Origin: Streptomyces sp. NBC_00483
GTDB taxonomy: Bacteria > Actinomycetota > Actinomycetes > Streptomycetales > Streptomycetaceae
DNA length: 64,000 nucleotides
Reading direction: 5' to 3'
NCBI RefSeq assembly: GCF_036013745.1
Contig: NZ_CP107880.1
Coordinates: 8,432,001-8,496,000 of the forward strand
Below, one piece after another: positions 1-64,000 of this stretch (the first letter of the stretch is position 1; each line of letters begins with the position of its first letter). The notes under the pieces were generated by a model. That model saw nothing but the letters and a program-made list of their open reading frames with translations, was not told the DNA's origin and made no database searches. Both the position numbers and the translations under genes were made by a program.

Positions 1-283
1 CCAGCCAGGTCAATCCCGTGTGCCACCGCGGCATCGATACCCCGCACAAGGCAGCTGCCATCTCTGGTCCGTTGCCTCCCTGGGCCGCGATCCTGTGGAG
101 AGACCGTCGCTCCACCCGCACCCAGGTGCCGCGGTCCGTGCGGCCACCGACCGACCGCCGCTTACGGATCACCGAGTCGCGTTCGAAACGGACCCGCAGG
201 GACCGCTCCACCCGGTCGAGCACGTCATCGACCGGTTGAACGCGCAGATCAACCGGACGCGCAGGAGGCACCGACAGCGTCAT
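1..283 (-). CDS. N-terminal part of a conserved hypothetical protein (possibly kinase-like), cut by window edge
   Basis: The reading frame opens at an ATG at 283 and runs leftwards off the window without a stop, giving 94 residues. It has the Asp/Arg-rich composition of a soluble actinobacterial protein, for example DVLDRVERSLRVRFERDS near residues 20-37 and GGRTDRGTWVRVE near 45-57. It recalls the N-terminal segment of Streptomyces proteins annotated as aminoglycoside-phosphotransferase-like, but the kinase motifs would lie outside the window, so the function is not assigned. The start is chosen because it is the first ATG in the open frame. No strong ribosome-binding site is visible. A long perfect palindrome lies about 120 bp upstream of the start. 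Confidence 0.55.
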   Translation of the reverse strand, partial: MTLSVPPARPVDLRVQPVDDVLDRVERSLRVRFERDSVIRKRRSVGGRTDRGTWVRVERRSLHRIAAQGGNGPEMAAALCGVSMPRWHTGLTWL

Positions 284-401
284 GTCGGGACCGTAGCAAG
301 CAGCAGGCCGGCGAGCTGGTCGATTCGGCGTCGGCCGCGCCCTGCCTGGCCACGGGCTATCCAACACTCGAACAGCGCCTCCGCCCGATCCTGTTCGTGA
401 G

Positions 402-454
402 CTGAGCTTGATCTTTAACCTCGGGTGACACCCGAGGTTAAAGATCAAGCTCAG
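402..454. repeat. 53-bp perfect palindrome (26-bp arms, 1-nt centre)
   Basis: Arm 402-427 is the exact reverse complement of arm 429-454 with a single A between them. The arms begin CTGAGCTTGATC and meet at CTCGGGTG-A-CACCCGAG. The outer halves are AT-richer than the surroundings. Possible readings are two abutting ends of an insertion element, a bidirectional hairpin, or an operator. The length and perfection are unusual for a terminator, and no transposase is adjacent. Confidence 0.9.
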
Positions 455-522
455 GTCTGTCTCACTCGTGGGTCGGTCTGATTCTGTCTCGTGATCTTGG
501 CCCATGAGCTGAGAACCCGTTG

Positions 523-1002
523 TCAGCCGCTCTGCCGTGGCGCCTCTCGAGCGGCACGGCAGCGATCGTCCGGCATCAGCCACGCCTCCGCATCCCGCCG
601 GATCCGCGCCGCCTCGAAGCTCTCGTACTCCCGGATCACCGACCTGATCGTGCCTCGCTCGCGGTACTCGTCCATGATCGCGACATGCTCCGGCAAGCGT
701 ACGAACTCCGCCAGAGCCTGCCGCCCGGTCCACACCGAGACCGATCCGCAGCGCCGGGCCAAGGGCACGACCCACAACCACATGCCGATCGCTCCGTCGA
801 GATGCGGCCAGCAGCGCCGCAGCGCGAAGCCGCGACGCGCGATGCCGGGCAAGTCTCGGTATGCGTCGCTGGTGAAGTCGGTGACGCTGACGATGAGCGG
901 GCCGCTCCGGCGACCGGGGATGCCACGGTCGACGCCCTTCGCCTCGGCGCGGTCACCGAAGGAGTCTCCGGCCGGCCCCTGGCACCAGCGGCTCCTCAGC
1001 AT
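523..1002 (-). CDS. Small DUF3291-like or monooxygenase-like hypothetical protein
   Basis: This 159-residue frame starts at an ATG (1002) that overlaps the stop of the upstream MDMPI-type gene (ATGCTGA overlap), implying translational coupling. The central part (about residues 35-125) contains LIVSVTDF, an Arg/Trp-rich middle and SVWTGRQALAEFVRLPEHVAIM, followed by a C-terminal helix. This resembles the spheroidene-monooxygenase/DUF3291-like ferredoxin-fold proteins of actinomycetes, in which a segment such as 'W.d..al..f.....H...M' is conserved. The first 30 residues look less protein-like, so the true start could be internal. The assignment rests on pattern memory only. Confidence 0.5.
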   Translation of the reverse strand: MLRSRWCQGPAGDSFGDRAEAKGVDRGIPGRRSGPLIVSVTDFTSDAYRDLPGIARRGFALRRCWPHLDGAIGMWLWVVPLARRCGSVSVWTGRQALAEFVRLPEHVAIMDEYRERGTIRSVIREYESFEAARIRRDAEAWLMPDDRCRAAREAPRQSG

Positions 1003-1589
1003 GGCCCGGGCGTCCAGGACGGATCGCGGCCAAGCAGGGCCAGCAACCGGTCGCCCGGCGGGGCGTCGTCGGGGACGGCGATCCGTCGGCGGAATGCGGC
1101 ACCGGCCCCGCGGCCCTCGTCCGGGACCAGGGCGGCGACGCGCATTGCGGCGGTAGTGAGTTCGGCGGAAGGTTCCCACGGGGCGTCGATCGTCACCGCG
1201 ACGTCCCAGGCGTGCGCCACGTAGTCGAGCAGGTGGAAGCCGATCGCCATCCGTCCGGGGACAGCAAAGCCCTCGCCCACCTCCGGCAGCGCGAACCGCC
1301 GCTCCAGCACGTCGTCTTCCGCGAACGCCGCGGTGACCTCGCCCACCGACGCCTCATACGCTCCGGCCGGGTCTTCACCGAGGTCGCCGTCGTGCCATAC
1401 GGCCCACGGCTCACCCGCGCCGCGGGCGGAGGCGGCGAACCCCTCGTTCTGGCTGACCAGATGGCGAACCAGCCCGTACAGGGTCCAGTCCGCGCACGGC
1501 GTCGCCAACCTCAAGTGGTCGGTCTTCACCCGGGAGACCACCTCCCCGGTCAGCAACAGCGCCTGGCGGTCCAGTCGTCGTATGTCCAT
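996..1589 (-). CDS. TIGR03086-type MDMPI/DinB-fold protein
   Basis: The 197-residue product carries the hallmarks of mycothiol-dependent maleylpyruvate-isomerase-type proteins. It has an N-terminal helix, the patch LATPCADWTLYGLVRHLV (about residues 27-44) and a metal-binding His in FHLLDYVAHAWDVA (about 117-130). Members adopt a four-helix DinB-like fold with a divalent metal; most have no known substrate, and some are mycothiol-dependent thiol transferases. The gene is divergent from the MocR-type regulator at 1706, so the 116-bp gap between them probably holds both promoters and may be the regulator's target. Its stop overlaps the start of the next gene. Confidence 0.8.
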   Translation of the reverse strand: MDIRRLDRQALLLTGEVVSRVKTDHLRLATPCADWTLYGLVRHLVSQNEGFAASARGAGEPWAVWHDGDLGEDPAGAYEASVGEVTAAFAEDDVLERRFALPEVGEGFAVPGRMAIGFHLLDYVAHAWDVAVTIDAPWEPSAELTTAAMRVAALVPDEGRGAGAAFRRRIAVPDDAPPGDRLLALLGRDPSWTPGPC

Positions 1590-1705
1590 GACCGGAGCGT
1601 AAGATCCCTCAGCGATTCAGTTCCAGAGCCAATATCCTGCCAAACGGTTGAGCCAATCCCCGGGCCGAAAGCCAACAACAGCTGAGCCGAAAGCGAAAAG
1701 CCGAG

Positions 1706-3157
1706 ATGGACGTACACGTCAGGCTCGACGGGAAACGAGACCTGTCCGGCCAGATCTATCGCCAGTTGCGCACCGCGATCCACGACGGACTGCTACGGCC
1801 CGGCGATCCGCTTCCCCCGACCCGGGAGTTGAGCCGCCGCCTCGCGGTGGCCCGCAACACCGTCGGCGTCGCCTACGAACGGCTCGTCGCCGAGGGCTAT
1901 GCGGACAGCAGGGTCGGCTCCGGGACCTATGTGCGTACGACGGGCCTGCCCACGCGCGAGGCCGCGACCGCCACCGACACCACAGGCTCGGGACTGCGTC
2001 CCCGCGCCCTGTGGGCGGGCCTGTCCCCATGGGCAGCCCCAGAGATCACAGGACCGACCACGGCGACCCACGACTTCCGGGTCGGCCTGCCGGACGCCCG
2101 GCTCTTCCCGTACGACGCCTGGCGTCCCCTGATCTCCCGGGAACTGCGCCTCTCGGCAACCGGGGCGGTCGGATACGGCGATCCATCCGGCCACGCCGGG
2201 CTGCGGACCGCACTCGCCCGGCACATCGGACTCTCCCGCGGCGTGCGGACCGGCCCGGACGACGTACTGGTGACCACCAGCACGCAGCAGGCCCTGGACC
2301 TCATCGGGCGGGTACTGCTCGAACCGGGCGACCGCGTAGCCGTAGAAGAGCCCGGCTACCCACCGGCCCGACTGCCGTTCCTGGCGCAGGGCGCCGAGGT
2401 CACGGGCATACCGGTGGACGCCGAGGGCCTGCTCGTGGACGCCCTCCCACCTGACACCCGCGCCGTGTACGTCACCCCCTCCCACCAGTTCCCGCTCGGC
2501 ATGCCGATGTCCCTGCGGCGCAGAACGGCACTGCTGCGATGGGCGCGGCAGCACGGCGCCGCAGTGATCGAGGACGACTACGACAGCGAATTCCGGTTCG
2601 GCGGCCGGCCGGTCGAGACGCTGCACAGTCTGGACCGGGACGGACACGTCATCTACGTGGGGTCGTTCTCCAAGGTGATGCTGCCCTCCGTGCGCGTCGG
2701 CTTCCTGGTGGCGCCCGCCCCGTTGCGCACAGCACTGCGCACCGCCAAGTACACCGCCGACTGGCACACAGCGGTCCCCACACAGGCGGCGCTCGCCCGC
2801 TTCGTCGACGACGGGTTGCTCGCCCGGCACATCCGCCGGATGCAGCACACGTACGCGACCCGGCACCAAGCCATCACCCGCGCGCTCACCGATCACTTCG
2901 CGGACTTGGCCGAGCTGGTGCCGTCCGCCGCGGGCCTGCACGTGACGACGTTCACCCAAGGCCACCTCGCCGACCCTGACGCCCTCGCGGACCGAGCCGC
3001 CCGGGCCCGGGCATCCGGCGTAGCGGTCTACACCTTGGCGGAGGTCGCCGCGAACCGCTCCGCGCGCCCGGGCTTCGTCTTCGGCTACGGCTCGATCAGC
3101 GCGTCGGACATCAAGCCGGGCCTTCACTCCGTACTCGGCCCGCCCAAGGACTACTGA
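1706..3157 (+). CDS. MocR/PdxR-family transcriptional regulator (GntR HTH fused to aminotransferase)
   Basis: This 483-residue protein has a GntR winged helix at residues 12-78 (LPPTRELSRRLAVARNTV, then GSGTYV). A fold-type I PLP aminotransferase domain fills about 120-480. The PLP-site motifs are present: DDYDSEFR at 290-297 and GSFSKVMLP with the Schiff-base Lys at 323. MocR proteins use PLP, or an amino-acid adduct of it, as an effector and commonly control vitamin B6 or amine genes. Here the divergent partner is the MDMPI-type gene at 1589, so it is more likely a local regulator than the general pdxST activator. Length and architecture are complete. Confidence 0.93.
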   Translation: MDVHVRLDGKRDLSGQIYRQLRTAIHDGLLRPGDPLPPTRELSRRLAVARNTVGVAYERLVAEGYADSRVGSGTYVRTTGLPTREAATATDTTGSGLRPRALWAGLSPWAAPEITGPTTATHDFRVGLPDARLFPYDAWRPLISRELRLSATGAVGYGDPSGHAGLRTALARHIGLSRGVRTGPDDVLVTTSTQQALDLIGRVLLEPGDRVAVEEPGYPPARLPFLAQGAEVTGIPVDAEGLLVDALPPDTRAVYVTPSHQFPLGMPMSLRRRTALLRWARQHGAAVIEDDYDSEFRFGGRPVETLHSLDRDGHVIYVGSFSKVMLPSVRVGFLVAPAPLRTALRTAKYTADWHTAVPTQAALARFVDDGLLARHIRRMQHTYATRHQAITRALTDHFADLAELVPSAAGLHVTTFTQGHLADPDALADRAARARASGVAVYTLAEVAANRSARPGFVFGYGSISASDIKPGLHSVLGPPKDY

Positions 3158-3257
3158 ACGCGGAAGGAAACGCCTGCACACGGTTCAGCAGTGACGTAAG
3201 AACTCATCGGTGTCGATCACGCGAACCCTGCCTGTGTGACTCCCGAATTCGGATCCT

Positions 3258-3872
3258 TCATCTCTCGGGCACGGGGGAGACCTCTGGCCAGCAGTGCATC
3301 GCCTGGTCGATGACGGTGTTCAGCGCGGTGAGCGAGGCTCCGTCGCGGGCCTGGAAGGAGAGCCCGTTGAGGACGGTGGCGTAGAAGGCGGCCAGTCGTG
3401 CCGCGTCGGTGCCGACGGGGAGGTCGCCGTCTGCGATGCCGCGCTCGATGCGGCCCTGGATGGCTTCGCGGGTCTGCGTGCGCAGGCGGGCGAGCGTGTC
3501 GGCGACGTCCGCGCTGTCGGGAGTGGCGAGGGGGGCGGCCAGGATGACGAGGCAGCCGCGCGGGGTGGCCGGGTCGGTGTACGCGGCGGCGTTGTCGCGG
3601 AGCGCGGCCTCGACGGACGCGCGCGCCGTGGGCTGTTCGTCCAGGGCGCACCGGGTGTAGGAGCCCTCGGTGGCCGCGTACAGGGCGAGGGCCTCGCGGA
3701 AGAGTTCCTCCTTGGAACCGTACGCGGCGTACAGGCTGGGGGACTTGATGCCCATGGCGGAGGTCAGCGCGGCCATCGAGGCGCCCTGGTAGCCGTGTTC
3801 CCAGAAGACACGCAGCGCCTGCTCCAGGGCCCGGTCGCGGTCGAAGCCGCGGGGGCGTCCTCTGCTCGCCAT
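3258..3872 (-). CDS. TetR/AcrR-family repressor
   Basis: The protein is 204 residues. The start is the ATG at 3872 that begins MASRGRPRGFDRDRALEQA. The N-terminal HTH covers about residues 10-57 (EHGYQGASMAALTSAMGIKSP then LYAAYGSKEELF). The C-terminal ligand domain includes FYATVLNGLSFQARDGA. This matches the YafC/'TetR_C_11' type of repressor, which usually controls a divergent oxidoreductase. The partner here is the SDR gene starting at 4039. An 18-bp perfect palindrome in the shared promoter region is the likely operator. Upstream open frame beyond 3872 belongs to antisense of the SDR gene and is not coding. Confidence 0.9.
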   Translation of the reverse strand: MASRGRPRGFDRDRALEQALRVFWEHGYQGASMAALTSAMGIKSPSLYAAYGSKEELFREALALYAATEGSYTRCALDEQPTARASVEAALRDNAAAYTDPATPRGCLVILAAPLATPDSADVADTLARLRTQTREAIQGRIERGIADGDLPVGTDAARLAAFYATVLNGLSFQARDGASLTALNTVIDQAMHCWPEVSPVPER

Positions 3873-3948
3873 CGCTTCACTCCCTGCCGCCGTCGGGGCG
3901 CCGGAGGGGGCCGGCGCCAATTTCTGTAACGCTCGGCAAATATAACCC

Positions 3949-3997
3949 TTGACCGGCCGGATCCTGGTGCGCACTATTACTGTGTCGATCGACACAG
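3949..3997 (+). promoter_or_regulatory. SDR promoter with 18-bp TetR-type operator
   Basis: A TTGACC box (3949-3954) is followed after 18 bp by ACTATT (3973-3978), a plausible though weak -35/-10 pair. The perfect palindrome CTGTGTCGATCGACACAG sits at 3980-3997, over the expected transcription start of the SDR gene and between the divergent TetR and SDR genes. That geometry suits repression by the adjacent TetR protein. Binding is inferred from position and symmetry. Confidence 0.6.
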
Positions 3998-4038
3998 AAT
4001 GTGGATCGGTGCCTGCCGACAACTTCAAGGGGTCCCGC

Positions 4039-4812
4039 ATGTCCACTTCCAGCAGCCCGCGCTTCGACGGCAAGGTCGTCCTGGTCACCGGGGCGGGCTC
4101 CGGCATCGGCCGGGCCAGTGCACTCGCCTTCGCCGCACGCGGTGCCACCGTCGTGACCGCCGGCCGCGACACCGGCGCGCTCGCCGAGACCGTCCGGCTC
4201 ATCGAGAAGGACGGAGGGACGGCGGACGCGATCCGCGCGGACGTGACCGACTCCGCCTCGGTCCAGGACCTGGTGTCGACCGTCGTCGCCCGGCACGGAG
4301 GCCTGCACATCGCCCACAACAACGCCGGCGTCCTCACCGCGCTCGGCCCGGTCGCCGAGGTCGACGAGGCTGAGTGGGACACGCAGTTGGCCGTGAACCT
4401 CACCGGCGTACTGCTGAGCATGAAGCACGAGATCCGGCACATGCGCGCGCACGGCGGCGGCGCCATCGTCAACACGTCCGCGAACATCGGTGCCCACCTG
4501 CGCTATCCGGGAATGGGTGCGTACGCGGCCTCCAAGGCCGCCGTCTCCGCGCTGACCCGGGCCGCCGCCCTGGACCACATCAAGGACGGCGTCCGCATCA
4601 ACGCCGTCAGCCCGGGCGCCTCCCGGACACACATGTCGATGCGGCCCGGCGAGACCGAGACAGACCGTGATGAGCGCCTGGGCGCCACCATCCCGTTGGG
4701 GCGCCCGGCGGATCTCGACGAGATCACTGCCGCCGTCCTGTGGCTGGCCTCCGATGCGGCGAGCTTCGTCGTCGGCCATGATCTGGTCGCCGATGGCGGC
4801 GCCAGCGCCTGA
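4039..4812 (+). CDS. SDR-family NAD(P)-dependent oxidoreductase
   Basis: This 257-residue classical short-chain dehydrogenase/reductase has the Rossmann glycine motif VTGAGSGIG (residues 16-24), NNAG (94-97) and the catalytic set Ser147, Tyr162 and Lys166 (YAASK). It also has the usual C-terminal DGGASA tail. The ATG at 4039 is preceded by an AAGGGG ribosome-binding site and aligns with family N-termini; an in-frame ATG at 3949 lies upstream of the operator and is rejected. The substrate is unknown, and members with this length and motif spacing oxidise many sugars, alcohols and keto compounds. Divergence from the TetR gene suggests inducible expression, perhaps for detoxifying a carbonyl compound. 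Confidence 0.92.
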   Translation: MSTSSSPRFDGKVVLVTGAGSGIGRASALAFAARGATVVTAGRDTGALAETVRLIEKDGGTADAIRADVTDSASVQDLVSTVVARHGGLHIAHNNAGVLTALGPVAEVDEAEWDTQLAVNLTGVLLSMKHEIRHMRAHGGGAIVNTSANIGAHLRYPGMGAYAASKAAVSALTRAAALDHIKDGVRINAVSPGASRTHMSMRPGETETDRDERLGATIPLGRPADLDEITAAVLWLASDAASFVVGHDLVADGGASA

Positions 4813-5030
4813 CACCGAACCCGCTGGGCAGGGGCAGGCCGCCTATTGGGACCTCAGCGCAACTCGCGCGGGCAACGCCACTGCCACGAGGGACGATCTC
4901 CGCAGCCCTCACGCACGCCCCGATCAAGCGCACCTGTGAACGCCCCGTGTAGCGAACGGGAGACGGCCAGCCGCACATGAGGGCGGTCGACCGTCGAAGC
5001 AGGCGGGGGCCCAAAGGCAGGCTCTGATCC

Positions 5031-5765
5031 CTACCCGCCGTTCAGGGTGCGCTCCAGCAGGGGCAGCAGCCGCTCCCAGTGCACCTTCAGTCCGGCCGCG
5101 CTGAAGGTCTCGGTGTCGGCCATGGTGAACCCGTGGACGGTGCCGGGATAGATCTCGGAGGTGTACGCGACCCCCGCGGCATCCAGCCCACGGTTGAGCT
5201 CGCCCAGCGCATCGGGCGTCAAGTCGCCCTCGGCGTGCCCGAGGTGGACCTGCGCGGTGACGGTCTCGAAGAGCCCGGGGCCGTCGACGCTGACAGGCGC
5301 GTGGAACGCGGCGAGGGCGCCGACCCGACCCGGATGGGCCGCGGCGGTACGCACGGCGTACAGCCCGCCGATGCAGTACCCGGTCACCCCGAGGGGCCCG
5401 GCGGCGACCTCGGCCTGGGCGCCGAGAAACCCGAGGTAGCCCTCGGCATCGCGCAGGACACGCTCGAGGGTGTGCGCCTGGATCAAGGGCATCACCGCGC
5501 CCATGACCCGCTCCCGGTCCCGCGCCCCGACGAACTCGGGAAGCTCGGCCACCGGCGCGGGCCCGTTTCGGTAGAAGACATTCGGCACGAGCACGTAGTA
5601 CCCGTGCCCCGCCAACTCCGCGGCCATCTCCCGCAGTACGGGCCGAATCCCGAACCCGTCCGGGTACATCAGTACGCCTGGGTGCTTCCCGCCGCCCTCG
5701 GGGAAGGCGGCGAACCCGTCGGCCACGCCGTCCGCGGTCGGAATCTCCAGTGTCTTGACTGTCAT
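5031..5765 (-). CDS. Dienelactone hydrolase family protein
   Basis: The 244-residue alpha/beta hydrolase carries the dienelactone-hydrolase signature, with Cys131 as nucleophile in GYCIGG, Asp181 in HAEGDLT and His211 in GTVHGFTM. Family members cleave dienelactone in chlorocatechol degradation or act on related esters. In actinomycetes many copies are of unknown substrate. It is monocistronic, with 218 bp to the SDR gene and the IS5-type element about 300 bp upstream. An imperfect inverted repeat is present just upstream of the start. No signal peptide is present, so it is cytoplasmic. Confidence 0.88.
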   Translation of the reverse strand: MTVKTLEIPTADGVADGFAAFPEGGGKHPGVLMYPDGFGIRPVLREMAAELAGHGYYVLVPNVFYRNGPAPVAELPEFVGARDRERVMGAVMPLIQAHTLERVLRDAEGYLGFLGAQAEVAAGPLGVTGYCIGGLYAVRTAAAHPGRVGALAAFHAPVSVDGPGLFETVTAQVHLGHAEGDLTPDALGELNRGLDAAGVAYTSEIYPGTVHGFTMADTETFSAAGLKVHWERLLPLLERTLNGG

Positions 5766-5788
5766 GAACTCTCTCTTCGTCGTTGCCA

Positions 5789-5806
5789 GTTGAACCTGTG
5801 GTCAAC
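5789..5806. promoter_or_regulatory. Inverted repeat upstream of the dienelactone hydrolase gene
   Basis: GTTGAACCTGTGGTCAAC lies 24 bp upstream of the start codon, with GTTGA/TCAAC outer arms. On the minus strand it also contains a TTGACC -35-like box. It could be an operator for an unlinked regulator. No regulator gene is adjacent. Confidence 0.35.
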
Positions 5807-6079
5807 ACGACAAAGGTGGAGCTCGTGCAACGGGGCCCGCGTCGGCCCGTACGGCGCTCAGCGGAGCACCGGGTCACCGATCCGTGCGTGGCGCGAAGCC
5901 GTCCCGGTAGTCATGGTCGTGGAGCCTAGCCCACAGGATCAGCCTGACGCTACGGCTTCCACGGGCGGGCTACGTGGCCAAGGCCCGTTGGCTCACCAGG
6001 GGCTCAAAGACAGTCTCTGGCGGAGCGCGGCCGTCCTTCGGGTCGCCCCGGGCCCGCGGCGGCCACTGCCGCGACTTAA
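5807..6079. other. Non-coding flank between hydrolase promoter and IS element
   Basis: No gene with credible coding signals was found on either strand. The stretch ends in the CTTAA sequence that also flanks the right end of the IS element. Confidence 0.5.
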
Positions 6080-6962
6080 AGGCTCTAACAAAAGCTGCTG
6101 ATCATGAGTGTTTCGGTCTGTCTGTCCGTAGGTCTGGTCATGGGAGAGCGTCAGTCGCGGCCATGGATCGTGTCGGACGAACTGTGGTCGATGATCGAGC
6201 CGTTGCTGCCGAAGCCGGGCCCGAAGAAGGTCGAGGGCAGACCACGGGTCCCGGACCGGCAGGCACTGTGCGGGATCCTCTTTGTGCTGCACACCGGCAT
6301 CCAATGGGAGTACCTGCCGCAGGAGTTGGGCTTCGGCTCGGGCATGACCTGCTGGCGCCGGCTGGCCGCCTGGAACGAGGCGGGGGTGTGGGACGGACTG
6401 CACCTGGTGCTGCTGAAGAAGCTACGGTCGGCGGGCAAGCTGGACTGGTCCCGGGCGGTGATCGATTCCTCGCACGTGCGGGCCGCTCGGCGGGGCCCAA
6501 AAGCGGGCCGAGCCCGGTCGACCGCGCGCGGCCGGGCAGCAAGCACCACGTGCTCACCGACGGCCAGGGCATCCCGCTCGCCGTATCGCTGACCGGCGGC
6601 AACCGCAACGACGTCACTCAACTCCTGCCCCTGCTCGACAAGGTCCCCGCCGTGGCAGGCACGGTCGGACGGCCACGCAAGCGGCCGGACCTGTTGTTCG
6701 CTGACCGCGGCTACGACCACGACATCTACCGGCGCCAGGTACGACAGCGCGGCATCCGCCCGGTCATTGCCGAACGCGGTCAGCCGCACGGCACCGGACT
6801 GGGCACCTTCCGGTACGTGGTCGAGCGCACCATCGCGTGGCTGCACGGCTTCCGTCGTCTCCGCATCCGCTGGGAGCGGCGTGACGACATCCATGAAGCC
6901 TTCCTCGGGCTGGCCGCCTGCCTGATCACTCATCGGCACGTCCAACGCCTTTGTTAGCACCT
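6080..6962 (+). mobile_element. IS5-type insertion sequence (about 883 bp), structurally complete
   Basis: The element is bounded by imperfect 16-bp terminal inverted repeats. The left repeat is AGGCTCTAACAAAAGC at 6080-6095; the right repeat (6947-6962) reads AGGTGCTAACAAAGGC on the minus strand, 13 of 16 matching. The sequence CTTAA occurs directly outside both ends (6075-6079 and 6963-6967), consistent with a short target duplication. It encodes one transposase expressed from two overlapping frames. Size, two-frame organisation and protein motifs fit the IS427-like subgroup of the IS5 family. No disabling change other than the frameshift arrangement is seen, so this is probably the only intact mobile element in the window. 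Confidence 0.88.
6104..6957 (+). CDS. IS5-family transposase made by -1 ribosomal frameshifting
   Basis: The first frame (6104-6592) encodes the N-terminal part: WIVSDELWSMIEPLLP, then the DUF4096-like helical region and AVIDSSHVRAARRGPK, with the first catalytic Asp in VIDSSHV. The second frame supplies GSKHHVLTDGQGIPL, NDVTQLLPLLD, LLFADRGYDHD (second Asp) and FRYVVERTIAWLHGFRRLR (catalytic Glu), ending at 6957. The two are joined at C-CCA-AAA (6496-6502), a canonical -1 slippery heptamer, where re-pairing gives CCC-AAA and continues in the second frame. A start at the internal ATG at 6140 is also possible. The fused product would be about 284 residues, normal for the group. Confidence 0.88.
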
Positions 6963-6967
6963 CTTAA

Positions 6968-7276
6968 TGGCAGGTATCTGTGGCGGTGGCCGGGTGCATC
7001 GGCAACCAGTGAGCATTCGGGCGCAGTTGGAGACTCCGTGGTGGCGCGGTGGAGGTCACTCGATTCGGTGGTCGCCCACGCATCGACGTTCAGTGAGCGG
7101 GTGGCGGGGACAAGGTGGCAGTGAGCCGCCTCCGGGGCTCTCGGGCTGGCGGTGCCGGGTGCGAAGGAGTGGGCAATTGAATCCGCGGGCCGCCGTCCGC
7201 GCATGCGACGACGGCGTGCGCCCCGCCGTCGCTGGGACGGGCCACTTCGACACCACTGCCGCGCACGGAGGCCGGG
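6968..7276. other. Non-coding stretch right of the IS element
   Basis: No credible gene, RNA or repeat was recognised. Open frames here are arginine- or proline-rich and lack ribosome-binding sites. Confidence 0.45.
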
Positions 7277-7729
7277 ATGACGCGCTCCGCGGTTCACCGA
7301 CCGTATCGACGCGACGTTCATCGACTGCTCCTCGCGGCCCGCGATCGTCTCCGGGCAGGGGAAGGTGATGATCGCGCAGGCCTCGCTGCAGTCTTGGCTC
7401 AGGCTGCGGATGGTTTCGATGACGCCGATCCACTGCAGGCGCCAGCGTCGTGGATCGTCCGTGAGGCAGCGGCTCTCCTGCTGCGGCATGCGGATCCCGA
7501 CGGTCCTACGCGGCTGACGGACCCGGACCTGCTGCGCCATCTCGCCGTCCTGGACGGCCGTGCTGTAAAGGGGCTCGTGCGGCTGCTCGACGACGTGACC
7601 ACCACGCTTTCAGTGCGCCCCGTTATCGAACTGGCCCTGCCGGAACCACCTCAGACAGACGGGACGGAACAGGACTACGACCGGCACGGTGAGCCCGGCC
7701 CCGGACGGTCGGGGGTGCAGCGTGGATGA
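7277..7729 (+). CDS. Hypothetical protein, helical, 150 residues
   Basis: The ATG at 7277 is preceded by GGAGG at a 5-nt spacing, which supports both start and reality. The product is mostly alpha-helical and rich in Ala, Leu, Arg and Asp (DVHRLLLAARDRLRAGE, WIVREAAALLLRHADPDG, GRAVKGLVRLLDDVT), with a low-complexity C-terminal tail. There is no signal peptide or membrane segment. I do not recognise the family. The gene lies between the IS5-type element and the VWA operon in the same orientation. No operon link is evident. Confidence 0.5.
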   Translation: MTRSAVHRPYRRDVHRLLLAARDRLRAGEGDDRAGLAAVLAQAADGFDDADPLQAPASWIVREAAALLLRHADPDGPTRLTDPDLLRHLAVLDGRAVKGLVRLLDDVTTTLSVRPVIELALPEPPQTDGTEQDYDRHGEPGPGRSGVQRG

Positions 7730-7759
7730 GCAGGGTGAAGCGTCGGGAATCGGCCTGCA

Positions 7760-7936
7760 GTGCACCTCGCCGGCGACTGGGAAGCGGAGGCCGGCATGCT
7801 CGTGATCCTGGCAGGCGTGTACGGCCTCATCGCCGGGCTAGCGGGCCTGCGCGCTTCTCTGCGCTTCACCCGGAGGGGAGGCTGCGGACAGGTGCGAAGG
7901 CTGGGGGCCGAGCGAAAAGAAGGCGCACCGTCGTGA
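7760..7936 (+). CDS. Possible small single-span membrane protein
   Basis: The frame opens at GTG 7760 (or ATG 7796) and encodes 58 (or 46) residues. One hydrophobic stretch, MLVILAGVYGLIAGLAGL, is followed by a basic tail. No clear ribosome-binding site is seen for either start, and the tail composition is unremarkable. It is listed because the hydrophobic helix is clean and the region otherwise has no gene. It may be spurious. Confidence 0.25.
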   Translation: MHLAGDWEAEAGMLVILAGVYGLIAGLAGLRASLRFTRRGGCGQVRRLGAERKEGAPS

Positions 7937-7982
7937 GTGACCGGCGCCCGGTCTCCCTTCGGCGATCGTGTCGGGCGACGCC

Positions 7983-8026
7983 TTGAGGTCCCCGTTGAAG
8001 TCACCGTTGAGGTCCCCGTTTTGGTC
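7983..8026. repeat. 12-bp tandem repeat, about 3.5 copies
   Basis: The unit TTGAGGTCCCCG recurs at 7983, 7995 (two changes) and 8007, followed by a partial TTTTGGTC. It lies just upstream of the VWA gene start at 8057, in its leader or promoter. On the minus strand it would encode an Asn-Gly-Asp pattern, but no gene is called there. Confidence 0.8.
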
Positions 8027-8056
8027 TTCTCCCGTCATGATCCATAAGATCCGCCG

Positions 8057-9328
8057 ATGATCATCAGACAACGGCTGGCGGTGGGCCTGTGTGCTCTGTT
8101 CGCCGCCTTCGCCGTCGGCGGCCTGCCGCCCACCCAGGCGTATGCCGATGGAGCCGACGAAAGACCGGTGCCTCAGGTCGAACTCGTCCTGGACGCAAGC
8201 GGATCCATGCGCGCCCGCGACATCGACGGCGGCTCCAGGATGGCCGCGGCGAAGCAGGCGTTCAACGAGGTGCTCGACGCGACGCCCGACGAGGTGGAGC
8301 TCGGGATCAGGACGCTCGGGGCCAACTACCCTGGAGACGACCGGAAGACGGGCTGCAAGGACACCGAGCGGCTCTACCCGGTTGGCCCGTTGGACCGTAC
8401 CGAGGCCAAGACGGCCGTGGCCACGCTTCAGCCCACCGGTTGGACGCCGATCGGTCCCGCCCTGCTCAAGTCCGCCGACGACTTCACGTCCGGCGCCGGC
8501 GCCAAGCGCATCGTCCTCATCAGCGACGGCGAGGACACCTGTCAGCCGCTCGACCCGTGCGAGGTGGCCCGCGAGATCGCCGCCAAGGGCATCGGTCTGA
8601 CCATCGACACTCTCGGGCTTGTCGCCGACGTGAAGACGCGTGAGCAGCTGTCCTGCATTGCGGACGCGACCGGCGGCACCTACACCGCCGTGCACCACAA
8701 GAATCAACTTTCCGACAAGGTGGGACAGTTGGTCGACCGGGCGGCCGATCCGGTGACCACACCCGTGGCTGTCGACGGCGCCGCGCAGTGCGCCGACGCG
8801 CCGCAGCTCAAGGCCGGCCTCTACACCGACCGTGAGAAGTTCGGCGAGCATCGCTTCTACCGCGTCGACGTCGAACCGGGACAGGAGTTGCGCGCCTCGG
8901 TGAGCGTTGCGGCCGACCGTGCGGTCAACCAGGACTACGGTGTGCTGCTGCGCGCACTCACCACGAACGGCCGGGAGATCGTGCGCGGGCAGGAGGCGGG
9001 TGACGGGCGCACCGACGTCCTCTCGACAGGCTTGCGTTACCCGAAGCCCGAGCGCGACGACGACACGGACGAGACACGGGCGGAGTCGGTCTGCCTCCAG
9101 GTCTCGCACTCCTTCTCCGCGCCCGCCTCGGTGAAGACGACACCCGGCCTGCCGGTCGAGCTGACGGTCGACCTGGTGGACGGCCCGGACCAGGCGTCCG
9201 ACGTGGCCGCGTTCGGGCTCGGCAACGGCTGGTGGCTACTGGCCGCCCTGGTCGTGGTCGGCTTCCTCGCAGGTGTGATCTGGGGCTGGCTCTCGCGCTG
9301 GCGTGTCGCTGTTTGGAGGACGAACTGA
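8057..9328 (+). CDS. Secreted, C-terminally anchored von Willebrand factor A domain protein
   Basis: The 423-residue product starts with a signal peptide (MIIRQRLAVGLCALFAAFAV, cleavage near AYA-D at about residue 30). The VWA domain follows, with its MIDAS motif DASGS (Asp46, Ser48, Ser50) and a later ISDGEDT loop. A beta-rich region covers about 235-385. The protein ends with one transmembrane helix (WWLLAALVVVGFLAGVIWGW) and a short cytoplasmic tail, so the VWA domain faces outside. Its stop overlaps the next start (TGATG), forming a two-gene unit. VWA domains bind ligands through a metal. The partner and ligand are unknown. Confidence 0.88.
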   Translation: MIIRQRLAVGLCALFAAFAVGGLPPTQAYADGADERPVPQVELVLDASGSMRARDIDGGSRMAAAKQAFNEVLDATPDEVELGIRTLGANYPGDDRKTGCKDTERLYPVGPLDRTEAKTAVATLQPTGWTPIGPALLKSADDFTSGAGAKRIVLISDGEDTCQPLDPCEVAREIAAKGIGLTIDTLGLVADVKTREQLSCIADATGGTYTAVHHKNQLSDKVGQLVDRAADPVTTPVAVDGAAQCADAPQLKAGLYTDREKFGEHRFYRVDVEPGQELRASVSVAADRAVNQDYGVLLRALTTNGREIVRGQEAGDGRTDVLSTGLRYPKPERDDDTDETRAESVCLQVSHSFSAPASVKTTPGLPVELTVDLVDGPDQASDVAAFGLGNGWWLLAALVVVGFLAGVIWGWLSRWRVAVWRTN

Positions 9329-10107
9329 TGCGGTTCGCAACGTTGTTGGGGCGTAGGAGACGGCTGGCCGGAGGTCTCCTGGGCGCCGCCACCGCACTGC
9401 TGGCGCTGGCCGGACCTGCCGCCGCGGACGAGAGTGACGGCACCGCCCAGAAGGCCCCGACGGAGGCAGGCACGTCGTTCCGTACGGCGGCGCAGACGCA
9501 GCAGGACCAGAAGGCCACGGCGAGTGCGTCGACGGGCGACTACCTGTACTGGTCGTTCCCGGCCGACGCCGGTCAGCGCCCGACGGTGAAGGCGACCGTC
9601 GAGCTGCCCGAGCCGCAGGCCCGGCACGGCGCGCAGACCTGGCGCATCGACGTCTACGACGGGCTGCGGCGCCGCCAGCCCTGCCAGTACGGCATGCAGG
9701 CACGTGCCGTTGAGGCCGGGGCTGACCGCGTGGAGCTCGCCTGCACGCTGCGTACGGTGCGGGCCTTGGCGGATGCCTGGAGCAACGCCCCGCTGCCCGG
9801 CACCTACTACGTCCGCCTCACGACGGCCTCGCTCGCCGACGCCGACCTGGGCCGGCCGGTGACGGCGTCGATGGAGGCCCACTCGAAGGACATCGGCGGC
9901 GCGGCGGCGGTCGACGGCAGCCTGTCCACCCCGCTGGTCCCGGGCACGACCGCCTCCGCCGAGCAGGCCGCACCGGCGGACGGTTGGGCCTCGGCCTGGT
10001 GGACGACCCGCTGGCTGTGGACGGCGGCGGGCGCGGTGCTCGCGGCGCTGGCGGGCATCGGAGGCTACGCGCTGACCCGAGGAGGAGGCCGCCCGGCGGG
10101 GGTCTGA
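9328..10107 (+). CDS. Secreted protein with C-terminal membrane anchor, partner of the VWA protein
   Basis: The start is ATG 9328, inside the TGATG overlap with the VWA stop; open frame further upstream is antisense noise. The 259 residues begin with an Arg-rich signal peptide (MRFATLLGRRRRLAGGLLG, cleavage after AAA near 37). About 180 residues of extracellular beta-rich sequence follow (STGDYLYWSFPADAGQRPTV, ELACTLRTVRALADAW). Near the end is one transmembrane helix (WLWTAAGAVLAALAGIGGYA) before a short basic tail. The topology is the same as the VWA protein, which suggests that the two form a surface complex. The family is not recognised. Confidence 0.82.
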   Translation: MRFATLLGRRRRLAGGLLGAATALLALAGPAAADESDGTAQKAPTEAGTSFRTAAQTQQDQKATASASTGDYLYWSFPADAGQRPTVKATVELPEPQARHGAQTWRIDVYDGLRRRQPCQYGMQARAVEAGADRVELACTLRTVRALADAWSNAPLPGTYYVRLTTASLADADLGRPVTASMEAHSKDIGGAAAVDGSLSTPLVPGTTASAEQAAPADGWASAWWTTRWLWTAAGAVLAALAGIGGYALTRGGGRPAGV

Positions 10108-10176
10108 CAGGCCTCGGAAGCGACGCGCGACGGGAGGGCGGCGCCCTCGGTGCGGTCGGCGTTGATCTTTGGCGCG

Positions 10177-10206
10177 CGGCGTCAGGGGCATGGGCCCCTG
10201 ACGCCG
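10177..10206. terminator. Bidirectional hairpin terminator
   Basis: A 13-bp perfect stem (CGGCGTCAGGGGC / GCCCCTGACGCCG) encloses a 4-nt loop between the convergent VWA unit and the GH38 gene. No long T-run follows, as is usual in Streptomyces. Confidence 0.85.
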
Positions 10207-10212
10207 GGACGG

Positions 10213-13200
10213 TTACGCCTTGCGCAGTCGCAGCGTCACGATCTCGAAGGGACGGAGCGTGAGCTCGATCGGCTCGTCCTGCTCCCACCAACGTACCTGT
10301 ACCGCACCGTTGTCGAGGCTCGCAGAGTCGCGCTCCAGGAGGTCGGTCGTCCAGGCGCGTGCGACGGCCTCCGACACGTCGACACGGGTGGTCGCCCGTC
10401 CGCCTCGTGCTTCGTAGAGACGCACGACGAGGTCGCCGGATCGGTCCTCGGCCAGCTTGACGGCCTCGACGACGACCGCGGGCGAGGTCACCGATACCAG
10501 AGGCGCCACCGCGCCCGCGCCGGTCACCGTGCGTACCGGGAGGTTCATCCGGTAGCCGGTGTCGAGGGCTTCGAGGACGGTGGGGGCCGGCCGCACTGCG
10601 GTGCGCAGCACATGGGTGCCCTGGTCGGCCTGCGGGTCAGGGAAGCGGGGTGCGCGCAGCAGCGACTGCCGTACGAGGGTGACGGTCGAGCCATCGGCGG
10701 CCCAGCGGCGGGTGATGTCGTGCCCGTACGTCGAGTCGTTGGCGACGGCCACGCCGAAGTCGGGTTCGCCGACGTGCACCCAGCGGTGGGCAGATGTCTC
10801 GAAGCGGGCCGCGTCCCAGGAGGTGTTGGAGTGCGTGGGGCGCTGCACGTGCCCGAACTGCACCTCGGACGAGGCGCGGTCGGCGTGCACGGCGAACGGG
10901 AAGGCCAGCTTGAGGAGCTTTTCCTGCTCCTTCCAGTCGACACGGGTTTCCAGTTCCAACTCGCGTGCGTGCGCCGCCAGTTGGAAGATCTGGGTGAACG
11001 TCGAGTTCTGGAAGGAGCGCCGTACGACGAGGCCTTCGGCGGTCGGCTCGACGGCGTCGGCCTCGCGCAGATCGGTGATGTTGTGGCGGTAGTGGACGTC
11101 GACGTCCCAGGCGTCCCACTGGTTGGGGGTGTCGCGGCAGACCTGGAGCAGCGCGGCGGCCTCCCCCTCGGCGATCAGTTCACGTCCGCAGGAGAGGTCG
11201 ACGAGGGAGACGAGCAGGCCTGCCGTGTCGAAGGCGGCTCGGACGATGCCGTTGTCGAGGACCCAGCCGTCTTCCCCGACCGTGGGTGCGGTCCAGGCCG
11301 GGGCGCCGCCGGGAGCGGCGCCGAGCGCGGGGGCTCCGGCGGCGGCGACCGGCGCACCGTTGAAGACGACGGGGGTCTCGCCCGGGCCGGCGAGCGTCCG
11401 CTGCGCCTGTTCGATGACACCGTCCAGCGTCCGTGCCAGGGCCGCGTAGTCGCGTTCCGCCTCCTGGTACACCCAGGCGATCGAGGAGCCGGGCAGGATG
11501 TCGTGGAACTGCAGGAGCAGGACGGTCCGCCAGATCTCGTCGAGCGACTCGTAGGGGTAGTCGGCGAGGCCGCGCCACGCGGCGGTGGCGCTCCACAGTT
11601 CGGCCTCGCGCAGCAGGTGCTCGCTGCGGCGGTTTCCCTGCTTCGTCCTCGCCTGCGAGGTGTACGTGCCGCGGTGCAGTTCGAGGTACATCTCGCCGGA
11701 CCAGGTGGCGGGCGCGGGATGGGTCTTCTTGGCGAGTTCGAAGAAGTGGCGGGGGGTGTCGACCTCGACGCGCGGCGAGCCCTCCAGGGACCGGGTGCGG
11801 GCGGCGGCCTCCATCATCTCGCGGGTGGGGCCGCCGCCTCCGTCGCCGAAGCCGAACGGGACGAGCGAGACGTTGGACAGCCCCTTCTCGGCGTACTGCC
11901 GCTCGGCGCGCGCCAGTTCGGCGCCGGAGAGCTCGGAGTTGTAGGTGTCGGCGGGCGGGAAGTGCGTGAAGATGCGGGTGCCGTCGATGCCCTCCCACCA
12001 GAACGTGTGGTGGGGCATCCTGTTGGTGTCGTTCCAGGAGATCTTCTGCGTGAGGAACGCGTCGGCGCCCGCCGCTCGGGCGATCTGCGGCAGCGCCGCG
12101 CTGTAGCCGAAGGAGTCGGGCAGCCACACGTCCTGGGGCTCGAAGCCGAACTCGCGCTGGAAGAAGCCCTTGCCCTGGACGAACTGGCGGGCGAGCGCCT
12201 CGCCGCCGGGCAGGTTGGTGTCGGACTCGACCCACATGCCGCCCACGGGGACGAAGCGGCCCTCGGCGACCCGCGCGCGGGTCCGTTCGAACAGCTCCGG
12301 GTAGTGCTCCTTGACCCACGCGTACTGCTGGGCGCTGGAGCAGGCGAACACGAACTCCGGATTCTCGTCCATGAGGGCGAGCACGTTGGAGAAGGTGCGG
12401 GCGCACTTGCGGATGGTCTCGCGGGTCGGCCACAGCCAGGCCGAGTCGATGTGCGCGTGGCCGACGGCGACGACCCGGTGGGCGCTCGCGCTCGCAGGTG
12501 CGGCGAGAACCGCGGCGAGCGTCTCGCATCCGGCGGTCGCGGTCTCGGCGACGCGGTCGGGATCCACGACGTCGCACATCCGCTCCAGAGCGCGCAGGAT
12601 CTCCGCGCGGCGCGGCAGCGACGCCTCCAGCTCGCTCATCAGGCCGACCAGGGTCCACACGTCGCGCAGCAGGGCGTCGACGGTGAGGTCCCGTTCGACG
12701 AGGTCGACCCGGCGCAGCGTGTAGATCGGGTCGTTGCCGGCGGTCTTCTTGTCGCCCAGCGGAGTCGGCAGGTAGAAGTGGTGGCCGCCGACATCGGGGT
12801 TGGAGGCGCCCTCGATGTACAGGTCGACAGGTCCCGGGCCGACGGGGATCGCGTTGTTGAGCGGTTCGAGGCCCTTGGCGATGGTGCCGTCCGGGCGGTA
12901 GACGAGGCCCTCGGCCTGGAAGCCCGGCTGGCGGTCCGAGAAGCCGAGGTCGACGACGAGCTCCAGAGCGAGGCCGGGCCCGCCCCAGTCGGCGGGGATG
13001 TCGCCGGTGACGTGGAACCAGGTGGTGCCCCACGGCCTGCTCCACGGTGTACCGGGTGTGATCGGCGCGTACTCCTGCTTGACGGCCTCGGCGAAGGGGA
13101 CGGGCTCGTCGGGCACGTCCCACGCCGTCACGTCGAGAGCGAGGTGTCGGCGTTCCAGGGCCGGGGCGATGCGCTCACGGACGAAGCGCTCGACGCGCGA

Positions 13201-13227
13201 CTCGATCTGCGCGGTGCTGTCGTGCAT
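10213..13227 (-). CDS. GH38 alpha-mannosidase (Ams1/MAN2C1-like)
   Basis: The ATG at 13227 has a GGAGAG ribosome-binding site 3 bp upstream. The product is 1004 residues. It begins with the N-terminal beta-domain typical of cytosolic Ams1/MAN2C1-type enzymes (WGTTWFHVTGDIPADW about 66-81). The GH38 catalytic barrel follows, with GHAHIDSAWLW (256-266, zinc ligands His257 and Asp261) and WLPDSFGYS with nucleophile Asp371. A large beta-sandwich C-terminal domain ends in LRPFEIVTLRL. There is no signal peptide, so it acts inside the cell on imported oligosaccharides. It is the last gene of the ABC-permease-sulfatase operon, 46 bp after the sulfatase stop. Predicted reaction: exo-hydrolysis of alpha-mannosides. 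Confidence 0.93.
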   Translation of the reverse strand: MHDSTAQIESRVERFVRERIAPALERRHLALDVTAWDVPDEPVPFAEAVKQEYAPITPGTPWSRPWGTTWFHVTGDIPADWGGPGLALELVVDLGFSDRQPGFQAEGLVYRPDGTIAKGLEPLNNAIPVGPGPVDLYIEGASNPDVGGHHFYLPTPLGDKKTAGNDPIYTLRRVDLVERDLTVDALLRDVWTLVGLMSELEASLPRRAEILRALERMCDVVDPDRVAETATAGCETLAAVLAAPASASAHRVVAVGHAHIDSAWLWPTRETIRKCARTFSNVLALMDENPEFVFACSSAQQYAWVKEHYPELFERTRARVAEGRFVPVGGMWVESDTNLPGGEALARQFVQGKGFFQREFGFEPQDVWLPDSFGYSAALPQIARAAGADAFLTQKISWNDTNRMPHHTFWWEGIDGTRIFTHFPPADTYNSELSGAELARAERQYAEKGLSNVSLVPFGFGDGGGGPTREMMEAAARTRSLEGSPRVEVDTPRHFFELAKKTHPAPATWSGEMYLELHRGTYTSQARTKQGNRRSEHLLREAELWSATAAWRGLADYPYESLDEIWRTVLLLQFHDILPGSSIAWVYQEAERDYAALARTLDGVIEQAQRTLAGPGETPVVFNGAPVAAAGAPALGAAPGGAPAWTAPTVGEDGWVLDNGIVRAAFDTAGLLVSLVDLSCGRELIAEGEAAALLQVCRDTPNQWDAWDVDVHYRHNITDLREADAVEPTAEGLVVRRSFQNSTFTQIFQLAAHARELELETRVDWKEQEKLLKLAFPFAVHADRASSEVQFGHVQRPTHSNTSWDAARFETSAHRWVHVGEPDFGVAVANDSTYGHDITRRWAADGSTVTLVRQSLLRAPRFPDPQADQGTHVLRTAVRPAPTVLEALDTGYRMNLPVRTVTGAGAVAPLVSVTSPAVVVEAVKLAEDRSGDLVVRLYEARGGRATTRVDVSEAVARAWTTDLLERDSASLDNGAVQVRWWEQDEPIELTLRPFEIVTLRLRKA

Positions 13228-13273
13228 CAACTCTCCATAAGAAGAAGGCTGTTGGACGCGTGCGGGAGGGTGG

Positions 13274-14593
13274 CTACACCGTGGCGGCGGCCGCGCGGCT
13301 CCAGTCGGCGCAGCGCTTGCCCCACCGCTCGACCTCCGCGCGCATCTCCTCGAAGCGTTCGGGGTGGGTGGGCGCCAGGTTGTGCTCCTCAGCGGGGTCG
13401 GCGTCGAGGTCATAGAGGCCTTCGGCCACGGCGACGGCCTCCTCCATGCTTTCGCAGCCGTTCAGGACGGCCTTCCAACGCCCCAGGCGACCGGAGAGCT
13501 GACCCTCGTACTTCCAGAAGTGCCAGCGGTCGGGTCCGGCCTCGCCCGCCGCCAGTTCGGCGAGCACCGAGCGGCCGTCGAGGTTCTCGTCGATCGGCTG
13601 TGTGCCGTCGACGGCTTCGAGGACGGTGGGCAGCACGTCGGACATGCAGCCGACGACGGCGCCGTCGCCGCCCGACGGGAGGCCGGCGGGCCAGGAGATG
13701 ATCGTGGGTACGCGGACGCCGCCCTCGAACAGCGAGCCCTTGTGGCCGCGCAGACCGCCGGCCGAACCGCCGTCGTAGGAGATCTCCTCGCCGTCGAGCC
13801 AGTTGCGCTCCTCGATGGAGGGGCCGTTGTCGGAGGAGAAGAGAACGAGTGTGTTCTCGCGCAGCCCCAGGCGGTCCAGGGTGGCGAGGATTCCGGCGAT
13901 CGCGTCGTCCATGGCCTTCACCATGGCGGCCATCATCTGCCGCCCGGCCGGCAGGTGCGCGAACTGGGCCACGTACTCCGCGGGGGCGTGCATCGGATAG
14001 TGCGGTGCGTTGAACGGGACGTAGCAGAGGAAGGGGTTCTCCGCGTTGCGCTCGATGAAGTCGGCGGCGCGGTGACCGATCACCGTGGTGAGGTACTCGC
14101 CGTTGTACCAGACCTCGTCCTCGCCCTCCCACAGGTCGTGCAGGGGGTTGTGATCGCCCCAGTAATAGATGTGGGAGTAGTAGTCGACGCAGCCGGCGAG
14201 GAATCCGAAGTGTTCGTCGAATCCCCGCTTGAGGGGCCCGTACTCGGGGTCGACGCCGAGGTGCCACTTGCCGAATATCCCGGTCGCGTAGCCGCGCCCT
14301 CGCAACTCGCTCGCGAGGGTGGGCTGGTCGGGCAGGCCGACGGTGCGCCGGGTGCCGCCGAGGATCGCCTCGACTCCGGCGTGCGCGGGGTGGCGCCCGG
14401 TGAGCAGGGAGGCCCGGGACGGAGAGCAGACAGGGGAGTTCACGTACCACTGCGGCAGGCGCACGCCGGAGGCGGCGAGACCGTCGAGGGCGGGTGTGTC
14501 GAAGTCGTCGGCGCCGAAGCAGCCGAGGTCTCCCCAGCCAAGGTCGTCGGCGTAGATGACGACGACGTTCGGGCGGTCGGTCGGTGTTGTCAT
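13274..14593 (-). CDS. Cytoplasmic Cys-type sulfatase
   Basis: The 439-residue protein begins MTTPTDRPNVVVIYADDLGW (metal-binding Asp16 and Asp17). It contains the formylglycine-forming signature CSPSRASLLTGR with Cys56, later GKWHLG and FSSDNGPS (metal ligands), and LRGHKGSLFEGGVRVP. This is a complete type I (S1) sulfatase that needs a formylglycine-generating enzyme, not seen in the window. No signal peptide is present, which is unusual for bacterial sulfatases and implies action on imported substrate. Its ATG overlaps the permease stop by 4 bp (ATGA). The neighbouring GH38 gene suggests that it desulfates mannosides before or after glycosidic cleavage. Confidence 0.92.
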   Translation of the reverse strand: MTTPTDRPNVVVIYADDLGWGDLGCFGADDFDTPALDGLAASGVRLPQWYVNSPVCSPSRASLLTGRHPAHAGVEAILGGTRRTVGLPDQPTLASELRGRGYATGIFGKWHLGVDPEYGPLKRGFDEHFGFLAGCVDYYSHIYYWGDHNPLHDLWEGEDEVWYNGEYLTTVIGHRAADFIERNAENPFLCYVPFNAPHYPMHAPAEYVAQFAHLPAGRQMMAAMVKAMDDAIAGILATLDRLGLRENTLVLFSSDNGPSIEERNWLDGEEISYDGGSAGGLRGHKGSLFEGGVRVPTIISWPAGLPSGGDGAVVGCMSDVLPTVLEAVDGTQPIDENLDGRSVLAELAAGEAGPDRWHFWKYEGQLSGRLGRWKAVLNGCESMEEAVAVAEGLYDLDADPAEEHNLAPTHPERFEEMRAEVERWGKRCADWSRAAAATV

Positions 14594-15495
14594 TCCTTGA
14601 CGCTCCCAGCAGCCATTCCGGCGACGAGTCGTTTCTGTGCGAAGGAAAAGAGCACGATGGTCGGGACCGTGGCCACTGTGGCGGCAGCCATGATCATTCC
14701 CCAGTCGCTGGCGTACTCCCCGAAGAACGAGGAGAGCCCGACCTGGACGGTCTTGTGGTCGTTGCTTGTCATCAGCACGCTGGAGAAGAAGTACTCCTCC
14801 CATGTCGCGATGAACGTGGTGATGACCACGGTGGAAATGCCGGGCAGCGCGACCGGCACGATGACCCGGAAGATGACGCCGACTGTCGAGCAGCCGTCGA
14901 TGCGTGCCGCCTCGTCCAGGGCGAGCGGGATGGTGTTGAAGTAGCTCAGCGTCAGATAGATCGCGAGCGGCAGTGTCATCGCGACGTAGACGAGGGTCAG
15001 ACCCACGTACGAGTCCAGTAGGCCGAGCTCGCCGAGCGCGATGTACATCGGCGTGATCAGCACGACGAAGGGCAGGAGCTGCGTCGCGAGGACCACCATC
15101 AGGATCGAGCCGCGCAGCCGGAAGCGGTAGCGGGACAGCCCGTACGCGGCGAGGCAGGCGAGCACCACGGTGCAGGCGGTGCTCGCGACGGAGACCAGGA
15201 GGCTGTTCGCGAGGTAGCGGCCGAAGTCGGAGTCGGCGAACAACCGCTGGTAGGCGCCGAAGCCCAGGCCGTGCAGGTACTCGCCGATCGGCACCTTCGC
15301 GGCGAGCGCCGTCGAGGGCCGCAGGGAGGTGAACACCATCCACAGCACCGGAAAGACGATCACCAGCAGGATCGCGAGGGTCGGAACGACCACCAGCAGG
15401 TCGCGGGCCCGGCGGCCCGAGGCGCGGGGGCGGACGGCCGCTCGGCCGGAGGCGCCGGCCGTCGTGGTCGGCCGTGTCGTGACGTCGGTGGTCAT
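14590..15495 (-). CDS. Carbohydrate ABC transporter permease (MalG type)
   Basis: The 301-residue membrane protein has about six hydrophobic helices (from LLVVVPTLAILLVIVFPVLW onward). The cytoplasmic EAA loop is DEAARIDGCSTVGVIFRVIVP, which contacts the ATPase. The start ATG 15495 overlaps the stop of the upstream permease (ATGA), and its stop overlaps the sulfatase start. As in most actinobacterial sugar importers, no ATPase gene is in the operon, so a shared MsiK-type ATPase elsewhere is expected. Open frame upstream of 15495 is a shadow of the neighbouring permease. Confidence 0.92.
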   Translation of the reverse strand: MTTDVTTRPTTTAGASGRAAVRPRASGRRARDLLVVVPTLAILLVIVFPVLWMVFTSLRPSTALAAKVPIGEYLHGLGFGAYQRLFADSDFGRYLANSLLVSVASTACTVVLACLAAYGLSRYRFRLRGSILMVVLATQLLPFVVLITPMYIALGELGLLDSYVGLTLVYVAMTLPLAIYLTLSYFNTIPLALDEAARIDGCSTVGVIFRVIVPVALPGISTVVITTFIATWEEYFFSSVLMTSNDHKTVQVGLSSFFGEYASDWGMIMAAATVATVPTIVLFSFAQKRLVAGMAAGSVKE

Positions 15496-16415
15496 GCGGA
15501 CCGCCCCTCTCGTTCTCCGGTCATCCGCAGGTACACCATCGCGAACAGAGCCATCACCAAGGTCATGACGATGCCGATCGCGGCACCCTCCCCGAGATGA
15601 TTGGAGACGAACGCCGCCGAATACAGGCGGGTGGCGAGGACCTGGGTGTACGTACCGGGGCCTCCGGCGGTGGAGAGCCACACGTAGACGAAGTTGTTGA
15701 ACGTCTGGATCACGGTCATCAGGACGACGATCACCATGACGGGGCGCAGGCCGGGCAGGGTGATGTACCGGAAGGACTGGAAGCGGCCCGCCGAGTCGAG
15801 GGCGGCGGCCTCGTACCGCTCTTTGGGTATGGACTGCAGGCCCGCCATCAACACGACGATGACAAAGGGCAGTTCGCGCCAGATGATGATGGTGGCCACG
15901 GCCCACCACGCCGTGCTCGTCTGCGCGAGGAACGCCTCGCCGTGCGGCAGGATGTGCAGGGCGACCAGGAACTGGTTGAGGACCCCGGTGTCCGCGTCGA
16001 AGATCCACTTCCAGCAGGCCACCGCCACCACGGGCGGCACCATCCAGGGGACCAGGACGAGGGTGCGGCTCAGGCCCCGCATTCGCCAGCGCTCCAGGAC
16101 CGGGCTCTGCAACAGCAGGGCGAGTCCCAGGCCGATCGCGAGCCGGGCCACCACGGTGACGACGGTCAACCAGACGACCGTGTTGAACGTGGCGGAACCG
16201 GTCTCCGGATCCTGGAAGAGCTTCACGAAGTTGTGGAAGCCCACCCACTTGGCATCGCTCGGCAGGTCGTAGGGGGTCAGTTTCTGGAAGGCCAGCACCA
16301 CGTTGTAGATGCCGGGGAAGAGGAAGAGGACGCCGATGACAATGAGCGCCGGGAGCGTCAGCGCGTAGGGGAGGCGGTTGGCCGAACGGGGAGCGTCGGT
16401 CTTACGGGAAGCCAT
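15492..16415 (-). CDS. Carbohydrate ABC transporter permease (MalF type)
   Basis: The 307-residue protein has about six transmembrane helices, starting with LPALIVIGVLFLFPGIYNVV. Its EAA motif is YEAAALDSAGRFQSFRYITLPG. It pairs with the MalG-type permease, with a 4-bp stop/start overlap, to form the membrane channel. The gene begins 7 bp after the binding-protein stop, so the operon is tightly coupled. The substrate is predicted from context: a mannose-containing, possibly sulfated oligosaccharide. Confidence 0.92.
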   Translation of the reverse strand: MASRKTDAPRSANRLPYALTLPALIVIGVLFLFPGIYNVVLAFQKLTPYDLPSDAKWVGFHNFVKLFQDPETGSATFNTVVWLTVVTVVARLAIGLGLALLLQSPVLERWRMRGLSRTLVLVPWMVPPVVAVACWKWIFDADTGVLNQFLVALHILPHGEAFLAQTSTAWWAVATIIIWRELPFVIVVLMAGLQSIPKERYEAAALDSAGRFQSFRYITLPGLRPVMVIVVLMTVIQTFNNFVYVWLSTAGGPGTYTQVLATRLYSAAFVSNHLGEGAAIGIVMTLVMALFAMVYLRMTGEREGRSA

Positions 16416-16422
16416 CGGGCGC

Positions 16423-17709
16423 TCAGTCCTCCAGTGCCTGGTCGAGGCCGTCGAGGATCGTGCCCGCCGCGTCCTCGCTGGATCGCTGGCCGGAGTAGAC
16501 GGCCGAGAAGTTCTGGTCCACCACCTCCTGGAACGAGGTGATCGTCGCGCCCGACCCCAGATAGCGTCCGAACGAGCGGGCGTGCGGCAGCTGGTCGGTG
16601 TAGGCCTTCTGCGACGCCGGTACGTCCACGGTCTCGAGCGTCGTCTTCGACGCCGGGAGCTGGTCGTAGGTCTTGAACGTCGTGGCGCTCATCAGGTACT
16701 TGACCACCTTCCACGCCGCGCCGGGGTGCGCGGTGTTGCGGTTGATCCCGAGCGCGCGGCCGCCGAGGTGCGTGGCGCCGGTCTTCAGCCCCTCGGGCAT
16801 CACGGCGGCCCTCAGCTCCGTGCCCGATTTCTTGGCCTGCTGCCGCAGGGGTGCGAACGTGGACGGCGGCAGATAGCTCATCGCGCAGCTGCCGCGGGCG
16901 AGGCCGTTGACGATGGTGGGGTCGCTGTAGTCCTGCACCGCCTTGTTGCCGGCGGGGGTGGCGCCGGAGCGGAACAGGCCGGCGAAGTAGTCGATCGTGC
17001 GCGTCAGTTGGCGACGCGAGACGCCGGTTGTCCAGTTGCCGTCCGCGTCCTTCTTCACGAGCGTGCTGCCGTGCGACCAGAGGAAGTAGTTGATGGCGAA
17101 CCACTGGGCGCTCGTGACGGACCCCGAGCCGGGGAAGCAGAACCCCTTGGTCGCGCCGGAGCCGTGTGCGCTGATCCGTTTGGCGTCGGCGGCCAACTCC
17201 TCCCACGTCGTGGGCGGGTGGGTGATGCCGGCGTCGGCGAGCGCCTTCGGGTTATGGACCAGGGCCATGGTGTCCGCGGTCCAGGGCATGGCCCAGGTCT
17301 TGCCCTCGAATCGGGTCGCGTCCGTGGCGAGGAGGCCGCTCGCGCCGGCCGGCGGATCCTTGTCGAGGTAGGAGTCCAGCGGCAGCAGGATCCTCGGCCT
17401 GGCCAGGAACTGGACGTCGCTGTAGCCGATCTGGTCGATGTCGGGGCCCGAGCCCGAGTTGGCCTCGCGTGCGAACTGCTGCACGTTGTTCGGGCTGAGC
17501 GTCTCCAACTCGACCTGGATGTGCGGGTGGCGCTCGTTCCAGGTGTGGATCGCGGCGGCGAGTCCCTTGGTCTCGCTCTCCGGGTCGAACTGCCGCAGCA
17601 CCAGTTTCACCGGGCCGGAACCCGAGTCCGACCCGGAGCCCGAGCAGGCAGTGAGCGGGGCGACGAGGCAGAGCGCCAGGGCGGCCAGCGTCGGTTTCGG
17701 CAGTTTCAT
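16423..17709 (-). CDS. Sugar ABC transporter substrate-binding lipoprotein
   Basis: The 428-residue product starts MKLPKPTLAALALCLVAPL, followed by the lipobox LTAC with Cys22. The mature part is a cluster-B (MalE-like) binding protein with typical segments (VQQFAREANSGSGPDIDQIG, WAMPWTADTMALVHN, YLMSATTFKTYDQLPASK). It is anchored on the outer face of the membrane and delivers sugar to the two permeases downstream. It is the first gene of the operon, and its promoter faces the divergent ROK regulator. A GAGAGG-type ribosome-binding site lies just upstream of the ATG. Confidence 0.93.
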   Translation of the reverse strand: MKLPKPTLAALALCLVAPLTACSGSGSDSGSGPVKLVLRQFDPESETKGLAAAIHTWNERHPHIQVELETLSPNNVQQFAREANSGSGPDIDQIGYSDVQFLARPRILLPLDSYLDKDPPAGASGLLATDATRFEGKTWAMPWTADTMALVHNPKALADAGITHPPTTWEELAADAKRISAHGSGATKGFCFPGSGSVTSAQWFAINYFLWSHGSTLVKKDADGNWTTGVSRRQLTRTIDYFAGLFRSGATPAGNKAVQDYSDPTIVNGLARGSCAMSYLPPSTFAPLRQQAKKSGTELRAAVMPEGLKTGATHLGGRALGINRNTAHPGAAWKVVKYLMSATTFKTYDQLPASKTTLETVDVPASQKAYTDQLPHARSFGRYLGSGATITSFQEVVDQNFSAVYSGQRSSEDAAGTILDGLDQALED

Positions 17710-17760
17710 GATGCCTCTCCCTTGAAGATCATCACTGCGCGGCGGATGCTGGAAGCTAAC

Positions 17761-17778
17761 ACAATCAATTTGATTTGT
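17761..17778. promoter_or_regulatory. AT-rich inverted repeat, candidate ROK operator
   Basis: ACAATCAATTTGATTTGT contains AATCA-ATT-TGATT symmetry in an AT-rich island within otherwise GC-rich DNA. It lies 52 bp upstream of the binding-protein start and upstream of the divergent ROK gene. ROK repressors bind AT-rich palindromes. The assignment is by position. Confidence 0.5.
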
Positions 17779-17895
17779 ACGAGCCCCAGTTGGTGCTTCC
17801 CGCCCCGACCTGCTGGTTTCTCATCTAGGATCTGGCGCACCCCGCGCACCGTTGCGGATCAAGGATGTTCGGCCCCCGTGGAGGTGCAGATCAGG

Positions 17896-19113
17896 ATGGA
17901 ACGACGTGGCTCCAACCTTCCGCGCGTCGGCGACTACAACCAGCTGCTCGTGCTGGACCTGGTGCGGCGCGGCGCGTGCATCAGTCGCGTCGAACTCACG
18001 CGGCGCACCGGCCTGTCGGGGCAGACCGTCTCCAACATCTGTGCGCGGCTCGTCGGCGCCGGACTCATCGAGCCCGCGGGGCGCACGGAGGTCGAGACCG
18101 GGGCGCGCAGGACGATGTTCAGGGTGGTGCCCGGCGGCCGGTACTCCGTCGGCCTGCACATCGACCCGGCCCGGATGACGGCGGTCCTGCTGAACCTTGC
18201 CGGAGAGGTGGTGGACCGGGCCTCCATCGCCACCCCGACCACGGACGGCCCCGAGGATGCGCTGGACGCGATCGTCGACGCCGTCGACGACCTCGCGCGC
18301 CGCAACCGGGTCCCACGCCAGCGCCTTTCGGGCCTCGGTGTCTCAACCCCCGGTCCAGTCCTGGCCGATGCTGTCGTCGGGCCGCCCAACCTGCGGGGCT
18401 GGGGCGTGGTGCGCCTGCGCGAGGAACTGGAGCGACGCACCGGCCTCCCCGTCGTGTTGGAGAAGGACACCATCGCCGCGGCCACGGGTGAACTCTGGGC
18501 GGGCGGCGGCGCGTTCACTGACTTCGCCTTCGTCTACCTGGGCACCGGAATCGGCGCGGGCGTCGTTCTGGACGGCGAGGTGAAACGCGGCTCCTCCAAC
18601 AACCTCGGCGAGATCGGCCACCTCAGCGGCGACCCCGACGGCCCGCGATGTTCCTGCGGCGGCCGCGGCTGCATCGCGCTCACTTGCGCGCCGGCCCATT
18701 TGGTCGCGGCCGCCGTCGATCTCGGCGCACTCGCCCCTGTCGATCTCCAGGACCATCTCGGCGTAGAGACCGCACTCACTCGACTCTGCGCGCTCGCCGA
18801 CGCCGGTGACGCGAATTGCACAGCCATCGTCGAACGGTCGGCGCGAGCCATCGGCCGCGCGGCGGGCCAGCTCGCGAACGTCCTGGATCTCGCCACGGTC
18901 GTGCTCGGCGGACCCAACTGGTCTGCCCTGTCCGCCATTTACCTCAGGGTGGTCCCTCCCATCGCCGCGTCCTTGCTGACGGTCGGCAACGTCCACGGTG
19001 TCCAGGTGTGCGGCACGACGCTGGGCGAGGACGGCGGGGCGATCGGGGCGGCGTCTCTGGTGATGTCGTCGATGGCCTCCGCACGGTCGGAGCGGTTGTT
19101 TCTTCCTGGGTGA
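17896..19113 (+). CDS. ROK-family transcriptional regulator
   Basis: This regulator is 405 residues from ATG 17896 (in-frame GTGs at 17878 and 17884 are alternatives). The N-terminal winged helix spans about 12-70 (ISRVELTRRTGLSGQTVSNI). The ROK sugar-kinase-like domain contains EKDTIAAATGELW, YLGTGIGAGVVLDGE and the zinc site CSCGGRGC. ROK repressors are released by a sugar or sugar phosphate. Divergence from the binding-protein gene makes it the evident local regulator of the sulfatase/mannosidase operon. It does not look like a kinase, because the HTH domain is complete. Confidence 0.92.
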   Translation: MERRGSNLPRVGDYNQLLVLDLVRRGACISRVELTRRTGLSGQTVSNICARLVGAGLIEPAGRTEVETGARRTMFRVVPGGRYSVGLHIDPARMTAVLLNLAGEVVDRASIATPTTDGPEDALDAIVDAVDDLARRNRVPRQRLSGLGVSTPGPVLADAVVGPPNLRGWGVVRLREELERRTGLPVVLEKDTIAAATGELWAGGGAFTDFAFVYLGTGIGAGVVLDGEVKRGSSNNLGEIGHLSGDPDGPRCSCGGRGCIALTCAPAHLVAAAVDLGALAPVDLQDHLGVETALTRLCALADAGDANCTAIVERSARAIGRAAGQLANVLDLATVVLGGPNWSALSAIYLRVVPPIAASLLTVGNVHGVQVCGTTLGEDGGAIGAASLVMSSMASARSERLFLPG

Positions 19114-19258
19114 TCGGCGGTGCGGTCGGAGGCGAGTGGACCGGGGGAGCCCTGCCGGCTCCCCGCCGACGCATTCCGGCGCGACGCCGAGGGACGTGTC
19201 CGGCACATGCAAATCGTGTGCCGCTCGAGAACTCATCGCTGCTGGTCAAGCGGAACTC

Positions 19259-19510
19259 TGCGCCTGCCGAGAACTCCCCGCGACGGATTTCTCAAGTTTG
19301 TCCCTGTGCGTGCCGAAACCCCGTCCAGCCAGGTCGGGCCGCTGAGCGGTGGTACTCGTGGAGGATGCCTCCGAGGCGGTCGCGGTGGCGGATGTCGAGG
19401 TGGGTGTGCGGGATCGGGTCCGTGCTTGATGCCGAGGGTGGTGAGCTCGCCGTGGATGCGGCGGTAGCCCCAGGACGGGTTTTCGCCGGCCAGGCGCAGG
19501 CCGGCTCATC
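19259..19510 (-). mobile_element. Internally deleted remnant of the recurring integrase-type IS
   Basis: The end repeat TGCGCCTGCCGAGAACTCC starts at 19259 and matches the ends of the copies at 22869 and 32588. On the minus strand, ENPSWGYRRIHGELTTLGIK (mid-transposase) is joined directly to IRHRDRLGGILHEYH (C-terminus) in another frame, so most of the catalytic core is deleted. The sequence just left of it (about 19218-19258) resembles another eroded copy of the same end. Confidence 0.75.
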
Positions 19511-19643
19511 TGCCGGACGCCCTGACGATCCTCCGCGCGCCTGGTGTCATGTCCGCCACCCACACCCCATCCGGCTGTGCATCGACGTGACGAGCGGGGT
19601 GCGGCGCGTACCGCGGCAGACCCCGCTCGGGGGCGGGCGATCG

Positions 19644-22127
19644 CTAGGCGATCACCAGGGAAGTGGGCTCGTTGCTCAAGCCCAGGGGTGTGGTTGCCGA
19701 GACCGTGTTGGTCGTCGTGTCCACGCGGATGATCGTGCTGGACGTGTTGTTGGCGACCCATATGTCGGTGCCGTCGCCGATGATGCCGGTGGGTATGTGG
19801 CCGACCGTGAGGGTGCCGGTCACGGTCGGGCGGGACGTGTCGATGATCGACAGGGTGTCGTCGTTGGCGTTGGTGACGTACGCGTGCGAGCCGTCGCCGG
19901 TGAAGGCCACGTTCCACGGGGCGAGGCCGGTGGTGATGCGTTTGGTGACCCTGCCGGTGGCGGTGTCCACCACGGCTACCCGGTTGTCCATCGGCAGGGT
20001 GACGTAGCAGAACCTGCCGTCGGGGCTCAGCGTGGCGCCGCGGGCGCGGGACAGCTCGCGCAGGACGGTCAGCCGATGGCCGTCCGCCGCGTCCAGCACG
20101 TACAGGCCGTTGCTGCAGGGAACGTACAGACGGGAGCCGTCGGGTGACACCGCGACCGTGTACGGGGCCTCACCGGCCTGGTACGTGGCGGTCACCGTGT
20201 CGGTCGCGACGTCGATCACCGAGATGTCCCGCGAGCCGCCGGAGCCGGTGTCCGGGCCGGTGTCGGCCACGTATACGCGGGTGCCGTCCGGCGAGGCGGC
20301 GAGACCGTGCGGGTACACACCCACGGTGATCTTCTTCGTGATCTTGTTCGTGGACCGGTCGACCACCGCGACCGTGTTCGTGCCGGAGTTCGCCACGTAC
20401 ACCTTGCCCGCGGCGGCCGTGATGCCGTACGGGTTGGTGAACCCCTTGACCGCGGCGATCAGGGTGCCGGACGACCGGTCGAGGATCGCGAGTCCGCCGC
20501 CGAGCGACGCGACATACACGGCGGGCGTGGTCGTGTCCGCCGCGGCGTCCAGGTGGCTTTGGCTGGACACCGCCTCCATGATGCCGGGGAAGTTGGTGCC
20601 CTTGCCGCGGTCGGGATAGTCGTCGCGGGCGCTGGTGCGCACCTCGTCCAGGCGGCTGGGCGAGTCGCGCAGGGCGCCGCCCCGGCGCCTGCCCGGGTTC
20701 TTCTGGGACGGCATGGGGGACGGTGACTGCTGCTGGTGCGGCGGCGTCTGGCCGGTGCCGGGAAGGGTCGGCGCGGGCAGGTTCCCGGCCTCGTACTCCG
20801 CCAGCCAGAACGACGGCAGCGTAGGCGGCATGGGCGGGAACCGCTTGTTCACCTTCATGCCGAGCGCGGACGTCAGGTCGCCGAAGGTCTCGCGCCGCCA
20901 GTCCGTGATGTTGGCCGCGCGCACGCCGGTGACCTGTTCCAGGAACTGCAGGACGGACGTGTGGTCGAACGCCTCGCTCGCCACGTGCCCGCCGCGCGTC
21001 CACGGTGAAACGATCGTGCAGGGCACCCGGAAGCCGCCGCCGATGGGCAGCCCACCCACGAACTCGTGCGGCGTGCCGGCCGGCGGCGTGGGCGGCGGCA
21101 CATGGTCGAACAGCCCGTCGTTCTCGTCGTAGTTGATGATGAAGACGGTCTTGGAGAACAGGTTCGGGTCGGACGCGACGGCCTCGAGCTTGCGCGCCAC
21201 GAAGTCCGCCGCGGCGGCCGGGAGATACGCCGGGTGGGAGGACTGTTCCGACGTCGGGATGATCCACGAGACGGCGGGCAGCCGGCCGCGCTTGACGTCG
21301 TACTCGAACTGATCCGCCGGGCCGATCCGCATGCCCCGCGTGTGCAGCGGCGAGCCGGGTCTGGCGTCCTGGAACGTCTGGAAGAACTCCAGCGGGTTGC
21401 AGCCGTAGTCGTCCTCGTCCTGGTAGACGCGCCAGCTCACCCCCGCCTCCTCCAACTGCTCGGGGTAGGACTTCCAGCGGTACGGCTGCGGCACGGTGTT
21501 GTTGATGATCGGGCCGCCCGCCGTGCCGTCCGGATCGATGGTGCCGGACATGAGGTAGAGGCGGTTGGGCCAGGTGGGGCCCATGAGCGAGCAGAAGTAG
21601 CCGTCGCACAAGGTGAACGCGTGGGCCAGTGCGTAGTCGAAGGGTATGTCCTGCCATTCGTAGTAGCCCATGGTGTACGGCCCGACCGCGTCGCCATCGG
21701 CTCGCCGGTGAGCGGGCAGCCAGTTGTCCATCTTGCCGTTGTTCCAGGCCTCGTGCTGCACGGACCAGGCGTGGCTGGTGGAGGGGATGGCCTGGGCGCT
21801 CGTACGGTGCGTGTCCAGGTGCCAGGGCAGCAGGTAACCATCCGGATTCTTCGGATCCGGTTGATAGAAAACGGACTTGCCGTCAGGGAGTCTCAGCGCC
21901 TGCGGGTCGTCGAATCCGCGGACCCCGGCCAGCGAGCCGAAGTAGTGGTCGAACGAGCGGTTCTCCAGCGTCAGGATGACCACGTGCTCGATGTCGCCCA
22001 GGGAACCGGGCTTGCCGGTCGCGGCTGCCGCCGCTTGCAGATTGGGCGGCAGGTACGAGGCGATGAGCGTGCCGGCGGCGGTGCCTGCCAGGGACCCGAG
22101 CAGTCGACGGCGTGTGATCTCGGGCAT
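19644..22127 (-). CDS. Tat-exported phospholipase C/phosphoesterase fused to a YVTN beta-propeller
   Basis: ATG 22127 begins a Tat signal (RRRLLG, residues 6-11, then a hydrophobic stretch to about 37). Residues 45-440 are a bacterial phospholipase C/acid phosphatase domain of the phosphoesterase family. Its motifs are LTLENRSFDHYFG (53-65), SHAWSVQHEAWN, TWPNRLYLMSG, YDENDGLFDHV and PWTRGGHVASEAFDH. A Pro/Gln/Ser-rich linker follows, then about 285 residues of repeated blades (VYVANSGTNTVAVVDRSTNK, VYVADTG, SHAYVTNANDDTLSIID) forming a seven-bladed YVTN propeller. At 827 residues it is far longer than plain PlcC (about 500). It is secreted folded and probably binds a surface or cofactor through the propeller. 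It is monocistronic. Confidence 0.9.
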   Translation of the reverse strand: MPEITRRRLLGSLAGTAAGTLIASYLPPNLQAAAAATGKPGSLGDIEHVVILTLENRSFDHYFGSLAGVRGFDDPQALRLPDGKSVFYQPDPKNPDGYLLPWHLDTHRTSAQAIPSTSHAWSVQHEAWNNGKMDNWLPAHRRADGDAVGPYTMGYYEWQDIPFDYALAHAFTLCDGYFCSLMGPTWPNRLYLMSGTIDPDGTAGGPIINNTVPQPYRWKSYPEQLEEAGVSWRVYQDEDDYGCNPLEFFQTFQDARPGSPLHTRGMRIGPADQFEYDVKRGRLPAVSWIIPTSEQSSHPAYLPAAAADFVARKLEAVASDPNLFSKTVFIINYDENDGLFDHVPPPTPPAGTPHEFVGGLPIGGGFRVPCTIVSPWTRGGHVASEAFDHTSVLQFLEQVTGVRAANITDWRRETFGDLTSALGMKVNKRFPPMPPTLPSFWLAEYEAGNLPAPTLPGTGQTPPHQQQSPSPMPSQKNPGRRRGGALRDSPSRLDEVRTSARDDYPDRGKGTNFPGIMEAVSSQSHLDAAADTTTPAVYVASLGGGLAILDRSSGTLIAAVKGFTNPYGITAAAGKVYVANSGTNTVAVVDRSTNKITKKITVGVYPHGLAASPDGTRVYVADTGPDTGSGGSRDISVIDVATDTVTATYQAGEAPYTVAVSPDGSRLYVPCSNGLYVLDAADGHRLTVLRELSRARGATLSPDGRFCYVTLPMDNRVAVVDTATGRVTKRITTGLAPWNVAFTGDGSHAYVTNANDDTLSIIDTSRPTVTGTLTVGHIPTGIIGDGTDIWVANNTSSTIIRVDTTTNTVSATTPLGLSNEPTSLVIA

Positions 22128-22868
22128 GGGTGAGACCTTTCTGGCACGACAGTCGGGACGCGTTTCCCCGAGCGGACAGCAGGACTTTCGATTACTCGGC
22201 CGCATGCGGATGCCTGACCTGCTCCGGTCCGCGGCTGCGGTGACGTGGGGAACGAGAGATGACTTCGATGACCATTACACGGATGTGCCGCGAGGGGCAG
22301 TTGCGTGATCGGACTTTGCGGGCTTTTTGCGCACAGGCTGAGGGCCTGTCACCTCGTGTTGTATGCGGGTCGCGGGAGTGGCCGTAACGTGCCGTTCCGG
22401 TAGGGGACTTGACGGGGCGCTCCTCTGCGGCGGCGTCGCGGCCGCTCGCGTTCTGCGACCGCTGCGGCGTCGATCGGAGTCATCCACTCCGGGCTCCGGC
22501 CCCCTTTACTCGGGTGTACGGGTTCTAGCTGATCCGGGGGTTTGCTCCGGCACCGGGATGGTGCCTGCATAGATGAACGGCCCCGGGCGTGAGCGTCACG
22601 TCGACGTGAAGGAAGAATCCTGAGGCGCGTGCGACTGAACTTGCCTCACGGTGAGGGAAGTTGCCAGGATCGGGGCCAGGGTTCGGGCATCGGGGGAGGG
22701 GCGGCGATCGTGCGTGCGTGCGTGGGTGGTCAGGGCAGGGCGGCAGGGCGGCAGGGCGAGCGCGAGGCGGAGGCTCTGGAGCAGGGGTTGGCGATCGCCG
22801 GCTGGCAGGGAGTGCCGGATCTTTCCTCGTGTGCCGGACGCGGTGACGTCCGTCGTCTTGTGCAGCGT
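22128..22868. other. Gene-free stretch left of IS copy at 22869
   Basis: No credible coding sequence, RNA gene or extended repeat was recognised. A short hairpin (ACAGGC-TGAGG-GCCTGT) lies near 22334. The stretch upstream of the phospholipase should contain its promoter, but no convincing -35/-10 pair stands out. Confidence 0.5.
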
Positions 22869-24070
22869 TGCGCCTGCCGAAAACCTCATCCGTCGAGGTC
22901 AGGCAGCATGTCGGTATTCGTGGAGTATGCCTGCGAGGTGGTCGTCGGCGTATGTTCAGGTGCGCGATTCGGTCGGGGTCGGTAATCGGTTCTGGTAATG
23001 CCCGCAGCGGGGTTGCCTGATTCATCGCCTGGTGGGGCGGTGCTTGTTGTGATGGGCCTCGAACTCGCGTAGAGCGTGGCGCAGGTGGTTCTCGTTCCAG
23101 ATGAGCGTGCGGTCGAGGAGTTCGTGGCGGCAGGTCTGTATCCAGCGTTCCATGATCGAGTTCATGCGCGGGACGCGGATGCCGCTGAGGACGATCGCGA
23201 TGCCGGCCTGGTTGAGGATCTGGTCGAACAGGGCGGGGAACTTCGCGTCGCGGTCGCGGATCAGGTACTTGACCTTGGTGCTTGCTTGTTCGAGGTCCAT
23301 GGCGAGGTTCCTCGCGGCTTGGGTGACCCAGTCAGCGGTGGGGTGGGCGGTGGTGCCGAGTATGCGGATGCGGCGGGTCGCGTGTTCGATGACGGCGAGC
23401 ATGTACTGGCGCTTGCCGGTCAGGGTGACGGTCTCAATGAAATCCGCCGCCAGGAGGGTGCCGGCCTGGGAGCGGAGGAAGGCGGCCCAGGTCGTGGTGG
23501 TCCGGTCTGGGGTCGGGTCGATGCCCTCGGCTTTCAGGATTTCCCGGACGGTGGAGGCGGCGATCTTGATGCCGAGGGTGACGAGCTCACCGTGGATACG
23601 GCGGTAGCCCCAGGACGGGTTCTCGCGGACCAGGCGCAGGATGAGCAGGCGGATGGAGCGCACGGTGCGCGGCCGACCCGGCCGATGCGGCAGGGAGGCA
23701 TTCGCGTGGTGTTGTTTGATCGGGTCGCGGTGCCATCGCAGCACGGTGTCGGGTCGCACGAGCAACCGCAGGCTGCGCAGGAGCCGGCGCGGGAGGGGGT
23801 GGAGAAGCGCGGCGAGGAAGGCCCGGTCTGCTGGTCTGAGCTTCACCCGGGTGTCCCCGAGTTGACGTTGCAGGACGGTGATCTGGTGGCGCAGGGTGAG
23901 GATCTCGGCGTTTTTGGCTCGGCCGCTCATGGGGAGCAGTCGTAGCAGGGCGAAGACGTTGGCCATGGTCAGGTAGGCGAGCCGGAGCCGCACGTCGATC
24001 GTCATGCTCTGATGGTCGGCGATGTCAGCGGGCTGGGTGGCCTGCGCGGACAGGGATTTCGCCAGGCGCA
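22869..24070 (-). mobile_element. Integrase-type IS copy, full length (about 1.2 kb) but with dead transposase
   Basis: The left end TGCGCCTGCCGAAAACC (22869) and the right end TGCGCCTGGCGAAATCCC (minus strand from 24070) form imperfect inverted repeats. The element contains the transposase pseudogene 22899-24005. No clear target duplication is visible. It ends 3 bp from the stop codon of the exonuclease-TerD gene, so insertion occurred immediately behind that gene. It belongs to the same family as the copy at 32588 and the fragments at 19259, 25975, 26331, 30019 and 40790. Confidence 0.82.
22899..24005 (-). pseudogene. Integrase-core (DDE) transposase, frameshifted twice near the C-terminus
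   Basis: From ATG 24005 the frame encodes the N-terminal region (VFALLRLLPMSGRAKNAEI, LRHQITVLQRQLG), the mid HTH region (ENPSWGYRRIHGELVTLGIK) and the rve core. The core includes AADFIETVTLTGKRQYMLAV with the first Asp, LIRDRDAKF, and PRMNSIMERWIQTCRHELLD with the catalytic Glu. It stops at 23022 after NKHRP. Shifting frame restores HQAMNQATPLRALPEPI, and a second shift restores DDHLAGILHEYRHAA with a stop at 22899. The two indels should inactivate or trim the C-terminus. The family is the single-frame IS3/IS481-like integrase group. The exact ISfinder name is unknown. Confidence 0.82.
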
Positions 24071-24073
24071 AGG

Positions 24074-25900
24074 TCAGTCGGCGATGTCGACTCCGTAGCC
24101 GCGCGCGAGGGCGTCGAGTCCGTGGTCGTAGCCCTGTCCGACGGCGCGGAAACGCCAGAGTGGACCGCGGCGGTAGAGCTCGGCCAGGACCAGTGTGCGC
24201 TCGCTGGTGGCGGCGTCCAGTGTCGCGCGTGTCAGTGGGGCGGCGCTGTCGCCGGGTGCCGTGGCGACTTGGACGGCGCCGACGTCGCCGAAGGACAGAC
24301 CGTCGTCGATGGCCGCGGCGATCACCACCCGGTGTGAGGACGGGGGCAGGGAAGCGACGTCGACGGTGATGGTCTGTTCGGCCGGGCCGTTGGTGAGCAG
24401 GTGGACGGTGCCGCCGGGGTTCTCCGGGGCGCCGTAGAACACAAAGTCTTCGTCGAAGGTGACCTGTTCGTCCTCGTCGAGTACGAAGGCGACGACATCG
24501 ACCTCGCCGTGTTCCCAAGGTGCCCAGGACGCGGTGACATGCCACGGCGAGGTGGGGGTGGGCAGGTCGATGACGCCGCCGCGGGGGAGGGCATGGGGTG
24601 TAGTGGCGCCGACAGGCGTCTCCGATGTCCTGCCTGCGGCCACCTCGGAATCGGCGCCGGGGAGGGGGACGGTGGCGGGCATGGCCGGATCGACGAGCCA
24701 GCGCTCGTCGTGCACCGAAAGCCCCAGTTCCGTGATGCGGGGCATACGGCGGTCGTTGTCCCCGCCGGGGAGGAAGACGACGTCCGTGACGCTGCGCGAG
24801 AGATTGACCGCGGCGGAGCCGCCGAGTTCGACGACGAGGCTGCGCGCGCCGGCTGCCTCGGTGTGTGCGGCGCCCAGGACGAGGACGCGGCGCCCTGACA
24901 GTGGCCTTGCACCTGACCCGATGGGGGCGGGCTCGGCCTGGCGGGGGGCAGGGATGACCGGTGCCGGTCCGGGCGCCTGATGCCCCGCTCCGGCTTCTAC
25001 GTCGCTGAGCAGCTGGAGGAAGGTGTCCTCGTCGATGACGGGTACCCCTTCGGTGGCGGCCCGTCGTGCCTTCGCCGATTCGGTCGTGGGCTCGTTGCTG
25101 ACCAGGACGCTGGTGTGGTGGCTGACCGAGCCCATCATGTTGAGTCCGGCGGCAACGCCTCGGCCGATCAACTCGGCCCGCGCACAAACGGTTTCCCCGG
25201 TGATCGCGACTTTCATGCCCTGCCTCAGCGGTGAGCCCGGAGCCAGCCGGCCGGGATTGCGGTAGGCGCAGGGTGTCTTGGGCGGCGTGGGTGTGAACTG
25301 GGACTCGGCACGGGGCGGGCAGTTCACGAGGGGCAACTGCAGTGCGAGCCGGGCCGCCTCTTGCAGCGATGCTCGCAGGATTCCGGCCAGGACTCGCGTG
25401 TCGTCCAGCGCGTCGTGCGCGTGCCGCTGCGGTACGCCGTAGTGGGCGGCCAGGGTGCCCAGCTTCATGTCGGCTGTCGGTGGGTCCACTTGCCGGTTCA
25501 GGGCGAGGGTGCACAGCCGCTGCGAGACCGGCAGCCACGTGCGGGCCCGGGCGAACTCGTAGGCCAGGAAGTCGTAGTCGAACTGTGCGTTGTGGGCGAC
25601 CAGAACACGGTTCTGCAGCATTGCGCCGATGCGCTCGGCCACCTGGTCGAAGGTGGGCGCGCCGCGCAGCCGCTCGGTGGTCAGCCCGTGCACATCGACC
25701 GGCCCCGGATCACACCCCGGATCGAGAAGTGTGGAGAACTCCCCGGTCTGTTCGCCGTCCCGGCCGATGGTGACCACGGCGACCGACAGCACCCGGTCGC
25801 GCCGGGGTATCAGCCCGGAGGTCTCCACGTCGACGAGGGCCCAGTCGTGGGCGTAGCCGTCCATGGGGGTGAGGTCGAAGGAGGGCGAGGCGAGACTCAT
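24074..25900 (-). CDS. DEDDh exonuclease - BRCT - BRCT-like - TerD fusion protein
   Basis: The 608-residue protein combines four parts. Residues 20-185 are a DnaQ-like 3'-5' exonuclease with ALVDVETSG (Asp24, Glu26), AHNAQFDYDF, and HAHDALDDTR for the third and fourth acidic ligands. About 205-290 is a BRCT domain (GMKVAITGETVCARAELIGR, GVPVIDEDTFLQLL). About 330-415 is a second BRCT-like segment (LSGRRVLVLGAAHTE, ending in DERWLVDP). About 435-608 is a TerD/stress-protein domain (VDVVAFVLDEDEQV, DFVFYGAPENPGGTV, ARGYGVDIAD). The ATG at 25900 is chosen; ATG 25864 (MDGYAHDW) is possible. No ter operon genes surround it. A DNA-damage or stress-linked nuclease is likely. Confidence 0.88.
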   Translation of the reverse strand: MSLASPSFDLTPMDGYAHDWALVDVETSGLIPRRDRVLSVAVVTIGRDGEQTGEFSTLLDPGCDPGPVDVHGLTTERLRGAPTFDQVAERIGAMLQNRVLVAHNAQFDYDFLAYEFARARTWLPVSQRLCTLALNRQVDPPTADMKLGTLAAHYGVPQRHAHDALDDTRVLAGILRASLQEAARLALQLPLVNCPPRAESQFTPTPPKTPCAYRNPGRLAPGSPLRQGMKVAITGETVCARAELIGRGVAAGLNMMGSVSHHTSVLVSNEPTTESAKARRAATEGVPVIDEDTFLQLLSDVEAGAGHQAPGPAPVIPAPRQAEPAPIGSGARPLSGRRVLVLGAAHTEAAGARSLVVELGGSAAVNLSRSVTDVVFLPGGDNDRRMPRITELGLSVHDERWLVDPAMPATVPLPGADSEVAAGRTSETPVGATTPHALPRGGVIDLPTPTSPWHVTASWAPWEHGEVDVVAFVLDEDEQVTFDEDFVFYGAPENPGGTVHLLTNGPAEQTITVDVASLPPSSHRVVIAAAIDDGLSFGDVGAVQVATAPGDSAAPLTRATLDAATSERTLVLAELYRRGPLWRFRAVGQGYDHGLDALARGYGVDIAD

Positions 25901-25974
25901 GAGGCAAGGATGAGCGGGCATACACGGCACCTTCAACCTTCATGCACTTTTGTCTTCATATTGCAATTGTGTTC

Positions 25975-26518
25975 GTGGCGCTGCCAGATCAGGTGGTGGT
26001 GCCGGCGCAGTACGGTGTCGGGTCGGACCAGTAACCAGAGTCGACGCAGGGCCTGGCGTGGCAGGCGGGGGTCAGCAGGGCGGCGAGGAACGCCCGGTCC
26101 GCGGGTGTGAACTTGGTTCGGTCCGTGCCGAGTTGTCGTTCCGGGACGGTGGTCTGGCGGCGTAAGGCGAGGATCTCCGTGTCCTTGTCGCGATCGTTTA
26201 TTGGTAGCAATCGCAGTGCGGAGAACAGGTTGGTGAGGGTCAGGTAGGCGGGACGGAGCGACACGAAATCATCCTGTCGCACCGTCGATGACGTTCCTGA
26301 TCTGCATGGATGACATTTTCGGCAGGCGCAGGCGCAGGCGCAGGGCGAGGATTTCGATGTTCTTGTCGCGGTTGTTCGCCGGGAGCATCTGCAGCATGGC
26401 GAAGGCGTTGGTCGCGGTCAGATAGGTCGATCGAAGCAGCGCGGTCGTTCATCATGCCGGGCTGTCACGGCGCGATGACGGGGTGAGTGGCCTGCGCGGA
26501 TGGGGTTCTTGGCACGCA
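25975..26518 (-). mobile_element. Two joined N-terminal remnants of the integrase-type IS
   Basis: Remnant one (about 25975-26330) reads LTNLFSALRLLPINDRDKD, LALRRQTTVPERQLG and LVRPDTVLRRHHH on the minus strand, with frame breaks and no catalytic core. Its end repeat is near 26330. Remnant two (about 26331-26518) reads TATNAFAMLQMLPANNRDKN and EILALR, with end repeat TGCGTGCCAAGAACCCC. They meet at three copies of GGCGCA (26325-26342), so one element probably inserted into, or recombined with, the other. Neither is functional. Confidence 0.75.
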
Positions 26519-26704
26519 CACCGCCGGATGACAGAGGAACACCTGGCTATGGCCGTCCCGGACCAGAAAGCGCGGGCTCATGTCACCATCACCGTCACGG
26601 GGCTGATCTGACCGGTCGCGGTGTTGAAGGGCCGGCCGGTCCTTGGACCGGTCCGCTCGACCAAGCCGTTGCAGGGCGGGCGCCGAATGATCAGTAGCGA
26701 GCAT
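26519..26704. other. Gene-free stretch
   Basis: Only a hairpin (CCGGTCC-TT-GGACCGG, 26636-26651) and a 27-codon open frame (26528-26611) without support were seen. Confidence 0.4.
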
Positions 26705-26723
26705 TCCACGGTCATGCCGTGGA
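26705..26723. promoter_or_regulatory. 7-bp-arm inverted repeat upstream of hydrolase gene
   Basis: TCCACGG-TCATG-CCGTGGA is perfect in its arms and lies directly before the AGGGAGG ribosome-binding site and ATG at 26740. It could be an operator or a 5' UTR hairpin. Confidence 0.45.
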
Positions 26724-26739
26724 GTAGGGAGGGTGACGC

Positions 26740-27396
26740 ATGGCTGATTTCGGACAGCCCGCCACTGTGGCGAGTGCTAGCGGTGCGTTGGTGCGGTGTC
26801 GAACCCCGCCCAAGGCGCGGGCCGCGGTGCTGTTCCTGCACGGCGGCCGTGCCGATGGCCGGTCTCCGTCACGGTCCTGGCACCTCGCGGCGCTGCGCAT
26901 GCGGCCCTTCGTGCGCGCGGCCGCGGCGGCCCTCGCGGATGCCCCCGTCCTCTTGGCGCGGGTGCAGTACCGGGTGCGTGGCTGGAACGGATCCGACGCC
27001 GATGCCCTGCACGATGCGAATCGGGCACTGGACGAGCTGACCCGGCTCGTCGGCGACGTGCCAGTGGTGCTCGTGGGTCACTCGATGGGCGGCCGCGCCG
27101 CTCTGCGCGCCGCACGAGCTCCCCAGGTCGGGGCCGTTGTGGCGTTGGCCCCCTGGTGCCCGGAGGACGAACCAGTCGCACACCTGAGGGACAAGGACGT
27201 CCTCGTGCTCCACGGTGACCACGACCGCGTCACCGATCCGCAGGCCTCGGCCGAGTACGTCCGACGTGCGCGAGCGTCAGGCGCGCGGGCGGACATGTCC
27301 CTTGTGCCCGGTGGCGACCACGCGATGCTGCGCAACAGCAGGTGGTGGCACCGCACCACCGCCTCGGCGGTCGTGGACTTCACCTCCCACGGGTAG
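26740..27396 (+). CDS. Alpha/beta hydrolase (dienelactone-hydrolase/acylglycerol-lipase-like)
   Basis: The 218-residue protein contains VLFLHGGRADG (oxyanion region), the nucleophile elbow GHSMGG (Ser near residue 116), the Asp loop VLVLHGDHDRVTDP and the His loop VPGGDHAMLR, a complete Ser-Asp-His triad. A strong AGGGAGG ribosome-binding site precedes the ATG. No signal peptide is present, so it is cytoplasmic. Similar short hydrolases of Streptomyces have no known substrate. It is isolated between IS remnants, and downstream is a transposase fragment on the opposite strand. Confidence 0.88.
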   Translation: MADFGQPATVASASGALVRCRTPPKARAAVLFLHGGRADGRSPSRSWHLAALRMRPFVRAAAAALADAPVLLARVQYRVRGWNGSDADALHDANRALDELTRLVGDVPVVLVGHSMGGRAALRAARAPQVGAVVALAPWCPEDEPVAHLRDKDVLVLHGDHDRVTDPQASAEYVRRARASGARADMSLVPGGDHAMLRNSRWWHRTTASAVVDFTSHG

Positions 27397-27509
27397 TCGC
27401 GGTGGGGCACTTCGTGGGAGACGGACACCGTCCGGTGCAACGCCGTGGTGGCGCCGGGTGGGTTCGACGGTGGATGCGGTGGAGGGCCTGCTGGGGCTGC
27501 GGTGTCGGG

Positions 27510-27690
27510 GGGATGGTCCATTTGCCGGCGATGAGTTGGTGGTGCCGGCGCAGCACGGCGTTCTTGTGCCGCAACGCCAACATCTCCGCGTCCTAGGCCA
27601 GGCAGCTGCGCAGTACGGCAGCGGGCACCTTGATCAGATTCCGGACCACCGTGGTGACGATCGACAGCCACATCGAAGGATCATCCCAGG
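27510..27690 (-). mobile_element. Internally deleted N-terminal transposase remnant (second integrase-type family)
   Basis: On the minus strand MWLSIVTTVVRNLIKVPAAV is followed by a stop. AEMLALRHKNAVLRRHHQLIAGKW then joins the helical start of the transposase directly to a segment normally about 40 residues further on. This differs in sequence from the family at 22869 and matches the fragment at 59446. There are no termini and no catalytic residues. Confidence 0.65.
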
Positions 27691-27952
27691 CGCCATTGAG
27701 GCTGTTGCCTCGCGTGGAGAAGCTGCAGGCCAGAGCAGGAATCGTATTTCCGAGCGGGACAGGCACCCTTCTGACGTCAGCGCCGGCAGCCCTGTAGAGA
27801 GTCTCTGGCGCCAATGTCATCGTGGCGCTCTGTGGGCGTCTGCGCACGTCGTCGCACGGATCGGGGCGCCGCGCACCGCGCGCCGTCGCCTTGAGGCCGA
27901 GGTCGGAAGGCATGGATTTCCCAGTGCCGGTCGCGCTCGCCCGAGCCTTCGT

Positions 27953-28492
27953 TCACTCGAGAAGGGCGGCCGCAACGGCCTTGGCGCGGCGGGCGGGCTG
28001 TGGAGTGCGTTCGCGCAATGCGGTCACCATCGCTCCGTCGAAGAGCAGCATGAACTGTCGTGCCAGTTCGGCGTGTTGGGGTTGCCCAGCCGCAGCCAGC
28101 AGGCCGTCGAGGTAGCGGATGACGTCCTCTTTGTGCTCGGCGGCGACACGATGGGCCGCACTGTCCGGGTCGGCGTACTCCACGATGGTGTTGATCGCGA
28201 CGCAGCCGCGGAAGCCGGAATGGGTGAAACGCTCGGCCAGGGCCTCGAACACGGCCAGCGGCTCACCTCCGCGCGCCTTCACCTCGTTCGTCAGCCACCG
28301 CAGGACGCGTTCGCCGGCGCCGCGCACAACGGCCACCACGAGGTCGTCCTTGCCGGGGAAATGCCGGTAGAACGAGGCGCGTCCCACGCCGGAGGCGGCG
28401 AGCAGTCGCTCGAGCCCCACAGCGCGGATGCCTTCCGCGTAGAAGAGCTCCTCTGCGGCCTTGATCAGGCGGTCGCGTGCGTGGGTCGGCAT
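27953..28492 (-). CDS. TetR-family repressor, divergent from MFS exporter
   Basis: This 179-residue regulator has an N-terminal HTH (residues 5-50: RLIKAAEELFYAEGIRAVGL, GVGRASFYRHFPGKDDL). The C-terminal domain includes GFRGCVAINTIVEYADPD and LFDGAMVTAL, as in TetR_C_13-like repressors. The start ATG 28492 faces the MFS gene 95 bp away. Two 20-bp operator-like repeats lie in that gap. The pair is the standard layout for drug-efflux control, in which the repressor is released by the exported compound. Confidence 0.93.
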   Translation of the reverse strand: MPTHARDRLIKAAEELFYAEGIRAVGLERLLAASGVGRASFYRHFPGKDDLVVAVVRGAGERVLRWLTNEVKARGGEPLAVFEALAERFTHSGFRGCVAINTIVEYADPDSAAHRVAAEHKEDVIRYLDGLLAAAGQPQHAELARQFMLLFDGAMVTALRERTPQPARRAKAVAAALLE

Positions 28493-28511
28493 GCCGCAAG
28501 CCTAATCGACC

Positions 28512-28575
28512 TTGACGCGAAACGGAACCGACCAGTACCGTCCTGCGTCAGCAAGACGGAACCAATCGGTACCAC
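28512..28575 (+). promoter_or_regulatory. MFS promoter with two 20-bp operator repeats
   Basis: A TTGACG box (28512-28517) and TACCGT (28536-28541) form a plausible promoter towards the MFS gene. ACGGAACCGACCAGTACCGT (28522-28541) and ACGGAACCAATCGGTACCAC (28556-28575) are related, each with ACGGAAC/GTACC(G/A) arms. They are spaced 34 bp, about three helical turns, which suits two TetR dimers on one face. Confidence 0.65.
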
Positions 28576-28587
28576 CTTGGGGGTCGC

Positions 28588-29889
28588 ATGGCTCGTTCGC
28601 GAGGAAACGCGGGCAACGGCGAAGAGATCGCGGAGGCGGGCGAACGGGTCACGTCCTCAGCCGCCAGGGACGCTTCGGCGGCACCAGCTGCGGACGGCCC
28701 TGCGCAGCGGCCCCCTTGGCGGGCACGCACGGCGATCCTGGCGCTCGGGGCCTTCGCGGTCGGCACGGACGGGTTCATCATCGTCGGACTGCTGCCCGAG
28801 ATCCGCGCCACGCTGCACGTCAGCGCGGGCGCAGTGGGCCAGATGGTGAGCCTGTTCTCCCTCGCCTATGCGCTACTGGGGCCGGTGCTCGCCGCGTTGA
28901 CGGGGAAGTGGTCCCGGCGCCGGGTGCTGGTGGCCGGGGTGATGCTGCTCGCTGTGGGCAACGCCGTCACCGCCACGGCGGACAACTTCGCCCTGGTGCT
29001 GAGCTCGAGAGTGCTGGCGGGCGCGGGCGCCTCGCTGTTCATGGCGAGTGCCGTGGCGACGGCCGCGCACCTGGCCGGGGAGGTGCGACGGGGCCGGGCC
29101 ATCGCCATGGTGACCGCCGGGGCGACCCTCGCGCTGGTGCTGGGCGCTCCGCTGGGCACCCTGATCGGCGGGGCCTGGGGCTGGCGGGCGGCGATCTGGT
29201 TCGTTGCCGCGCTCGCCGCCGTGGTTGCGGCTGTTCTCGCCGCGCTGCTGCCACAGGTGCACCTGAGCGTCGGCGCCTCGCTGCGGGAGCGGATCGCACC
29301 GCTGACCGACGGGCGGGTGCTGCGGGTATTGGTGGTCACCCTGCTGGCGTTCGTCGCGATCTTCCTGCCCTTCACCTACATGAGCGCGGTCTTCGAGCCG
29401 GCCGTCGGCGGAGAGCAGTCCCGCCTCGCGCTGCTCCTGCTGGTCTTCGGTGTCGCTGCCACCTGCGGCAACCTGGGCGCCGGAGCGCTTGCCGACCGGT
29501 ACGACCCGCGGCGCGTCGTCATCGGCGCCACCCTCGGGATCGCCGCGGTGTTCCTGGTCATGCTGCCGATCCGGGAGAGTTTCGTCCCCGTGGTGATTGC
29601 CACGGCCTTCAGCGGCGTCGTCTCCTACTCCGTGATCGGCCCGCAGCAGCACCGCATCATCGCCTACGCCCCGCCCGGCGGTGCCCCGGTGGTGACCTCT
29701 CTCAACACCTCCGCCGCCTACCTGGGCAACTTCCTTTCCAGTGCGCTGGGTGCGGCGGTCCTCACTCGCTCCGCGGCCCTCATGCTGCCGATCGCCGCGG
29801 CCTTCGCCGCCATCGCGTCACTGCTCACCTGGTGGCTCTCGCGCGGCCACACCCCGACAGGACGGAACTCCACCGCACGATCAGCGTGA
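28588..29889 (+). CDS. MFS transporter (DHA1/AraJ-like drug exporter)
   Basis: This is a 433-residue membrane protein with 12 predicted helices after a 45-residue hydrophilic N-terminus. Motif A-like GKWSRRRVLV lies after helix 2, and ADRYDPRRVV is the repeat in the second half. FAVGTDGFIIVGLLPEI in helix 1 is characteristic of the AraJ/PbuE-like DHA1 subgroup of exporters. A GGGGG ribosome-binding site precedes the ATG. It is controlled by the divergent TetR. The substrate is unknown. A 14-bp perfect palindrome overlaps its stop codon region. Confidence 0.92.
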   Translation: MARSRGNAGNGEEIAEAGERVTSSAARDASAAPAADGPAQRPPWRARTAILALGAFAVGTDGFIIVGLLPEIRATLHVSAGAVGQMVSLFSLAYALLGPVLAALTGKWSRRRVLVAGVMLLAVGNAVTATADNFALVLSSRVLAGAGASLFMASAVATAAHLAGEVRRGRAIAMVTAGATLALVLGAPLGTLIGGAWGWRAAIWFVAALAAVVAAVLAALLPQVHLSVGASLRERIAPLTDGRVLRVLVVTLLAFVAIFLPFTYMSAVFEPAVGGEQSRLALLLLVFGVAATCGNLGAGALADRYDPRRVVIGATLGIAAVFLVMLPIRESFVPVVIATAFSGVVSYSVIGPQQHRIIAYAPPGGAPVVTSLNTSAAYLGNFLSSALGAAVLTRSAALMLPIAAAFAAIASLLTWWLSRGHTPTGRNSTARSA

Positions 29890-29902
29890 CGCTGTACAGC
29901 GT
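29889..29902. promoter_or_regulatory. 14-bp perfect palindrome, orphan TetR-type operator
   Basis: ACGCTGTACAGCGT begins at the last base of the MFS stop codon. The form is typical of TetR-family operators and differs from the repeats upstream of the MFS gene. The sequence downstream is eroded IS DNA, so the gene it once controlled may be gone. Confidence 0.55.
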
Positions 29903-30018
29903 TGATCGCCCGATCGTTCCCCACAACTTCTCTGTAGGTCTGTAGGATCTCGCGCTCTGCGTCATGGTGCATCGACCACAACGGGACTCTGCGGGTGCTG
30001 ACTAATCATCCGGCCTGG

Positions 30019-30705
30019 TCAAGCAGTATGTCGGTACCCGTGGAAGGTTCCGCCGAGCCGGTCTCGTCGACGGACTTCCAGGTGTCTGGTGTGCGCTGGC
30101 ACGTTGATCGGTTCGGGTGGTGGGCGAAGGGGCGCGGCTTGTCTCAGGGTTCGGTGCGGCCGGTGCGCGTTGTGGAACGTGGCGAACTCGCGCGGCGCGT
30201 GGAGGAGGTGGTGCTGGTTCCAGATCAGGGTGCGGTCCAGGAGCTTGCGCCGGCAGGTCTGTATCCACCGTTCCGTGATCGAGTTCATGCGGGGCAGGCG
30301 GATGTCACACTCGATGACCGCCGGTCCGGCATCGATCAGGGTCGCGTCGAAGGCTGCGGTGAAGTTGGAATCTCGGTCGCGGATAAGAGAGTTGGCCCTG
30401 CTGCCCTCATCCTCCAAGTCCATGGTGAGGTTGCGCCCTGGCTGTGTGACCCGGGCGGCGGTGCCCAAGATCCGGATGCGCCGGGTGGCGTGCTCGATGA
30501 CTGCGAAGACGTACAGGCGCGCCCCGGTCAGAGTGCGGGTCTCGAAGAAGTCGCAGGCCGGCAGGGTATTGGTCTGACTGCGCAGAAAGTCGGCCCAGGT
30601 GGTGTGCTGACGCTGGGGAGAGGGGGCGATGCGGTGGTCTTTGAGTATCTCCCAGGCGGTGGAGGCGGTGACGTCTGCAGTGCTGAGGCGCAGGGCGGCG
30701 ACCAT
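30019..30705 (-). pseudogene. 5'-truncated integrase-type transposase
   Basis: The frame encodes only the C-terminal two thirds of the transposase. It begins near ASTAWEILKDHRIAPSPQRQ and covers the rve core, including the first Asp region ACDFFETRTLTGARLYVFAV, SLIRDRDSNF and PRMNSITERWIQTCRRKLLD. It ends VRRRDRLGGTFHGYRHTA. The N-terminal helices and mid HTH are missing and the right end repeat is gone. A decayed left end (TGCGGGTGCTGAC near 29990) remains. Internal deletions relative to the copy at 32588 are also visible around GTAARVTQPGRN. Confidence 0.8.
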
Positions 30706-30954
30706 TGATTCGCTGTCGGTTGAGGTGAAGGGGCATCAACTACAGGCTTCCGTCGTGGTGTTGGGTGTCGCCCGCGTGAGCTGAAGACGGGGGGAGGCGT
30801 TGCTTCGAGTGGTCGCCGCCGGGTGTGAGGCCAGTGACAGAGTCGTGACACAAGTCAGGGCAACGGGTATGTAATGCCACTGGTCGTACAGGGCAGTCAG
30901 ACCAATCGGAACCAGCATGTATGACGGCATGCGCGAGATATGGAGAATGCGCCG

Positions 30955-31569
30955 ATGACGAACACTGGAACCCGTAGAGGCCTGTTGGCACTGATCGTCG
31001 TGGCGGCCGCCACGACGGGCGTCGCCGTGACGGCGATGGGGACCGCCTCCGCGTCCGGCACGCCGAGGTTCCTGTCCCCGTCCCAACTGCCGCCGCACCC
31101 CTCGTCGCCCTGGTACGCGAGTCCGGTCACGGCCGGGCAGCCGGATCCGCTGCCGATGTGCGTGGGCGAGGCGCTTCCGTCGATCTCCGTGCACCGCGCG
31201 TACCACACGGACCTCGATGCCACCGCACTTCAGGTGACCGTGGTGGAGCGCAACGCGCAGCGGGCCAAGGACTTCGCGGCGTTGCTGCGCGAGGACCTGG
31301 CCGGGTGCGCCGGTTCGCTGATGAAGCAGGACCCCGAGGTGAGCGCGACGCAGAAGTACTACGGCCGGCTCCCCGTCGAGGAAGGCGCCGTCGTGTACGG
31401 CGTGCACACCACGACCACGTGGGGCGCCTCAGACATCAACCTGTTCTCGGTGGGCCGGGACGGCAACATCGTGACGGTGGTCCGCTGGGGCCAGATGGGC
31501 TCCTACCGCGACGCCAAGGTGGCCGACTTCAAGAAGACGACGGTGACGGCGGTGAACAAGCTGCGCTGA
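30955..31569 (+). CDS. Secreted protein of unknown function
   Basis: This frame gives 204 residues from ATG 30955, which sits 8 bp after GGAG; ATG 30940 is in frame but lacks a site. The signal peptide (residues 5-34: RRGLLALIVVAAATTGVAVT, cleavage near ASA-S) is followed by a single globular domain with two cysteines (PMCVGEALP and LAGCAGSL). Its pattern (LQVTVVERNAQRAKDFAALL, VSATQKYYGRLPVEEGAVVY, NIVTVVRWGQMG) is alternating beta and helix. This is reminiscent of PknH-type extracellular sensor domains, but that is only a suggestion. The gene stands alone between IS remnants. Confidence 0.8.
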   Translation: MTNTGTRRGLLALIVVAAATTGVAVTAMGTASASGTPRFLSPSQLPPHPSSPWYASPVTAGQPDPLPMCVGEALPSISVHRAYHTDLDATALQVTVVERNAQRAKDFAALLREDLAGCAGSLMKQDPEVSATQKYYGRLPVEEGAVVYGVHTTTTWGASDINLFSVGRDGNIVTVVRWGQMGSYRDAKVADFKKTTVTAVNKLR

Positions 31570-31587
31570 ACCCTGTATTGCCGCGAC

Positions 31588-31815
31588 GGGTGATTACTGA
31601 TCTCTTCGGGGCGTTGTCGGAGGGGGCGACGGGTTGTGATCCGTGCGGTAGGCCGGTGGTATGCGGTACGCGCAGGGCGGTGGGTTGACCGCCGAGCGGC
31701 CACCTGCTCGACCGTCACACCCGGACCGCGGTTCCTCGCGACCCGCACGACGTCCTCGCGGAACTCTTCCGGATAAGGCTTGGCACTGCGACATCCTTCC
31801 CACCCGCCCCATAGG
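31588..31815. mobile_element. Mosaic of IS630 and IS3 transposase 5' fragments
   Basis: On the plus strand, MRYAQGGGLTAERP (from 31661) is the start of an IS630-type transposase, preceded by an end-like TGATTACTGATCTC at about 31588. It runs directly into a minus-strand fragment (about 31700-31800) reading KPYPEEFREDVVRVARNR, GPGVTVEQVA, the beginning of an IS3-family OrfA. Neither has catalytic parts. Confidence 0.7.
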
Positions 31816-31865
31816 GCAAGCCAGTTCAAGATGTCACCCGATCGTGCGGCAGACCCGCTTGAAGT

Positions 31866-32459
31866 TCACCCCCTGTCTGGGCACTTACCTACGGCCACAA
31901 AAAGATCCACATGCTCCGGATTGTAGAAAGCGCGCCCCGCAGCTGGGAGCTGCTTGCAGACCTGCCCTTTTACCTTCTGGAGCTGTGAACGATCCGTCTC
32001 CGCGCTTCCCCCGTAGTAGACACGAACGTCCTGGGCGGGATAGCCCATGGCCAGGACGGCCTTGTAAGCCTTGGCGAAGTCGTCCCCCACCAGGGAGGGT
32101 GTGTGCGGGGCCGGCGCCCGCTCTCCCCACTTCTTCGGACAGGACTCACCGGTGAGGACCACTCCGAAGTCCACGGAGCCGGGGCCCTTTCCGGGCCTTT
32201 TGAAGCAGACCCTCCATAGCCGGGGGGCGGTTTGGTCGGTCGCGCGGTCGAGGCTGGTCGCGTCTTCGACGCTGTAGCCCTTGTTGTCCGCGACTGCGAC
32301 GCGTATCTGCGAGACCAGGCTGTTCTTGGCTGCGCCCGTGGAGCTCGGAGCGGGGCGCGCCGACTTCGAACTGTCCTTGGGGGCTCCGGTTGTGCAACCG
32401 GTGACCGCCAGAGCGAGAGCTGCGACTCCGACGAGCGACCTGACCAGAGGCCTTTTCAT
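31866..32459 (-). CDS. Putative lipoprotein of unknown function
   Basis: ATG 32459 begins MKRPLVRSLVGVAALALAVTGC with the lipobox VTGC, so the mature protein is membrane-anchored outside the cell. The 197 residues include a Ser/Pro/Ala linker and then a compact domain with paired cysteines (LWRVCFKRPG, TGESCPKKWG, GQVCKQLPAAG, AVGKCPDRG). The element DFAKAYKAVLAMGYPAQDVRVYY resembles a PASTA-like unit. The frame upstream of 32459 contains the remains of another gene and is not part of this protein. IS630/IS3 remnants lie just downstream and an IS copy lies upstream. Confidence 0.8.
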   Translation of the reverse strand: MKRPLVRSLVGVAALALAVTGCTTGAPKDSSKSARPAPSSTGAAKNSLVSQIRVAVADNKGYSVEDATSLDRATDQTAPRLWRVCFKRPGKGPGSVDFGVVLTGESCPKKWGERAPAPHTPSLVGDDFAKAYKAVLAMGYPAQDVRVYYGGSAETDRSQLQKVKGQVCKQLPAAGRAFYNPEHVDLFVAVGKCPDRG

Positions 32460-32520
32460 GAATGCGTCTCCCTGGGCGGAGGCGGGGCCAGGGCCGGCCC
32501 CGCCTCCGCGATGGTAGGGG

Positions 32521-32587
32521 CTACGCGTACGCGCCCTGCCAGTAGCCGTAGTCCCAGACGTGGTAGCCGTTGTACTCGCCGTAGCAG
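32521..32587 (-). pseudogene. C-terminal stub of a Tyr/Trp/Gly-rich protein cut by an IS
   Basis: Reading from the IS edge at 32587, the frame gives CYGEYNGYHVWDYGYWQGAYA and a TAG stop at 32521. The aromatic- and glycine-rich tail looks genuinely coding, but the rest of the gene is not found across the IS. It was probably removed with the insertion. Confidence 0.45.
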
Positions 32588-33779
32588 TGCACCTGCCGAA
32601 AACTCCATCCGGGCAGTTCAAGCAACGTGCTGGTACTCGTGGAGGACTCCGCCCAGGCGGTCTCTCCGGCGCACCTTGAGTTGGGTGATTTCTGGGCGGG
32701 TGAGTGGTTCAGGGGTGGCGTGCAGGGGCCGCGCCTGATCGATTGCTTGGTGGGGCCGGTGGTGGTTGTAGTGCAGTTCGAACTGGCGAGGCGCGTAGCG
32801 TAGATGGCGTTCGTTCGAGATGAGCGTGCGGTCCAGCAGTTCGTGGCGGCAGGTCTGGACCCAGCGCTCCATGAGGGCGTTCATGCGCGGTATCCGGACG
32901 CCGGTTCGCACGGCCTGGACGCCGGCGTTGCTGAGGATCTCGTCGAAGAGGGCGGGGTGCTTCGTGTCCCGGTCGCGGATCAGGTACGTGATGGTGGCTT
33001 CGGTGTCCGCCAGGTCCATGGCCAGGTTTTGGGCGGCCTGGATTACCCAGTCTGCGGTGGGGTGGGCGGTGGTGCCGAGGATCCGGATGTGGCGGGTGGC
33101 GTGGTCGATGACCGCGAGGATGTATTGGCGCCTGCCGGTCAGGGTTACGGTCTCGATGAAGTCGCAGGCCAGGAGAGCGTCGGCTTGAGAGCGCAGGAAG
33201 TCGGCCCAGGTGACGGCAGCACGGTCGGGGGAGGGGGCGATGCCCTCCGACGTAAGGATCTCCCAGACAGTGGAGGCGGCAACTTTGATGCCGAGGGTGG
33301 CGAGTTCGCCATGCACCCTGCGATAGCCCCACGACGGGTTCTCTCGGGCCAGGCGCAGGACCAGCGCGTGGATTGAGCGGATGGTGCGTGGTCGGCCTGG
33401 TCTTTTCGGCCGGCAGGTACGGGCGTGACGCCGTTTCATCAGATCGCGATGCCGGCGCAGCACGGTGTCGGGTCGGACCAGTATCCGGAGCCGGCACAGA
33501 ACTTCACGGGGCATGGGCGCAAGTAGGGCGGCAATGAGGGCCCGCTCCTCCGGAGCGAACTTGGGCCGGTCTGCTCCGAGCTGTCGCTGAAGGACGGCGA
33601 GTGGTGACGCAGGGCGAGGATCTCCGCGTCCTTGTCGCGGTTGCTCATCGGCAGCAACCGCAGTGCGGCGAACATATTGGTGACCGTTAGGGAGGCGAGA
33701 CGAGGCAGCACGAGTGCTCATCCTGCCGCACCGTTGGAGACGCTTCTGAGCTGTGTGGACGACATATTCGGCAGCCGCA
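32588..33779 (-). mobile_element. Integrase-type IS copy, full length (1192 bp), transposase frameshifted
   Basis: The ends are TGCACCTGCCGAAAACTCC (32588-32606) and, on the minus strand, TGCGGCTGCCGAATATGTC (33779-33761), imperfect inverted repeats matching the copy at 22869. It holds the pseudogene 32618-33711. No obvious target duplication is present. It interrupts the gene whose stub lies at 32521-32587. Confidence 0.83.
32618..33711 (-). pseudogene. Integrase-core (DDE) transposase with one frameshift
   Basis: The N-terminal part from 33711 (ASLTVTNMFAALRLLPMSNR, DKDAEILALRHH) loses frame near 33605, where one base appears to be missing. The correct continuation, LAVLQRQLGADRPKFAPEER, is in the neighbouring frame and runs uninterrupted to 32618. 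It contains ENPSWGYRRVHGELATLGIK, ACDFIETVTLTGRRQYILAV (first Asp), YLIRDRDTKH, PRMNALMERWVQTCRHELLD (Glu) and the tail VRRRDRLGGVLHEYQHVA. Apart from the single indel it is complete (about 360 residues). It may therefore be recent, and repair would restore activity. Confidence 0.83.
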
Positions 33780-33879
33780 GAGTCATCGAGGGATGGCCCG
33801 CTGTGACCAATCCGGGCAGCGCTGCTGTCCGTTGGCCTCCTGCGGGCGACATGGACGGGCAGTGCGTGGACCCGTCCGC

Positions 33880-34887
33880 TCAGCGCGGCGGCCCCGTGGA
33901 GGCCCGGACGACGAGTTCCGTGGCGAGTTCGATGTGGTGGGACTCGACCCGCTCGCCGTTCGCCAGGCGCAGCGCGGTGCGCAGTGCGATGCCGCCCATC
34001 TCGCGCAGTGGTTGGCGCACGGTGGTCAGGGGCGGTGACACCATCCGGGCCAGGAGTGTGTCGTCGAAGCCGACCACGCTCAGGTCCTCGGGGACGCGCA
34101 GGCCGCGGGAGCGGGCGGCCTCGATGATGCCGAGGGCGATCTCGTCGTTGCCCGCGAAGAGCGCCGTCGGTGGTTCGTCCAGGTCGAGGAGCGCGGCGGC
34201 GCCGAGCAGGCCGGTGCGGTGGGTGAACTCGCCGTGCCGGACGTACGCGGCGGGCGTCGGGGCGCCCGCCGCCTCCAGGGCGGCGCGGTAGCCGTGCATA
34301 CGGGCCTGGTTGCACACGGCCAAGGTCGGTCCGCCGAGATAGCCGACGCGGCGGTGGCCGAGGCGGAGCAGATGCTCGGTCGCGGCCAGGCCGCCGGCGA
34401 AGTTCGTCGCCCCGACGCTGTGCACACGGCTGTGCGGCAGGTGCAGCGGATCGAGGACGACCAGCGGAAGTCCGGCCCTGGTCAGCTCCTTGACATGCGC
34501 GGCCGTGTACATGCTGGTGACCGCGATCAGCGCGCGCCGTCCGGCCGACACCAGGTCACGCGCCCAGTGCGGGGCGGGCGCCGACTTGCTGATCACGACC
34601 GAGGCGCCCAGTTCGGCGGCGGCGTCGACGATGCCTTCCAGCGCCTCCGCCGAATACGTCTTCAGGTCGTTGTTGAACTGCACCTCGATCGTCGGGTTCT
34701 CGGCGGTCTCGGTGTGCCGGAACACGGGCGCCAGGTAGTCGTGTTCATGCAGCAGCTCCAGCACCCGGGCGCGGGTCCCCGGCGCCACATCGCTGCGGTC
34801 GTTGACCACTTTCGACACGGTCGCGACGGAGACCCCCGCCTCGCGGGCGATGGTTGCCAGGGTGGTGCGTCTAGCGTGCGGTGGCAT
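33880..34887 (-). CDS. LacI-family transcriptional regulator
   Basis: The 335-residue repressor has an N-terminal LacI HTH (residues 8-30: TLATIAREAGVSVATVSKVV) and hinge. The periplasmic-binding-protein-like sugar domain (about 64-335) includes VISKSAPAPHW, GATNFAGGLAATEHLL, LFAGNDEIALGIIEAA and LSVVGFDDT. Its start codon lies 17 bp inside the end of the GH3 gene, so the two are co-transcribed. It is the expected regulator of both the GH3 gene and the divergent binding-protein operon, through CGAAA/TTTCG-type palindromes near 37354 and 37511. Confidence 0.93.
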   Translation of the reverse strand: MPPHARRTTLATIAREAGVSVATVSKVVNDRSDVAPGTRARVLELLHEHDYLAPVFRHTETAENPTIEVQFNNDLKTYSAEALEGIVDAAAELGASVVISKSAPAPHWARDLVSAGRRALIAVTSMYTAAHVKELTRAGLPLVVLDPLHLPHSRVHSVGATNFAGGLAATEHLLRLGHRRVGYLGGPTLAVCNQARMHGYRAALEAAGAPTPAAYVRHGEFTHRTGLLGAAALLDLDEPPTALFAGNDEIALGIIEAARSRGLRVPEDLSVVGFDDTLLARMVSPPLTTVRQPLREMGGIALRTALRLANGERVESHHIELATELVVRASTGPPR

Positions 34888-37321
34888 CGGCCTCTTCCAG
34901 GGTCACATCCACCGGAGTGGTGAGTCGCCGGTCGTGGCCGACCTCCCGGGTGGGGCCCGTCAATCGTACGACAGCCAGGCAGGGCAGCTCCTGTGACGAG
35001 GCGCCGACCTGCACCTCGATCGCGCCTGGCTCGACGATCCGGGTGAGATCGCGGCCGGTGAACGCGGTCCGGTCGGCGTGCACCCGGAAGCTCACCTGTG
35101 CGCTCGCCCCGGGGGTCAGGTCCACCTGTGCGAAGCCGGTCAACTGCCGTACGGGGCGGCTGACTTGTGCGACGGGGTCGCGCAGGTACAGCTGGACGAC
35201 CTCGCGTCCCGGCCTGGTGCCGGTGTTGCGCACCCGCGCCGACACCGTGAACTCGCCGTCGGTGGGGATGTCGCTCGCACTCACGCGCAGGTCACCGATC
35301 TCGAACGTGGTGTACGACGCCCCGTACCCGAAGGGGAACAGCGGCGTCGGGTCGACGCTGCTGATGCCCTGCGTGTGCGCGCCCAGCGGCGGCTGCAGAT
35401 AGGTGCCGGGCTGGCCGCCCGGGCGGCGCGGGATCTGCACCGGCAGCCGGCCCGCCGGCTGGACGCGTCCGGACAGCACACCCGCGATCGCCGCCGCACC
35501 CTCCTGCCCCGGCATGAAGGCCTGGACGAGGCCGGCGGCCCGCGGGTGCACCTCGCCCAGGGCGTAGGGGCGGCCGGAGAGCACGACCACGACCACGGGC
35601 GTCCCGGTGGCGAACAGCTCCGCCAGCAACTCGTCTTGTACGCCCGGCAGTTGCAGGTCCTCGACGTCGCAACCTTCGCCCGACGTGCCGTTGCCGAACA
35701 GGCCCGCACGGTCGCCCACCACCGCGATGCACAGCTCCGCCTCGCGGGCCGCGGCCGCCGCCGCGGCGAAACCGGACCGGTCCCGCTCGCGCACGTCGCA
35801 GCCCGGCTCGAAGACGACCTCAGAGTCCGGGAGTTCGGCGCGCAGCGCCTCCACGACGGTCGGTGCCGAGATGCCGAGCGGCAGGTCGGGATGGCGCGGC
35901 AGGACGTGGTTCGGGAAGGCGTAACAGCCCATCAACGTACGCGAGTCGGCCGCGCACGGCCCCACCACGGCGACCCGGCCCGGCGCCGCGCGCCCCGCGT
36001 CCGCGTCGACGAGCGGCAGCGCGCTGCCCGCGTCGAGCAGGACGACCGATCGCTCGGCCAACTCTCTTGCCAGCTCTCGGTTTTCCGGGGAGTTCAGGTC
36101 CCTCGTCGCGGCGGAGGCGACCGAGCCCTCGGGCGTCCAGTCGGCGTCGAGAAGGCCCAACTCGACCTTCTGGGTGAGCAGTCGGCGCACCGCCCGGTCG
36201 AGCAGAGACTCCTCGAGTTCGCCCCGCGCAACCCGTTCCTCCAGGTGCCGGCCGAAGGTGAGTGTGTCCGGCAGCTCCACGTCGATGCCCGCGCCGAGTG
36301 CCATGACGCCCGCCTCGTCGAGGTCGGCCGCGACGCCGTGCAGGCCGGCGAGGAACGCGAGTGACCCGTAGTCGGAGACGACCGTCCCGGTGAACCCCCA
36401 GTCCTCGCGCAGCAGTTGGGTCAGCAGCCACGGGTCGGCGCCGGCCGGTACGCCGTCGATGTCGGAGTAGGAGTTCATGACGGAGCGGGCGCCGCCCACC
36501 GCGATCGCGGTCTCGAACGGCGGCAGGATGACATCCAGCAGTTCGCGGCGGCCCATCGGTACGGGGCCGTGGTTGCGGGCGCCGCGGGCCGCCGAGTATC
36601 CGGCGAAGTGCTTCAGGGTGGCGACGACACCCGCGCCCTCCACCCCGGCGACGTACGCGGCACCGAGCATCGACACCAGGTAGGGGTCCTCGCCCATGGT
36701 CTCCTCGACCCGGCCCCACCGGTAGTCCCGCACCACGTCCAGGACCGGTGCGAGTCCCTGGTGCACGCCGAGCGCCCGCAGGTCCCGCCCGATCGCCCCG
36801 CCGATGCGGCGCACCAGGTCGGGGTCGAAGGCCGCCGCCCAGGCGAGCGGCGCGGGGTAGACGGTGGCGCCGTACGTGTTGAACCCGGTGAGGCACTCCT
36901 CGTGGGCCAGGGCCGGGATGCCGAGCCGGCAGCCCTTGACGACGGTGTGCTGCTGCGCGACCAGGAGTGCCGCGCCCTCCTCCGCGCTCACGGGACGGCT
37001 TCCGTATACGCGCGTGAGGTGGCCCAGTCCGTCGCGCGCCGCCTCCTCGAGGGAAACGTGCCCCGCATCCTTGAACAGGTCCTCCAGGGGTGCCACTTGA
37101 GGCCGTTCGCCCTCACGGTCGTTGCTGTTGAGGCCGTCGCCATCGTCGCCCGCGTCATGCCCCATGAAGTTGCCGAGCCAGCGGCTGCCGAGCTGTGCGA
37201 CCTTCTCCGCCACCGTCATCTCGGCGAGCAGCGCGTCGACCCGCTCGGAGGCGGGCAGCGCCGGGTCCTGCCAGCGCTGCGCGGCCTGCCCCGTCGTCGC
37301 ATGTGAATCAGCCGTGGACAT
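34871..37321 (-). CDS. GH3 beta-glycosidase (beta-glucosidase/xylosidase type)
   Basis: The product is 816 residues. The ATG at 37321 is used because GGAGG lies 6 bp before it; the codon two triplets upstream abuts the site. It has the GH3 two-domain fold: a TIM barrel with KHFAGYSAARGARN (237-250) and nucleophile Asp317 in TVVSDYGSLAFL, then the alpha/beta sandwich with NPCG-like segments and a C-terminal fibronectin-III domain (EVVQLYLRDPVAQVSRPVRQL). There is no signal peptide, so it cleaves imported oligosaccharides. It is co-expressed with the LacI gene and divergent from the ABC importer. The exact sugar (glucose or xylose) cannot be fixed from sequence. Confidence 0.92.
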   Translation of the reverse strand: MSTADSHATTGQAAQRWQDPALPASERVDALLAEMTVAEKVAQLGSRWLGNFMGHDAGDDGDGLNSNDREGERPQVAPLEDLFKDAGHVSLEEAARDGLGHLTRVYGSRPVSAEEGAALLVAQQHTVVKGCRLGIPALAHEECLTGFNTYGATVYPAPLAWAAAFDPDLVRRIGGAIGRDLRALGVHQGLAPVLDVVRDYRWGRVEETMGEDPYLVSMLGAAYVAGVEGAGVVATLKHFAGYSAARGARNHGPVPMGRRELLDVILPPFETAIAVGGARSVMNSYSDIDGVPAGADPWLLTQLLREDWGFTGTVVSDYGSLAFLAGLHGVAADLDEAGVMALGAGIDVELPDTLTFGRHLEERVARGELEESLLDRAVRRLLTQKVELGLLDADWTPEGSVASAATRDLNSPENRELARELAERSVVLLDAGSALPLVDADAGRAAPGRVAVVGPCAADSRTLMGCYAFPNHVLPRHPDLPLGISAPTVVEALRAELPDSEVVFEPGCDVRERDRSGFAAAAAAAREAELCIAVVGDRAGLFGNGTSGEGCDVEDLQLPGVQDELLAELFATGTPVVVVVLSGRPYALGEVHPRAAGLVQAFMPGQEGAAAIAGVLSGRVQPAGRLPVQIPRRPGGQPGTYLQPPLGAHTQGISSVDPTPLFPFGYGASYTTFEIGDLRVSASDIPTDGEFTVSARVRNTGTRPGREVVQLYLRDPVAQVSRPVRQLTGFAQVDLTPGASAQVSFRVHADRTAFTGRDLTRIVEPGAIEVQVGASSQELPCLAVVRLTGPTREVGHDRRLTTPVDVTLEEADATAR

Positions 37322-37353
37322 CCGCATCCTCCTGTGTTTTTGTCCGCGGCATC

Positions 37354-37385
37354 TCGAAATATTTTCGAAGTCTGCTGCGGTTCAA
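37354..37385 (-). promoter_or_regulatory. GH3 promoter with LacI-type operator over the -10
   Basis: On the minus strand TTGAAC (37385-37380) and ATATTT (37362-37357) are 17 bp apart. The inverted repeat TCGAAA-TAT-TTTCGA (37354-37368) covers the -10 box, an ideal repressor position, 33 bp before the GH3 start. Confidence 0.6.
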
Positions 37386-37449
37386 TGAGGGTCCTGCTCG
37401 TCCGACGTTATGCGGAAGTCCCTTGTCCCACAACGTTGTTGCGCATGTC

Positions 37450-37521
37450 TTGACAGCCCTGTGGCTGCTACCTAATTTGCAGTCACAGGGCTGAAAGTCA
37501 GCCGGATTTCGAAAAGTTTTC
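37450..37521 (+). promoter_or_regulatory. Importer-operon promoter with downstream operator
   Basis: TTGACA (37450-37455) and TAATTT (37473-37478) with a 17-bp spacer form a strong housekeeping-type promoter. Inverted repeats CAGCCCTGTG (37454-37463) and CACAGGGCTG (37484-37493) bracket it. GAAAA-G-TTTTC (37511-37521), related to the site at 37354, lies about 30 bp past the predicted start, suited to LacI-type blockage. A further small palindrome, ACAACGTTGT, lies near 37428. Confidence 0.6.
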
Positions 37522-37568
37522 ACAGCGGCTCATGAGTGGCCGGTGGCTCTCGAGTGCGGAGAACAGAC

Positions 37569-38912
37569 ATGGAAATCCCCATCTCACGGCGTCCCGTCTC
37601 AAGACGGAGCGTCCTCGGCGTCGCCGCCGCCGTCCCGCTCTCTGCGGCGCTCACGGCCTGCGGATCGTCAGGGCCGACCAAGGACGGTGCGAACGGCAAG
37701 GCGGGAGCCACGTACTGGTACCTGAGCGGACAGCCCGACGAGGGCGTCAGGGCCGATGCGGTGAAGGCCTTCAACAAGGCCCACCCCAAGAGTCAGATCG
37801 CAGGCACCTCGTTCCAGAACGACGCGTTCAAGACGAAGATCAAGACCGCGATCGGTGCCGGGAAGGCGCCCACCATCATCAAGAGTTGGGGCGGCGGGAC
37901 GCTGCGCAGCTACGTGGAGGCGGGCCAGGTCGAGGATCTGACGCCGTGGCTCGACAAGCACCCCGAGGTCAAGGAGAAGATCTTCCCCACGGCGTTCCCT
38001 GCGGCGACCGTGAAGGGCAAGATCTACGCGATGCCCGTCGAGCGCGTGCAGCCCATCTTCCTCTACTACAACAAAAAGGTCTTCGACAAGGTCGGTGTGA
38101 AGCCGCCGCAGTCGTGGGACGACATCATGGCGCTCGTGCCCAAGTTCAACGCCGAGGGCATCGCGCCGTTCTCCCTCGGCGGGCAGTCCCGGTGGACGAA
38201 CATGATGTGGCTGGAGTTCCTCTTCGACCGCATCGGCGGCCCCGAGGTGTTCCAGGCCATCTTCGACGGAGAGAAGAACGCGTGGTCCGACCCCGCGGCC
38301 ATCAAGGCACTCGGCATGGTGCAGGACCTCGTCAAGGCCAAGGGCTTCATCAAGGGCTTCTCGTCGATCACCGCGGACTCCAACGCCGACCAGGCCCTCC
38401 TGTACACCGGCAAGGCCGCGATGATGCTGCACGGCTCCTGGTCATACGGAATCCAGAAGAACGACGGCGGTGACTTCGTCTCCAGCGGCGGCCTGGGCTA
38501 CATGAACTTCCCGCCGGTCAAGGGCGGCAAGGGCGATCCGAGCAACACCGTCGGCAACCCCGGCGAGTACCTGTCCATCTCCTCGAAGGCCGGCGCCAAG
38601 GAGAAGAAGATCGCCGAGGAGTTCTTCGCCAAGGGCATGCTGCAGGACGCCGAGGTGAAGGCGTGGATCGACGGCGGCGGCGTCCCGGTCAAGCTGGGCA
38701 CGGAGAAGTTGCTCGCCGCCTCCAAGGACTCCGACTTCCTGCAGTTCACCTACGACATCGCCACCAAGGCCAAGTCGTTCAGCCAGTCCTGGGACCAGGC
38801 GCTCAGCCCGACGGCGGCCGAGACGCTGCTCGACAACATCGTCAAGCTGTTCCAACTGTCGATCTCGCCGCGGCAGTTCGCCGCCAACCTCAACGAGGTC
38901 ATCGGGAAATGA
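37569..38912 (+). CDS. Sugar ABC transporter substrate-binding lipoprotein
   Basis: Starting at ATG 37569 (GGAG 9 bp upstream), the 447-residue protein has an Arg-rich, possibly Tat-type signal (RRPVSRRSVLG) and the lipobox LTAC with Cys near 31. The mature region is a cluster-B solute-binding protein (YWYLSGQPDEGVRADAVKAF, YAMPVERVQPIFLYYNKKVF, WTNMMWLEFLFDRIGG). It captures an oligosaccharide for the two permeases that follow, which it overlaps by 4 bp. Regulation is by the divergent LacI protein. Confidence 0.93.
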   Translation: MEIPISRRPVSRRSVLGVAAAVPLSAALTACGSSGPTKDGANGKAGATYWYLSGQPDEGVRADAVKAFNKAHPKSQIAGTSFQNDAFKTKIKTAIGAGKAPTIIKSWGGGTLRSYVEAGQVEDLTPWLDKHPEVKEKIFPTAFPAATVKGKIYAMPVERVQPIFLYYNKKVFDKVGVKPPQSWDDIMALVPKFNAEGIAPFSLGGQSRWTNMMWLEFLFDRIGGPEVFQAIFDGEKNAWSDPAAIKALGMVQDLVKAKGFIKGFSSITADSNADQALLYTGKAAMMLHGSWSYGIQKNDGGDFVSSGGLGYMNFPPVKGGKGDPSNTVGNPGEYLSISSKAGAKEKKIAEEFFAKGMLQDAEVKAWIDGGGVPVKLGTEKLLAASKDSDFLQFTYDIATKAKSFSQSWDQALSPTAAETLLDNIVKLFQLSISPRQFAANLNEVIGK

Positions 38913-39811
38913 CCTCGCTCACCGCCCGCCCGGCCCGTCGCGGTCCGCGCAGCGTCCTGCCGTGGCTGACTGCGCCGGCGCTCGTGGTCTTCGTCGGGTT
39001 CGCCGTCGTCCCGCTCGTCGGTGTCTTCGTGCTGTCCTTCACCACCTGGGACGGAATCGGCGCCATCCATCCCTCGGGCCTTACCAGTTGGCGGTCGGTG
39101 CTCAGCAACCCGGGCCTTCCGCATGCGGTGTTGGTGACCTTCGGGGTCATGATCGCCTCCTGGGCGTTCCAGACCCCGGTGAGCATTCTGCTCGGCACCT
39201 TCATGGCAGGACGACAGCGCTACCGGGCGATCCTCGGCGTGGTGTACTTCGTCCCGCTGCTGCTCAGCTCCGCCGCGATCGCCGTCGCATACAAGGCACT
39301 GCTCAACCCCACCTTCGGACTGGGCGCGGGCCTGGGGATCGAATGGCTCAGCAAGGACTGGCTGGGACAGCCGGGGCTCGCGTTCGGCGTCGTCGTCTTC
39401 ATCGTCTCCTGGCAGTTCGTGCCGTTCCACTCGCTGATCTACCAGGGCGGGGTGCAGCAGATCCCCAAGTCCCTCTACGAGGCAGCCCAGTTGGACGGCG
39501 CGGGGCGCATCCGGCAGTTCTTCAGCATCACGCTGCCCCAGCTGAAATACACCATCATCACCTCGTCGACACTGATGGTGGTCGGCTCGCTGACCTTCTT
39601 CGACCTGATCTACGTCCTGACCGAGGGCGGGCCCGGGGATGCCACCCGCGTCCTCGCGCTCGACATGTACAAGCGGGGATTCCAGGCCAACCTGATGGGC
39701 CCGGCCAGCGCCATCGCAGTCATCCTCGTCCTGCTCGGCCTCGTCCTCGCCCTGCTGCTGCGCCGGCTCGGCGGCCGGGACGCCAGTGAGAGCCAGCTTG
39801 AGGGGGCCTGA
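38909..39811 (+). CDS. Sugar ABC transporter permease (MalF type)
   Basis: The ATG at 38909 overlaps the binding-protein stop (ATGA). The 300-residue protein has about six transmembrane helices (first LTAPALVVFVGFAVVPLVGV) and the EAA loop YEAAQLDGAGRIRQFFSITL. Open frame upstream of 38909 is a shadow. It pairs with the permease starting one base after its stop. No ATPase is encoded nearby, so an unlinked MsiK-like ATPase is expected. Confidence 0.92.
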   Translation: MTSLTARPARRGPRSVLPWLTAPALVVFVGFAVVPLVGVFVLSFTTWDGIGAIHPSGLTSWRSVLSNPGLPHAVLVTFGVMIASWAFQTPVSILLGTFMAGRQRYRAILGVVYFVPLLLSSAAIAVAYKALLNPTFGLGAGLGIEWLSKDWLGQPGLAFGVVVFIVSWQFVPFHSLIYQGGVQQIPKSLYEAAQLDGAGRIRQFFSITLPQLKYTIITSSTLMVVGSLTFFDLIYVLTEGGPGDATRVLALDMYKRGFQANLMGPASAIAVILVLLGLVLALLLRRLGGRDASESQLEGA

Positions 39812-39812
39812 C

Positions 39813-40709
39813 ATGACCGCCACACTGACCAAGGCACAACCGCGGAAGGACGACCACCGCGAACGCCGACGCGGCCGCCCCCGGGCGACCGCCCAGCGGC
39901 GCAACTGGGCGGGCGGCCTGGCCGGATGGTGCTGGCTCGTCGTCGTCATCATCCCTCTGTACTGGACCCTGATCACCAGCCTCAAGGACCAGAGCACCTA
40001 CTACAGCGGCAACGCGCTGCTGCCGTCGGGCGACTCCACCTTCGACAACTACCGGTTGGTCATCGAATCCGACTTCCTCCACTACTTCCTCAACAGCGTC
40101 GTGGTCGCCGTCGGAGCGGTGGTTCCGGCGATCACGTTCTCCTTCATGGCCGCCTACGCGATCGTGCGCGGCTGGCGGATGCGGTTCCTGCGGATGGTGA
40201 ACGGCCTCTTCCTCATGGGCCTCGCCATCCCACTGCAGGCCACGATCATCCCGATCTACCTGATCATCATCAAGCTGCACCTCTACGACAGCCTTTTGGC
40301 ACTCATCCTCCCCTCCATCGCCTTCGCCATCCCGCTCTCCGTGCTGGTGCTGTCCAACTTCATCCGCGACGTGCCCGAGGAGCTCTTCGACTCGATGCGG
40401 GTTGACGGAGCCACCGAGTGGTCCACGCTGTGGCGCCTCGCGGCGCCGCTCACCCGCCCCGCCCTCATCACCGTGACCATCTACAACGCCCTGACGATCT
40501 GGAACGGATTCCTGCTGCCGCTGATCCTCACCCAGAGCCCGTCCCAGCGGACCCTGCCGCTCGCCGTGTGGACCCTGCAGGGCCAGTTCCAGGTCAACGT
40601 CCCCGCGATCCTCGCCGCGGTCATCCTCACGACCCTGCCGATCCTGATCCTGTACGCGTTCGGCCGCCGGCAACTGCTCAGCGGGCTGACGGCCGGGATC
40701 GGCAAGTGA
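39813..40709 (+). CDS. Sugar ABC transporter permease (MalG type)
   Basis: The 298-residue protein begins with a basic cytoplasmic tail (about 30 residues). Six helices follow (AGWCWLVVVIIPLYWTLITS, GAVVPAITFSFMAAYAIV) and the EAA-like loop FDSMRVDGATEWSTLWRLAA. The ATG at 39813 follows the previous stop by one base. It is the last gene of the importer operon. It is predicted to import the substrate of the divergent GH3 enzyme. Confidence 0.92.
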   Translation: MTATLTKAQPRKDDHRERRRGRPRATAQRRNWAGGLAGWCWLVVVIIPLYWTLITSLKDQSTYYSGNALLPSGDSTFDNYRLVIESDFLHYFLNSVVVAVGAVVPAITFSFMAAYAIVRGWRMRFLRMVNGLFLMGLAIPLQATIIPIYLIIIKLHLYDSLLALILPSIAFAIPLSVLVLSNFIRDVPEELFDSMRVDGATEWSTLWRLAAPLTRPALITVTIYNALTIWNGFLLPLILTQSPSQRTLPLAVWTLQGQFQVNVPAILAAVILTTLPILILYAFGRRQLLSGLTAGIGK

Positions 40710-40789
40710 CGTGATCCACCTGTTGTCCACCGTGACGTCCGCGGGCGGGGGCGGCCGGGACGGTCGAGGGGTATCCAGTGTCCCGATCT

Positions 40790-40875
40790 CGTGGTCGCGA
40801 CCTCGCTCATCGGGAGCAGCCGCATGACGGCGAACTTGCTGGACACGGCGAGGCGGGTCGGTCGCAGAAATACGA
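40790..40875 (-). mobile_element. Short N-terminal scrap of the integrase-type IS
   Basis: On the minus strand RLAVSSKFAVMRLLPMSEV matches the first part of the recurring transposase. It lies in the otherwise gene-free gap 40710-40915, and no end repeats remain. Confidence 0.6.
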
Positions 40876-40915
40876 TTCGGCGCCCGCCCCGCCGTGTCCC
40901 GGTTACGGTGGGCGG

Positions 40916-41521
40916 GTGAACGGACCGGATCCCGCGCCCGATCGTGACGTACCCGCTCAGCCCGGGGTCCTGTTGCCTCTGTTGAGCGCCGACAGCGAGG
41001 CCGTCGCCTTCTTCGCGGGAGTCGCGGATCTCGACGCGACGGACCCGACGGCTCATGAGCTCGAGGAAGGTGTCCGGCTCGCGTCCGGGGCGCGGCTGGA
41101 GCAGTTTGCGCGGGCCGGCTCGGGTGACGCGTTCTGTTTCGTCGGCGAGGGTGGGGAGGAACGACCCGTCGTGTACATCAGCCTCGACGGGGAGGCGGAA
41201 CTCATCGCTCTCGGGCTGCCGGAGCTGGTGAGGCTGTGCCTTGTGGTCCCGTGGTGGCGGGACGCTCCTGGACGCAGCACCGAAGAGCTGTGGGCGCTCA
41301 TCGGTGAGTACCTGGACGACATGCCCGACCTCGATCGGCGACGGGACCGCGCGGCCCGGGCTCTCGGCCTCGACCCGGTCGCGCTCCCCAACCAGGCGGA
41401 AGTTCTGAACCGGCTTCTCTTGGACCTCCCCCGGGAACCGATCGCGGACAGCTGCCTCGTTGTTGATGACCAGGGCGTTCCGCTCGACCCCCTGTTCTGC
41501 CACGCTGGGGACCGCACCTGA
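40916..41521 (+). CDS. Hypothetical protein, SUKH/SMI1-like
   Basis: The GTG at 40916 is preceded 6 bp earlier by TACGGT, suggesting a leaderless transcript; sequence further upstream is an IS scrap. The 201-residue product is acidic, with GDAFCFVGEGGEERPVVYIS and ELIALGLPELVRLCLVVPWW in the middle. That beta-hairpin and helix arrangement recalls the SUKH/SMI1-KNR4 fold. Such proteins are often immunity proteins, but no toxin gene is adjacent, so no role is claimed. The C-terminal half is helical (DRRRDRAARALGLDPVAL). Confidence 0.65.
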   Translation: MNGPDPAPDRDVPAQPGVLLPLLSADSEAVAFFAGVADLDATDPTAHELEEGVRLASGARLEQFARAGSGDAFCFVGEGGEERPVVYISLDGEAELIALGLPELVRLCLVVPWWRDAPGRSTEELWALIGEYLDDMPDLDRRRDRAARALGLDPVALPNQAEVLNRLLLDLPREPIADSCLVVDDQGVPLDPLFCHAGDRT

Positions 41522-41579
41522 CGCCTGCACCGGTGCGGTGCAGGCGGCGCCCGCCTGCCGGGGGACTACTGTCGGCGCC

Positions 41580-42011
41580 ATGACGACTGACAACGCACTG
41601 CGCAGCGTGTCCATCGAACGTTCCGGCCCGGGCCGGTTCAGCGCGACCAACGTCCGTGGGGGCACGCTGACCTTCCGTACCGGCGAGGGCACGGACTTCA
41701 CCCCGGTCGAGCTCTTCCTCGCCGCGCTCGGTGGCTGCACCGCCGTCGACGTGGAGGTCGCCACGACGCGGCACACCGAGCCGGACGGGTTCGTCGTCAC
41801 GGCGTCCGGGGACAAGGTCGAGGACGAGGGCGGCAACCGGATGGCGGACCTCTCCGTCACCTTCCACGTCACCTTTCCCGACGGCCCGGAAGGGGACCGG
41901 GCCCGCGCGATCCTGCCGCGGGCCGTGAAGAGCTCGCACGACCGCCTGTGCACGGTGAGCCGCACCGTCGAGGCGGGCACCTCGGTCACCGCCACCGTGT
42001 CGGACGCCTGA
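41580..42011 (+). CDS. OsmC family peroxiredoxin-like protein
   Basis: The 143-residue OsmC/Ohr-fold protein has the two conserved cysteines, Cys53 in ALGGCTAVDVEV and Cys124 in HDRLCTVSRTVE. These reduce organic hydroperoxides in characterised members (YhfA-like subgroup by length). A TACTGT box lies 7 bp before the ATG, so the transcript may be leaderless. The gene is convergent with the MFS gene, with 23 bp between stops. It is cytoplasmic. Confidence 0.9.
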   Translation: MTTDNALRSVSIERSGPGRFSATNVRGGTLTFRTGEGTDFTPVELFLAALGGCTAVDVEVATTRHTEPDGFVVTASGDKVEDEGGNRMADLSVTFHVTFPDGPEGDRARAILPRAVKSSHDRLCTVSRTVEAGTSVTATVSDA

Positions 42012-42034
42012 GCGCCACTGCATCAACGCAGCGC

Positions 42035-43381
42035 TTAGTTAAGGGAATTGTGTGCCGTGTCCGGCAGGTACAGCGAGCTCTCCGAAGGCCCGGGAGATGT
42101 CCTTACCGTCTGGGCCGAGAGCTCGCTCGTCCGTGCCGTGTGACCAGGTCGGTCGTCGCGCACGCCCAGCAGTACCGCCGCCCCGAGGAACGGACCGACG
42201 GCGAGGACGGCGAAGGCCGCGCGGAACGAGCCCGTCGCGCTGAACACCGGGCCGATGACCGCCGGGACGGTGACACTGCCGAGCTGCCAGACGGCGTTGC
42301 AGGCTCCCGCCGCCGAACCTGCCAGCCTCGTGCCCGACAGGACGGGGATCATCGCGGCGGTGAGCGTGGAGTAGGCGTAGGCGCCGATCCCCAGGAGGGG
42401 TGCGACGAGGAGGAACAATGCGTAGCTGTGCAGCGAGCCGAAGGCGAGCAGGGTGGCGCTGAAGAGCAGCAGGATCGCCATGGTCGGCAGGCGCATGCCA
42501 TAGCCGAGCCGGTCGGTGATCCATCCCATGAGCGGCTTCACGACGACCGCGACCGACGAAAAGATCACGACCACGATCCCCGCGTCCACGGGGTCGATTC
42601 CGCTCCCCTTGATCATCAGCGTGTTGGACCAGGTGACGAAGCCGTACGTACCCCACAGGCCGCCGAATCCGGCGGCACCGAGCAGGAGCAGGTCCCGATT
42701 GCGGGCCAGCGGCCTGATGTCGGGCAACGCCCGTCTGCGGACGCTCTGTTCGGCCGACACGTCCGGCTCGGCGGTGACGGGTCCGTTGCGCAGGAACACC
42801 GCGCACAGGACGGCCAGCACCACGGTCACGGAGCCGAAGAAGTGGTACGACGCGCCCCAGCCGGCACTGCTGGACAGGGTGGGCACCACCGCGTTGGCGA
42901 CGACGGTGCCCAGCGACGTCGCAGTCATGAAGATGCCGCTGGCGCGGCCGATCTCCTGGGCCGGCATCCAGGTCGTGATCAGCTTCATGCCGGCGGAGAA
43001 CTCCACCCCGGCGAACAGTCCGATCGCCGCCTGCACCGCCAGCCCGACCGGGACGGAGGCGGTGGAGCCGAACGCCACCATGAGCGAGCCGGAGGCCAGC
43101 AGGCTGACGCCGAGCACGAGTCGGCTGCCGACCCAGTCGGTGAGGAAGCCGCCGATGGCGTTGGATATCGCGTAGCCGATGAAGTAGCAGGTGGCGAAGA
43201 TCCCGAGGGCGGAAAGCGGAACTCCCCAGGACTCGCTGACGGCGGGTGAGGCAGGCCCCCAGGTCGAGCGGTCGACGGACGTCATGGTGAACCCGGCCCA
43301 GCACAGCAGGAGCACGACCCAGCGATAGCGGGATGGCGCGGTCGTATCAGGGCGGGGCGGGGCAGAAGAAGCGGAACTCAT
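42035..43381 (-). CDS. MFS transporter (anion:cation symporter-like)
   Basis: This is a 448-residue, 12-helix protein. Helix 1 carries FTMTSVDRSTWGPASPAV, typical of the ACS (aromatic/tartrate/glucarate) subgroup of organic-anion symporters. The motif GGFLTDWVGSRLVLG lies after helix 2, and ITDRLGYGMRLPT is in the second half. It lies 162 bp downstream of the FAD oxidoreductase on the same strand, so it may import that enzyme's substrate under LysR control. The C-terminal 35 residues are hydrophilic and probably cytoplasmic. Confidence 0.9.
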   Translation of the reverse strand: MSSASSAPPRPDTTAPSRYRWVVLLLCWAGFTMTSVDRSTWGPASPAVSESWGVPLSALGIFATCYFIGYAISNAIGGFLTDWVGSRLVLGVSLLASGSLMVAFGSTASVPVGLAVQAAIGLFAGVEFSAGMKLITTWMPAQEIGRASGIFMTATSLGTVVANAVVPTLSSSAGWGASYHFFGSVTVVLAVLCAVFLRNGPVTAEPDVSAEQSVRRRALPDIRPLARNRDLLLLGAAGFGGLWGTYGFVTWSNTLMIKGSGIDPVDAGIVVVIFSSVAVVVKPLMGWITDRLGYGMRLPTMAILLLFSATLLAFGSLHSYALFLLVAPLLGIGAYAYSTLTAAMIPVLSGTRLAGSAAGACNAVWQLGSVTVPAVIGPVFSATGSFRAAFAVLAVGPFLGAAVLLGVRDDRPGHTARTSELSAQTVRTSPGPSESSLYLPDTAHNSLN

Positions 43382-43543
43382 CGTCGAACTCCGATATCGG
43401 CAAGAGGGGCTACGGAAAGGGGGACTACGGAAGGAGAAGGCCAGGAGAGGTTACGGAGGACCCGGCACAGGCGGGTGGGCCAGGTCCGGGCGAGGTGAGG
43501 TGTGGCGGGCGGGCCGCCGGTGTCACGAGTGAGGTGGGCCGGT

Positions 43544-44854
43544 TCAGACGATCGCGCCTTGGCCGCGCAGTTCGGCGCGGATCGCGGGCAGGTCGTGCGG
43601 GCGGCCGGAGGCGTACTGGGCCGCGGCGACGCCCGCCGCATGCCCGGTGGCCAGGGCGGTTCCCATGACCCGCACCGAGGCGTACGCGTCGGCCTGGGCA
43701 CTGGTCAGACGGCCCACCGCCCAGAGGTTGTCCGTATCGGACGAGCAGATCGCGCCGTACGGCACGTCGTACCAGCTCTGTTCGGCGAGTGGCGCGTAGC
43801 GGGTGACGCCGCGACCGGCGTGGTCCTCGACGGGCCAGCCGCAGCGGGCGATCGACTCGTCTGGCTGCTTGCGCGAGGTGAGAACGTCCTCGGCGGTCAG
43901 GCTCGTGCGGCCCACCAGGTGGCGGGTCTCGCGGATGCCCATCTGGGGCCCGGTCTCGATCAGGTAGGCGCCGGACCAGCCCGGAAGGTGCTTGCGCAGC
44001 GCCTCCAGGTAGCGCCTCGACTGGCGCCGTCCGGCGGCCTCGTCGCGGCTCAGGGCCTCCGCGTCCAGTGCGTCGACCTGTTCGTCCACCAGGATCGCCA
44101 TGATCTCGCCGGTGAGCGGCAGCCGCACCATGATCCCGTAGTCGCGCGGGAGTTGGACGCCGCCGGATGTGGCGTACTCGGCGACCGCGGCCCGGGTGCC
44201 TTCGCGGGACAGGTCCGCGTCCTCGGTGACGCCGCCGAACCGGCACACCAGCGAACTGGTCTGGCGCCGTTCGACCGGCTCCACCCGGATCTCCGCACCC
44301 GCCTCGGCGAGCAGCGCGCCGTCCCCGCTGCCGTCGACGAACGCCGCGGCGCGAACCGTCTCGCGCCCGCCGCGGTGGTGGAGTTCGAGGGCGGTGACGC
44401 GGTCCCCGAGCCGCTCCGCTCCGATCAGAGTGGAGTGCAGGCGGACGTCCACCCCGGCGGCCGCCGTCACCTCGTCGTAGGCGAGCTTGGTCGTCTCGGC
44501 GTCCAGCAGGACGATGCGGTTGCCGGTCCAGCCCATGGTCTTCTCGCGGTAGGCGCCGTGTTCGCGCAGCCGGTCGAGGAGTTGGTCGGCCACGCCGGCC
44601 ACGACCTTCTCGCCGCGTTGGTCGAAGATGCCGCACAGAGACAGCACGGAACTGATCGTGGCCGCCCCGCCCAGGAACGGGTACTGCTCGATCAGCAGCA
44701 CCTTCGCCCCGCTCTGCGCCGCGCCCACCGCCGCCCCGACACCGCCCGCGCCACCGCCGACAACGACCACGTCGTAGTCGCTGCTGCCGTCCGCGTCGTT
44801 TTGGGAACGACCGGCACTCGGCGCCACCGGCCGGCCCATGTCCGTCGAACTCAT
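43544..44854 (-). CDS. FAD-dependent oxidoreductase (FAD_oxidored family)
   Basis: The product is 436 residues from ATG 44854, preceded by GAGG; frame further upstream runs through the LysR promoter. The dinucleotide fold DYDVVVVGGGAGGVGAAVGA is followed by LIEQYPFLGGAATISSVLSL. FVDGSGDGALLAEAGA and NLWAVGRLTSAQADAYASVR are the conserved FAD contacts of the PF12831 family. These enzymes act in diverse catabolic routes and their substrates are poorly known. It is divergent from a LysR gene and followed by an ACS-type importer, so it probably oxidises an imported organic acid or aromatic compound. Confidence 0.9.
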   Translation of the reverse strand: MSSTDMGRPVAPSAGRSQNDADGSSDYDVVVVGGGAGGVGAAVGAAQSGAKVLLIEQYPFLGGAATISSVLSLCGIFDQRGEKVVAGVADQLLDRLREHGAYREKTMGWTGNRIVLLDAETTKLAYDEVTAAAGVDVRLHSTLIGAERLGDRVTALELHHRGGRETVRAAAFVDGSGDGALLAEAGAEIRVEPVERRQTSSLVCRFGGVTEDADLSREGTRAAVAEYATSGGVQLPRDYGIMVRLPLTGEIMAILVDEQVDALDAEALSRDEAAGRRQSRRYLEALRKHLPGWSGAYLIETGPQMGIRETRHLVGRTSLTAEDVLTSRKQPDESIARCGWPVEDHAGRGVTRYAPLAEQSWYDVPYGAICSSDTDNLWAVGRLTSAQADAYASVRVMGTALATGHAAGVAAAQYASGRPHDLPAIRAELRGQGAIV

Positions 44855-44967
44855 CGTCCTCGTCCACCCTCTCCACTCGGCATTGGCGCCGTCCGCAACA
44901 GGAGGCGCCGCGACCAGTAGGCACCGCGCCCCGGCGAGAGCGCCAATATCAACTGGACACAGGGGAT

Positions 44968-44982
44968 ATACCTTGAAGGTAT
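44968..44982. promoter_or_regulatory. 15-bp palindrome at the LysR start
   Basis: ATACCTT-G-AAGGTAT is perfect and overlaps an alternative LysR start codon (44981). Further out, ATTGGCGC (44882-44889) and GCGCCAAT (44940-44947) form a wider inverted repeat. Either could be the LysR binding site in the 130-bp divergent promoter region. Confidence 0.55.
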
Positions 44983-44986
44983 GGCG

Positions 44987-46036
44987 ATGGATCTGCGGCA
45001 GCTGCACTACTTCACTGTGATCTTCGAGCAGCGCTCTGTTTCACGGGCGGCCGAGCACCTGTGCATCTCGCAGCCGGCGCTCACCCGCCAACTGCGCCAG
45101 CTCGAACGGTCCCTGGACGCCGTGCTGTTCGAGCGCCTCCCCCAAGGCGTCAGCCCGACCGCCGCCGGCCAGGCCCTCTACGGACATGCCCGGCTCCTGT
45201 TGCGCCTGGCCGACACCACCCGCGAGGTCGTCCACTCCGCCGGGCCGGTCCGCGAATCCGTCCGTACGGGACTGCCTCCCGGCACACCGACTCCATGGCT
45301 CACCCAGGTCCTCACCTCGCTCCGCGAGACGGTGCCCGAGGCCGAACTCGTCCTCACCGACGCCAACAGCACCGGTCAGCTGCGCATGCTGCGCGAGGGC
45401 CACCTCGACCTCGCCCTCGTCCACCAGCGTCCGCCAGCCCAGCTCACCGCCAGGCTTCTGTACGAGCAGCGGATCGGCCTTGCCGTCCGCCCCGGACACT
45501 CCCTCGCGGCACGTACCGTGTGCCGTCTCGAGGATCTGGACGACGTACGTGTCCTCGTCCACAGTCGCGAGCAGGTCACCGAGGAGCACGACCAGATCCT
45601 CGGTGCGGCAGCGGCCTGCGGAGTCCAACCCCAATGGATCTTCGCGTGGTTCACCGAGAACGCCCTGGCCTGCGCGACCGCCGGCGACGCGGCAGCGGCC
45701 CTGCTGACCCGCCCCAGCGCCCACCGCCTCCTGCCGGACTGGACCTGGCATCCCCTGGCCGAGCCGGCGTTCCGCCTCCCCACCTGGATCGCCCACCAGC
45801 CACAGACCCGCGCCATCATCGCTCGCGTCGCCGCGGCCTTCGCAGCCATACCTTTCCAGCATGACGACCCCGGCTCCGACAACTCATCCGGCCCGGTCCG
45901 GCAGCCGGTTCAGCAGCCGGTTCAGTCGGCGGCGATGCGGGCCGCGGCGGTTTTGAGTGCGGTCGACAAGGCGGGCAGGAGCGCTCGGGACCAACGGGCC
46001 GACGGCATGGACAGGGAGATCGCGGCGGGTGGGTAG
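44987..46036 (+). CDS. LysR-family transcriptional regulator
   Basis: The 349-residue regulator is taken from ATG 44987, which has GAAGG at a good spacing; ATG 44981 sits inside the palindrome. The HTH spans residues 1-60 (MDLRQLHYFTVIFEQRSVSR, HLCISQPALTRQLRQLE). The substrate domain follows (about 90-290). The C-terminus is extended and Gln/Pro-rich (GPVRQPVQQPVQ) and overlaps the end of the convergent IclR gene by 115 bp, so the last 40 residues may be read-through after loss of the original stop. It probably controls the divergent FAD oxidoreductase. Confidence 0.88.
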   Translation: MDLRQLHYFTVIFEQRSVSRAAEHLCISQPALTRQLRQLERSLDAVLFERLPQGVSPTAAGQALYGHARLLLRLADTTREVVHSAGPVRESVRTGLPPGTPTPWLTQVLTSLRETVPEAELVLTDANSTGQLRMLREGHLDLALVHQRPPAQLTARLLYEQRIGLAVRPGHSLAARTVCRLEDLDDVRVLVHSREQVTEEHDQILGAAAACGVQPQWIFAWFTENALACATAGDAAAALLTRPSAHRLLPDWTWHPLAEPAFRLPTWIAHQPQTRAIIARVAAAFAAIPFQHDDPGSDNSSGPVRQPVQQPVQSAAMRAAAVLSAVDKAGRSARDQRADGMDREIAAGG

Positions 46037-46662
46037 CCGGCCGTGCCGGTGGGCAGGGCGACGCCCAGCGCCGTGAGGCCGGTCTCGGTGGCCTCCTGGT
46101 TGAGGGCGTGGCCCTCGCGGCGGGCGCGTTGGATGGCACGCCGGTGTACGCCGCGCTGATCCGGGGCGAGTCCGCAGCGCTCCAGGACCGCCTCCACGGC
46201 GGCGTCGTCGTACCGGGCGAGCAGTGCACGGCCGCCGGAGGCGGCGTAGGCGGGCAGGATGCGCCCGGTGCGGTCGCCGACGCGGAGCACCTGGTCGGCC
46301 TCCTCGGTGGCGAGGAAGCGGACCCCGGTGCCCTCTTCGTCCAGCAGGAGAAGGTTGGCGGTCTCGTGCCAGTGGTCGCGCAGCGCGCGCAGCTCCGGGC
46401 CGGCGGCCTCGCGCAGCCGGGCCACGGGTGCCCGGGAGGGGGCCTGACCCATCTGGGGGCCGGCGTCGTAGCGGCGGTCGGGCAGCTGCACGGCGAAGTC
46501 GCGGTGCACGAGCGTGGAGAGCAGCCGGTGTGCGGTCGAGACGGACACCCCGGCCCGCTGTGCGGCGTCGGTGACCCGCATCGGACCCTCCTGGCGCAGC
46601 ACGATCGCCAGCAGCAGGGCGGAGTCGACGGAGCCGACGGCGTAGGCAGGTTTGTTCCGCAT
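45922..46662 (-). CDS. IclR-family transcriptional regulator
   Basis: The 246-residue protein has an N-terminal winged helix (residues 9-65: VGSVDSALLLAIVLRQEGPM, RAGVSVSTAHRLLSTLVHRD). The GAF-like effector domain has LLLDEEGTGVRFLATEEADQ, ILPAYAASGGRALLARYDDA, QEATETGLTALGVALP and PAAISLSMPSAR. IclR regulators typically sense aromatic or small carboxylic acids. It is divergent from the FAD monooxygenase at 46744 with an 81-bp gap, and so is its likely regulator. Confidence 0.92.
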   Translation of the reverse strand: MRNKPAYAVGSVDSALLLAIVLRQEGPMRVTDAAQRAGVSVSTAHRLLSTLVHRDFAVQLPDRRYDAGPQMGQAPSRAPVARLREAAGPELRALRDHWHETANLLLLDEEGTGVRFLATEEADQVLRVGDRTGRILPAYAASGGRALLARYDDAAVEAVLERCGLAPDQRGVHRRAIQRARREGHALNQEATETGLTALGVALPTGTAGYPPAAISLSMPSARWSRALLPALSTALKTAAARIAAD

Positions 46663-46743
46663 GGCAGAAAAGTCTATCCCTCATGGTGGGACGTGCGGAG
46701 AATCGTGGCGTCATCCTGCCTCGTCTGCCCAGGAGTTCGCATC

Positions 46744-48669
46744 GTGCAGTTTCATCTCGACGGATACCGTCCCGGCGACCCTTCGGTGAAGGAGGCACAC
46801 CCCGCCGCCCAGGACCTGGAGGCCGGCCTGCCCGAGACCGCCGATGTGCTGATCGTCGGCTGTGGTCCGGCCGGCCTGGTCCTGGCGGCGCAGCTGGCCG
46901 CCTTCCCCGGGATCCGGACATTGGTAGTGGATCGCAAGGACGGGCCGCTGCAGGTGGGGCAGGCCGACGGGGTCGCCTGCCGCACCGTGGAGATGTTCGA
47001 GGCCTTCGGCCTGGCCGAGCAACTGAAGCAGGAGGCCTACCAGGTCAACGAGGTGACCTTCTGGCGCCCCGACCCCACCGACCGCTCCTCGATCGTCCGC
47101 ACCGGGCGGATCCAGGACGTCGAGGAGGGCATCTCCGAGATGCCGCACCTGATCGTGAACCAGGCCCGCATGCTGGACTTTCTGCGCGAGCACATGGCCG
47201 GTTCGGCCGCCCGCATCGCCCCGCACTACGGGCTGCGGGTGAGTGCGGTGGAGATCACCGGTGGTGCGGGCGCAGCGGAGGGCCCGGACGGCCCGGGGGA
47301 GTATCCGGTCGCCGTGACCCTGGAGCACCCCGGCGGCACATCCGTGGTGCGCGCCAAGTACGTGGTGGGCTGCGACGGTGCGCGCAGCGCGGTGCGCACC
47401 GCGATCGGGCGCCGGCTCGAGGGCGACGCGCTGAACCAGACCTGGGGTGTCCTGGACGTCCTGGTGGACACCGACTTCCCCGACATCCGGCTGAAGTCCG
47501 TGGTCCAGTCCGAGGCCGGCGCGCTCCTGATCATTCCGCGCGAAGGCGGCTACTTGGTGCGGCTCTACATCGAGCTGGACGCGGAGCGGTACGGGGATCT
47601 GCTGCGGGAGCGTGCAGTCACCCCTGAAGTCCTGGCCGCGGCCGCGAACCGGATCCTGCGTCCCTATCGGGTCGAGGTGAAGGACGTCGGCTGGTGGGCC
47701 GTCTACGAGGTCGGCCAACGGCTGTGCGCGAAGTTCGACGACGTGCCGGACGGTGAGACGGCCGACCGGCTGCCCCGTGTCTTCATCGCGGGCGACGCCT
47801 GCCACACCCACAGCGCCAAGGCCGGGCAGGGCATGAACGTGTCGATGGCCGACGCCTTCAACCTCGGCTGGAAGCTCGCCGGTGTGCTGACCGGCACGGC
47901 CGCCCCCGAACTGCTGCACACCTACTCCGCCGAGCGGCAGCAGGTCGCCCAGGACCTCATCGACTTCGACCGCGACTTCGCTTCCAAAATGGCTGCGGGC
48001 TCGGGCACCCCCGCAGCCGCATCGGAGGACGGTGAGGAGCAGTTCGCCGACTACTTCCGCGCCCAGGGCCGCTACACCGCCGGCCTGTCCGTCCGCTACG
48101 AGCCCTCGATGATCACGGGCGGCGGCGAGCACCAGGACCTCGCGAAGGGCTTCCCGATCGGGATGCGGTTCCACTCCGCGCCGGTGGTGCGACTCGCCGA
48201 TGCCCGGCCCGTACAGCTGGGGCACGCGGCCCGGGCCGACGGCGCCTGGCGGCTGTACCTCTTCGCCGACCGGGTGGGGCCCCAGGCCGCCGACGGCCCG
48301 TTCCGCCGACTCTGCGACCATCTCGCCTCTGCGGCCTCCCCGTTGGCTCGCTTCACCCCCGTAGGCGCCGAACCGGATGCGGTCCTCGACGTCCGCGCGA
48401 TCCTGCAGCAGCCGCACCGCACCCTTGAGTCGACCGCGCTGCCTGCGGTGCTGCGCCCCCGCAAGGGCCGCTTCGCCCTGGTGGACCACGAGAAGGCCTT
48501 CTGCCCGGACCCACAGCACACGGACATCTTCGACCTGCGCGGAATCGACCGGGACCGCGGCTGCATGGTGCTGGTCCGCCCCGACCAATACGTCGCCCAC
48601 GTCCTTCCGCTGGACGCCACCGCGCAGCTGAACGACTTCCTCGACGGTGTCCTGCGCGAAGCCGACTGA
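46744..48669 (+). CDS. Phenol 2-monooxygenase-like FAD-dependent aromatic hydroxylase
   Basis: GTG 46744 has AGGAG 8 bp upstream. The 641-residue flavoprotein has the GxGxxG motif VGCGPAGLVLAAQ (38-50), the DG motif GCDGARSAVR (Asp211) and the GD motif GDACHTHSAKAGQGMNVSM (from 350). A C-terminal thioredoxin-like domain (about 460-641) is typical of phenol hydroxylase and 3-hydroxybenzoate 4-monooxygenase, which are close to this length. It would use NADPH and O2 to ortho- or para-hydroxylate a phenolic acid. Divergent IclR control supports a catabolic role. No ring-cleavage gene is adjacent. Confidence 0.9.
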   Translation: MQFHLDGYRPGDPSVKEAHPAAQDLEAGLPETADVLIVGCGPAGLVLAAQLAAFPGIRTLVVDRKDGPLQVGQADGVACRTVEMFEAFGLAEQLKQEAYQVNEVTFWRPDPTDRSSIVRTGRIQDVEEGISEMPHLIVNQARMLDFLREHMAGSAARIAPHYGLRVSAVEITGGAGAAEGPDGPGEYPVAVTLEHPGGTSVVRAKYVVGCDGARSAVRTAIGRRLEGDALNQTWGVLDVLVDTDFPDIRLKSVVQSEAGALLIIPREGGYLVRLYIELDAERYGDLLRERAVTPEVLAAAANRILRPYRVEVKDVGWWAVYEVGQRLCAKFDDVPDGETADRLPRVFIAGDACHTHSAKAGQGMNVSMADAFNLGWKLAGVLTGTAAPELLHTYSAERQQVAQDLIDFDRDFASKMAAGSGTPAAASEDGEEQFADYFRAQGRYTAGLSVRYEPSMITGGGEHQDLAKGFPIGMRFHSAPVVRLADARPVQLGHAARADGAWRLYLFADRVGPQAADGPFRRLCDHLASAASPLARFTPVGAEPDAVLDVRAILQQPHRTLESTALPAVLRPRKGRFALVDHEKAFCPDPQHTDIFDLRGIDRDRGCMVLVRPDQYVAHVLPLDATAQLNDFLDGVLREAD

Positions 48670-48765
48670 GGCTGACGGGCGGGGGAGGCGACACCACTTC
48701 CGGATCCTTCGGGGTGAGGCCCACGCCCGCGTCCGGGGCAGGGTGGGAGCCGTCAGGGATGCAAC

Positions 48766-48795
48766 GAGGGCGACCCTCCGAAGAAGGTCGCCCTC
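48766..48795. terminator. Hairpin terminator after the aromatic monooxygenase
   Basis: GAGGGCGACC and GGTCGCCCTC (10-bp perfect stem) enclose a 10-nt loop between convergent genes. Confidence 0.8.
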
Positions 48796-48868
48796 TGAAA
48801 GAACTAGCTGTTGCGCCTCAGGTGGCCAAGGATGTTCATCCCGGCCGTGAAGTCTCCGACGATCCACG

Positions 48869-49480
48869 CTACGGGTGCGTCGAGGACGGCAGGAGCACGG
48901 CGAACGCGCCTGCACCCGGGGCGTCGTAGTACGTGACGGTGCCGCCCTTGCGCGGGATGTCGAGGATGACGGTCCCTGTCGCGGACTGTCCCGGCGCGTA
49001 CTCCGTATCGAGGTCCGGACCGTCGACGATCTCGAGCGTGGTGCAGTCCTGAGGCGCGGTCTTCGCGTCTTGCCACATCATTGCGCCGTACGCTGCGAAC
49101 CGACCGGGCGCCTTGCCGACGTTCTTCAACGTCAGCTTGAGGGCGACGTATTGACCGTGCTCCGGTTTTTTCGACGTGTCGAGTTCCGATGCCGTCACGT
49201 ACTTCGCTGACTCCACCTTGACGTTCATCTGCGTCTTCACGGCGTTGCCTGAGTCGTCGTGGACGTCGAAGGGGCCGTTTGTTCCGGCGACAAGCACCGG
49301 CGCCTGGGTGGCCGGCGGTTCCTCGGCCGGCGTGGCGGCGTCCATCTCTGCGAAGGACGCAGACGCTTTCGTCGGCTTCGCCTCACCCTTGGCTGCGTCC
49401 CCGCTGGAGCATCCCGTCAGCACTGCGACGAGGACGGCCGGAACGGCCAGGAAAACGGCACGCCGAATGTAGGTGCTCAT
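48869..49480 (-). CDS. Lipoprotein with DUF4352-like immunoglobulin fold
   Basis: ATG 49480 follows a GGGGGA site; the in-frame ATG 12 bp upstream overlaps that site. The signal (RRAVFLAVPAVLVAVLTGC) ends in lipobox LTGC. An Ala/Thr/Pro linker leads to a beta-sandwich region (NVKVESAKYVTASELD, GQYVALKLTLKNVGKAPGRF, PGQSATGTVILDIPRKG), typical of DUF4352/Telomeric-repeat-binding-like extracellular lipoproteins of Gram-positives. The protein is 203 residues. The function is unknown. It is monocistronic. Confidence 0.85.
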   Translation of the reverse strand: MSTYIRRAVFLAVPAVLVAVLTGCSSGDAAKGEAKPTKASASFAEMDAATPAEEPPATQAPVLVAGTNGPFDVHDDSGNAVKTQMNVKVESAKYVTASELDTSKKPEHGQYVALKLTLKNVGKAPGRFAAYGAMMWQDAKTAPQDCTTLEIVDGPDLDTEYAPGQSATGTVILDIPRKGGTVTYYDAPGAGAFAVLLPSSTHP

Positions 49481-49622
49481 GGAATCCCCCATGGAACAGC
49501 GGCCTCCCCAGACCGCGTGAAGCGCAAGCGTATGGCGTGCACGGAGAGCAGGAGGCGCAATGGCTGCCTGATCGAGCCTGTGCGATGCGCCTGATGGGAG
49601 TTCAACCGCTGGGTGTCAGAAC

Positions 49623-49655
49623 GATGCCGCCCGGTAGCTCGCACCGGGCGGCATC
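49623..49655. terminator. 13-bp perfect hairpin with no clear upstream gene
   Basis: GATGCCGCCCGGT and ACCGGGCGGCATC enclose a 7-nt loop. It sits inside a second wider inverted repeat (TGCGCCTGATG 49586-49596 and CATCAGGCGCA 49652-49662). It looks like a terminator left behind when the gene it served was replaced by the IS630 remnant. Confidence 0.6.
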
Positions 49656-49696
49656 AGGCGCACTTTGATCGGGCGCTCGGCTGAGGCCTTGGTGAT

Positions 49697-50228
49697 TACT
49701 GACTTTGTTGTCGTGGTGTCGCCAGGGTGAGTCCGGTTGCGGCGAGACACCCATCGACGAGGTCCGGCCGGTACTGGATGACGCGAAGGTGTGTACGCAG
49801 GGCGCGCATCAGGTGGTCGGGGTCGGTGAAGGAGGTGTTGCACTGCGCTGCACGGCGGAGCAACGACCAGACACCTTCCACCGGGTTCAAGTCAGGTGCA
49901 TAGGACGGTAGTTGGAGGGAGGCGATCCAGTCGTGTGTGTCGATGAACCGGCGGAGCCGGGCATCCAGGTGCACGTTCAGATTGTCCCAGACGAGGACCA
50001 GCGGGACGCCGAGCTGCTGGTGTGCACAGGTGAGCAGGTCGCGGTACTCGGTCCAGGCGAAGCTGCGCCGGCCTCCGCTCTTGTGGCCGCCGCTTCCAGA
50101 CGGATGTCCTCGCGAAACGTCCGCCGCTCGGCCGTCAGGTCACCGCCTTGCGGATACCGCATACACCGGGCATACCGCCATCGCCACCATCTGTCAGCCC
50201 CCACGGCAACACGCCAACAAAGTCAGTA
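49697..50228 (-). mobile_element. IS630-type element with large internal deletion
   Basis: The ends TACTGACTTTGTTGTCGTG (49697-49715) and, on the minus strand, TACTGACTTTGTTGGCGTG (50228-50210) are near-perfect inverted repeats. Inside, the transposase start MRYPQGGDLTAERRTFREDI (from about 50162) is joined to its C-terminal half. That half contains SFAWTEYRDLLTCAHQQLG, VPLVLVWDNLNVHLD (second Asp) and SYAPDLNPVEGVWSLLRR (Glu), ending at 49696. About half the expected 1.1-kb element is missing, including the first catalytic Asp. It could still be moved in trans because both ends remain. Confidence 0.8.
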
Positions 50229-50249
50229 GCGCCGGGTCGGGCAACAGGC

Positions 50250-50639
50250 CTACGCCTGCGGCGTCGGAGGAATCTTCGTCTTCGCTGGTGCTGCGTGGTC
50301 GATGATGCCGTCCAGCAGGGAACGGGAGCGCTGCAAATCCTCGATCATCTTGTCGATGCGGGCGCGCTCCACCGTCAGCTCACTCACCAGGAAATCGTCC
50401 GCTGTCGCGGCCGGGCCGCCGTCACTGTCGCGCATGCAGGGCAGTAGCTTTGCGATCTTCGAGCTGCACAGACCCGCGGCGTAGAGTTCCTGAATTCGCT
50501 GCACCCGGGCCACCGCCGCCTCCGCGTAATCCCGGTGCCCGCCAGGGGTCCGCTCGGCCGACAGCAGGCCCTCCTGCTCGTAATAGCGCAGCGAGCGCTC
50601 ACTGACACCCGTGCGCCGGGCCAGCCCACCGATTCGCAT
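50250..50639 (-). CDS. MerR-family transcriptional regulator
   Basis: The protein is 129 residues. The start ATG 50639 gives the canonical MerR N-terminus MRIGGLARRTGVSERSLRYY, with the second wing EQEGLLSAERTPGGHRDYAE. A dimerisation helix and C-terminal effector region (CMRDSDGGPAATADDFLVSE) follow. It is divergent from the old-yellow-enzyme gene with 61 bp between. CTCAC-ATTG-GTGTCAG near 50669-50684 is a possible MerR site within the promoter. Similar MerR-ene-reductase pairs respond to electrophiles. Confidence 0.9.
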   Translation of the reverse strand: MRIGGLARRTGVSERSLRYYEQEGLLSAERTPGGHRDYAEAAVARVQRIQELYAAGLCSSKIAKLLPCMRDSDGGPAATADDFLVSELTVERARIDKMIEDLQRSRSLLDGIIDHAAPAKTKIPPTPQA

Positions 50640-50700
50640 GACGCAGATCACATCGCTTCAGCTTGATTCTCACATTGGTGTCAGATTCTACGGTAACCGC

Positions 50701-51807
50701 ATGACCAACGAAACGACGACTTCCCCGCTCCTGACCCCCGCCCGGCTCGGCTCCCGCGAATTGGCGAACCGCCTGGTTATTGCCCCTATGACCCGCAACC
50801 GCGCCGAGAGTGACGGCACCCCCACTCCGCTGATGGCCGAGTACTACGCCCAGCGCGCCACCGCCGGAGCGATCATCGCGGAGGCCTCCACCCCGAACGC
50901 GGTCGGCCAGACGTACCCGAACATCACCGCCCTGCACACGGACGCCCACACCGCCGGGTGGCGCCAGGTCACGAAGGCCGTCGAGGCGGCCGGCGGTGGC
51001 CCGATGTTTCTGCAGATCCAGCACGGTGGACGTGTCGGCCACCCTGACAACAGCAGCCTCACACCGATCGCTCCTTCTCCGATTCCGCTGCCCGAGCCGA
51101 TCTACACCCCGTCCGGCTTCCAGGAAGCGGTCACCCCGCGCGAGATGACCAACGACGACATCCGGCAGGCCATCAGCGACTTCGCCGACGCTGCCCGCCG
51201 CGCCGTCGACGCCGGCTTCGCCGGAGTCGAGGTCCACAGCGCCAACGGCTACCTGCTCCACCAGTTCCTCGCCCCCAACACCAATCACCGCACCGACGCC
51301 TACGGCGGCAGCATCGAGAATCGCATCCGCTTCACCACCGAGGTCGTCGACGCCGTCATCGACGCCATCGGCGCGGAACGCACCGGCCTGCGCATCTCTC
51401 CCGGAAACACCGTCAACGGCATCACGGACACCGACGCCGACACCCTCTACCCGGCCCTGATCGAGGCCAACGCGGGCAAGAGCCTGGCCTACCTGCACAT
51501 CGCGTTCGCCGACCCCGCGCAACCGCTCTTCGCCCGGCTGCGCGAACTCTGGACCGGCACACTCATCGCCAACCCCGTCCTGCCCGCCGACCAGATCCCC
51601 GCCGACGGCGGACGGGAAGCCGCCGAACGTCTCCTCGCGACCGGCGCCGACCTCATCGCGCTCGGCCGCCCGTTCCTCGCCAACCCCGACCTCGTCCACC
51701 GGATCCGCACCGGCGCACCGATCAACGCCGTCCGCGCCAAGTACGCGATGTACACCGGCGGCCCCACCGGATACACCGATTACCCCACCCTCGCTCTCCG
51801 GGACTGA
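50701..51807 (+). CDS. Old-yellow-enzyme-family alkene reductase (NemA-like)
   Basis: The 368-residue FMN-dependent TIM-barrel enzyme has LANRLVIAPMTRNRAE (FMN site), QIQHGGRVGH, the substrate-binding His179/Asn182 pair in EVHSANGYLLHQFL, DAYGGSIENRIRF and the C-terminal LIALGRPFLANPDLV. It reduces activated C=C bonds of enals, enones, maleimides or nitroesters with NADPH. The divergent MerR regulator suggests induction by electrophilic stress. It is cytoplasmic and monocistronic. Confidence 0.93.
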   Translation: MTNETTTSPLLTPARLGSRELANRLVIAPMTRNRAESDGTPTPLMAEYYAQRATAGAIIAEASTPNAVGQTYPNITALHTDAHTAGWRQVTKAVEAAGGGPMFLQIQHGGRVGHPDNSSLTPIAPSPIPLPEPIYTPSGFQEAVTPREMTNDDIRQAISDFADAARRAVDAGFAGVEVHSANGYLLHQFLAPNTNHRTDAYGGSIENRIRFTTEVVDAVIDAIGAERTGLRISPGNTVNGITDTDADTLYPALIEANAGKSLAYLHIAFADPAQPLFARLRELWTGTLIANPVLPADQIPADGGREAAERLLATGADLIALGRPFLANPDLVHRIRTGAPINAVRAKYAMYTGGPTGYTDYPTLALRD

Positions 51808-51825
51808 TCTCAACAGCCAAGGTCA

Positions 51826-51963
51826 GTCATCAACTTCGGTGATCGGCATGAGCAGAAGGAGAAGATCCTGCTCGCGCTGGGCGCGCTGTCGGCCGCCAAC
51901 CGTCCCGTCGTGACCGACAGGGATGACATCCACCCCGGTCTGGTCCTGCGCACCCCGGCCTGA
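51826..51963 (+). pseudogene. Possible 3' remnant of an unknown gene
   Basis: The frame FGDRHEQKEKILLALGALSA leads into RPVVTDRDDIHPGLVLRTPA and a TGA at 51961. It has protein-like composition but no start, and directly follows the ene-reductase stop. I do not recognise it. It may be a C-terminal scrap of a displaced gene. Confidence 0.3.
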
Positions 51964-52008
51964 ACCAGAGGGAGCGGCCTGTCATGTCCCTTGGGGGCAG
52001 TGCTGGGG

Positions 52009-52296
52009 TCATGCTGACAGGCGGGTGCCGCGACGCCAGATGGCGCGGGTGTTGAGGGTGTCGCTGATGTTGCTCGTCGGGTCGCCGTCGACCATCAGGA
52101 GGTCGGCGCGGAGTCCCTCGGCGATGCGGCCCCGGTCGCTGAGGCGGAAGCGCCGGGCCGTGGTCGCTGTGGCTGAGCGCAGGGCGCGTGCGGGCGTGAG
52201 GCCGGCCGCCACGAGGCACTGCAGTTCGTGGTGCAGGCTCGCTCCGTGTGCCAGGCCTCCGAAGAACGTCTCGGGACGGTGTCCGGGTCGTTCACC
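52009..52296 (-). pseudogene. C-terminal fragment of an amidohydrolase
   Basis: On the minus strand TFFGGLAHGASLHHELQCLV continues into AAGLTPARALRSATATTARR, RGRIAEGLRADLLMVDGDPT and SNISDTLNTRAIWRRGTRLS and a stop at 52009. These are the last strands and beta-sandwich of an imidazolonepropionase-like amidohydrolase (usual length over 400). The 5' three quarters are absent. Upstream of the break is the palindrome TGTCTCATGAGACA (52308-52321). Confidence 0.75.
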
Positions 52297-52307
52297 AGAC
52301 TTCGCTA

Positions 52308-52321
52308 TGTCTCATGAGACA
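52308..52321. repeat. 14-bp perfect palindrome at the amidohydrolase breakpoint
   Basis: TGTCTCATGAGACA lies 12 bp outside the truncated amidohydrolase and 86 bp from the LysR stop. It may mark the scar of a mobile-element end. Confidence 0.5.
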
Positions 52322-52406
52322 GATCAGAGCCTGTGAACAAGCATGAGGGCGCTCGGGACCTGTTGTTCTTTGGTGCATGGCGCGCATCGGCCGAGCTCCG
52401 ACGACG

Positions 52407-53354
52407 TCAACTGTCGCGTTCCAGTTTCTTCTTCGCTTTGGGTACACGGCCCAGCGTCGGCTTCAGGACCGGTGCATGGCGGGCCAAGAAGTCCCACAAC
52501 TGGTCGGCGACCGGTCCGTGTGGCCGGTCGCGTCGGCGCGCTGCCGAGAGTTCCTCGACCACACCGGGAAAGTGCTGTCCGGCGATGGAAAGCAGGCTTC
52601 CGTTGCGCAGCTCGGTATCGATCATGAATCGCGGTACGTGCCCCCACGCCATGCCGTGCAAGATCAGCTCCTTCTTCATGAGGTGGTCCGGGACCGAGGT
52701 CTGGGGCGCGCCCTCGACCAGGAAATGGCCTTGCTCGGACGGATGTCGCGCCGAGTCCCGGACCACGCATTGGGTGAGGGCCTGCATCCGCTGCGGTGTG
52801 ATGTCGGTGTCCGGGGGGAAGGGCAGGAAGCCGGGCGCCACGACGGGCACCAGCGCGATGCGACCGAGATCGATGCACTCCATCCGCATGTCGCTCTTGG
52901 GGACGCGGTGCACGATGAGGTCGGCTTCGTCCTCCAACAGCCGCTCCCAGGGGCCGGTGACGGTCTCGAACTGCAGGTGGAGTCGTGTCTGCGGGCGCCG
53001 CGCGAAGAAGCTGCTGAGTATCTCCAGCACCGGTGGAAGCGGACACAGGTCCCCGAGCACCACGCGCAGCTCGGCCTCTTCGCCCATCGCCAACTGCGCG
53101 GCGTAGGTCTGCAGTTCCTCGGCCTCATGCAGCAGGACGCGCACCTTGCGGTGGAAGGCGTGCCCGGCCTCGGTGAGCTGAACCCGATAACCCGAGCGAT
53201 CCAGCAGGTCCACACCCAGCTGGCGCTCCAGCTTGGCGACCGCTGCGAACACGGAAGGGTGCGAGCGGTGCAGTAGATCGGCGGCGGCCTGGAAGCCGCC
53301 GCCGCACACAACGGCGTTGAAGCACTGCAATTCGTGGAGCGTGAAGTTCGACAT
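52407..53354 (-). CDS. LysR-family transcriptional regulator
   Basis: The 315-residue regulator has its HTH at residues 1-60 (FTLHELQCFNAVVCGGGFQA, HRSHPSVFAAVAKLERQLGV) and substrate domain at about 90-300. It ends in a Lys/Arg-rich tail (KPTLGRVPKAKKKLERDS). It is divergent from the enol-lactonase-like gene at 53454, with a 99-bp shared promoter containing a GATCT-N7-AGATC repeat. By analogy it activates that gene in response to a pathway intermediate. Confidence 0.92.
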   Translation of the reverse strand: MSNFTLHELQCFNAVVCGGGFQAAADLLHRSHPSVFAAVAKLERQLGVDLLDRSGYRVQLTEAGHAFHRKVRVLLHEAEELQTYAAQLAMGEEAELRVVLGDLCPLPPVLEILSSFFARRPQTRLHLQFETVTGPWERLLEDEADLIVHRVPKSDMRMECIDLGRIALVPVVAPGFLPFPPDTDITPQRMQALTQCVVRDSARHPSEQGHFLVEGAPQTSVPDHLMKKELILHGMAWGHVPRFMIDTELRNGSLLSIAGQHFPGVVEELSAARRRDRPHGPVADQLWDFLARHAPVLKPTLGRVPKAKKKLERDS

Positions 53355-53381
53355 TGTCCAGAGAACCTACGTTGTGAGTTC

Positions 53382-53398
53382 GATCTTTGTAATAGATC
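53382..53398. promoter_or_regulatory. LysR-type binding site candidate
   Basis: GATCT-TTGTAAT-AGATC is an interrupted dyad in the AT-richer centre of the divergent promoter region, matching the T-N11-A style of LysR sites. Confidence 0.5.
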
Positions 53399-53453
53399 TC
53401 TGCAGATGGCGTCCATAGGCTGAGCTCATAGCCGCTGGATCACTGGAGCTGAC

Positions 53454-54260
53454 ATGACTTCTCAAACCCGTACCGCCATCACCACCGGAGATGGTGTCCG
53501 CATCGCCTACCAATTCGACGGCGATGAGAACAAGCCCGTGCTGCTGCTCTCGAACTCCATAGGAACCGACCTCCACATGTGGGATGGCCAGGTGCCGGTG
53601 CTGGCCGAGCACTTCCGGCTGCTGCGCTACGACGCGCGCGGCCACGGCGCCTCCGATGTCCCGAGCGGCCCGTATTCCATCGACCGGCTGGGGCGCGACG
53701 TGGTGGAGCTGTTGGATGCCCTGGGCCTGCAGCGGGTGCACGTGTTGGGGCTGTCTCTGGGTGGAATGGTCGCGCAGTGGTTGGGGATCCATGTTCCGGA
53801 GCGCGTCGACCGTCTGGTGCTCTCCAACACTGCCGCGTACCTCGGCCCGGCAAGTCAGTGGGATCAGCCGATCGCCGAACTGCTGGAGGCCCCCGACATG
53901 CAGGTCACCGCGGAGAGGTTCCTGCACAACTGGTTCCCGGCCCACATGCTGCGGGGCGACAACGAGGTTGTCGAGGGTTTCCGTCGCACACTGCTCGCCA
54001 CGCGGCGCGAGGGCGTGGCCGGCAGCTGGGCTGCGGTGCGCGACTACGACCTGCGCCGCACGGCCACACTCATCCACAACCCGACCTTGGTCATCGCAGG
54101 CGAGCACGACACCGTCACGTCGGCCGACCACGGCAAGGAGCTCGCCGCGACCGTCCCCGGGGCGCGGTTCACTGTCCTGCCCACGGTGCACATGGCGAAC
54201 GTCGAAGGGCAGGCGGAGTTCCTGGACGCTGTGGTGGCCTTCCTTGCAGAAGGGTCTTGA
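53454..54260 (+). CDS. 3-Oxoadipate enol-lactonase-like alpha/beta hydrolase
   Basis: The 268-residue protein has LLLSNSIGTDLHMWDGQVP (oxyanion loop, characteristic of PcaD), RYDARGHGASDVP, nucleophile Ser101 in LGLSLGGMVAQWLG, Asp219 in AGEHDTVT and His246 in TVHMANVE. PcaD hydrolyses beta-ketoadipate enol-lactone in the protocatechuate/catechol pathway. Here it stands alone without pcaBCGHIJ, so the symbol is not assigned and a related lactone or ester may be the substrate. It is controlled by the divergent LysR. A GGAG site precedes the ATG. Confidence 0.88.
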   Translation: MTSQTRTAITTGDGVRIAYQFDGDENKPVLLLSNSIGTDLHMWDGQVPVLAEHFRLLRYDARGHGASDVPSGPYSIDRLGRDVVELLDALGLQRVHVLGLSLGGMVAQWLGIHVPERVDRLVLSNTAAYLGPASQWDQPIAELLEAPDMQVTAERFLHNWFPAHMLRGDNEVVEGFRRTLLATRREGVAGSWAAVRDYDLRRTATLIHNPTLVIAGEHDTVTSADHGKELAATVPGARFTVLPTVHMANVEGQAEFLDAVVAFLAEGS

Positions 54261-54591
54261 CGTGTAGCGAGAAGCGGAGGGTGGCGTGGGCGTGGAGAAT
54301 CTTCGTCCCGGGGCGTGGCGGTCTTGGTTTCTTCGAGATCCTGCCTGTCGGAGTCGCCTACGGGGGACGTGGCCCGGAAGGGGTCGGGGAGCGTGAGCGA
54401 GGGCCAGGGCGGCGACGGCCGGGAAAATGAAGGCGACGGGTCTGCTGCACGATCAGGGGATCGCGACGTACCCGTTTCAAAGAGTGCAAGGGGCCGGTGG
54501 AAGAGGCAAGAGGGTATCCAGTTCGGGTAGTTGGGGTGCGGAAGAGTCGTATCGGAGTTGAGGACAACTACCGCGAGCAGCAGGGGGAACC
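54261..54591. other. Gene-free interval
   Basis: No gene or RNA was recognised. The final part carries the promoter and AGGGGGAACC leader of the frameshifted gene at 54592. Confidence 0.5.
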
Positions 54592-55141
54592 ATGACAGGC
54601 CAGCCGCCCCACCCAGACGAGGACGACCTCGTCCGCTTCCACAACGGCGACACTCTCAGCAACATCCCGATCGTCCAGTTGCCGCAGAGCGACGAACCGC
54701 CGAGTTGGCGTCGCGTGCCTCTCATCGCCGTCGCGGTACTCGGCGCTGCCGTGATCGGCGGCCTCGCCGCGGTCGGTGTCCTCACCCTGGTCGACGGAGG
54801 GTTCGTCGACTCCGGCAGTCGAACCGGAGGCTGCCGCGTTGGAGCAGGTTCGGGTTGTTCAAGCGCCGTCTACGGGCGGTGATGCGGGGGCTTCGTTCTG
54901 CCTGGTCTACACGGGCTCGTCTTCCGGAGCTGAACGTGACGCGATCATGTTGTTGGAGCCGCCGGCCTATCAGTGTCAGGACATGTTGCCGGTCGACCGG
55001 ACGGGCCAGAGGGCGCCGTTGGCGACGGAGGCTCCGGTTTGTGAACCCCCGTCGAGGGCCGCGGTGTTGAGCTTCGCTGAGACGGGTGGGTGGGAGGGCG
55101 AGGTGATGTGCACGTGTCTCACTGAGCATCGTGGTGCGTAG
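54592..55141 (+). pseudogene. Small membrane protein gene split by one frameshift
   Basis: From ATG 54592, MTGQPPHPDEDDLVRFHNGD leads to a single transmembrane helix (VPLIAVAVLGAAVIGGLAAV). The frame then degenerates after about residue 68 into a Gly/Ser-rich tail and stops at 54882. The neighbouring frame takes over at about 54800 (PAVEPEAAALEQVRVVQAPS). It stays protein-like to a stop at 55141, with cysteines in ASFCLVYTG, AYQCQDMLP and MCTCLTEHR. Together they would make a protein of about 182 residues with one helix and a Cys-bearing outer domain. It is either a real decay event or a sequencing error. The family is unknown. Confidence 0.6.
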
Positions 55142-55174
55142 TGGTGGTGAGGTCGTCTAGGGGGTTCCGGTCGG

Positions 55175-55576
55175 TCATCCGGTGCTGCCCCTGCTCGTGT
55201 GGGTGGGGCACTGGGGGCTGTGCAGGCTGCCGCTGGTGATGAGCCACATTGAGCAGCACGCCCCGTCGAGGGCGGGGCCGGGCGGGCGCAGGCAGTCGGC
55301 GCCGTGGGTGTAGCCGGCGGAGCGCTCGGCGAGTCGGCAGCACGGCACGGCGGCGGGGTCCTTGCGGTGAGCAGCGCGGCGGGCCTGCTCTTGCTCGGCG
55401 AGGCGCCGGCGGTGATGCGCTCGCTCGCAGGCCGCGCACCACAGGAGGACCGCGGCGACGTACAGGCAGGCGAGGGTCAGCCACCAGTGGACGGTGATGC
55501 CGAGGTAGATGCCGCCGGCGGTGAGGAGGGTGGCGGTGGTGGTGAGGTAGCGGGCGGTGCGTTGTTCGGGGGTCAT
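55175..55576 (-). CDS. Two-span membrane protein with cysteine-rich C-terminus (integrative-element type)
   Basis: ATG 55576 overlaps the stop of the upstream small frame (ATGA). The 133 residues start MTPEQRTARYLTTTATLLTA, with two helices (LLTAGGIYLGITVHWWLTLA, CLYVAAVLLWC). A basic helix (ERAHHRRRLAEQEQARRAAH) and a Cys-rich tail (VPCCRLAERSAG, GACCSMWL, SPQCPTH) follow. Short proteins of this kind occur beside replication/transfer genes of actinomycete integrative conjugative elements. No integrase or Rep is seen here, so this may be an isolated cargo remnant. It is convergent with the frameshifted gene at 54592. Confidence 0.68.
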   Translation of the reverse strand: MTPEQRTARYLTTTATLLTAGGIYLGITVHWWLTLACLYVAAVLLWCAACERAHHRRRLAEQEQARRAAHRKDPAAVPCCRLAERSAGYTHGADCLRPPGPALDGACCSMWLITSGSLHSPQCPTHTSRGSTG

Positions 55577-55730
55577 GGGTAGCTCCCGGCGAGGGGGAGG
55601 TCGTGGATGTCGTCGGGGTGGGTGCCGGGTGGGATGTGCTGGTGGCAGAAGTCGGGGGTGGTTCGGGTTCGTCTTCGTTCTCCTCATCGTCCCAGTCGGG
55701 TTCGCAGTTGGGGGCGAGTTGAGCGGTCAC
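55573..55730 (-). pseudogene. Small acidic protein gene with frameshift, upstream of the membrane protein
   Basis: GTG 55730 follows AGGAG and gives TAQLAPNCEPDWDDEENEDE and PEPPP. The other frame then supplies DFCHQHIPPGTHPDDIHDLP and LAGSYP with a TGA that overlaps the next ATG (ATGA). The switch lies in a C-run near 55655, so one C has probably been lost or gained. The restored product would be about 52 residues. Its coupling to the downstream gene supports a real, broken two-gene unit. Confidence 0.55.
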
Positions 55731-56003
55731 GGGGTCTCCTGGCGCGAGTGGTTGAGGAGGGTGCACGCTGCTCGGTGGCGTGCGAGCACGGAGGCGAACG
55801 GCCGGACGAGAACGAAGCGTCTTGGCCCACTGCTGTCCAGGGGAGGGACACAGGGGTGGGTGCTGTGGATGGGAGCGGAGCTGCTCAGGCCGCCGATGAG
55901 CTGCGGGCGACTTTGCGCGTGGCGGCAGGGCCGCATGCGAGGGGGACCTGAATTGGGGCCCGGACACCCAGTCCGGGTGACCGGACCGAGTGCCTTTTCG
56001 CGA

Positions 56004-57368
56004 CTACGGAGTCCTTGCCGATCGCTCCAGACCTTCAGCTGTGCCGGTCGTATCTTCGAGACTGAGTTCCGGTGTGGGGCGACGGAACCCGCGTGTGAGC
56101 CAGGTCAGATAGGCGCATCCGGCTGTGAGCCACACCAGTCCTATGGTGAGCGCGTCTGTACTGAGTTGGGTGATCAGGTAGGTGGTGACGCAGGCTCCGA
56201 GTGTCGGCACGACGACATGTCCGAGGAACCCATGGCTCGAGTTGCGGTGGCGGACGTAGAAGACCACGACGCTTGCGTTGACCGCGGTGAATGCTGTGAA
56301 AGCGCCGAAGTTGATGAACGACGTGGCGGTCTGCAGATCGATGTTCAGGCCGGTTAGGCACATGGCCCCGGTGAGGAGGAGGCTGAGTACGGGGGTTTGC
56401 GTCCGCGGGTGCAACTTGCCGAAGATCCGCCGGGGCAGGACGCCGTCGCGGCCCATGCTGTACAGCAGGCGACTGGAACTGAGCTGCACTGCTAGGCCAG
56501 AGGCGAAGCCACCGATGATGGTTGCCATGTTCGTCCAGTCGGCGAAGGCCTGCCCGCCTACTTCGATGGACATGGTGTATCCGGCGACGTCTGGGTTCGT
56601 GAACTGTCCGCCGGGGTGCACGAGTTGCATGATGTAGGCGACGGCGGCAAACAGCAGGCCTCCGATCGCGACCACGAGGACTACGGCGCGCGGGATGGTG
56701 CGGTGAGCGTCACGCGTCTCCTCGGAGAGCGTCGTGACGGCGTCGAAGCCGAGGTAGGAATAGGCGGCGACGGCAGCGGCGGCCGACACTCCTGCCAGTC
56801 CGCTGTCCGAGTTCCACAGCGGGGCCGTGTACGAATGCGGTTCATGGCCTGCCAGGTGGATCAGGCAGTAGGCGACGAACAGCAGCACCAAGAACACCGC
56901 GAGTGCTGTCAGGAGTTTGTTGACACGGTCGGCGAGTGACACACCGATGATGTTGACCAGCGTGGTCAGTCCGGCGTTCAGAAGCATCCATGCCCAGACC
57001 GGGATGCTGGGGATCTGGACGTTGAGATACACGGATTGGACGAGCCAGGCGACCATCGGCAGGAACAGGTAGTCCAGCAGGACGAGCCAGCCGACGAGGA
57101 ACCCGGCTCGGCCTCCCAAGACCTTGCGCACGTATCCGTACGCGGAGCCGGAGACGGGGAAGTGCCGGGCCATCTTGGCGTAGCTGAGAGCGGTGAGACA
57201 CATGGCTGCTGTGGCAACAAGGAATGCGGTGGGGGCGGTGCCCCCGCTCGTGGAGGCGACGACGCCGAACAGCACCATCACCAGGCTGGGCGCCATGTAA
57301 GCGAGGCCGAAAGTCACCACGGAGGCCAACGACAATTTGCGGGAGGGCCCTGCGTGGTCACTGCTCAT
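56004..57368 (-). CDS. APC-family amino-acid/amine permease
   Basis: The 454-residue protein has 12 predicted helices. Helix 1 (VVTFGLAYMAPSLVMVLFGV) carries the unwound substrate-binding break, and PVSGSAYGYVRKVLGGRAGF is the conserved helix 2-3 region. The segment SYLGFDAVTTLSEETRDAHR, with PRAVVLVVAIGG, matches the helix 6-7 signature of the APA group. Its start lies 11 bp inside the nitrilase-family gene, so the two are translationally coupled. It probably imports an amine or amino acid whose amide product the hydrolase handles. Confidence 0.91.
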   Translation of the reverse strand: MSSDHAGPSRKLSLASVVTFGLAYMAPSLVMVLFGVVASTSGGTAPTAFLVATAAMCLTALSYAKMARHFPVSGSAYGYVRKVLGGRAGFLVGWLVLLDYLFLPMVAWLVQSVYLNVQIPSIPVWAWMLLNAGLTTLVNIIGVSLADRVNKLLTALAVFLVLLFVAYCLIHLAGHEPHSYTAPLWNSDSGLAGVSAAAAVAAYSYLGFDAVTTLSEETRDAHRTIPRAVVLVVAIGGLLFAAVAYIMQLVHPGGQFTNPDVAGYTMSIEVGGQAFADWTNMATIIGGFASGLAVQLSSSRLLYSMGRDGVLPRRIFGKLHPRTQTPVLSLLLTGAMCLTGLNIDLQTATSFINFGAFTAFTAVNASVVVFYVRHRNSSHGFLGHVVVPTLGACVTTYLITQLSTDALTIGLVWLTAGCAYLTWLTRGFRRPTPELSLEDTTGTAEGLERSARTP

Positions 57369-58302
57369 GGCTGCCGCCGTCCTTTGCTCCGGTTTCGGCG
57401 ACGCCGCTGCCGGCGGTCGGACGCAGCACGGTGGAGGTCAGGGGCGGGGTCGTCGGGCGCCAGGTGGATGGATCGATGTAGCCGTTGTACAGGGGGAGTT
57501 CGAGGAGGCTGTCTCCCTCTCGGAAGTGGTCCCACGGCCAGGAGTCTCCGCTCGTGCCGTAGGTTCGGGCTGCTCCGACCCGGTCGAAGTCGACGATGCC
57601 GACGAGAGTGGCGTCCTCCATACCGGCGGCCGGGATCTGGAAGTGTCCTTCCGGATCGACGAGCAGGCTCCCGCCATGGGCGGTCGGGGAGGCGCCGTTG
57701 ACGCTGGCGACCCAGACCTGATTGACGATGGCATTTGCTTGGTTGAGCGGGATCTCTTGTGTCCGGCCGGTGGTCGGGGTCTGGACCAGGTTGATCACCA
57801 ACTCCGCGCCCATCCAGGCCAGATGCCGGGTGACTTCTGGATACCAGCTGTCGTAGCAGATCGACAGGCCGACCCGTCCGTGTCCAGGCATGTCGAACAC
57901 GACGAACTCGCGTCCCGGGCAGAACGGCTCGTAGGGACGCCATGTGAAGACTTTCCGGTATTGGGCCGCCCGTTCCCCGTCCGGGTTGTAGACCACGGCG
58001 GTGTTGTAGACGGACCCGTCCTCCGCGCGTTCCAGGACTGTCCCGGGCACAAGCCATATGCCCAGCTCGCGAGCGAGCGATCGTAGAGCGCGGTCGCGTG
58101 GGCCGTCGAGCGGCTCCGCGTACGCATCGACGGCTTCCTGCTCGGACATCGACTCCACGCCCAGCGAGCACAGGTGCAGCTCTGGATAGATGACGAGCTG
58201 GGCGGCGTTGGGGGACTTCATGCGTTTGCGCAGTCCATCGGAAAAGTCCCGGAGGGACTGCGCGGGCGTCTGGACCAGGGCGACGCGTAGGTGGCGGCTC
58301 AT
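57358..58302 (-). CDS. Carbon-nitrogen hydrolase (nitrilase superfamily)
   Basis: ATG 58302 sits 5 bp after AGGAG; a GTG two codons upstream is less likely. The 314-residue enzyme has the full catalytic triad Glu41 (IYPELHL), Lys117 (QYRKVFTWRPYEPFCPG) and Cys149 (LSICYDSWYPEV). The family hydrolyses nitriles, aliphatic amides or N-carbamoyl groups. The sequence around the Cys favours an amidase/carbamoylase branch. It is co-transcribed with the APC permease and divergent from a TetR gene, forming an uptake-and-hydrolysis unit for a nitrogen compound. Confidence 0.91.
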   Translation of the reverse strand: MSRHLRVALVQTPAQSLRDFSDGLRKRMKSPNAAQLVIYPELHLCSLGVESMSEQEAVDAYAEPLDGPRDRALRSLARELGIWLVPGTVLERAEDGSVYNTAVVYNPDGERAAQYRKVFTWRPYEPFCPGREFVVFDMPGHGRVGLSICYDSWYPEVTRHLAWMGAELVINLVQTPTTGRTQEIPLNQANAIVNQVWVASVNGASPTAHGGSLLVDPEGHFQIPAAGMEDATLVGIVDFDRVGAARTYGTSGDSWPWDHFREGDSLLELPLYNGYIDPSTWRPTTPPLTSTVLRPTAGSGVAETGAKDGGSHEQ

Positions 58303-58425
58303 GAGCACTCCTGAGGTGACGGACGGGCCCTGTCGGAAGCAATAACGCCAGGGGGAGGACGCCAGCGGCCGTCTGCCGGACGGGCCGCAGCGTGACCTGC
58401 GCTACAGAACCCGATTCAACTTCAC

Positions 58426-58446
58426 GTTGTCAACGGTGTTGGCAAC
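58426..58446. promoter_or_regulatory. Tandem palindromic operator units GTTGNCAAC
   Basis: GTTGTCAAC (58426-58434) and GTTGGCAAC (58438-58446) are each palindromic and 12 bp apart centre to centre. They lie in the gap between the nitrilase gene and the TetR gene at 58500, and are the likely TetR operator. Confidence 0.65.
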
Positions 58447-58499
58447 AGTGGTTGTGCATCGTTGGTAGGGTCGTTCCTCGACCGAGAGGACCGAACTCC

Positions 58500-59228
58500 A
58501 TGGCGAAGCACCCCGCACCACCCACCGTGGGCACTGCCGGCAATACCGGCTCGCGTCAGCGCAGGAGCGTGCGCCGGGAAGCCGCCGTGAACGCCGCGTT
58601 CCGGCTCGCAGAACGGGAAGGAGTCGCCGGCTTGACCATGCGCCGGCTGGCGCACGAGCTCGAAGTGGATGTGTCCATCCTCTACCGGCTCTTCCGCGAC
58701 AAGGACGCCCTTGTTCTCGCGCTGTGCGAGCGGACGATCGAGATCGAGCTCGATGAGATCGGTGACGTCCCCACCTCAGAAACCTGGCAGGACACTCTGC
58801 GGCGCATCGCCGACATCACCTGGGCTTACCAGAACCGGTTCCCGGCCATCACTCTGCTCAGCTTCGCCCGCACAACCGGCGGACCTGCCGAGTACCGCAT
58901 GGTGGAGCTCCTGCTCTCCACTTTTGAACGCGCCGGCCTCCCTGCTGCCCAGGCGGTCCTCTTCTACCGCACGTTCATTGACACGGCCCTCGGCCTCTGC
59001 GCCCACTCCGCCTCGCTCAGCACGCTTGCCCCCGAGGACCGCGAAAAGGACGACTCCGCCTGGGCCCGCGTCTATTCGCACCTGCCCGAGCGCCAGTTCC
59101 CGGTGACCGCACGGCACATCAATGACCTCACCAGTGTGAGCCAGAAGCAGATCTATACCGCTGCTGTTGAAGCCGTCCTCGCTGCTGCTGAGCGCGCTGC
59201 AAGCGAGCACGCAAGGGCCGCTCACTGA
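58500..59228 (+). CDS. TetR-family regulator
   Basis: This 242-residue regulator has GAGAGGA before the ATG at 58500. A 30-residue flexible start is followed by the HTH at about 28-75 (AAFRLAEREGVAGLTMRRLA, ELEVDVSILYRLFRDKDALV). The C-terminal domain has FPAITLLSFARTTGGPAEYR and FYRTFIDTALGLCAHSAS, as in TetR_C_1-type repressors (TetR/ActII-like). It is divergent from the nitrilase-permease pair with the GTTGNCAAC sites between, so it is the probable repressor of that pair. Confidence 0.91.
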   Translation: MAKHPAPPTVGTAGNTGSRQRRSVRREAAVNAAFRLAEREGVAGLTMRRLAHELEVDVSILYRLFRDKDALVLALCERTIEIELDEIGDVPTSETWQDTLRRIADITWAYQNRFPAITLLSFARTTGGPAEYRMVELLLSTFERAGLPAAQAVLFYRTFIDTALGLCAHSASLSTLAPEDREKDDSAWARVYSHLPERQFPVTARHINDLTSVSQKQIYTAAVEAVLAAAERAASEHARAAH

Positions 59229-59445
59229 GCAGCCAACAGTCGGAACCGACGGATGTCAGCTGCCCTTGGCGGTTCGCCTGCTTTCGCCCGTGTGGTTACC
59301 GAGGCGATAGGAGTCGGCGCCAAACGCCCAGCGAGTCCAGCCTGCAAGCGCGCGGACGCGACGCCGAATTGCCTATGCCGCTCGAAAACACGATTCGTGA
59401 CCTGACCTGGTAGTTCCCAGACTAGAAGACCGGCCTGCACGGCAT

Positions 59446-59608
59446 CTGCGACGATCCTTCGATGTCGTTGTCCACCGTCACCGCGCTCTCGCGGTTGGTC
59501 TCGCGCGAGCGCTGGGGCCAGGCCTTCGCGGTCACCCCCACCACACTGCTGGCCTGGCACCGCCAACTCGTCGCCCGGAAGGCGCACCACCGCCGGATCC
59601 TCACTGCG
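59446..59608 (+). mobile_element. Transposase fragment (second integrase-type family)
   Basis: On the plus strand SMSLSTVTALSRLVSRERWG and QAFAVTPTTLLAWHRQLVAR match the N-terminal region of the family also seen at 27510. About 40 residues are missing between TVTA and LSRL, and a stop follows at 59616. There are no termini. Confidence 0.65.
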
Positions 59609-59895
59609 AAGCACTGAACCTGGCGGTCGAGGTGGGCAGTACGAGGCTGATGGGGCCGCTGCACTCATGGCTCGGCAAGTACGGGCGGCCGATCGAGGAG
59701 GTCGGCTTCGCCGCGCCCGTGCGCGAAGCGGGCGAGCGGCTCGGCTACGTCCACATCGGAGAGAGCCATCGGGGCCTTCCCGGCACCGGGACGATCGACT
59801 TCCCCGCGTTCTTCGGTGCCCTCGCCGGTATCGGCTACACCGGGCCGCTGACGTTCGAGAGCTTCGCGCCGGAGGTGGTCGGGGCGCAGCGGTAG
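59609..59895 (+). pseudogene. 3' fragment of a sugar-phosphate isomerase/epimerase
   Basis: ALNLAVEVGSTRLMGPLHSW leads into LGKYGRPIEEVGFAAPVREA, YVHIGESHRGLPGTGTIDFP, AFFGALAGIGYTGPLTFESF and a stop at 59895. These are C-terminal strands of a D-tagatose-3-epimerase-like TIM barrel, including the metal-site Glu/His/Glu pattern. Homologues have about 280 residues; only about 95 remain. The piece between GPLHSW and LGKYGRP looks deleted. The IS fragment immediately upstream marks the break. Confidence 0.7.
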
Positions 59896-59937
59896 GCGCC
59901 GAGGGGTCGCGAAGCCTCGGCGGGCAAAGAGATCGCA

Positions 59938-59972
59938 TGGTCTAGTCCAAAGCATTCCCTGGTCCAGTCCAA
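59938..59972 (+). promoter_or_regulatory. Chitinase direct repeats / DasR-like sites
   Basis: TGGTCTAGTCCAA (59938-59950) and TGGTCCAGTCCAA (59960-59972) are direct repeats 22 bp apart, two helical turns. Streptomyces chitinase promoters carry paired 12-bp repeats of this type. The first copy differs by one base from the DasR-site core TGGTCTAGACCA. A TTGACG box follows at 59977. Confidence 0.8.
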
Positions 59973-60060
59973 TTCGTTGACGGGCTGCCCTGATCCTCAC
60001 GAAGCTGTCCGCACTCGACTCCCCATCGAGCGCCTCGATCCCCCGTGCAGGAGGAACAGA

Positions 60061-61278
60061 GTGAGACGACTTCGCGCATGTCTGGGCGCTGCCACCGCCG
60101 TCACCACCGTCGCGCTGGCCGCGAGCGCGCTGGTGGCGACCAACGCCGAGGGTGCGTCCGCCGCCCTCAGCAACCGCTGGTACGCCGCCGCTCCCTATCT
60201 GATGCCGCTCGACAACGACCCGCCGGACGCGGGCGCCATCATGGACGCCAGTGGGCTCAAAGCCTTCCAGCTGGCGTTCATCCTGGCGCCCAGCGGCGGT
60301 GGCTGCTCGCCGACGTGGGACGGCACCGCGCCGGTGTCCTCCGACACGGCCGTCAAGGCGAAGATCGACGCGATCCGCGCCAAGGGCGGCGACGTGTCGG
60401 TCTCCATCGGCGGGTACGGCGGCACCAAGCTCGGCCAGGCCTGCTCCGACCCGGCGTCCACCGCGGCCGCGTACCAGCAGGTCATCACCAAGTACGGGCT
60501 GAAGGCCATCGACTTCGACCTGGAGGAGCCGGAGTACGAGAACACGGCGGCCGTCAAGAACGAGATCGGCGCCGCGAAGATCCTCCAGCAGAACAACCCC
60601 GGCCTCTACGTCTCCGTGACCACCGCCGGCACGGCCGACGGCACCGGCTGGTTCGGCAAGCAGATGCTGCTGGAGGCGAAGTCGCAGGGTTTCACGCCGA
60701 ACAACTTCTCCATCATGCCGTTCGACGGCGGGTTCAACGGCGCGGCCTCGCAGACCTCCGCGCTGACCAACTTCAACTCGATCCTGCAGTCCACGTTCGG
60801 CTGGGACCAGGCCACCGCCTACGCCCACGAGGGCTTCTCCGGCATGAACGGCCGCAGCGACACAGGGGAGATCTTCACCCAGGCCGACTTCCAGACGGTC
60901 CTCGACTACGCGACCAGTCACGGCATGGACCGCTTCACCTTCTGGTCCCTCAACCGCGACCGCCAGTGCACCCCGGCCGACAACGGCGGGCGCACCTCGG
61001 GTACGTGCTCCAGCGTCGCGCAGAACTCCTGGGACTTCGCGAAGTACTCGGTGAAGTTCGCGGGCGCCACCCCGCCCACCACGACCCCGCCCACGTCCGG
61101 CGGCACCACGACCCCGCCGGCCACCGGCTGCAAGACGGCGTGGAGCGCGTCGTCCGTATACACCGCGGGCAACGAGGTGAGCTCCAACAGCCACAACTGG
61201 AAGGCCAAGTGGTGGACGCAGAACGAGAAGCCCGCCGCCACCGACGGGAACCCGTGGCAGGACGAGGGAGCCTGCTGA
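60061..61278 (+). CDS. Secreted GH18 chitinase with C-terminal CBM5/12
   Basis: GTG 60061 has AGGAGG 6 bp upstream. Residues 1-34 are a signal peptide (MRRLRACLGAATAVTTVALA, cleavage near ASA). The GH18 barrel spans about 38-340, with the SxGG strand VSVSIGGYGG (112-121) and the catalytic motif AIDFDLEEPE (Asp151, Asp153, Glu155). A Thr/Pro linker (TPPTTTPPTSGGTTTPP) joins a chitin-binding CBM5/12 (CKTAWSASSVYTAGNEVSSN, HNWKAKWWTQNEKP, WQDEGAC). The 405-residue protein would cleave chitin outside the cell. The upstream repeats point to induction by chitin oligomers and repression by glucose, as known for Streptomyces chitinases. Confidence 0.93.
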   Translation: MRRLRACLGAATAVTTVALAASALVATNAEGASAALSNRWYAAAPYLMPLDNDPPDAGAIMDASGLKAFQLAFILAPSGGGCSPTWDGTAPVSSDTAVKAKIDAIRAKGGDVSVSIGGYGGTKLGQACSDPASTAAAYQQVITKYGLKAIDFDLEEPEYENTAAVKNEIGAAKILQQNNPGLYVSVTTAGTADGTGWFGKQMLLEAKSQGFTPNNFSIMPFDGGFNGAASQTSALTNFNSILQSTFGWDQATAYAHEGFSGMNGRSDTGEIFTQADFQTVLDYATSHGMDRFTFWSLNRDRQCTPADNGGRTSGTCSSVAQNSWDFAKYSVKFAGATPPTTTPPTSGGTTTPPATGCKTAWSASSVYTAGNEVSSNSHNWKAKWWTQNEKPAATDGNPWQDEGAC

Positions 61279-61289
61279 CCCGGATCTGA

Positions 61290-61326
61290 AACCTGGCGGC
61301 GTCCCACGGGGGGACGCCGCCAGGTT
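61290..61326. terminator. 16-bp stem hairpin terminator of the chitinase gene
   Basis: AACCTGGCGGCGTCCC and GGGACGCCGCCAGGTT enclose a 5-nt loop 12 bp after the stop. The right arm merges with the first codons of the adenosine deaminase fragment. Confidence 0.88.
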
Positions 61327-61652
61327 CTCGGCGACGTATCCGGAGAAGTAGGCCGGGTCGTCGGAGTTGCCCGTCACCTTCACGTCCTGGTCGAGCAGGG
61401 CGCGGACCTCCTTGGCCTGCATGCCGTCCGTGACATACGCGTTCGAGATCGGGCACACCGTCAGGCCGGGCCCGCGCTCCTGGATCGCGGCGATCAGCGC
61501 CGGGTCCTCAAGCGCGTTGACACCGTGGTCGATGCGGTCGACGCCGATCTCTTCGATGACCTGCCGGATGTGCTCGGTGGAGTTCTTCTGGTCGATGTCG
61601 CAGCGCATCGTCAGCCGGAAGCCCTCGGCACGGGCCCGCGCGAAGACGTCAC
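61322..61652 (-). pseudogene. Adenosine deaminase fragment, truncated at both ends
   Basis: On the minus strand DVFARARAEGFRLTMRCDID, EHIRQVIEEIGVDRIDHGVN, ALEDPALIAAIQERGPGLTV, CPISNAYVTDGMQAKEVRAL and VTGNSDDPAYFSGYVAENLA are the C-terminal half of an adenosine deaminase family protein. They include the metal-ligand Asp pair region NSDDP. The barrel start and the last helices are missing. The left edge coincides with the chitinase terminator and the right edge with a membrane-protein fragment on the other strand. Confidence 0.8.
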
Positions 61653-61655
61653 GTA

Positions 61656-61802
61656 GTGGTCGTCGCTCTGATCTCCGTCATCGTCGGGCTCACCTCCGGG
61701 ATCGGCCTTGCCGCTCTCGGACAGTCCCCGCTCGCCGCTGTCGCTTCAGGTGGGGCGGTCGTGCCGGTCGTCTTCTCCGCCGGCATGACCGCAGTCACGT
61801 AA
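61656..61802 (+). pseudogene. Two-span membrane protein, probably a truncated gene
   Basis: The frame from GTG 61656 gives VVVALISVIVGLTSGIGLAA and LAAVASGGAVVPVVFSAGMT, two hydrophobic helices, and a TAA at 61800. The 48 residues are clean membrane sequence, but there is no ribosome-binding site and the start abuts the adenosine deaminase fragment. It may therefore be the 3' end of a larger gene. Confidence 0.4.
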
Positions 61803-61940
61803 GTGAAGCGGCAGGCTTGGCAGGCGACTTCGTGGGGTGGCTCCTTCAGGCCATCCCGGTGGTCCGGAGCGTGACCAAGCCGGGACTCCGGGGTTGAGCA
61901 GGCGATGTCCCGTCATCGTCGAAACAGGGAGAACTCCCAG

Positions 61941-62234
61941 ATGCACATCCGCTTCGCCACCGGCGCCCTCCTCCTGGCCCTGGCCGCCTCCGTCGCCTGC
62001 TCCACCCCGGCTCTGGCCGCCGACCCCGAGCCGGGCACCGGCACGGTCGTCCTGTCCGACGAGGCGTACGACAGCCTTGTCCGCGCCGATGAGGACGAGC
62101 AGGAGCTGATCCTGACGAACCCGTCCTACCGCGAGGCATGGCTCTTCTGCCTCGGCTCCACGGAACCCAGCCACGTGGAACGGAACGCATGGGGCCAGGG
62201 GTACGTGTGCATTCCGGACGGCGCGGTGCAGTAA
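61941..62234 (+). CDS. Small secreted protein
   Basis: ATG 61941 follows AGGGAG. The 97 residues have a signal peptide (MHIRFATGALLLALAASVAC, cleavage near ALA-A at about 27). An acidic segment (LSDEAYDSLVRADEDEQELI) and two cysteines (WLFCLGSTEP, GYVCIPDG) that could form a disulfide follow. The Cys inside the signal is not in a good lipobox. The family is unknown. Its stop codon lies in the loop of a terminator hairpin. Confidence 0.72.
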   Translation: MHIRFATGALLLALAASVACSTPALAADPEPGTGTVVLSDEAYDSLVRADEDEQELILTNPSYREAWLFCLGSTEPSHVERNAWGQGYVCIPDGAVQ

Positions 62235-62247
62235 CCGCGCCGTCCGG
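62214..62247 (+). terminator. 14-bp hairpin overlapping the stop codon of the small secreted protein
   Basis: CCGGACGGCGCGGT and ACCGCGCCGTCCGG enclose GCAGTA, so the last codons and stop are part of the stem-loop. Confidence 0.82.
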
Positions 62248-62351
62248 CTGACGGACACCGTGGAGGTTCCACCTCCGGCCGACCGATGTCCACCCGGAGG
62301 TCCACCCATGGGTCCAGGTGGTCGAGGCCCTGCCGCAGCAGTCTTATGGGC

Positions 62352-62888
62352 ATGACTACGACCGAGTGGATCACCGACATCGCTCTTCTCCTTGTCGTCT
62401 TCCGGCAGCTGCGGGAGGGCCGACTGGACTGGCGGACCTTCCTCATCCCGCTGGGGATCGTGGCCTTCGTGGCCCACCAGTACCTCGAATCCGTACCGAC
62501 CGGAGGCAACGACCTGGTGCTGATCGGCACCCTGGTGGCCACGGGCGCCGCACTCGGCATCGCCGGCGGCGTCTACACCAGGGTCCGGGTCTCCGGGGAG
62601 CACGTCCTGATCAAGGCCGGCGCGGTCTCGGCGGCGCTCTGGGTGATCGGGATGGGCGCGCGCATGGGATTCCAGCTGTGGACCGAGCACGGCGGCGGCG
62701 ACGACGTCGCCCGCTTCAGCATCACCCACCAGATCACCAGCGACCAGGCGTGGGTCGCCGCGTTCGTCCTCATGGCCCTCACCGAGGTCGTCACCCGGCT
62801 GGCCACCATCTTCGTACGTGGCCGCATGGTGGCCGGGCGGCCGACGCCGGAGACGCGTCCTGCCCTGAGCGCCGATCGCAGCGCCTGA
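62352..62888 (+). CDS. DUF1453-like multi-span membrane protein
   Basis: The product is 178 residues from ATG 62352 (ATG 62346 is in frame). It has about five hydrophobic segments (WITDIALLLVVFRQL, FLIPLGIVAFVAHQYL, LVLIGTLVATGAALGIAGGV, VSAALWVIGMGARMGFQLW, AFVLMALTEVVTRLA). It resembles the small DUF1453/CcdC-like integral membrane proteins of actinomycetes. It lies 20 bp before the histidine kinase on the same strand and is probably co-transcribed, so it may be part of the signal-input side of that system. Confidence 0.75.
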   Translation: MTTTEWITDIALLLVVFRQLREGRLDWRTFLIPLGIVAFVAHQYLESVPTGGNDLVLIGTLVATGAALGIAGGVYTRVRVSGEHVLIKAGAVSAALWVIGMGARMGFQLWTEHGGGDDVARFSITHQITSDQAWVAAFVLMALTEVVTRLATIFVRGRMVAGRPTPETRPALSADRSA

Positions 62889-62908
62889 TCGTGGGTTATC
62901 GTCGCGCC

Positions 62909-64000
62909 GTGCCAGTACCTGAGAGCCGTCCGGACTCCGCGCCCGTCCCGGAGTCCGAGCACCCGGCGGTTCCCCGCAGAGATCCCAGGATGCACTGGGC
63001 CGTCACGCTCGTGGTCATCGCCAGCGGCTTCCTGACGGTCCGTCCCCTCGGCCTCAGCGGCCGGGGCCTCGCGGTCGCCGCGCTCCTCGTGCTGTGCTCG
63101 GTGGCGCTGCTGGTCCGTCATCTGCCCGAAGCCAGGTTCTCCCCGCGCGTCGTCCTCGTAGGGATGTCGTTGGGTGTCGTCGCGTCCGCCGCGTTGATCG
63201 GGGTCAGTCGCACCGGCTCCAGCTATCTGTTCGCCTACTTCCTCGTCGGCCACATCGGCTACCGCTTCCCGCTCAAGTGGTCCCTCCCGCTGGCCGCGTC
63301 CAGCAGTCTCCTGTGCGCCGCGGTGCTCTACTTCCACATCGGCCCGGGGCACCACCAGTTGGCGTGGGGCCTGGGACTCACCACGGGCCTTCCGGTGGTG
63401 GCGGGCATCCTCAGCCGGAGCAAGCAGCGCGCGCTGGAGGCGGTGATCGTCGCGGCCGAGTCCTCCGAGCGTGCCGCACAAGCCGAGGCCCGGACCGCCG
63501 TGCTGACCGAGCGCAGCCGGATCGCCCGAGACGTGCACGACGTGCTGGCGCACTCGCTGGCGGGGATCAACATGCAACTGGAGCTCGCCGACGCGCTGTT
63601 GGACACCGGCGACTTGGACAAGGTCCGCGAGGCGAACCACAAGGCGCACAGCATGGTCAAGGAGAGCCTCAAGCAGGCGCAGTGGACGGTGCACGCGCTG
63701 CGCGAGGACGCACTGCCGCTGGTCGAGACCCTGACCGCGATGCTGGAGTCGTCCGGCCACCGGGACGCGCTCACGGTCATCGGCCCCGTCCGGCCGCTCT
63801 CGGCACGCGGCACCCAGAATCTGCTGCGGATCGCGCAGGAGGCCCTGACCAACGCCGGGCGGCACGCCCCCGGCGGAACCGTCGCGGTGCGGCTGACGTT
63901 TGCGCAGGCGTCGACGACGCTGACGGTCCGCAACGGGGCGGCCACCCGTGAAGTGACCGCGGGACTCGGCAGCGGGATGGGACTGATCGGGATGCGCGAA
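62909..64000 (+). CDS. NarL-type sensor histidine kinase, cut by window end
   Basis: The frame is open from GTG 62909 to the last base (364 codons) with no stop. A 28-residue Pro/Glu-rich start precedes about five transmembrane segments (WAVTLVVIASGFLTV, GLAVAALLVLCSVALLV, VVLVGMSLGVVASAALIGV, LAWGLGLTTGLPVVAGIL). The HisKA_3 dimerisation domain follows, with the phospho-acceptor His210 in SRIARDVHDVLAHSLAG. The ATPase has the N-box LRIAQEALTNAGRHAPGG and the start of the G-box GLGSGMGLIGMRE. ATG 62991 is an alternative start. A LuxR-type response regulator is expected just beyond the window. Confidence 0.9.
   Translation, partial: MPVPESRPDSAPVPESEHPAVPRRDPRMHWAVTLVVIASGFLTVRPLGLSGRGLAVAALLVLCSVALLVRHLPEARFSPRVVLVGMSLGVVASAALIGVSRTGSSYLFAYFLVGHIGYRFPLKWSLPLAASSSLLCAAVLYFHIGPGHHQLAWGLGLTTGLPVVAGILSRSKQRALEAVIVAAESSERAAQAEARTAVLTERSRIARDVHDVLAHSLAGINMQLELADALLDTGDLDKVREANHKAHSMVKESLKQAQWTVHALREDALPLVETLTAMLESSGHRDALTVIGPVRPLSARGTQNLLRIAQEALTNAGRHAPGGTVAVRLTFAQASTTLTVRNGAATREVTAGLGSGMGLIGMRE

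Follow-up and report, generated by a model that had tools for sequence, protein, structure and literature searches.

Bacterial breakdown of sulfated mannose, where we found it described, is marine and takes place outside the cell or in the periplasm (PMC13063451, available part). The system described is the sulfated alpha-1,3-mannan PUL of Polaribacter, which comprises S1_51, GH195, GH92 and S1_11 (same part of PMC13063451). Import ahead of hydrolysis has been described for other glycans. The high-mannose N-glycan operon of Bifidobacterium longum contains three GH38 genes and a GH125 gene, and demannosylation takes place in the cell after import (PMC10154615, available part). In Streptobacillus moniliformis, the cluster Smon0120-0127 provides SBP/ABC import of sulfated glycosaminoglycan disaccharides, with a sulfatase and a glycoside hydrolase that are predicted to be cytoplasmic (PMC5430744, available part). 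Each part of the operon described here belongs to a known family, and both sulfated glycosaminoglycan disaccharides and N-glycans offer precedents for its import-first logic.

The locus lies in a 64,000-nucleotide stretch of DNA from Streptomyces sp. NBC_00483 (hereafter, the window). Its features, in window coordinates, are as follows:

16423..17709, minus strand: SBP lipoprotein gene (SBP_bac_1, CUT1-like oligosaccharide binder), with a lipobox LTAC recognized by eye
15492..16415, minus strand: ABC permease A (BPD_transp_1), in conserved order
14590..15495, minus strand: ABC permease B (BPD_transp_1), in conserved order
13274..14593, minus strand: Cys-type S1 sulfatase of 439 aa with CSPSR, judged cytoplasmic by eye
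10213..13227, minus strand: GH38 alpha-mannosidase of 1004 aa with GH38 N-terminal, middle and C-terminal domains, judged cytoplasmic by eye
17878..19113, plus strand: divergent ROK-family regulator with a GTG start, an ATG at 17897 also being possible
17763..17775, read on the minus strand: operator-like palindrome AATCAAATTGATT in the ROK/SBP intergenic region

Transcription runs from the SBP gene through permeases A and B to the sulfatase and GH38 genes. The SBP and permease A genes are 7 bp apart, the two permease genes overlap by 4 bp, permease B and the sulfatase gene overlap by 4 bp (ATGA), and a gap of 46 bp precedes the GH38 gene, for which the ATG at 13227 was adopted in keeping with the earlier spacing (the longest open reading frame has its start within the sulfatase gene, at 13413). 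The first-pass annotation had described a tight five-gene operon facing a ROK gene, and its coordinates and spacings hold against the gene limits and the Pfam matches: SBP_bac_1 at 121 bits, BPD_transp_1 at 61 (permease A) and 64 bits (permease B), Sulfatase (PF00884) at 196 bits against a cut-off of 25, GH38N at 328 bits along with the middle and C-terminal domains, and, for the regulator, ROK at 149 bits along with MarR_2, that is, an HTH plus a ROK domain. The absence of a signal peptide from either hydrolase, also noted there, is borne out by eye, both N termini being hydrophilic (MHDSTAQIES... and MTTPTDRPNV...) and free of an export signal. The SBP_bac_1 protein and the two BPD_transp_1 permeases constitute the CUT1 importer parts in the operon. 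None of the operon genes encodes an ABC ATPase, and MalK-type OB domain matches elsewhere in the same genome, at 5397775 and 6765014, provide two candidate ATPases. Recurrence of this gene order in other families of actinomycetes shows that the layout is more than a product of chance.

Like the B. longum operon, the window operon appears to be import-first, and its GH38 falls in the same subgroup (7ufr, 766 bits). It differs in having one GH38, one sulfatase and its own operator, and in lacking GH125, while a sulfatase goes unmentioned for B. longum in the available part of PMC10154615. With the S. moniliformis cluster it would share SBP/ABC uptake of sulfated sugars and a cytoplasmic sulfatase and glycosidase, whereas that cluster belongs to a fusobacterium, serves glycosaminoglycan disaccharides and includes GH88, with no mention of GH38 in the available part of PMC5430744. 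The Polaribacter PUL likewise combines sulfatases with an alpha-mannosidase on sulfated mannose, but does so in a marine member of the Bacteroidota with extracellular and periplasmic enzymes of families GH92 and GH195 rather than GH38 (PMC13063451, available part); Pfam detects no GH92 among the five window operon genes, whose hydrolases by eye carry no signal peptides. A partial literature search returned no description of a sulfatase/GH38 importer operon with private control. Given the Streptobacillus precedent (PMC5430744, available part), the novelty that the first pass suggested for a compact import-first version in a soil actinomycete survives, if at all, only for actinomycetes, within the scope of that partial search.

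By domain, motif and maturing enzyme, the window enzyme is predicted to be an S1 (formylglycine) sulfatase. CSPSR, at residues 56-60, corresponds to the C-x-P-x-R formylglycine motif. A scan of public genomes with the sulfatase family gave 460 relatives, from which the best 80 were retained as loci. Residues D16, D17, C56, P58, R60, K109, H111, H198, D255 and N256, which together with K285 we take to be metal or catalytic residues, are present in 77 of the 77 aligned loci from this set and K285 in 76 of the 77, with the proviso that residues 52-60 and 193-200 served as retrieval patterns, so that conservation there is partly by construction. In the substrate-side loops, 11 of 20 checked positions at 133-155 and 5 of 7 at 261-273 are invariant across the 77 loci, the positions checked outside the retrieval patterns having been chosen largely from ones already conserved. 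The nearest solved sulfatase is the kappa-carrageenan enzyme PsS1_19B (37% identity), which makes the window enzyme a candidate at most for S1 subfamily 19, and the nearest solved relatives in general are carbohydrate sulfatases; the stretches 133-155 and 261-273 differ between PsS1_19B and the window enzyme and are conserved inside the clade of the latter.

This sulfatase occurs in 2 of 249 Streptomycetaceae genomes at E <=1e-70, the genome studied here included, and in 1 of 396 genomes of the phylum at 1e-120, namely the same genome, and is therefore rare. The genome encodes a maturing enzyme (FGE) that scores 356 bits to a solved FGE and carries CHHSYC. An FGE is encoded in all 20 carrier genomes tested versus 42 of 296 in the phylum sample, an enrichment for which genome size and lineage are confounding factors, and in the Actinoallomurus locus L018 the FGE gene lies directly downstream of the ROK gene.

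Conservation of the gene order, whose absence the first-pass annotation had named as a ground for refutation, is supported by the search of other genomes, where the same order appears in other actinomycete families; the idea of an unconserved order is ruled out by this synteny. The full six-gene layout is present in 6 of the best 80 of 460 loci (L017, L018, L019, L022, L025 and L031), of which L017, from Streptomyces sp. NBC_01016, is a near-copy with an operon 99% identical to that of the window. A homologous SBP-permease-permease set adjoins the sulfatase gene in 16 of these 80 loci, with an extra gene between them in L052. Nine of the 16 have a GH38 gene nearby, and in seven (L024, L026, L035, L039, L041, L049 and L052) none was found in the stretch examined. 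The arrangement varies further: in L028, L030 and L033, the GH38 gene lies beyond the ROK gene and on its strand; S. olivaceus type loci (L020 and L021) have the ROK gene, operator and sulfatase without ABC or GH38 genes; and Jiangella type loci (L032 and L034) combine the sulfatase gene with ROK, GH38, a GH2 or GH2-like gene and an ABC set that is only distantly related, the GH2 being confirmed by Pfam in L032 only. A second sulfatase is present in seven Microbacterium loci, which also contain GH20, GH38 and a LacI-type gene, and in four Paenibacillus loci, where the further neighbours are GH125, a GH42-like protein and a GH38 of another subgroup.

Counted over a neighbourhood of up to 10 kb on each side of the sulfatase gene, GH38 is linked in 26 of the best 80 of 460 loci, comprising 21 of 39 in the Actinomycetota, 5 of 24 in the Bacillota and 0 of 17 in other phyla; the queries used found none in the stretches examined for the remaining 54 of the 80, some of these stretches being short. 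The linkage expected by chance is about 1% per locus from the four GH38 matches of the window's own genome, a crude estimate for loci that share descent. At least nine changes are required to explain GH38 linkage on the sulfatase tree, so that it has often been gained or lost and is far from a single origin.

The GH38 enzyme is a predicted alpha-mannosidase by its N-terminal, middle and C-terminal domains, and the motifs GHAHIDSAW and WLPDSFGY, to which we assign presumed functional roles, were seen by eye. Its nearest solved structures are the alpha-mannosidases 7ufr-7ufu, which we take to be Bifidobacterium N-glycan enzymes, with 7ufr presumably that of B. longum and the best match. GH38 proteins were found in 188 of the 249 Streptomycetaceae genomes sampled, and besides the operon's own, none among the matches listed exceeds 59% identity. 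As the GH38s in the remaining six-gene loci are 65-99% identical to that of the window, compared with at most 59% among those listed for the sampled genomes, the six-gene operon looks mobile between families while retaining its own GH38. The linked GH38s in L028, L030, L033, L032, L034 and L036 are only 50-56% identical to that of the window. In a tree of 32 GH38 proteins, a branch supported at 100/99 separates 13 from sulfatase loci from 19 others, namely 14 from other Streptomycetaceae genomes, two paralogues from the same genome and three from Microbacterium. The Microbacterium GH38s (three of seven sampled) adjoin the same sulfatase clade, yet group with ordinary GH38s.

The ROK regulator is probably the repressor of the operon. 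It is 99% identical to its counterpart in L017 and 77-81% identical to those in L018-L022 and L025. The palindrome AATCAAATTGATT has a single exact occurrence in the 10.24 Mb genome, so that no exact target besides the operon was seen there; a reversed control pattern has no match. A wider regulon was considered and rejected on this count, the same genome having one further site with one mismatch and four with two. Among seven distinct genomes scanned, six have the exact site, each time ahead of the operon or sulfatase, and the seventh, Arthrobacter, has a site with one mismatch; two of the seven carry one extra one-mismatch site, and the reversed control matched once, in S. olivaceus. All 14 testable relatives with a divergent ROK gene have a core, TCAA[AT]TTG[AG]; this core was composed after the sequences had been inspected, L017 nearly duplicates the window, and L032 and L034 were left out. 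The core is absent between the ROK and SBP genes in L024 and L049, where ROK shares the strand. In L028, TTGACA and TTAACT are separated by a spacer of 17 bp, and by eye the core lies inside it, where a repressor site would be expected; repression by ROK is thus likely. The same genome also carries, at 10184000-10197000, a paralogous ROK-SBP-permease-permease-GH38-GH130 operon (ROK 45% and GH38 54% identical) that is alike in architecture, with GH130 replacing the sulfatase; the palindrome is absent from it even with two mismatches allowed.

We consider it probable that the locus is a self-contained catabolic operon that imports a sulfated alpha-mannoside and then performs desulfation and mannose release in the cytoplasm, under a divergent ROK repressor acting at a single palindrome. 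The sulfated alpha-mannoside would probably be a short oligosaccharide that extracellular breakdown of a sulfated N-glycan or mannan sets free; the lipoprotein SBP would capture it, and the two permeases would import it with power from an ATPase encoded elsewhere. The formylglycine sulfatase would strip the sulfate in the cytoplasm, after which the GH38 alpha-mannosidase would free mannose, and the ROK repressor, bound to the single promoter-region palindrome, would keep the operon off until an inducing sugar arrives. A sulfated alpha-mannoside is favoured chiefly because, of the glycosidase partners found, alpha-mannosidases are the most frequent, and we infer that the sulfate sits on mannose. 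Counting against this reading are the loci in which no GH38 was found in the stretch examined (54 of the best 80 of 460, and seven of the 16 with the homologous ABC set), the S. olivaceus type loci, the frequent gain or loss of GH38 linkage, the grouping of the Microbacterium GH38s, the low identity of several linked GH38s, the carrageenan enzyme as nearest solved sulfatase, and the UxuA-like genes beside which Chloroflexota members of the clade sit. The analysis demonstrates the gene content and order, the conserved operator, and linkage to GH38 and FGE across genomes. The first-pass proposal of import, desulfation and mannose release is thereby supported in part, as regards import before hydrolysis, the teamwork of sulfatase and alpha-mannosidase, and ROK control (synteny, GH38 in 26 of the best 80 of 460 loci, the 13-locus GH38 group, the operator, and FGE in 20 of 20 carrier genomes tested), with the order of reactions, the substrate, the position of the sulfate, repression, and the identity of the source glycan, inducer and ATPase partner staying conjectural.

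Neighbouring GH20 and GH29 genes would fit a sulfate on a sugar other than mannose. The substrate could accordingly be a sulfated N-glycan fragment whose sulfate is carried by a capping sugar such as GlcNAc, fucose or galactose, uncapped by the sulfatase and other enzymes before GH38 trims the mannoses. We regard this as unlikely: GH20 is present in 8 and GH29-like genes in another count of 8 of the best 80 of 460 loci (four of the GH29 matches being weak, at 27-28% identity), and the Jiangella type adds GH2, but the window operon has its sulfatase and GH38 without hexosaminidase, fucosidase or galactosidase, and the glycosidases added in the four Paenibacillus loci include a mannosidase, GH125, though the GH42-like protein too. 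The same accessory genes (GH20, GH29, GH125 or GH2 in some relatives) speak against a small mannoside with a sulfate, for instance a glycolipid headgroup or a solute of the sulfated mannosyl-glycerate type, in place of an N-glycan or mannan, as does the proximity of GH38, among solved structures, to the presumed Bifidobacterium N-glycan enzymes. Such a substrate would suit an operon without an endo-enzyme; the palindrome is exact only here, and therefore no co-regulated depolymerase is evident. GH38 also has a weak score to the mannosylglycerate hydrolase model (73 bits versus a cut-off of 1138). On balance, a small mannoside seems quite improbable.

The sulfatase fold includes phosphodiesterases, and the window enzyme might be one that acts on phosphomannans or methylphosphomannose N-glycans ahead of GH38. 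Phosphate diesters do exist on slime mould and yeast glycoproteins (PMC7616688 and PMC4891362, available parts). We nevertheless give this reading very little weight, since the closest solved relatives are carbohydrate sulfatases and the score to the PehA phosphoric/sulfuric ester hydrolase model is far under the cut-off (65 versus 900 bits). The FGE gene beside the ROK gene in L018 points the same way, an argument weakened in that such diesterases can use formylglycine too. Bacterial sulfatases also often serve sulfur supply, and the S. olivaceus type loci, which retain the sulfatase without adjoining ABC or GH38 genes, would fit sulfate as the goal and mannose as a by-product; the sugar-type importer, the GH38 in the operon and the sugar-type ROK regulator with its private operator make scavenging a very remote prospect for the window.

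Import and cytoplasmic desulfation of a sulfated alpha-mannoside, the reading that we prefer, may have a wider setting. Sulfated mannose is reported from Dictyostelium, as mannose 6-sulfate, from insects, and from crustaceans, where a lobster N-glycan has 6-sulfated mannose (PMC7616688, available part), and slime mould and arthropod glycans are plausible sources near soil bacteria. We tentatively suggest, as a possibility somewhat short of even, that the sulfatase clade, which spans several phyla, represents a terrestrial pathway for mannose-sulfate glycans such as those of soil amoebae and arthropods. In actinomycetes, this pathway would be condensed into a single import-first operon that has private regulation and a GH38 specialized for, or dependent on, the desulfated product. 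The sulfate in Dictyostelium is often on subterminal mannose (PMC7616688, available part), which complicates a simple exo-acting order, as an exo-acting pair would not reach the sulfate first. If the proposal is true, the operon would identify enzymes that act in soil as the terrestrial counterpart of the marine sulfated-mannose cycle and offer a candidate sulfatase for analysing sulfated N-glycans; the one-operator ROK system is simple and testable, and a single purified enzyme suffices for a direct test of the hypothesis.

The genome of Streptomyces sp. NBC_00483 also holds an operon paralogous to the main one, at 10184000-10197000 (L147), in which the gene order is ROK-SBP-permease-permease-GH38-GH130. 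The sulfatase is absent from this GH38-GH130 operon, which provides a natural unsulfated counterpart for comparison with the main operon. A second sulfatase is encoded elsewhere in the same genome, within a row of consecutive genes:

L145 13074-16738 (genome about 10095073-10098737): second ROK regulator, second sulfatase and the gene for the formylglycine-generating enzyme (FGE)

The L145 region is possibly a second sulfated-glycan locus of this genome. A cluster of SBP, permease, distant GH38 and ROK kinase genes lies 3.8 kb upstream of the row.

Among relatives of the main-operon sulfatase, the loci of the S. olivaceus type (L020 and L021) keep together the ROK gene, the operator and the sulfatase alone, and neither a homologous ABC set nor GH38 was found in the sequence examined around the sulfatase. 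A GDSL-lipase-like gene adjoins ROK in L020. Paenibacillus clusters (L063, L070, L077 and L083) combine the sulfatase with GH38, GH125, a second sulfatase and a GH42-like protein. In six Chloroflexota loci the clade sulfatase is adjoined by a UxuA-like gene, recognised by Pfam in L076 and by tblastn in L072, L075, L080, L086 and L095, and the clade may therefore serve other sugars there.

Pfam also identified two further genes in the window:

8057-9328: VWA-domain protein
19644-22205: large ORF, phosphoesterase (PF04185) domain fused to a YNCE-like beta-propeller

Judged by eye, the VWA-domain protein has an apparent signal peptide and a membrane segment at its C-terminal end.
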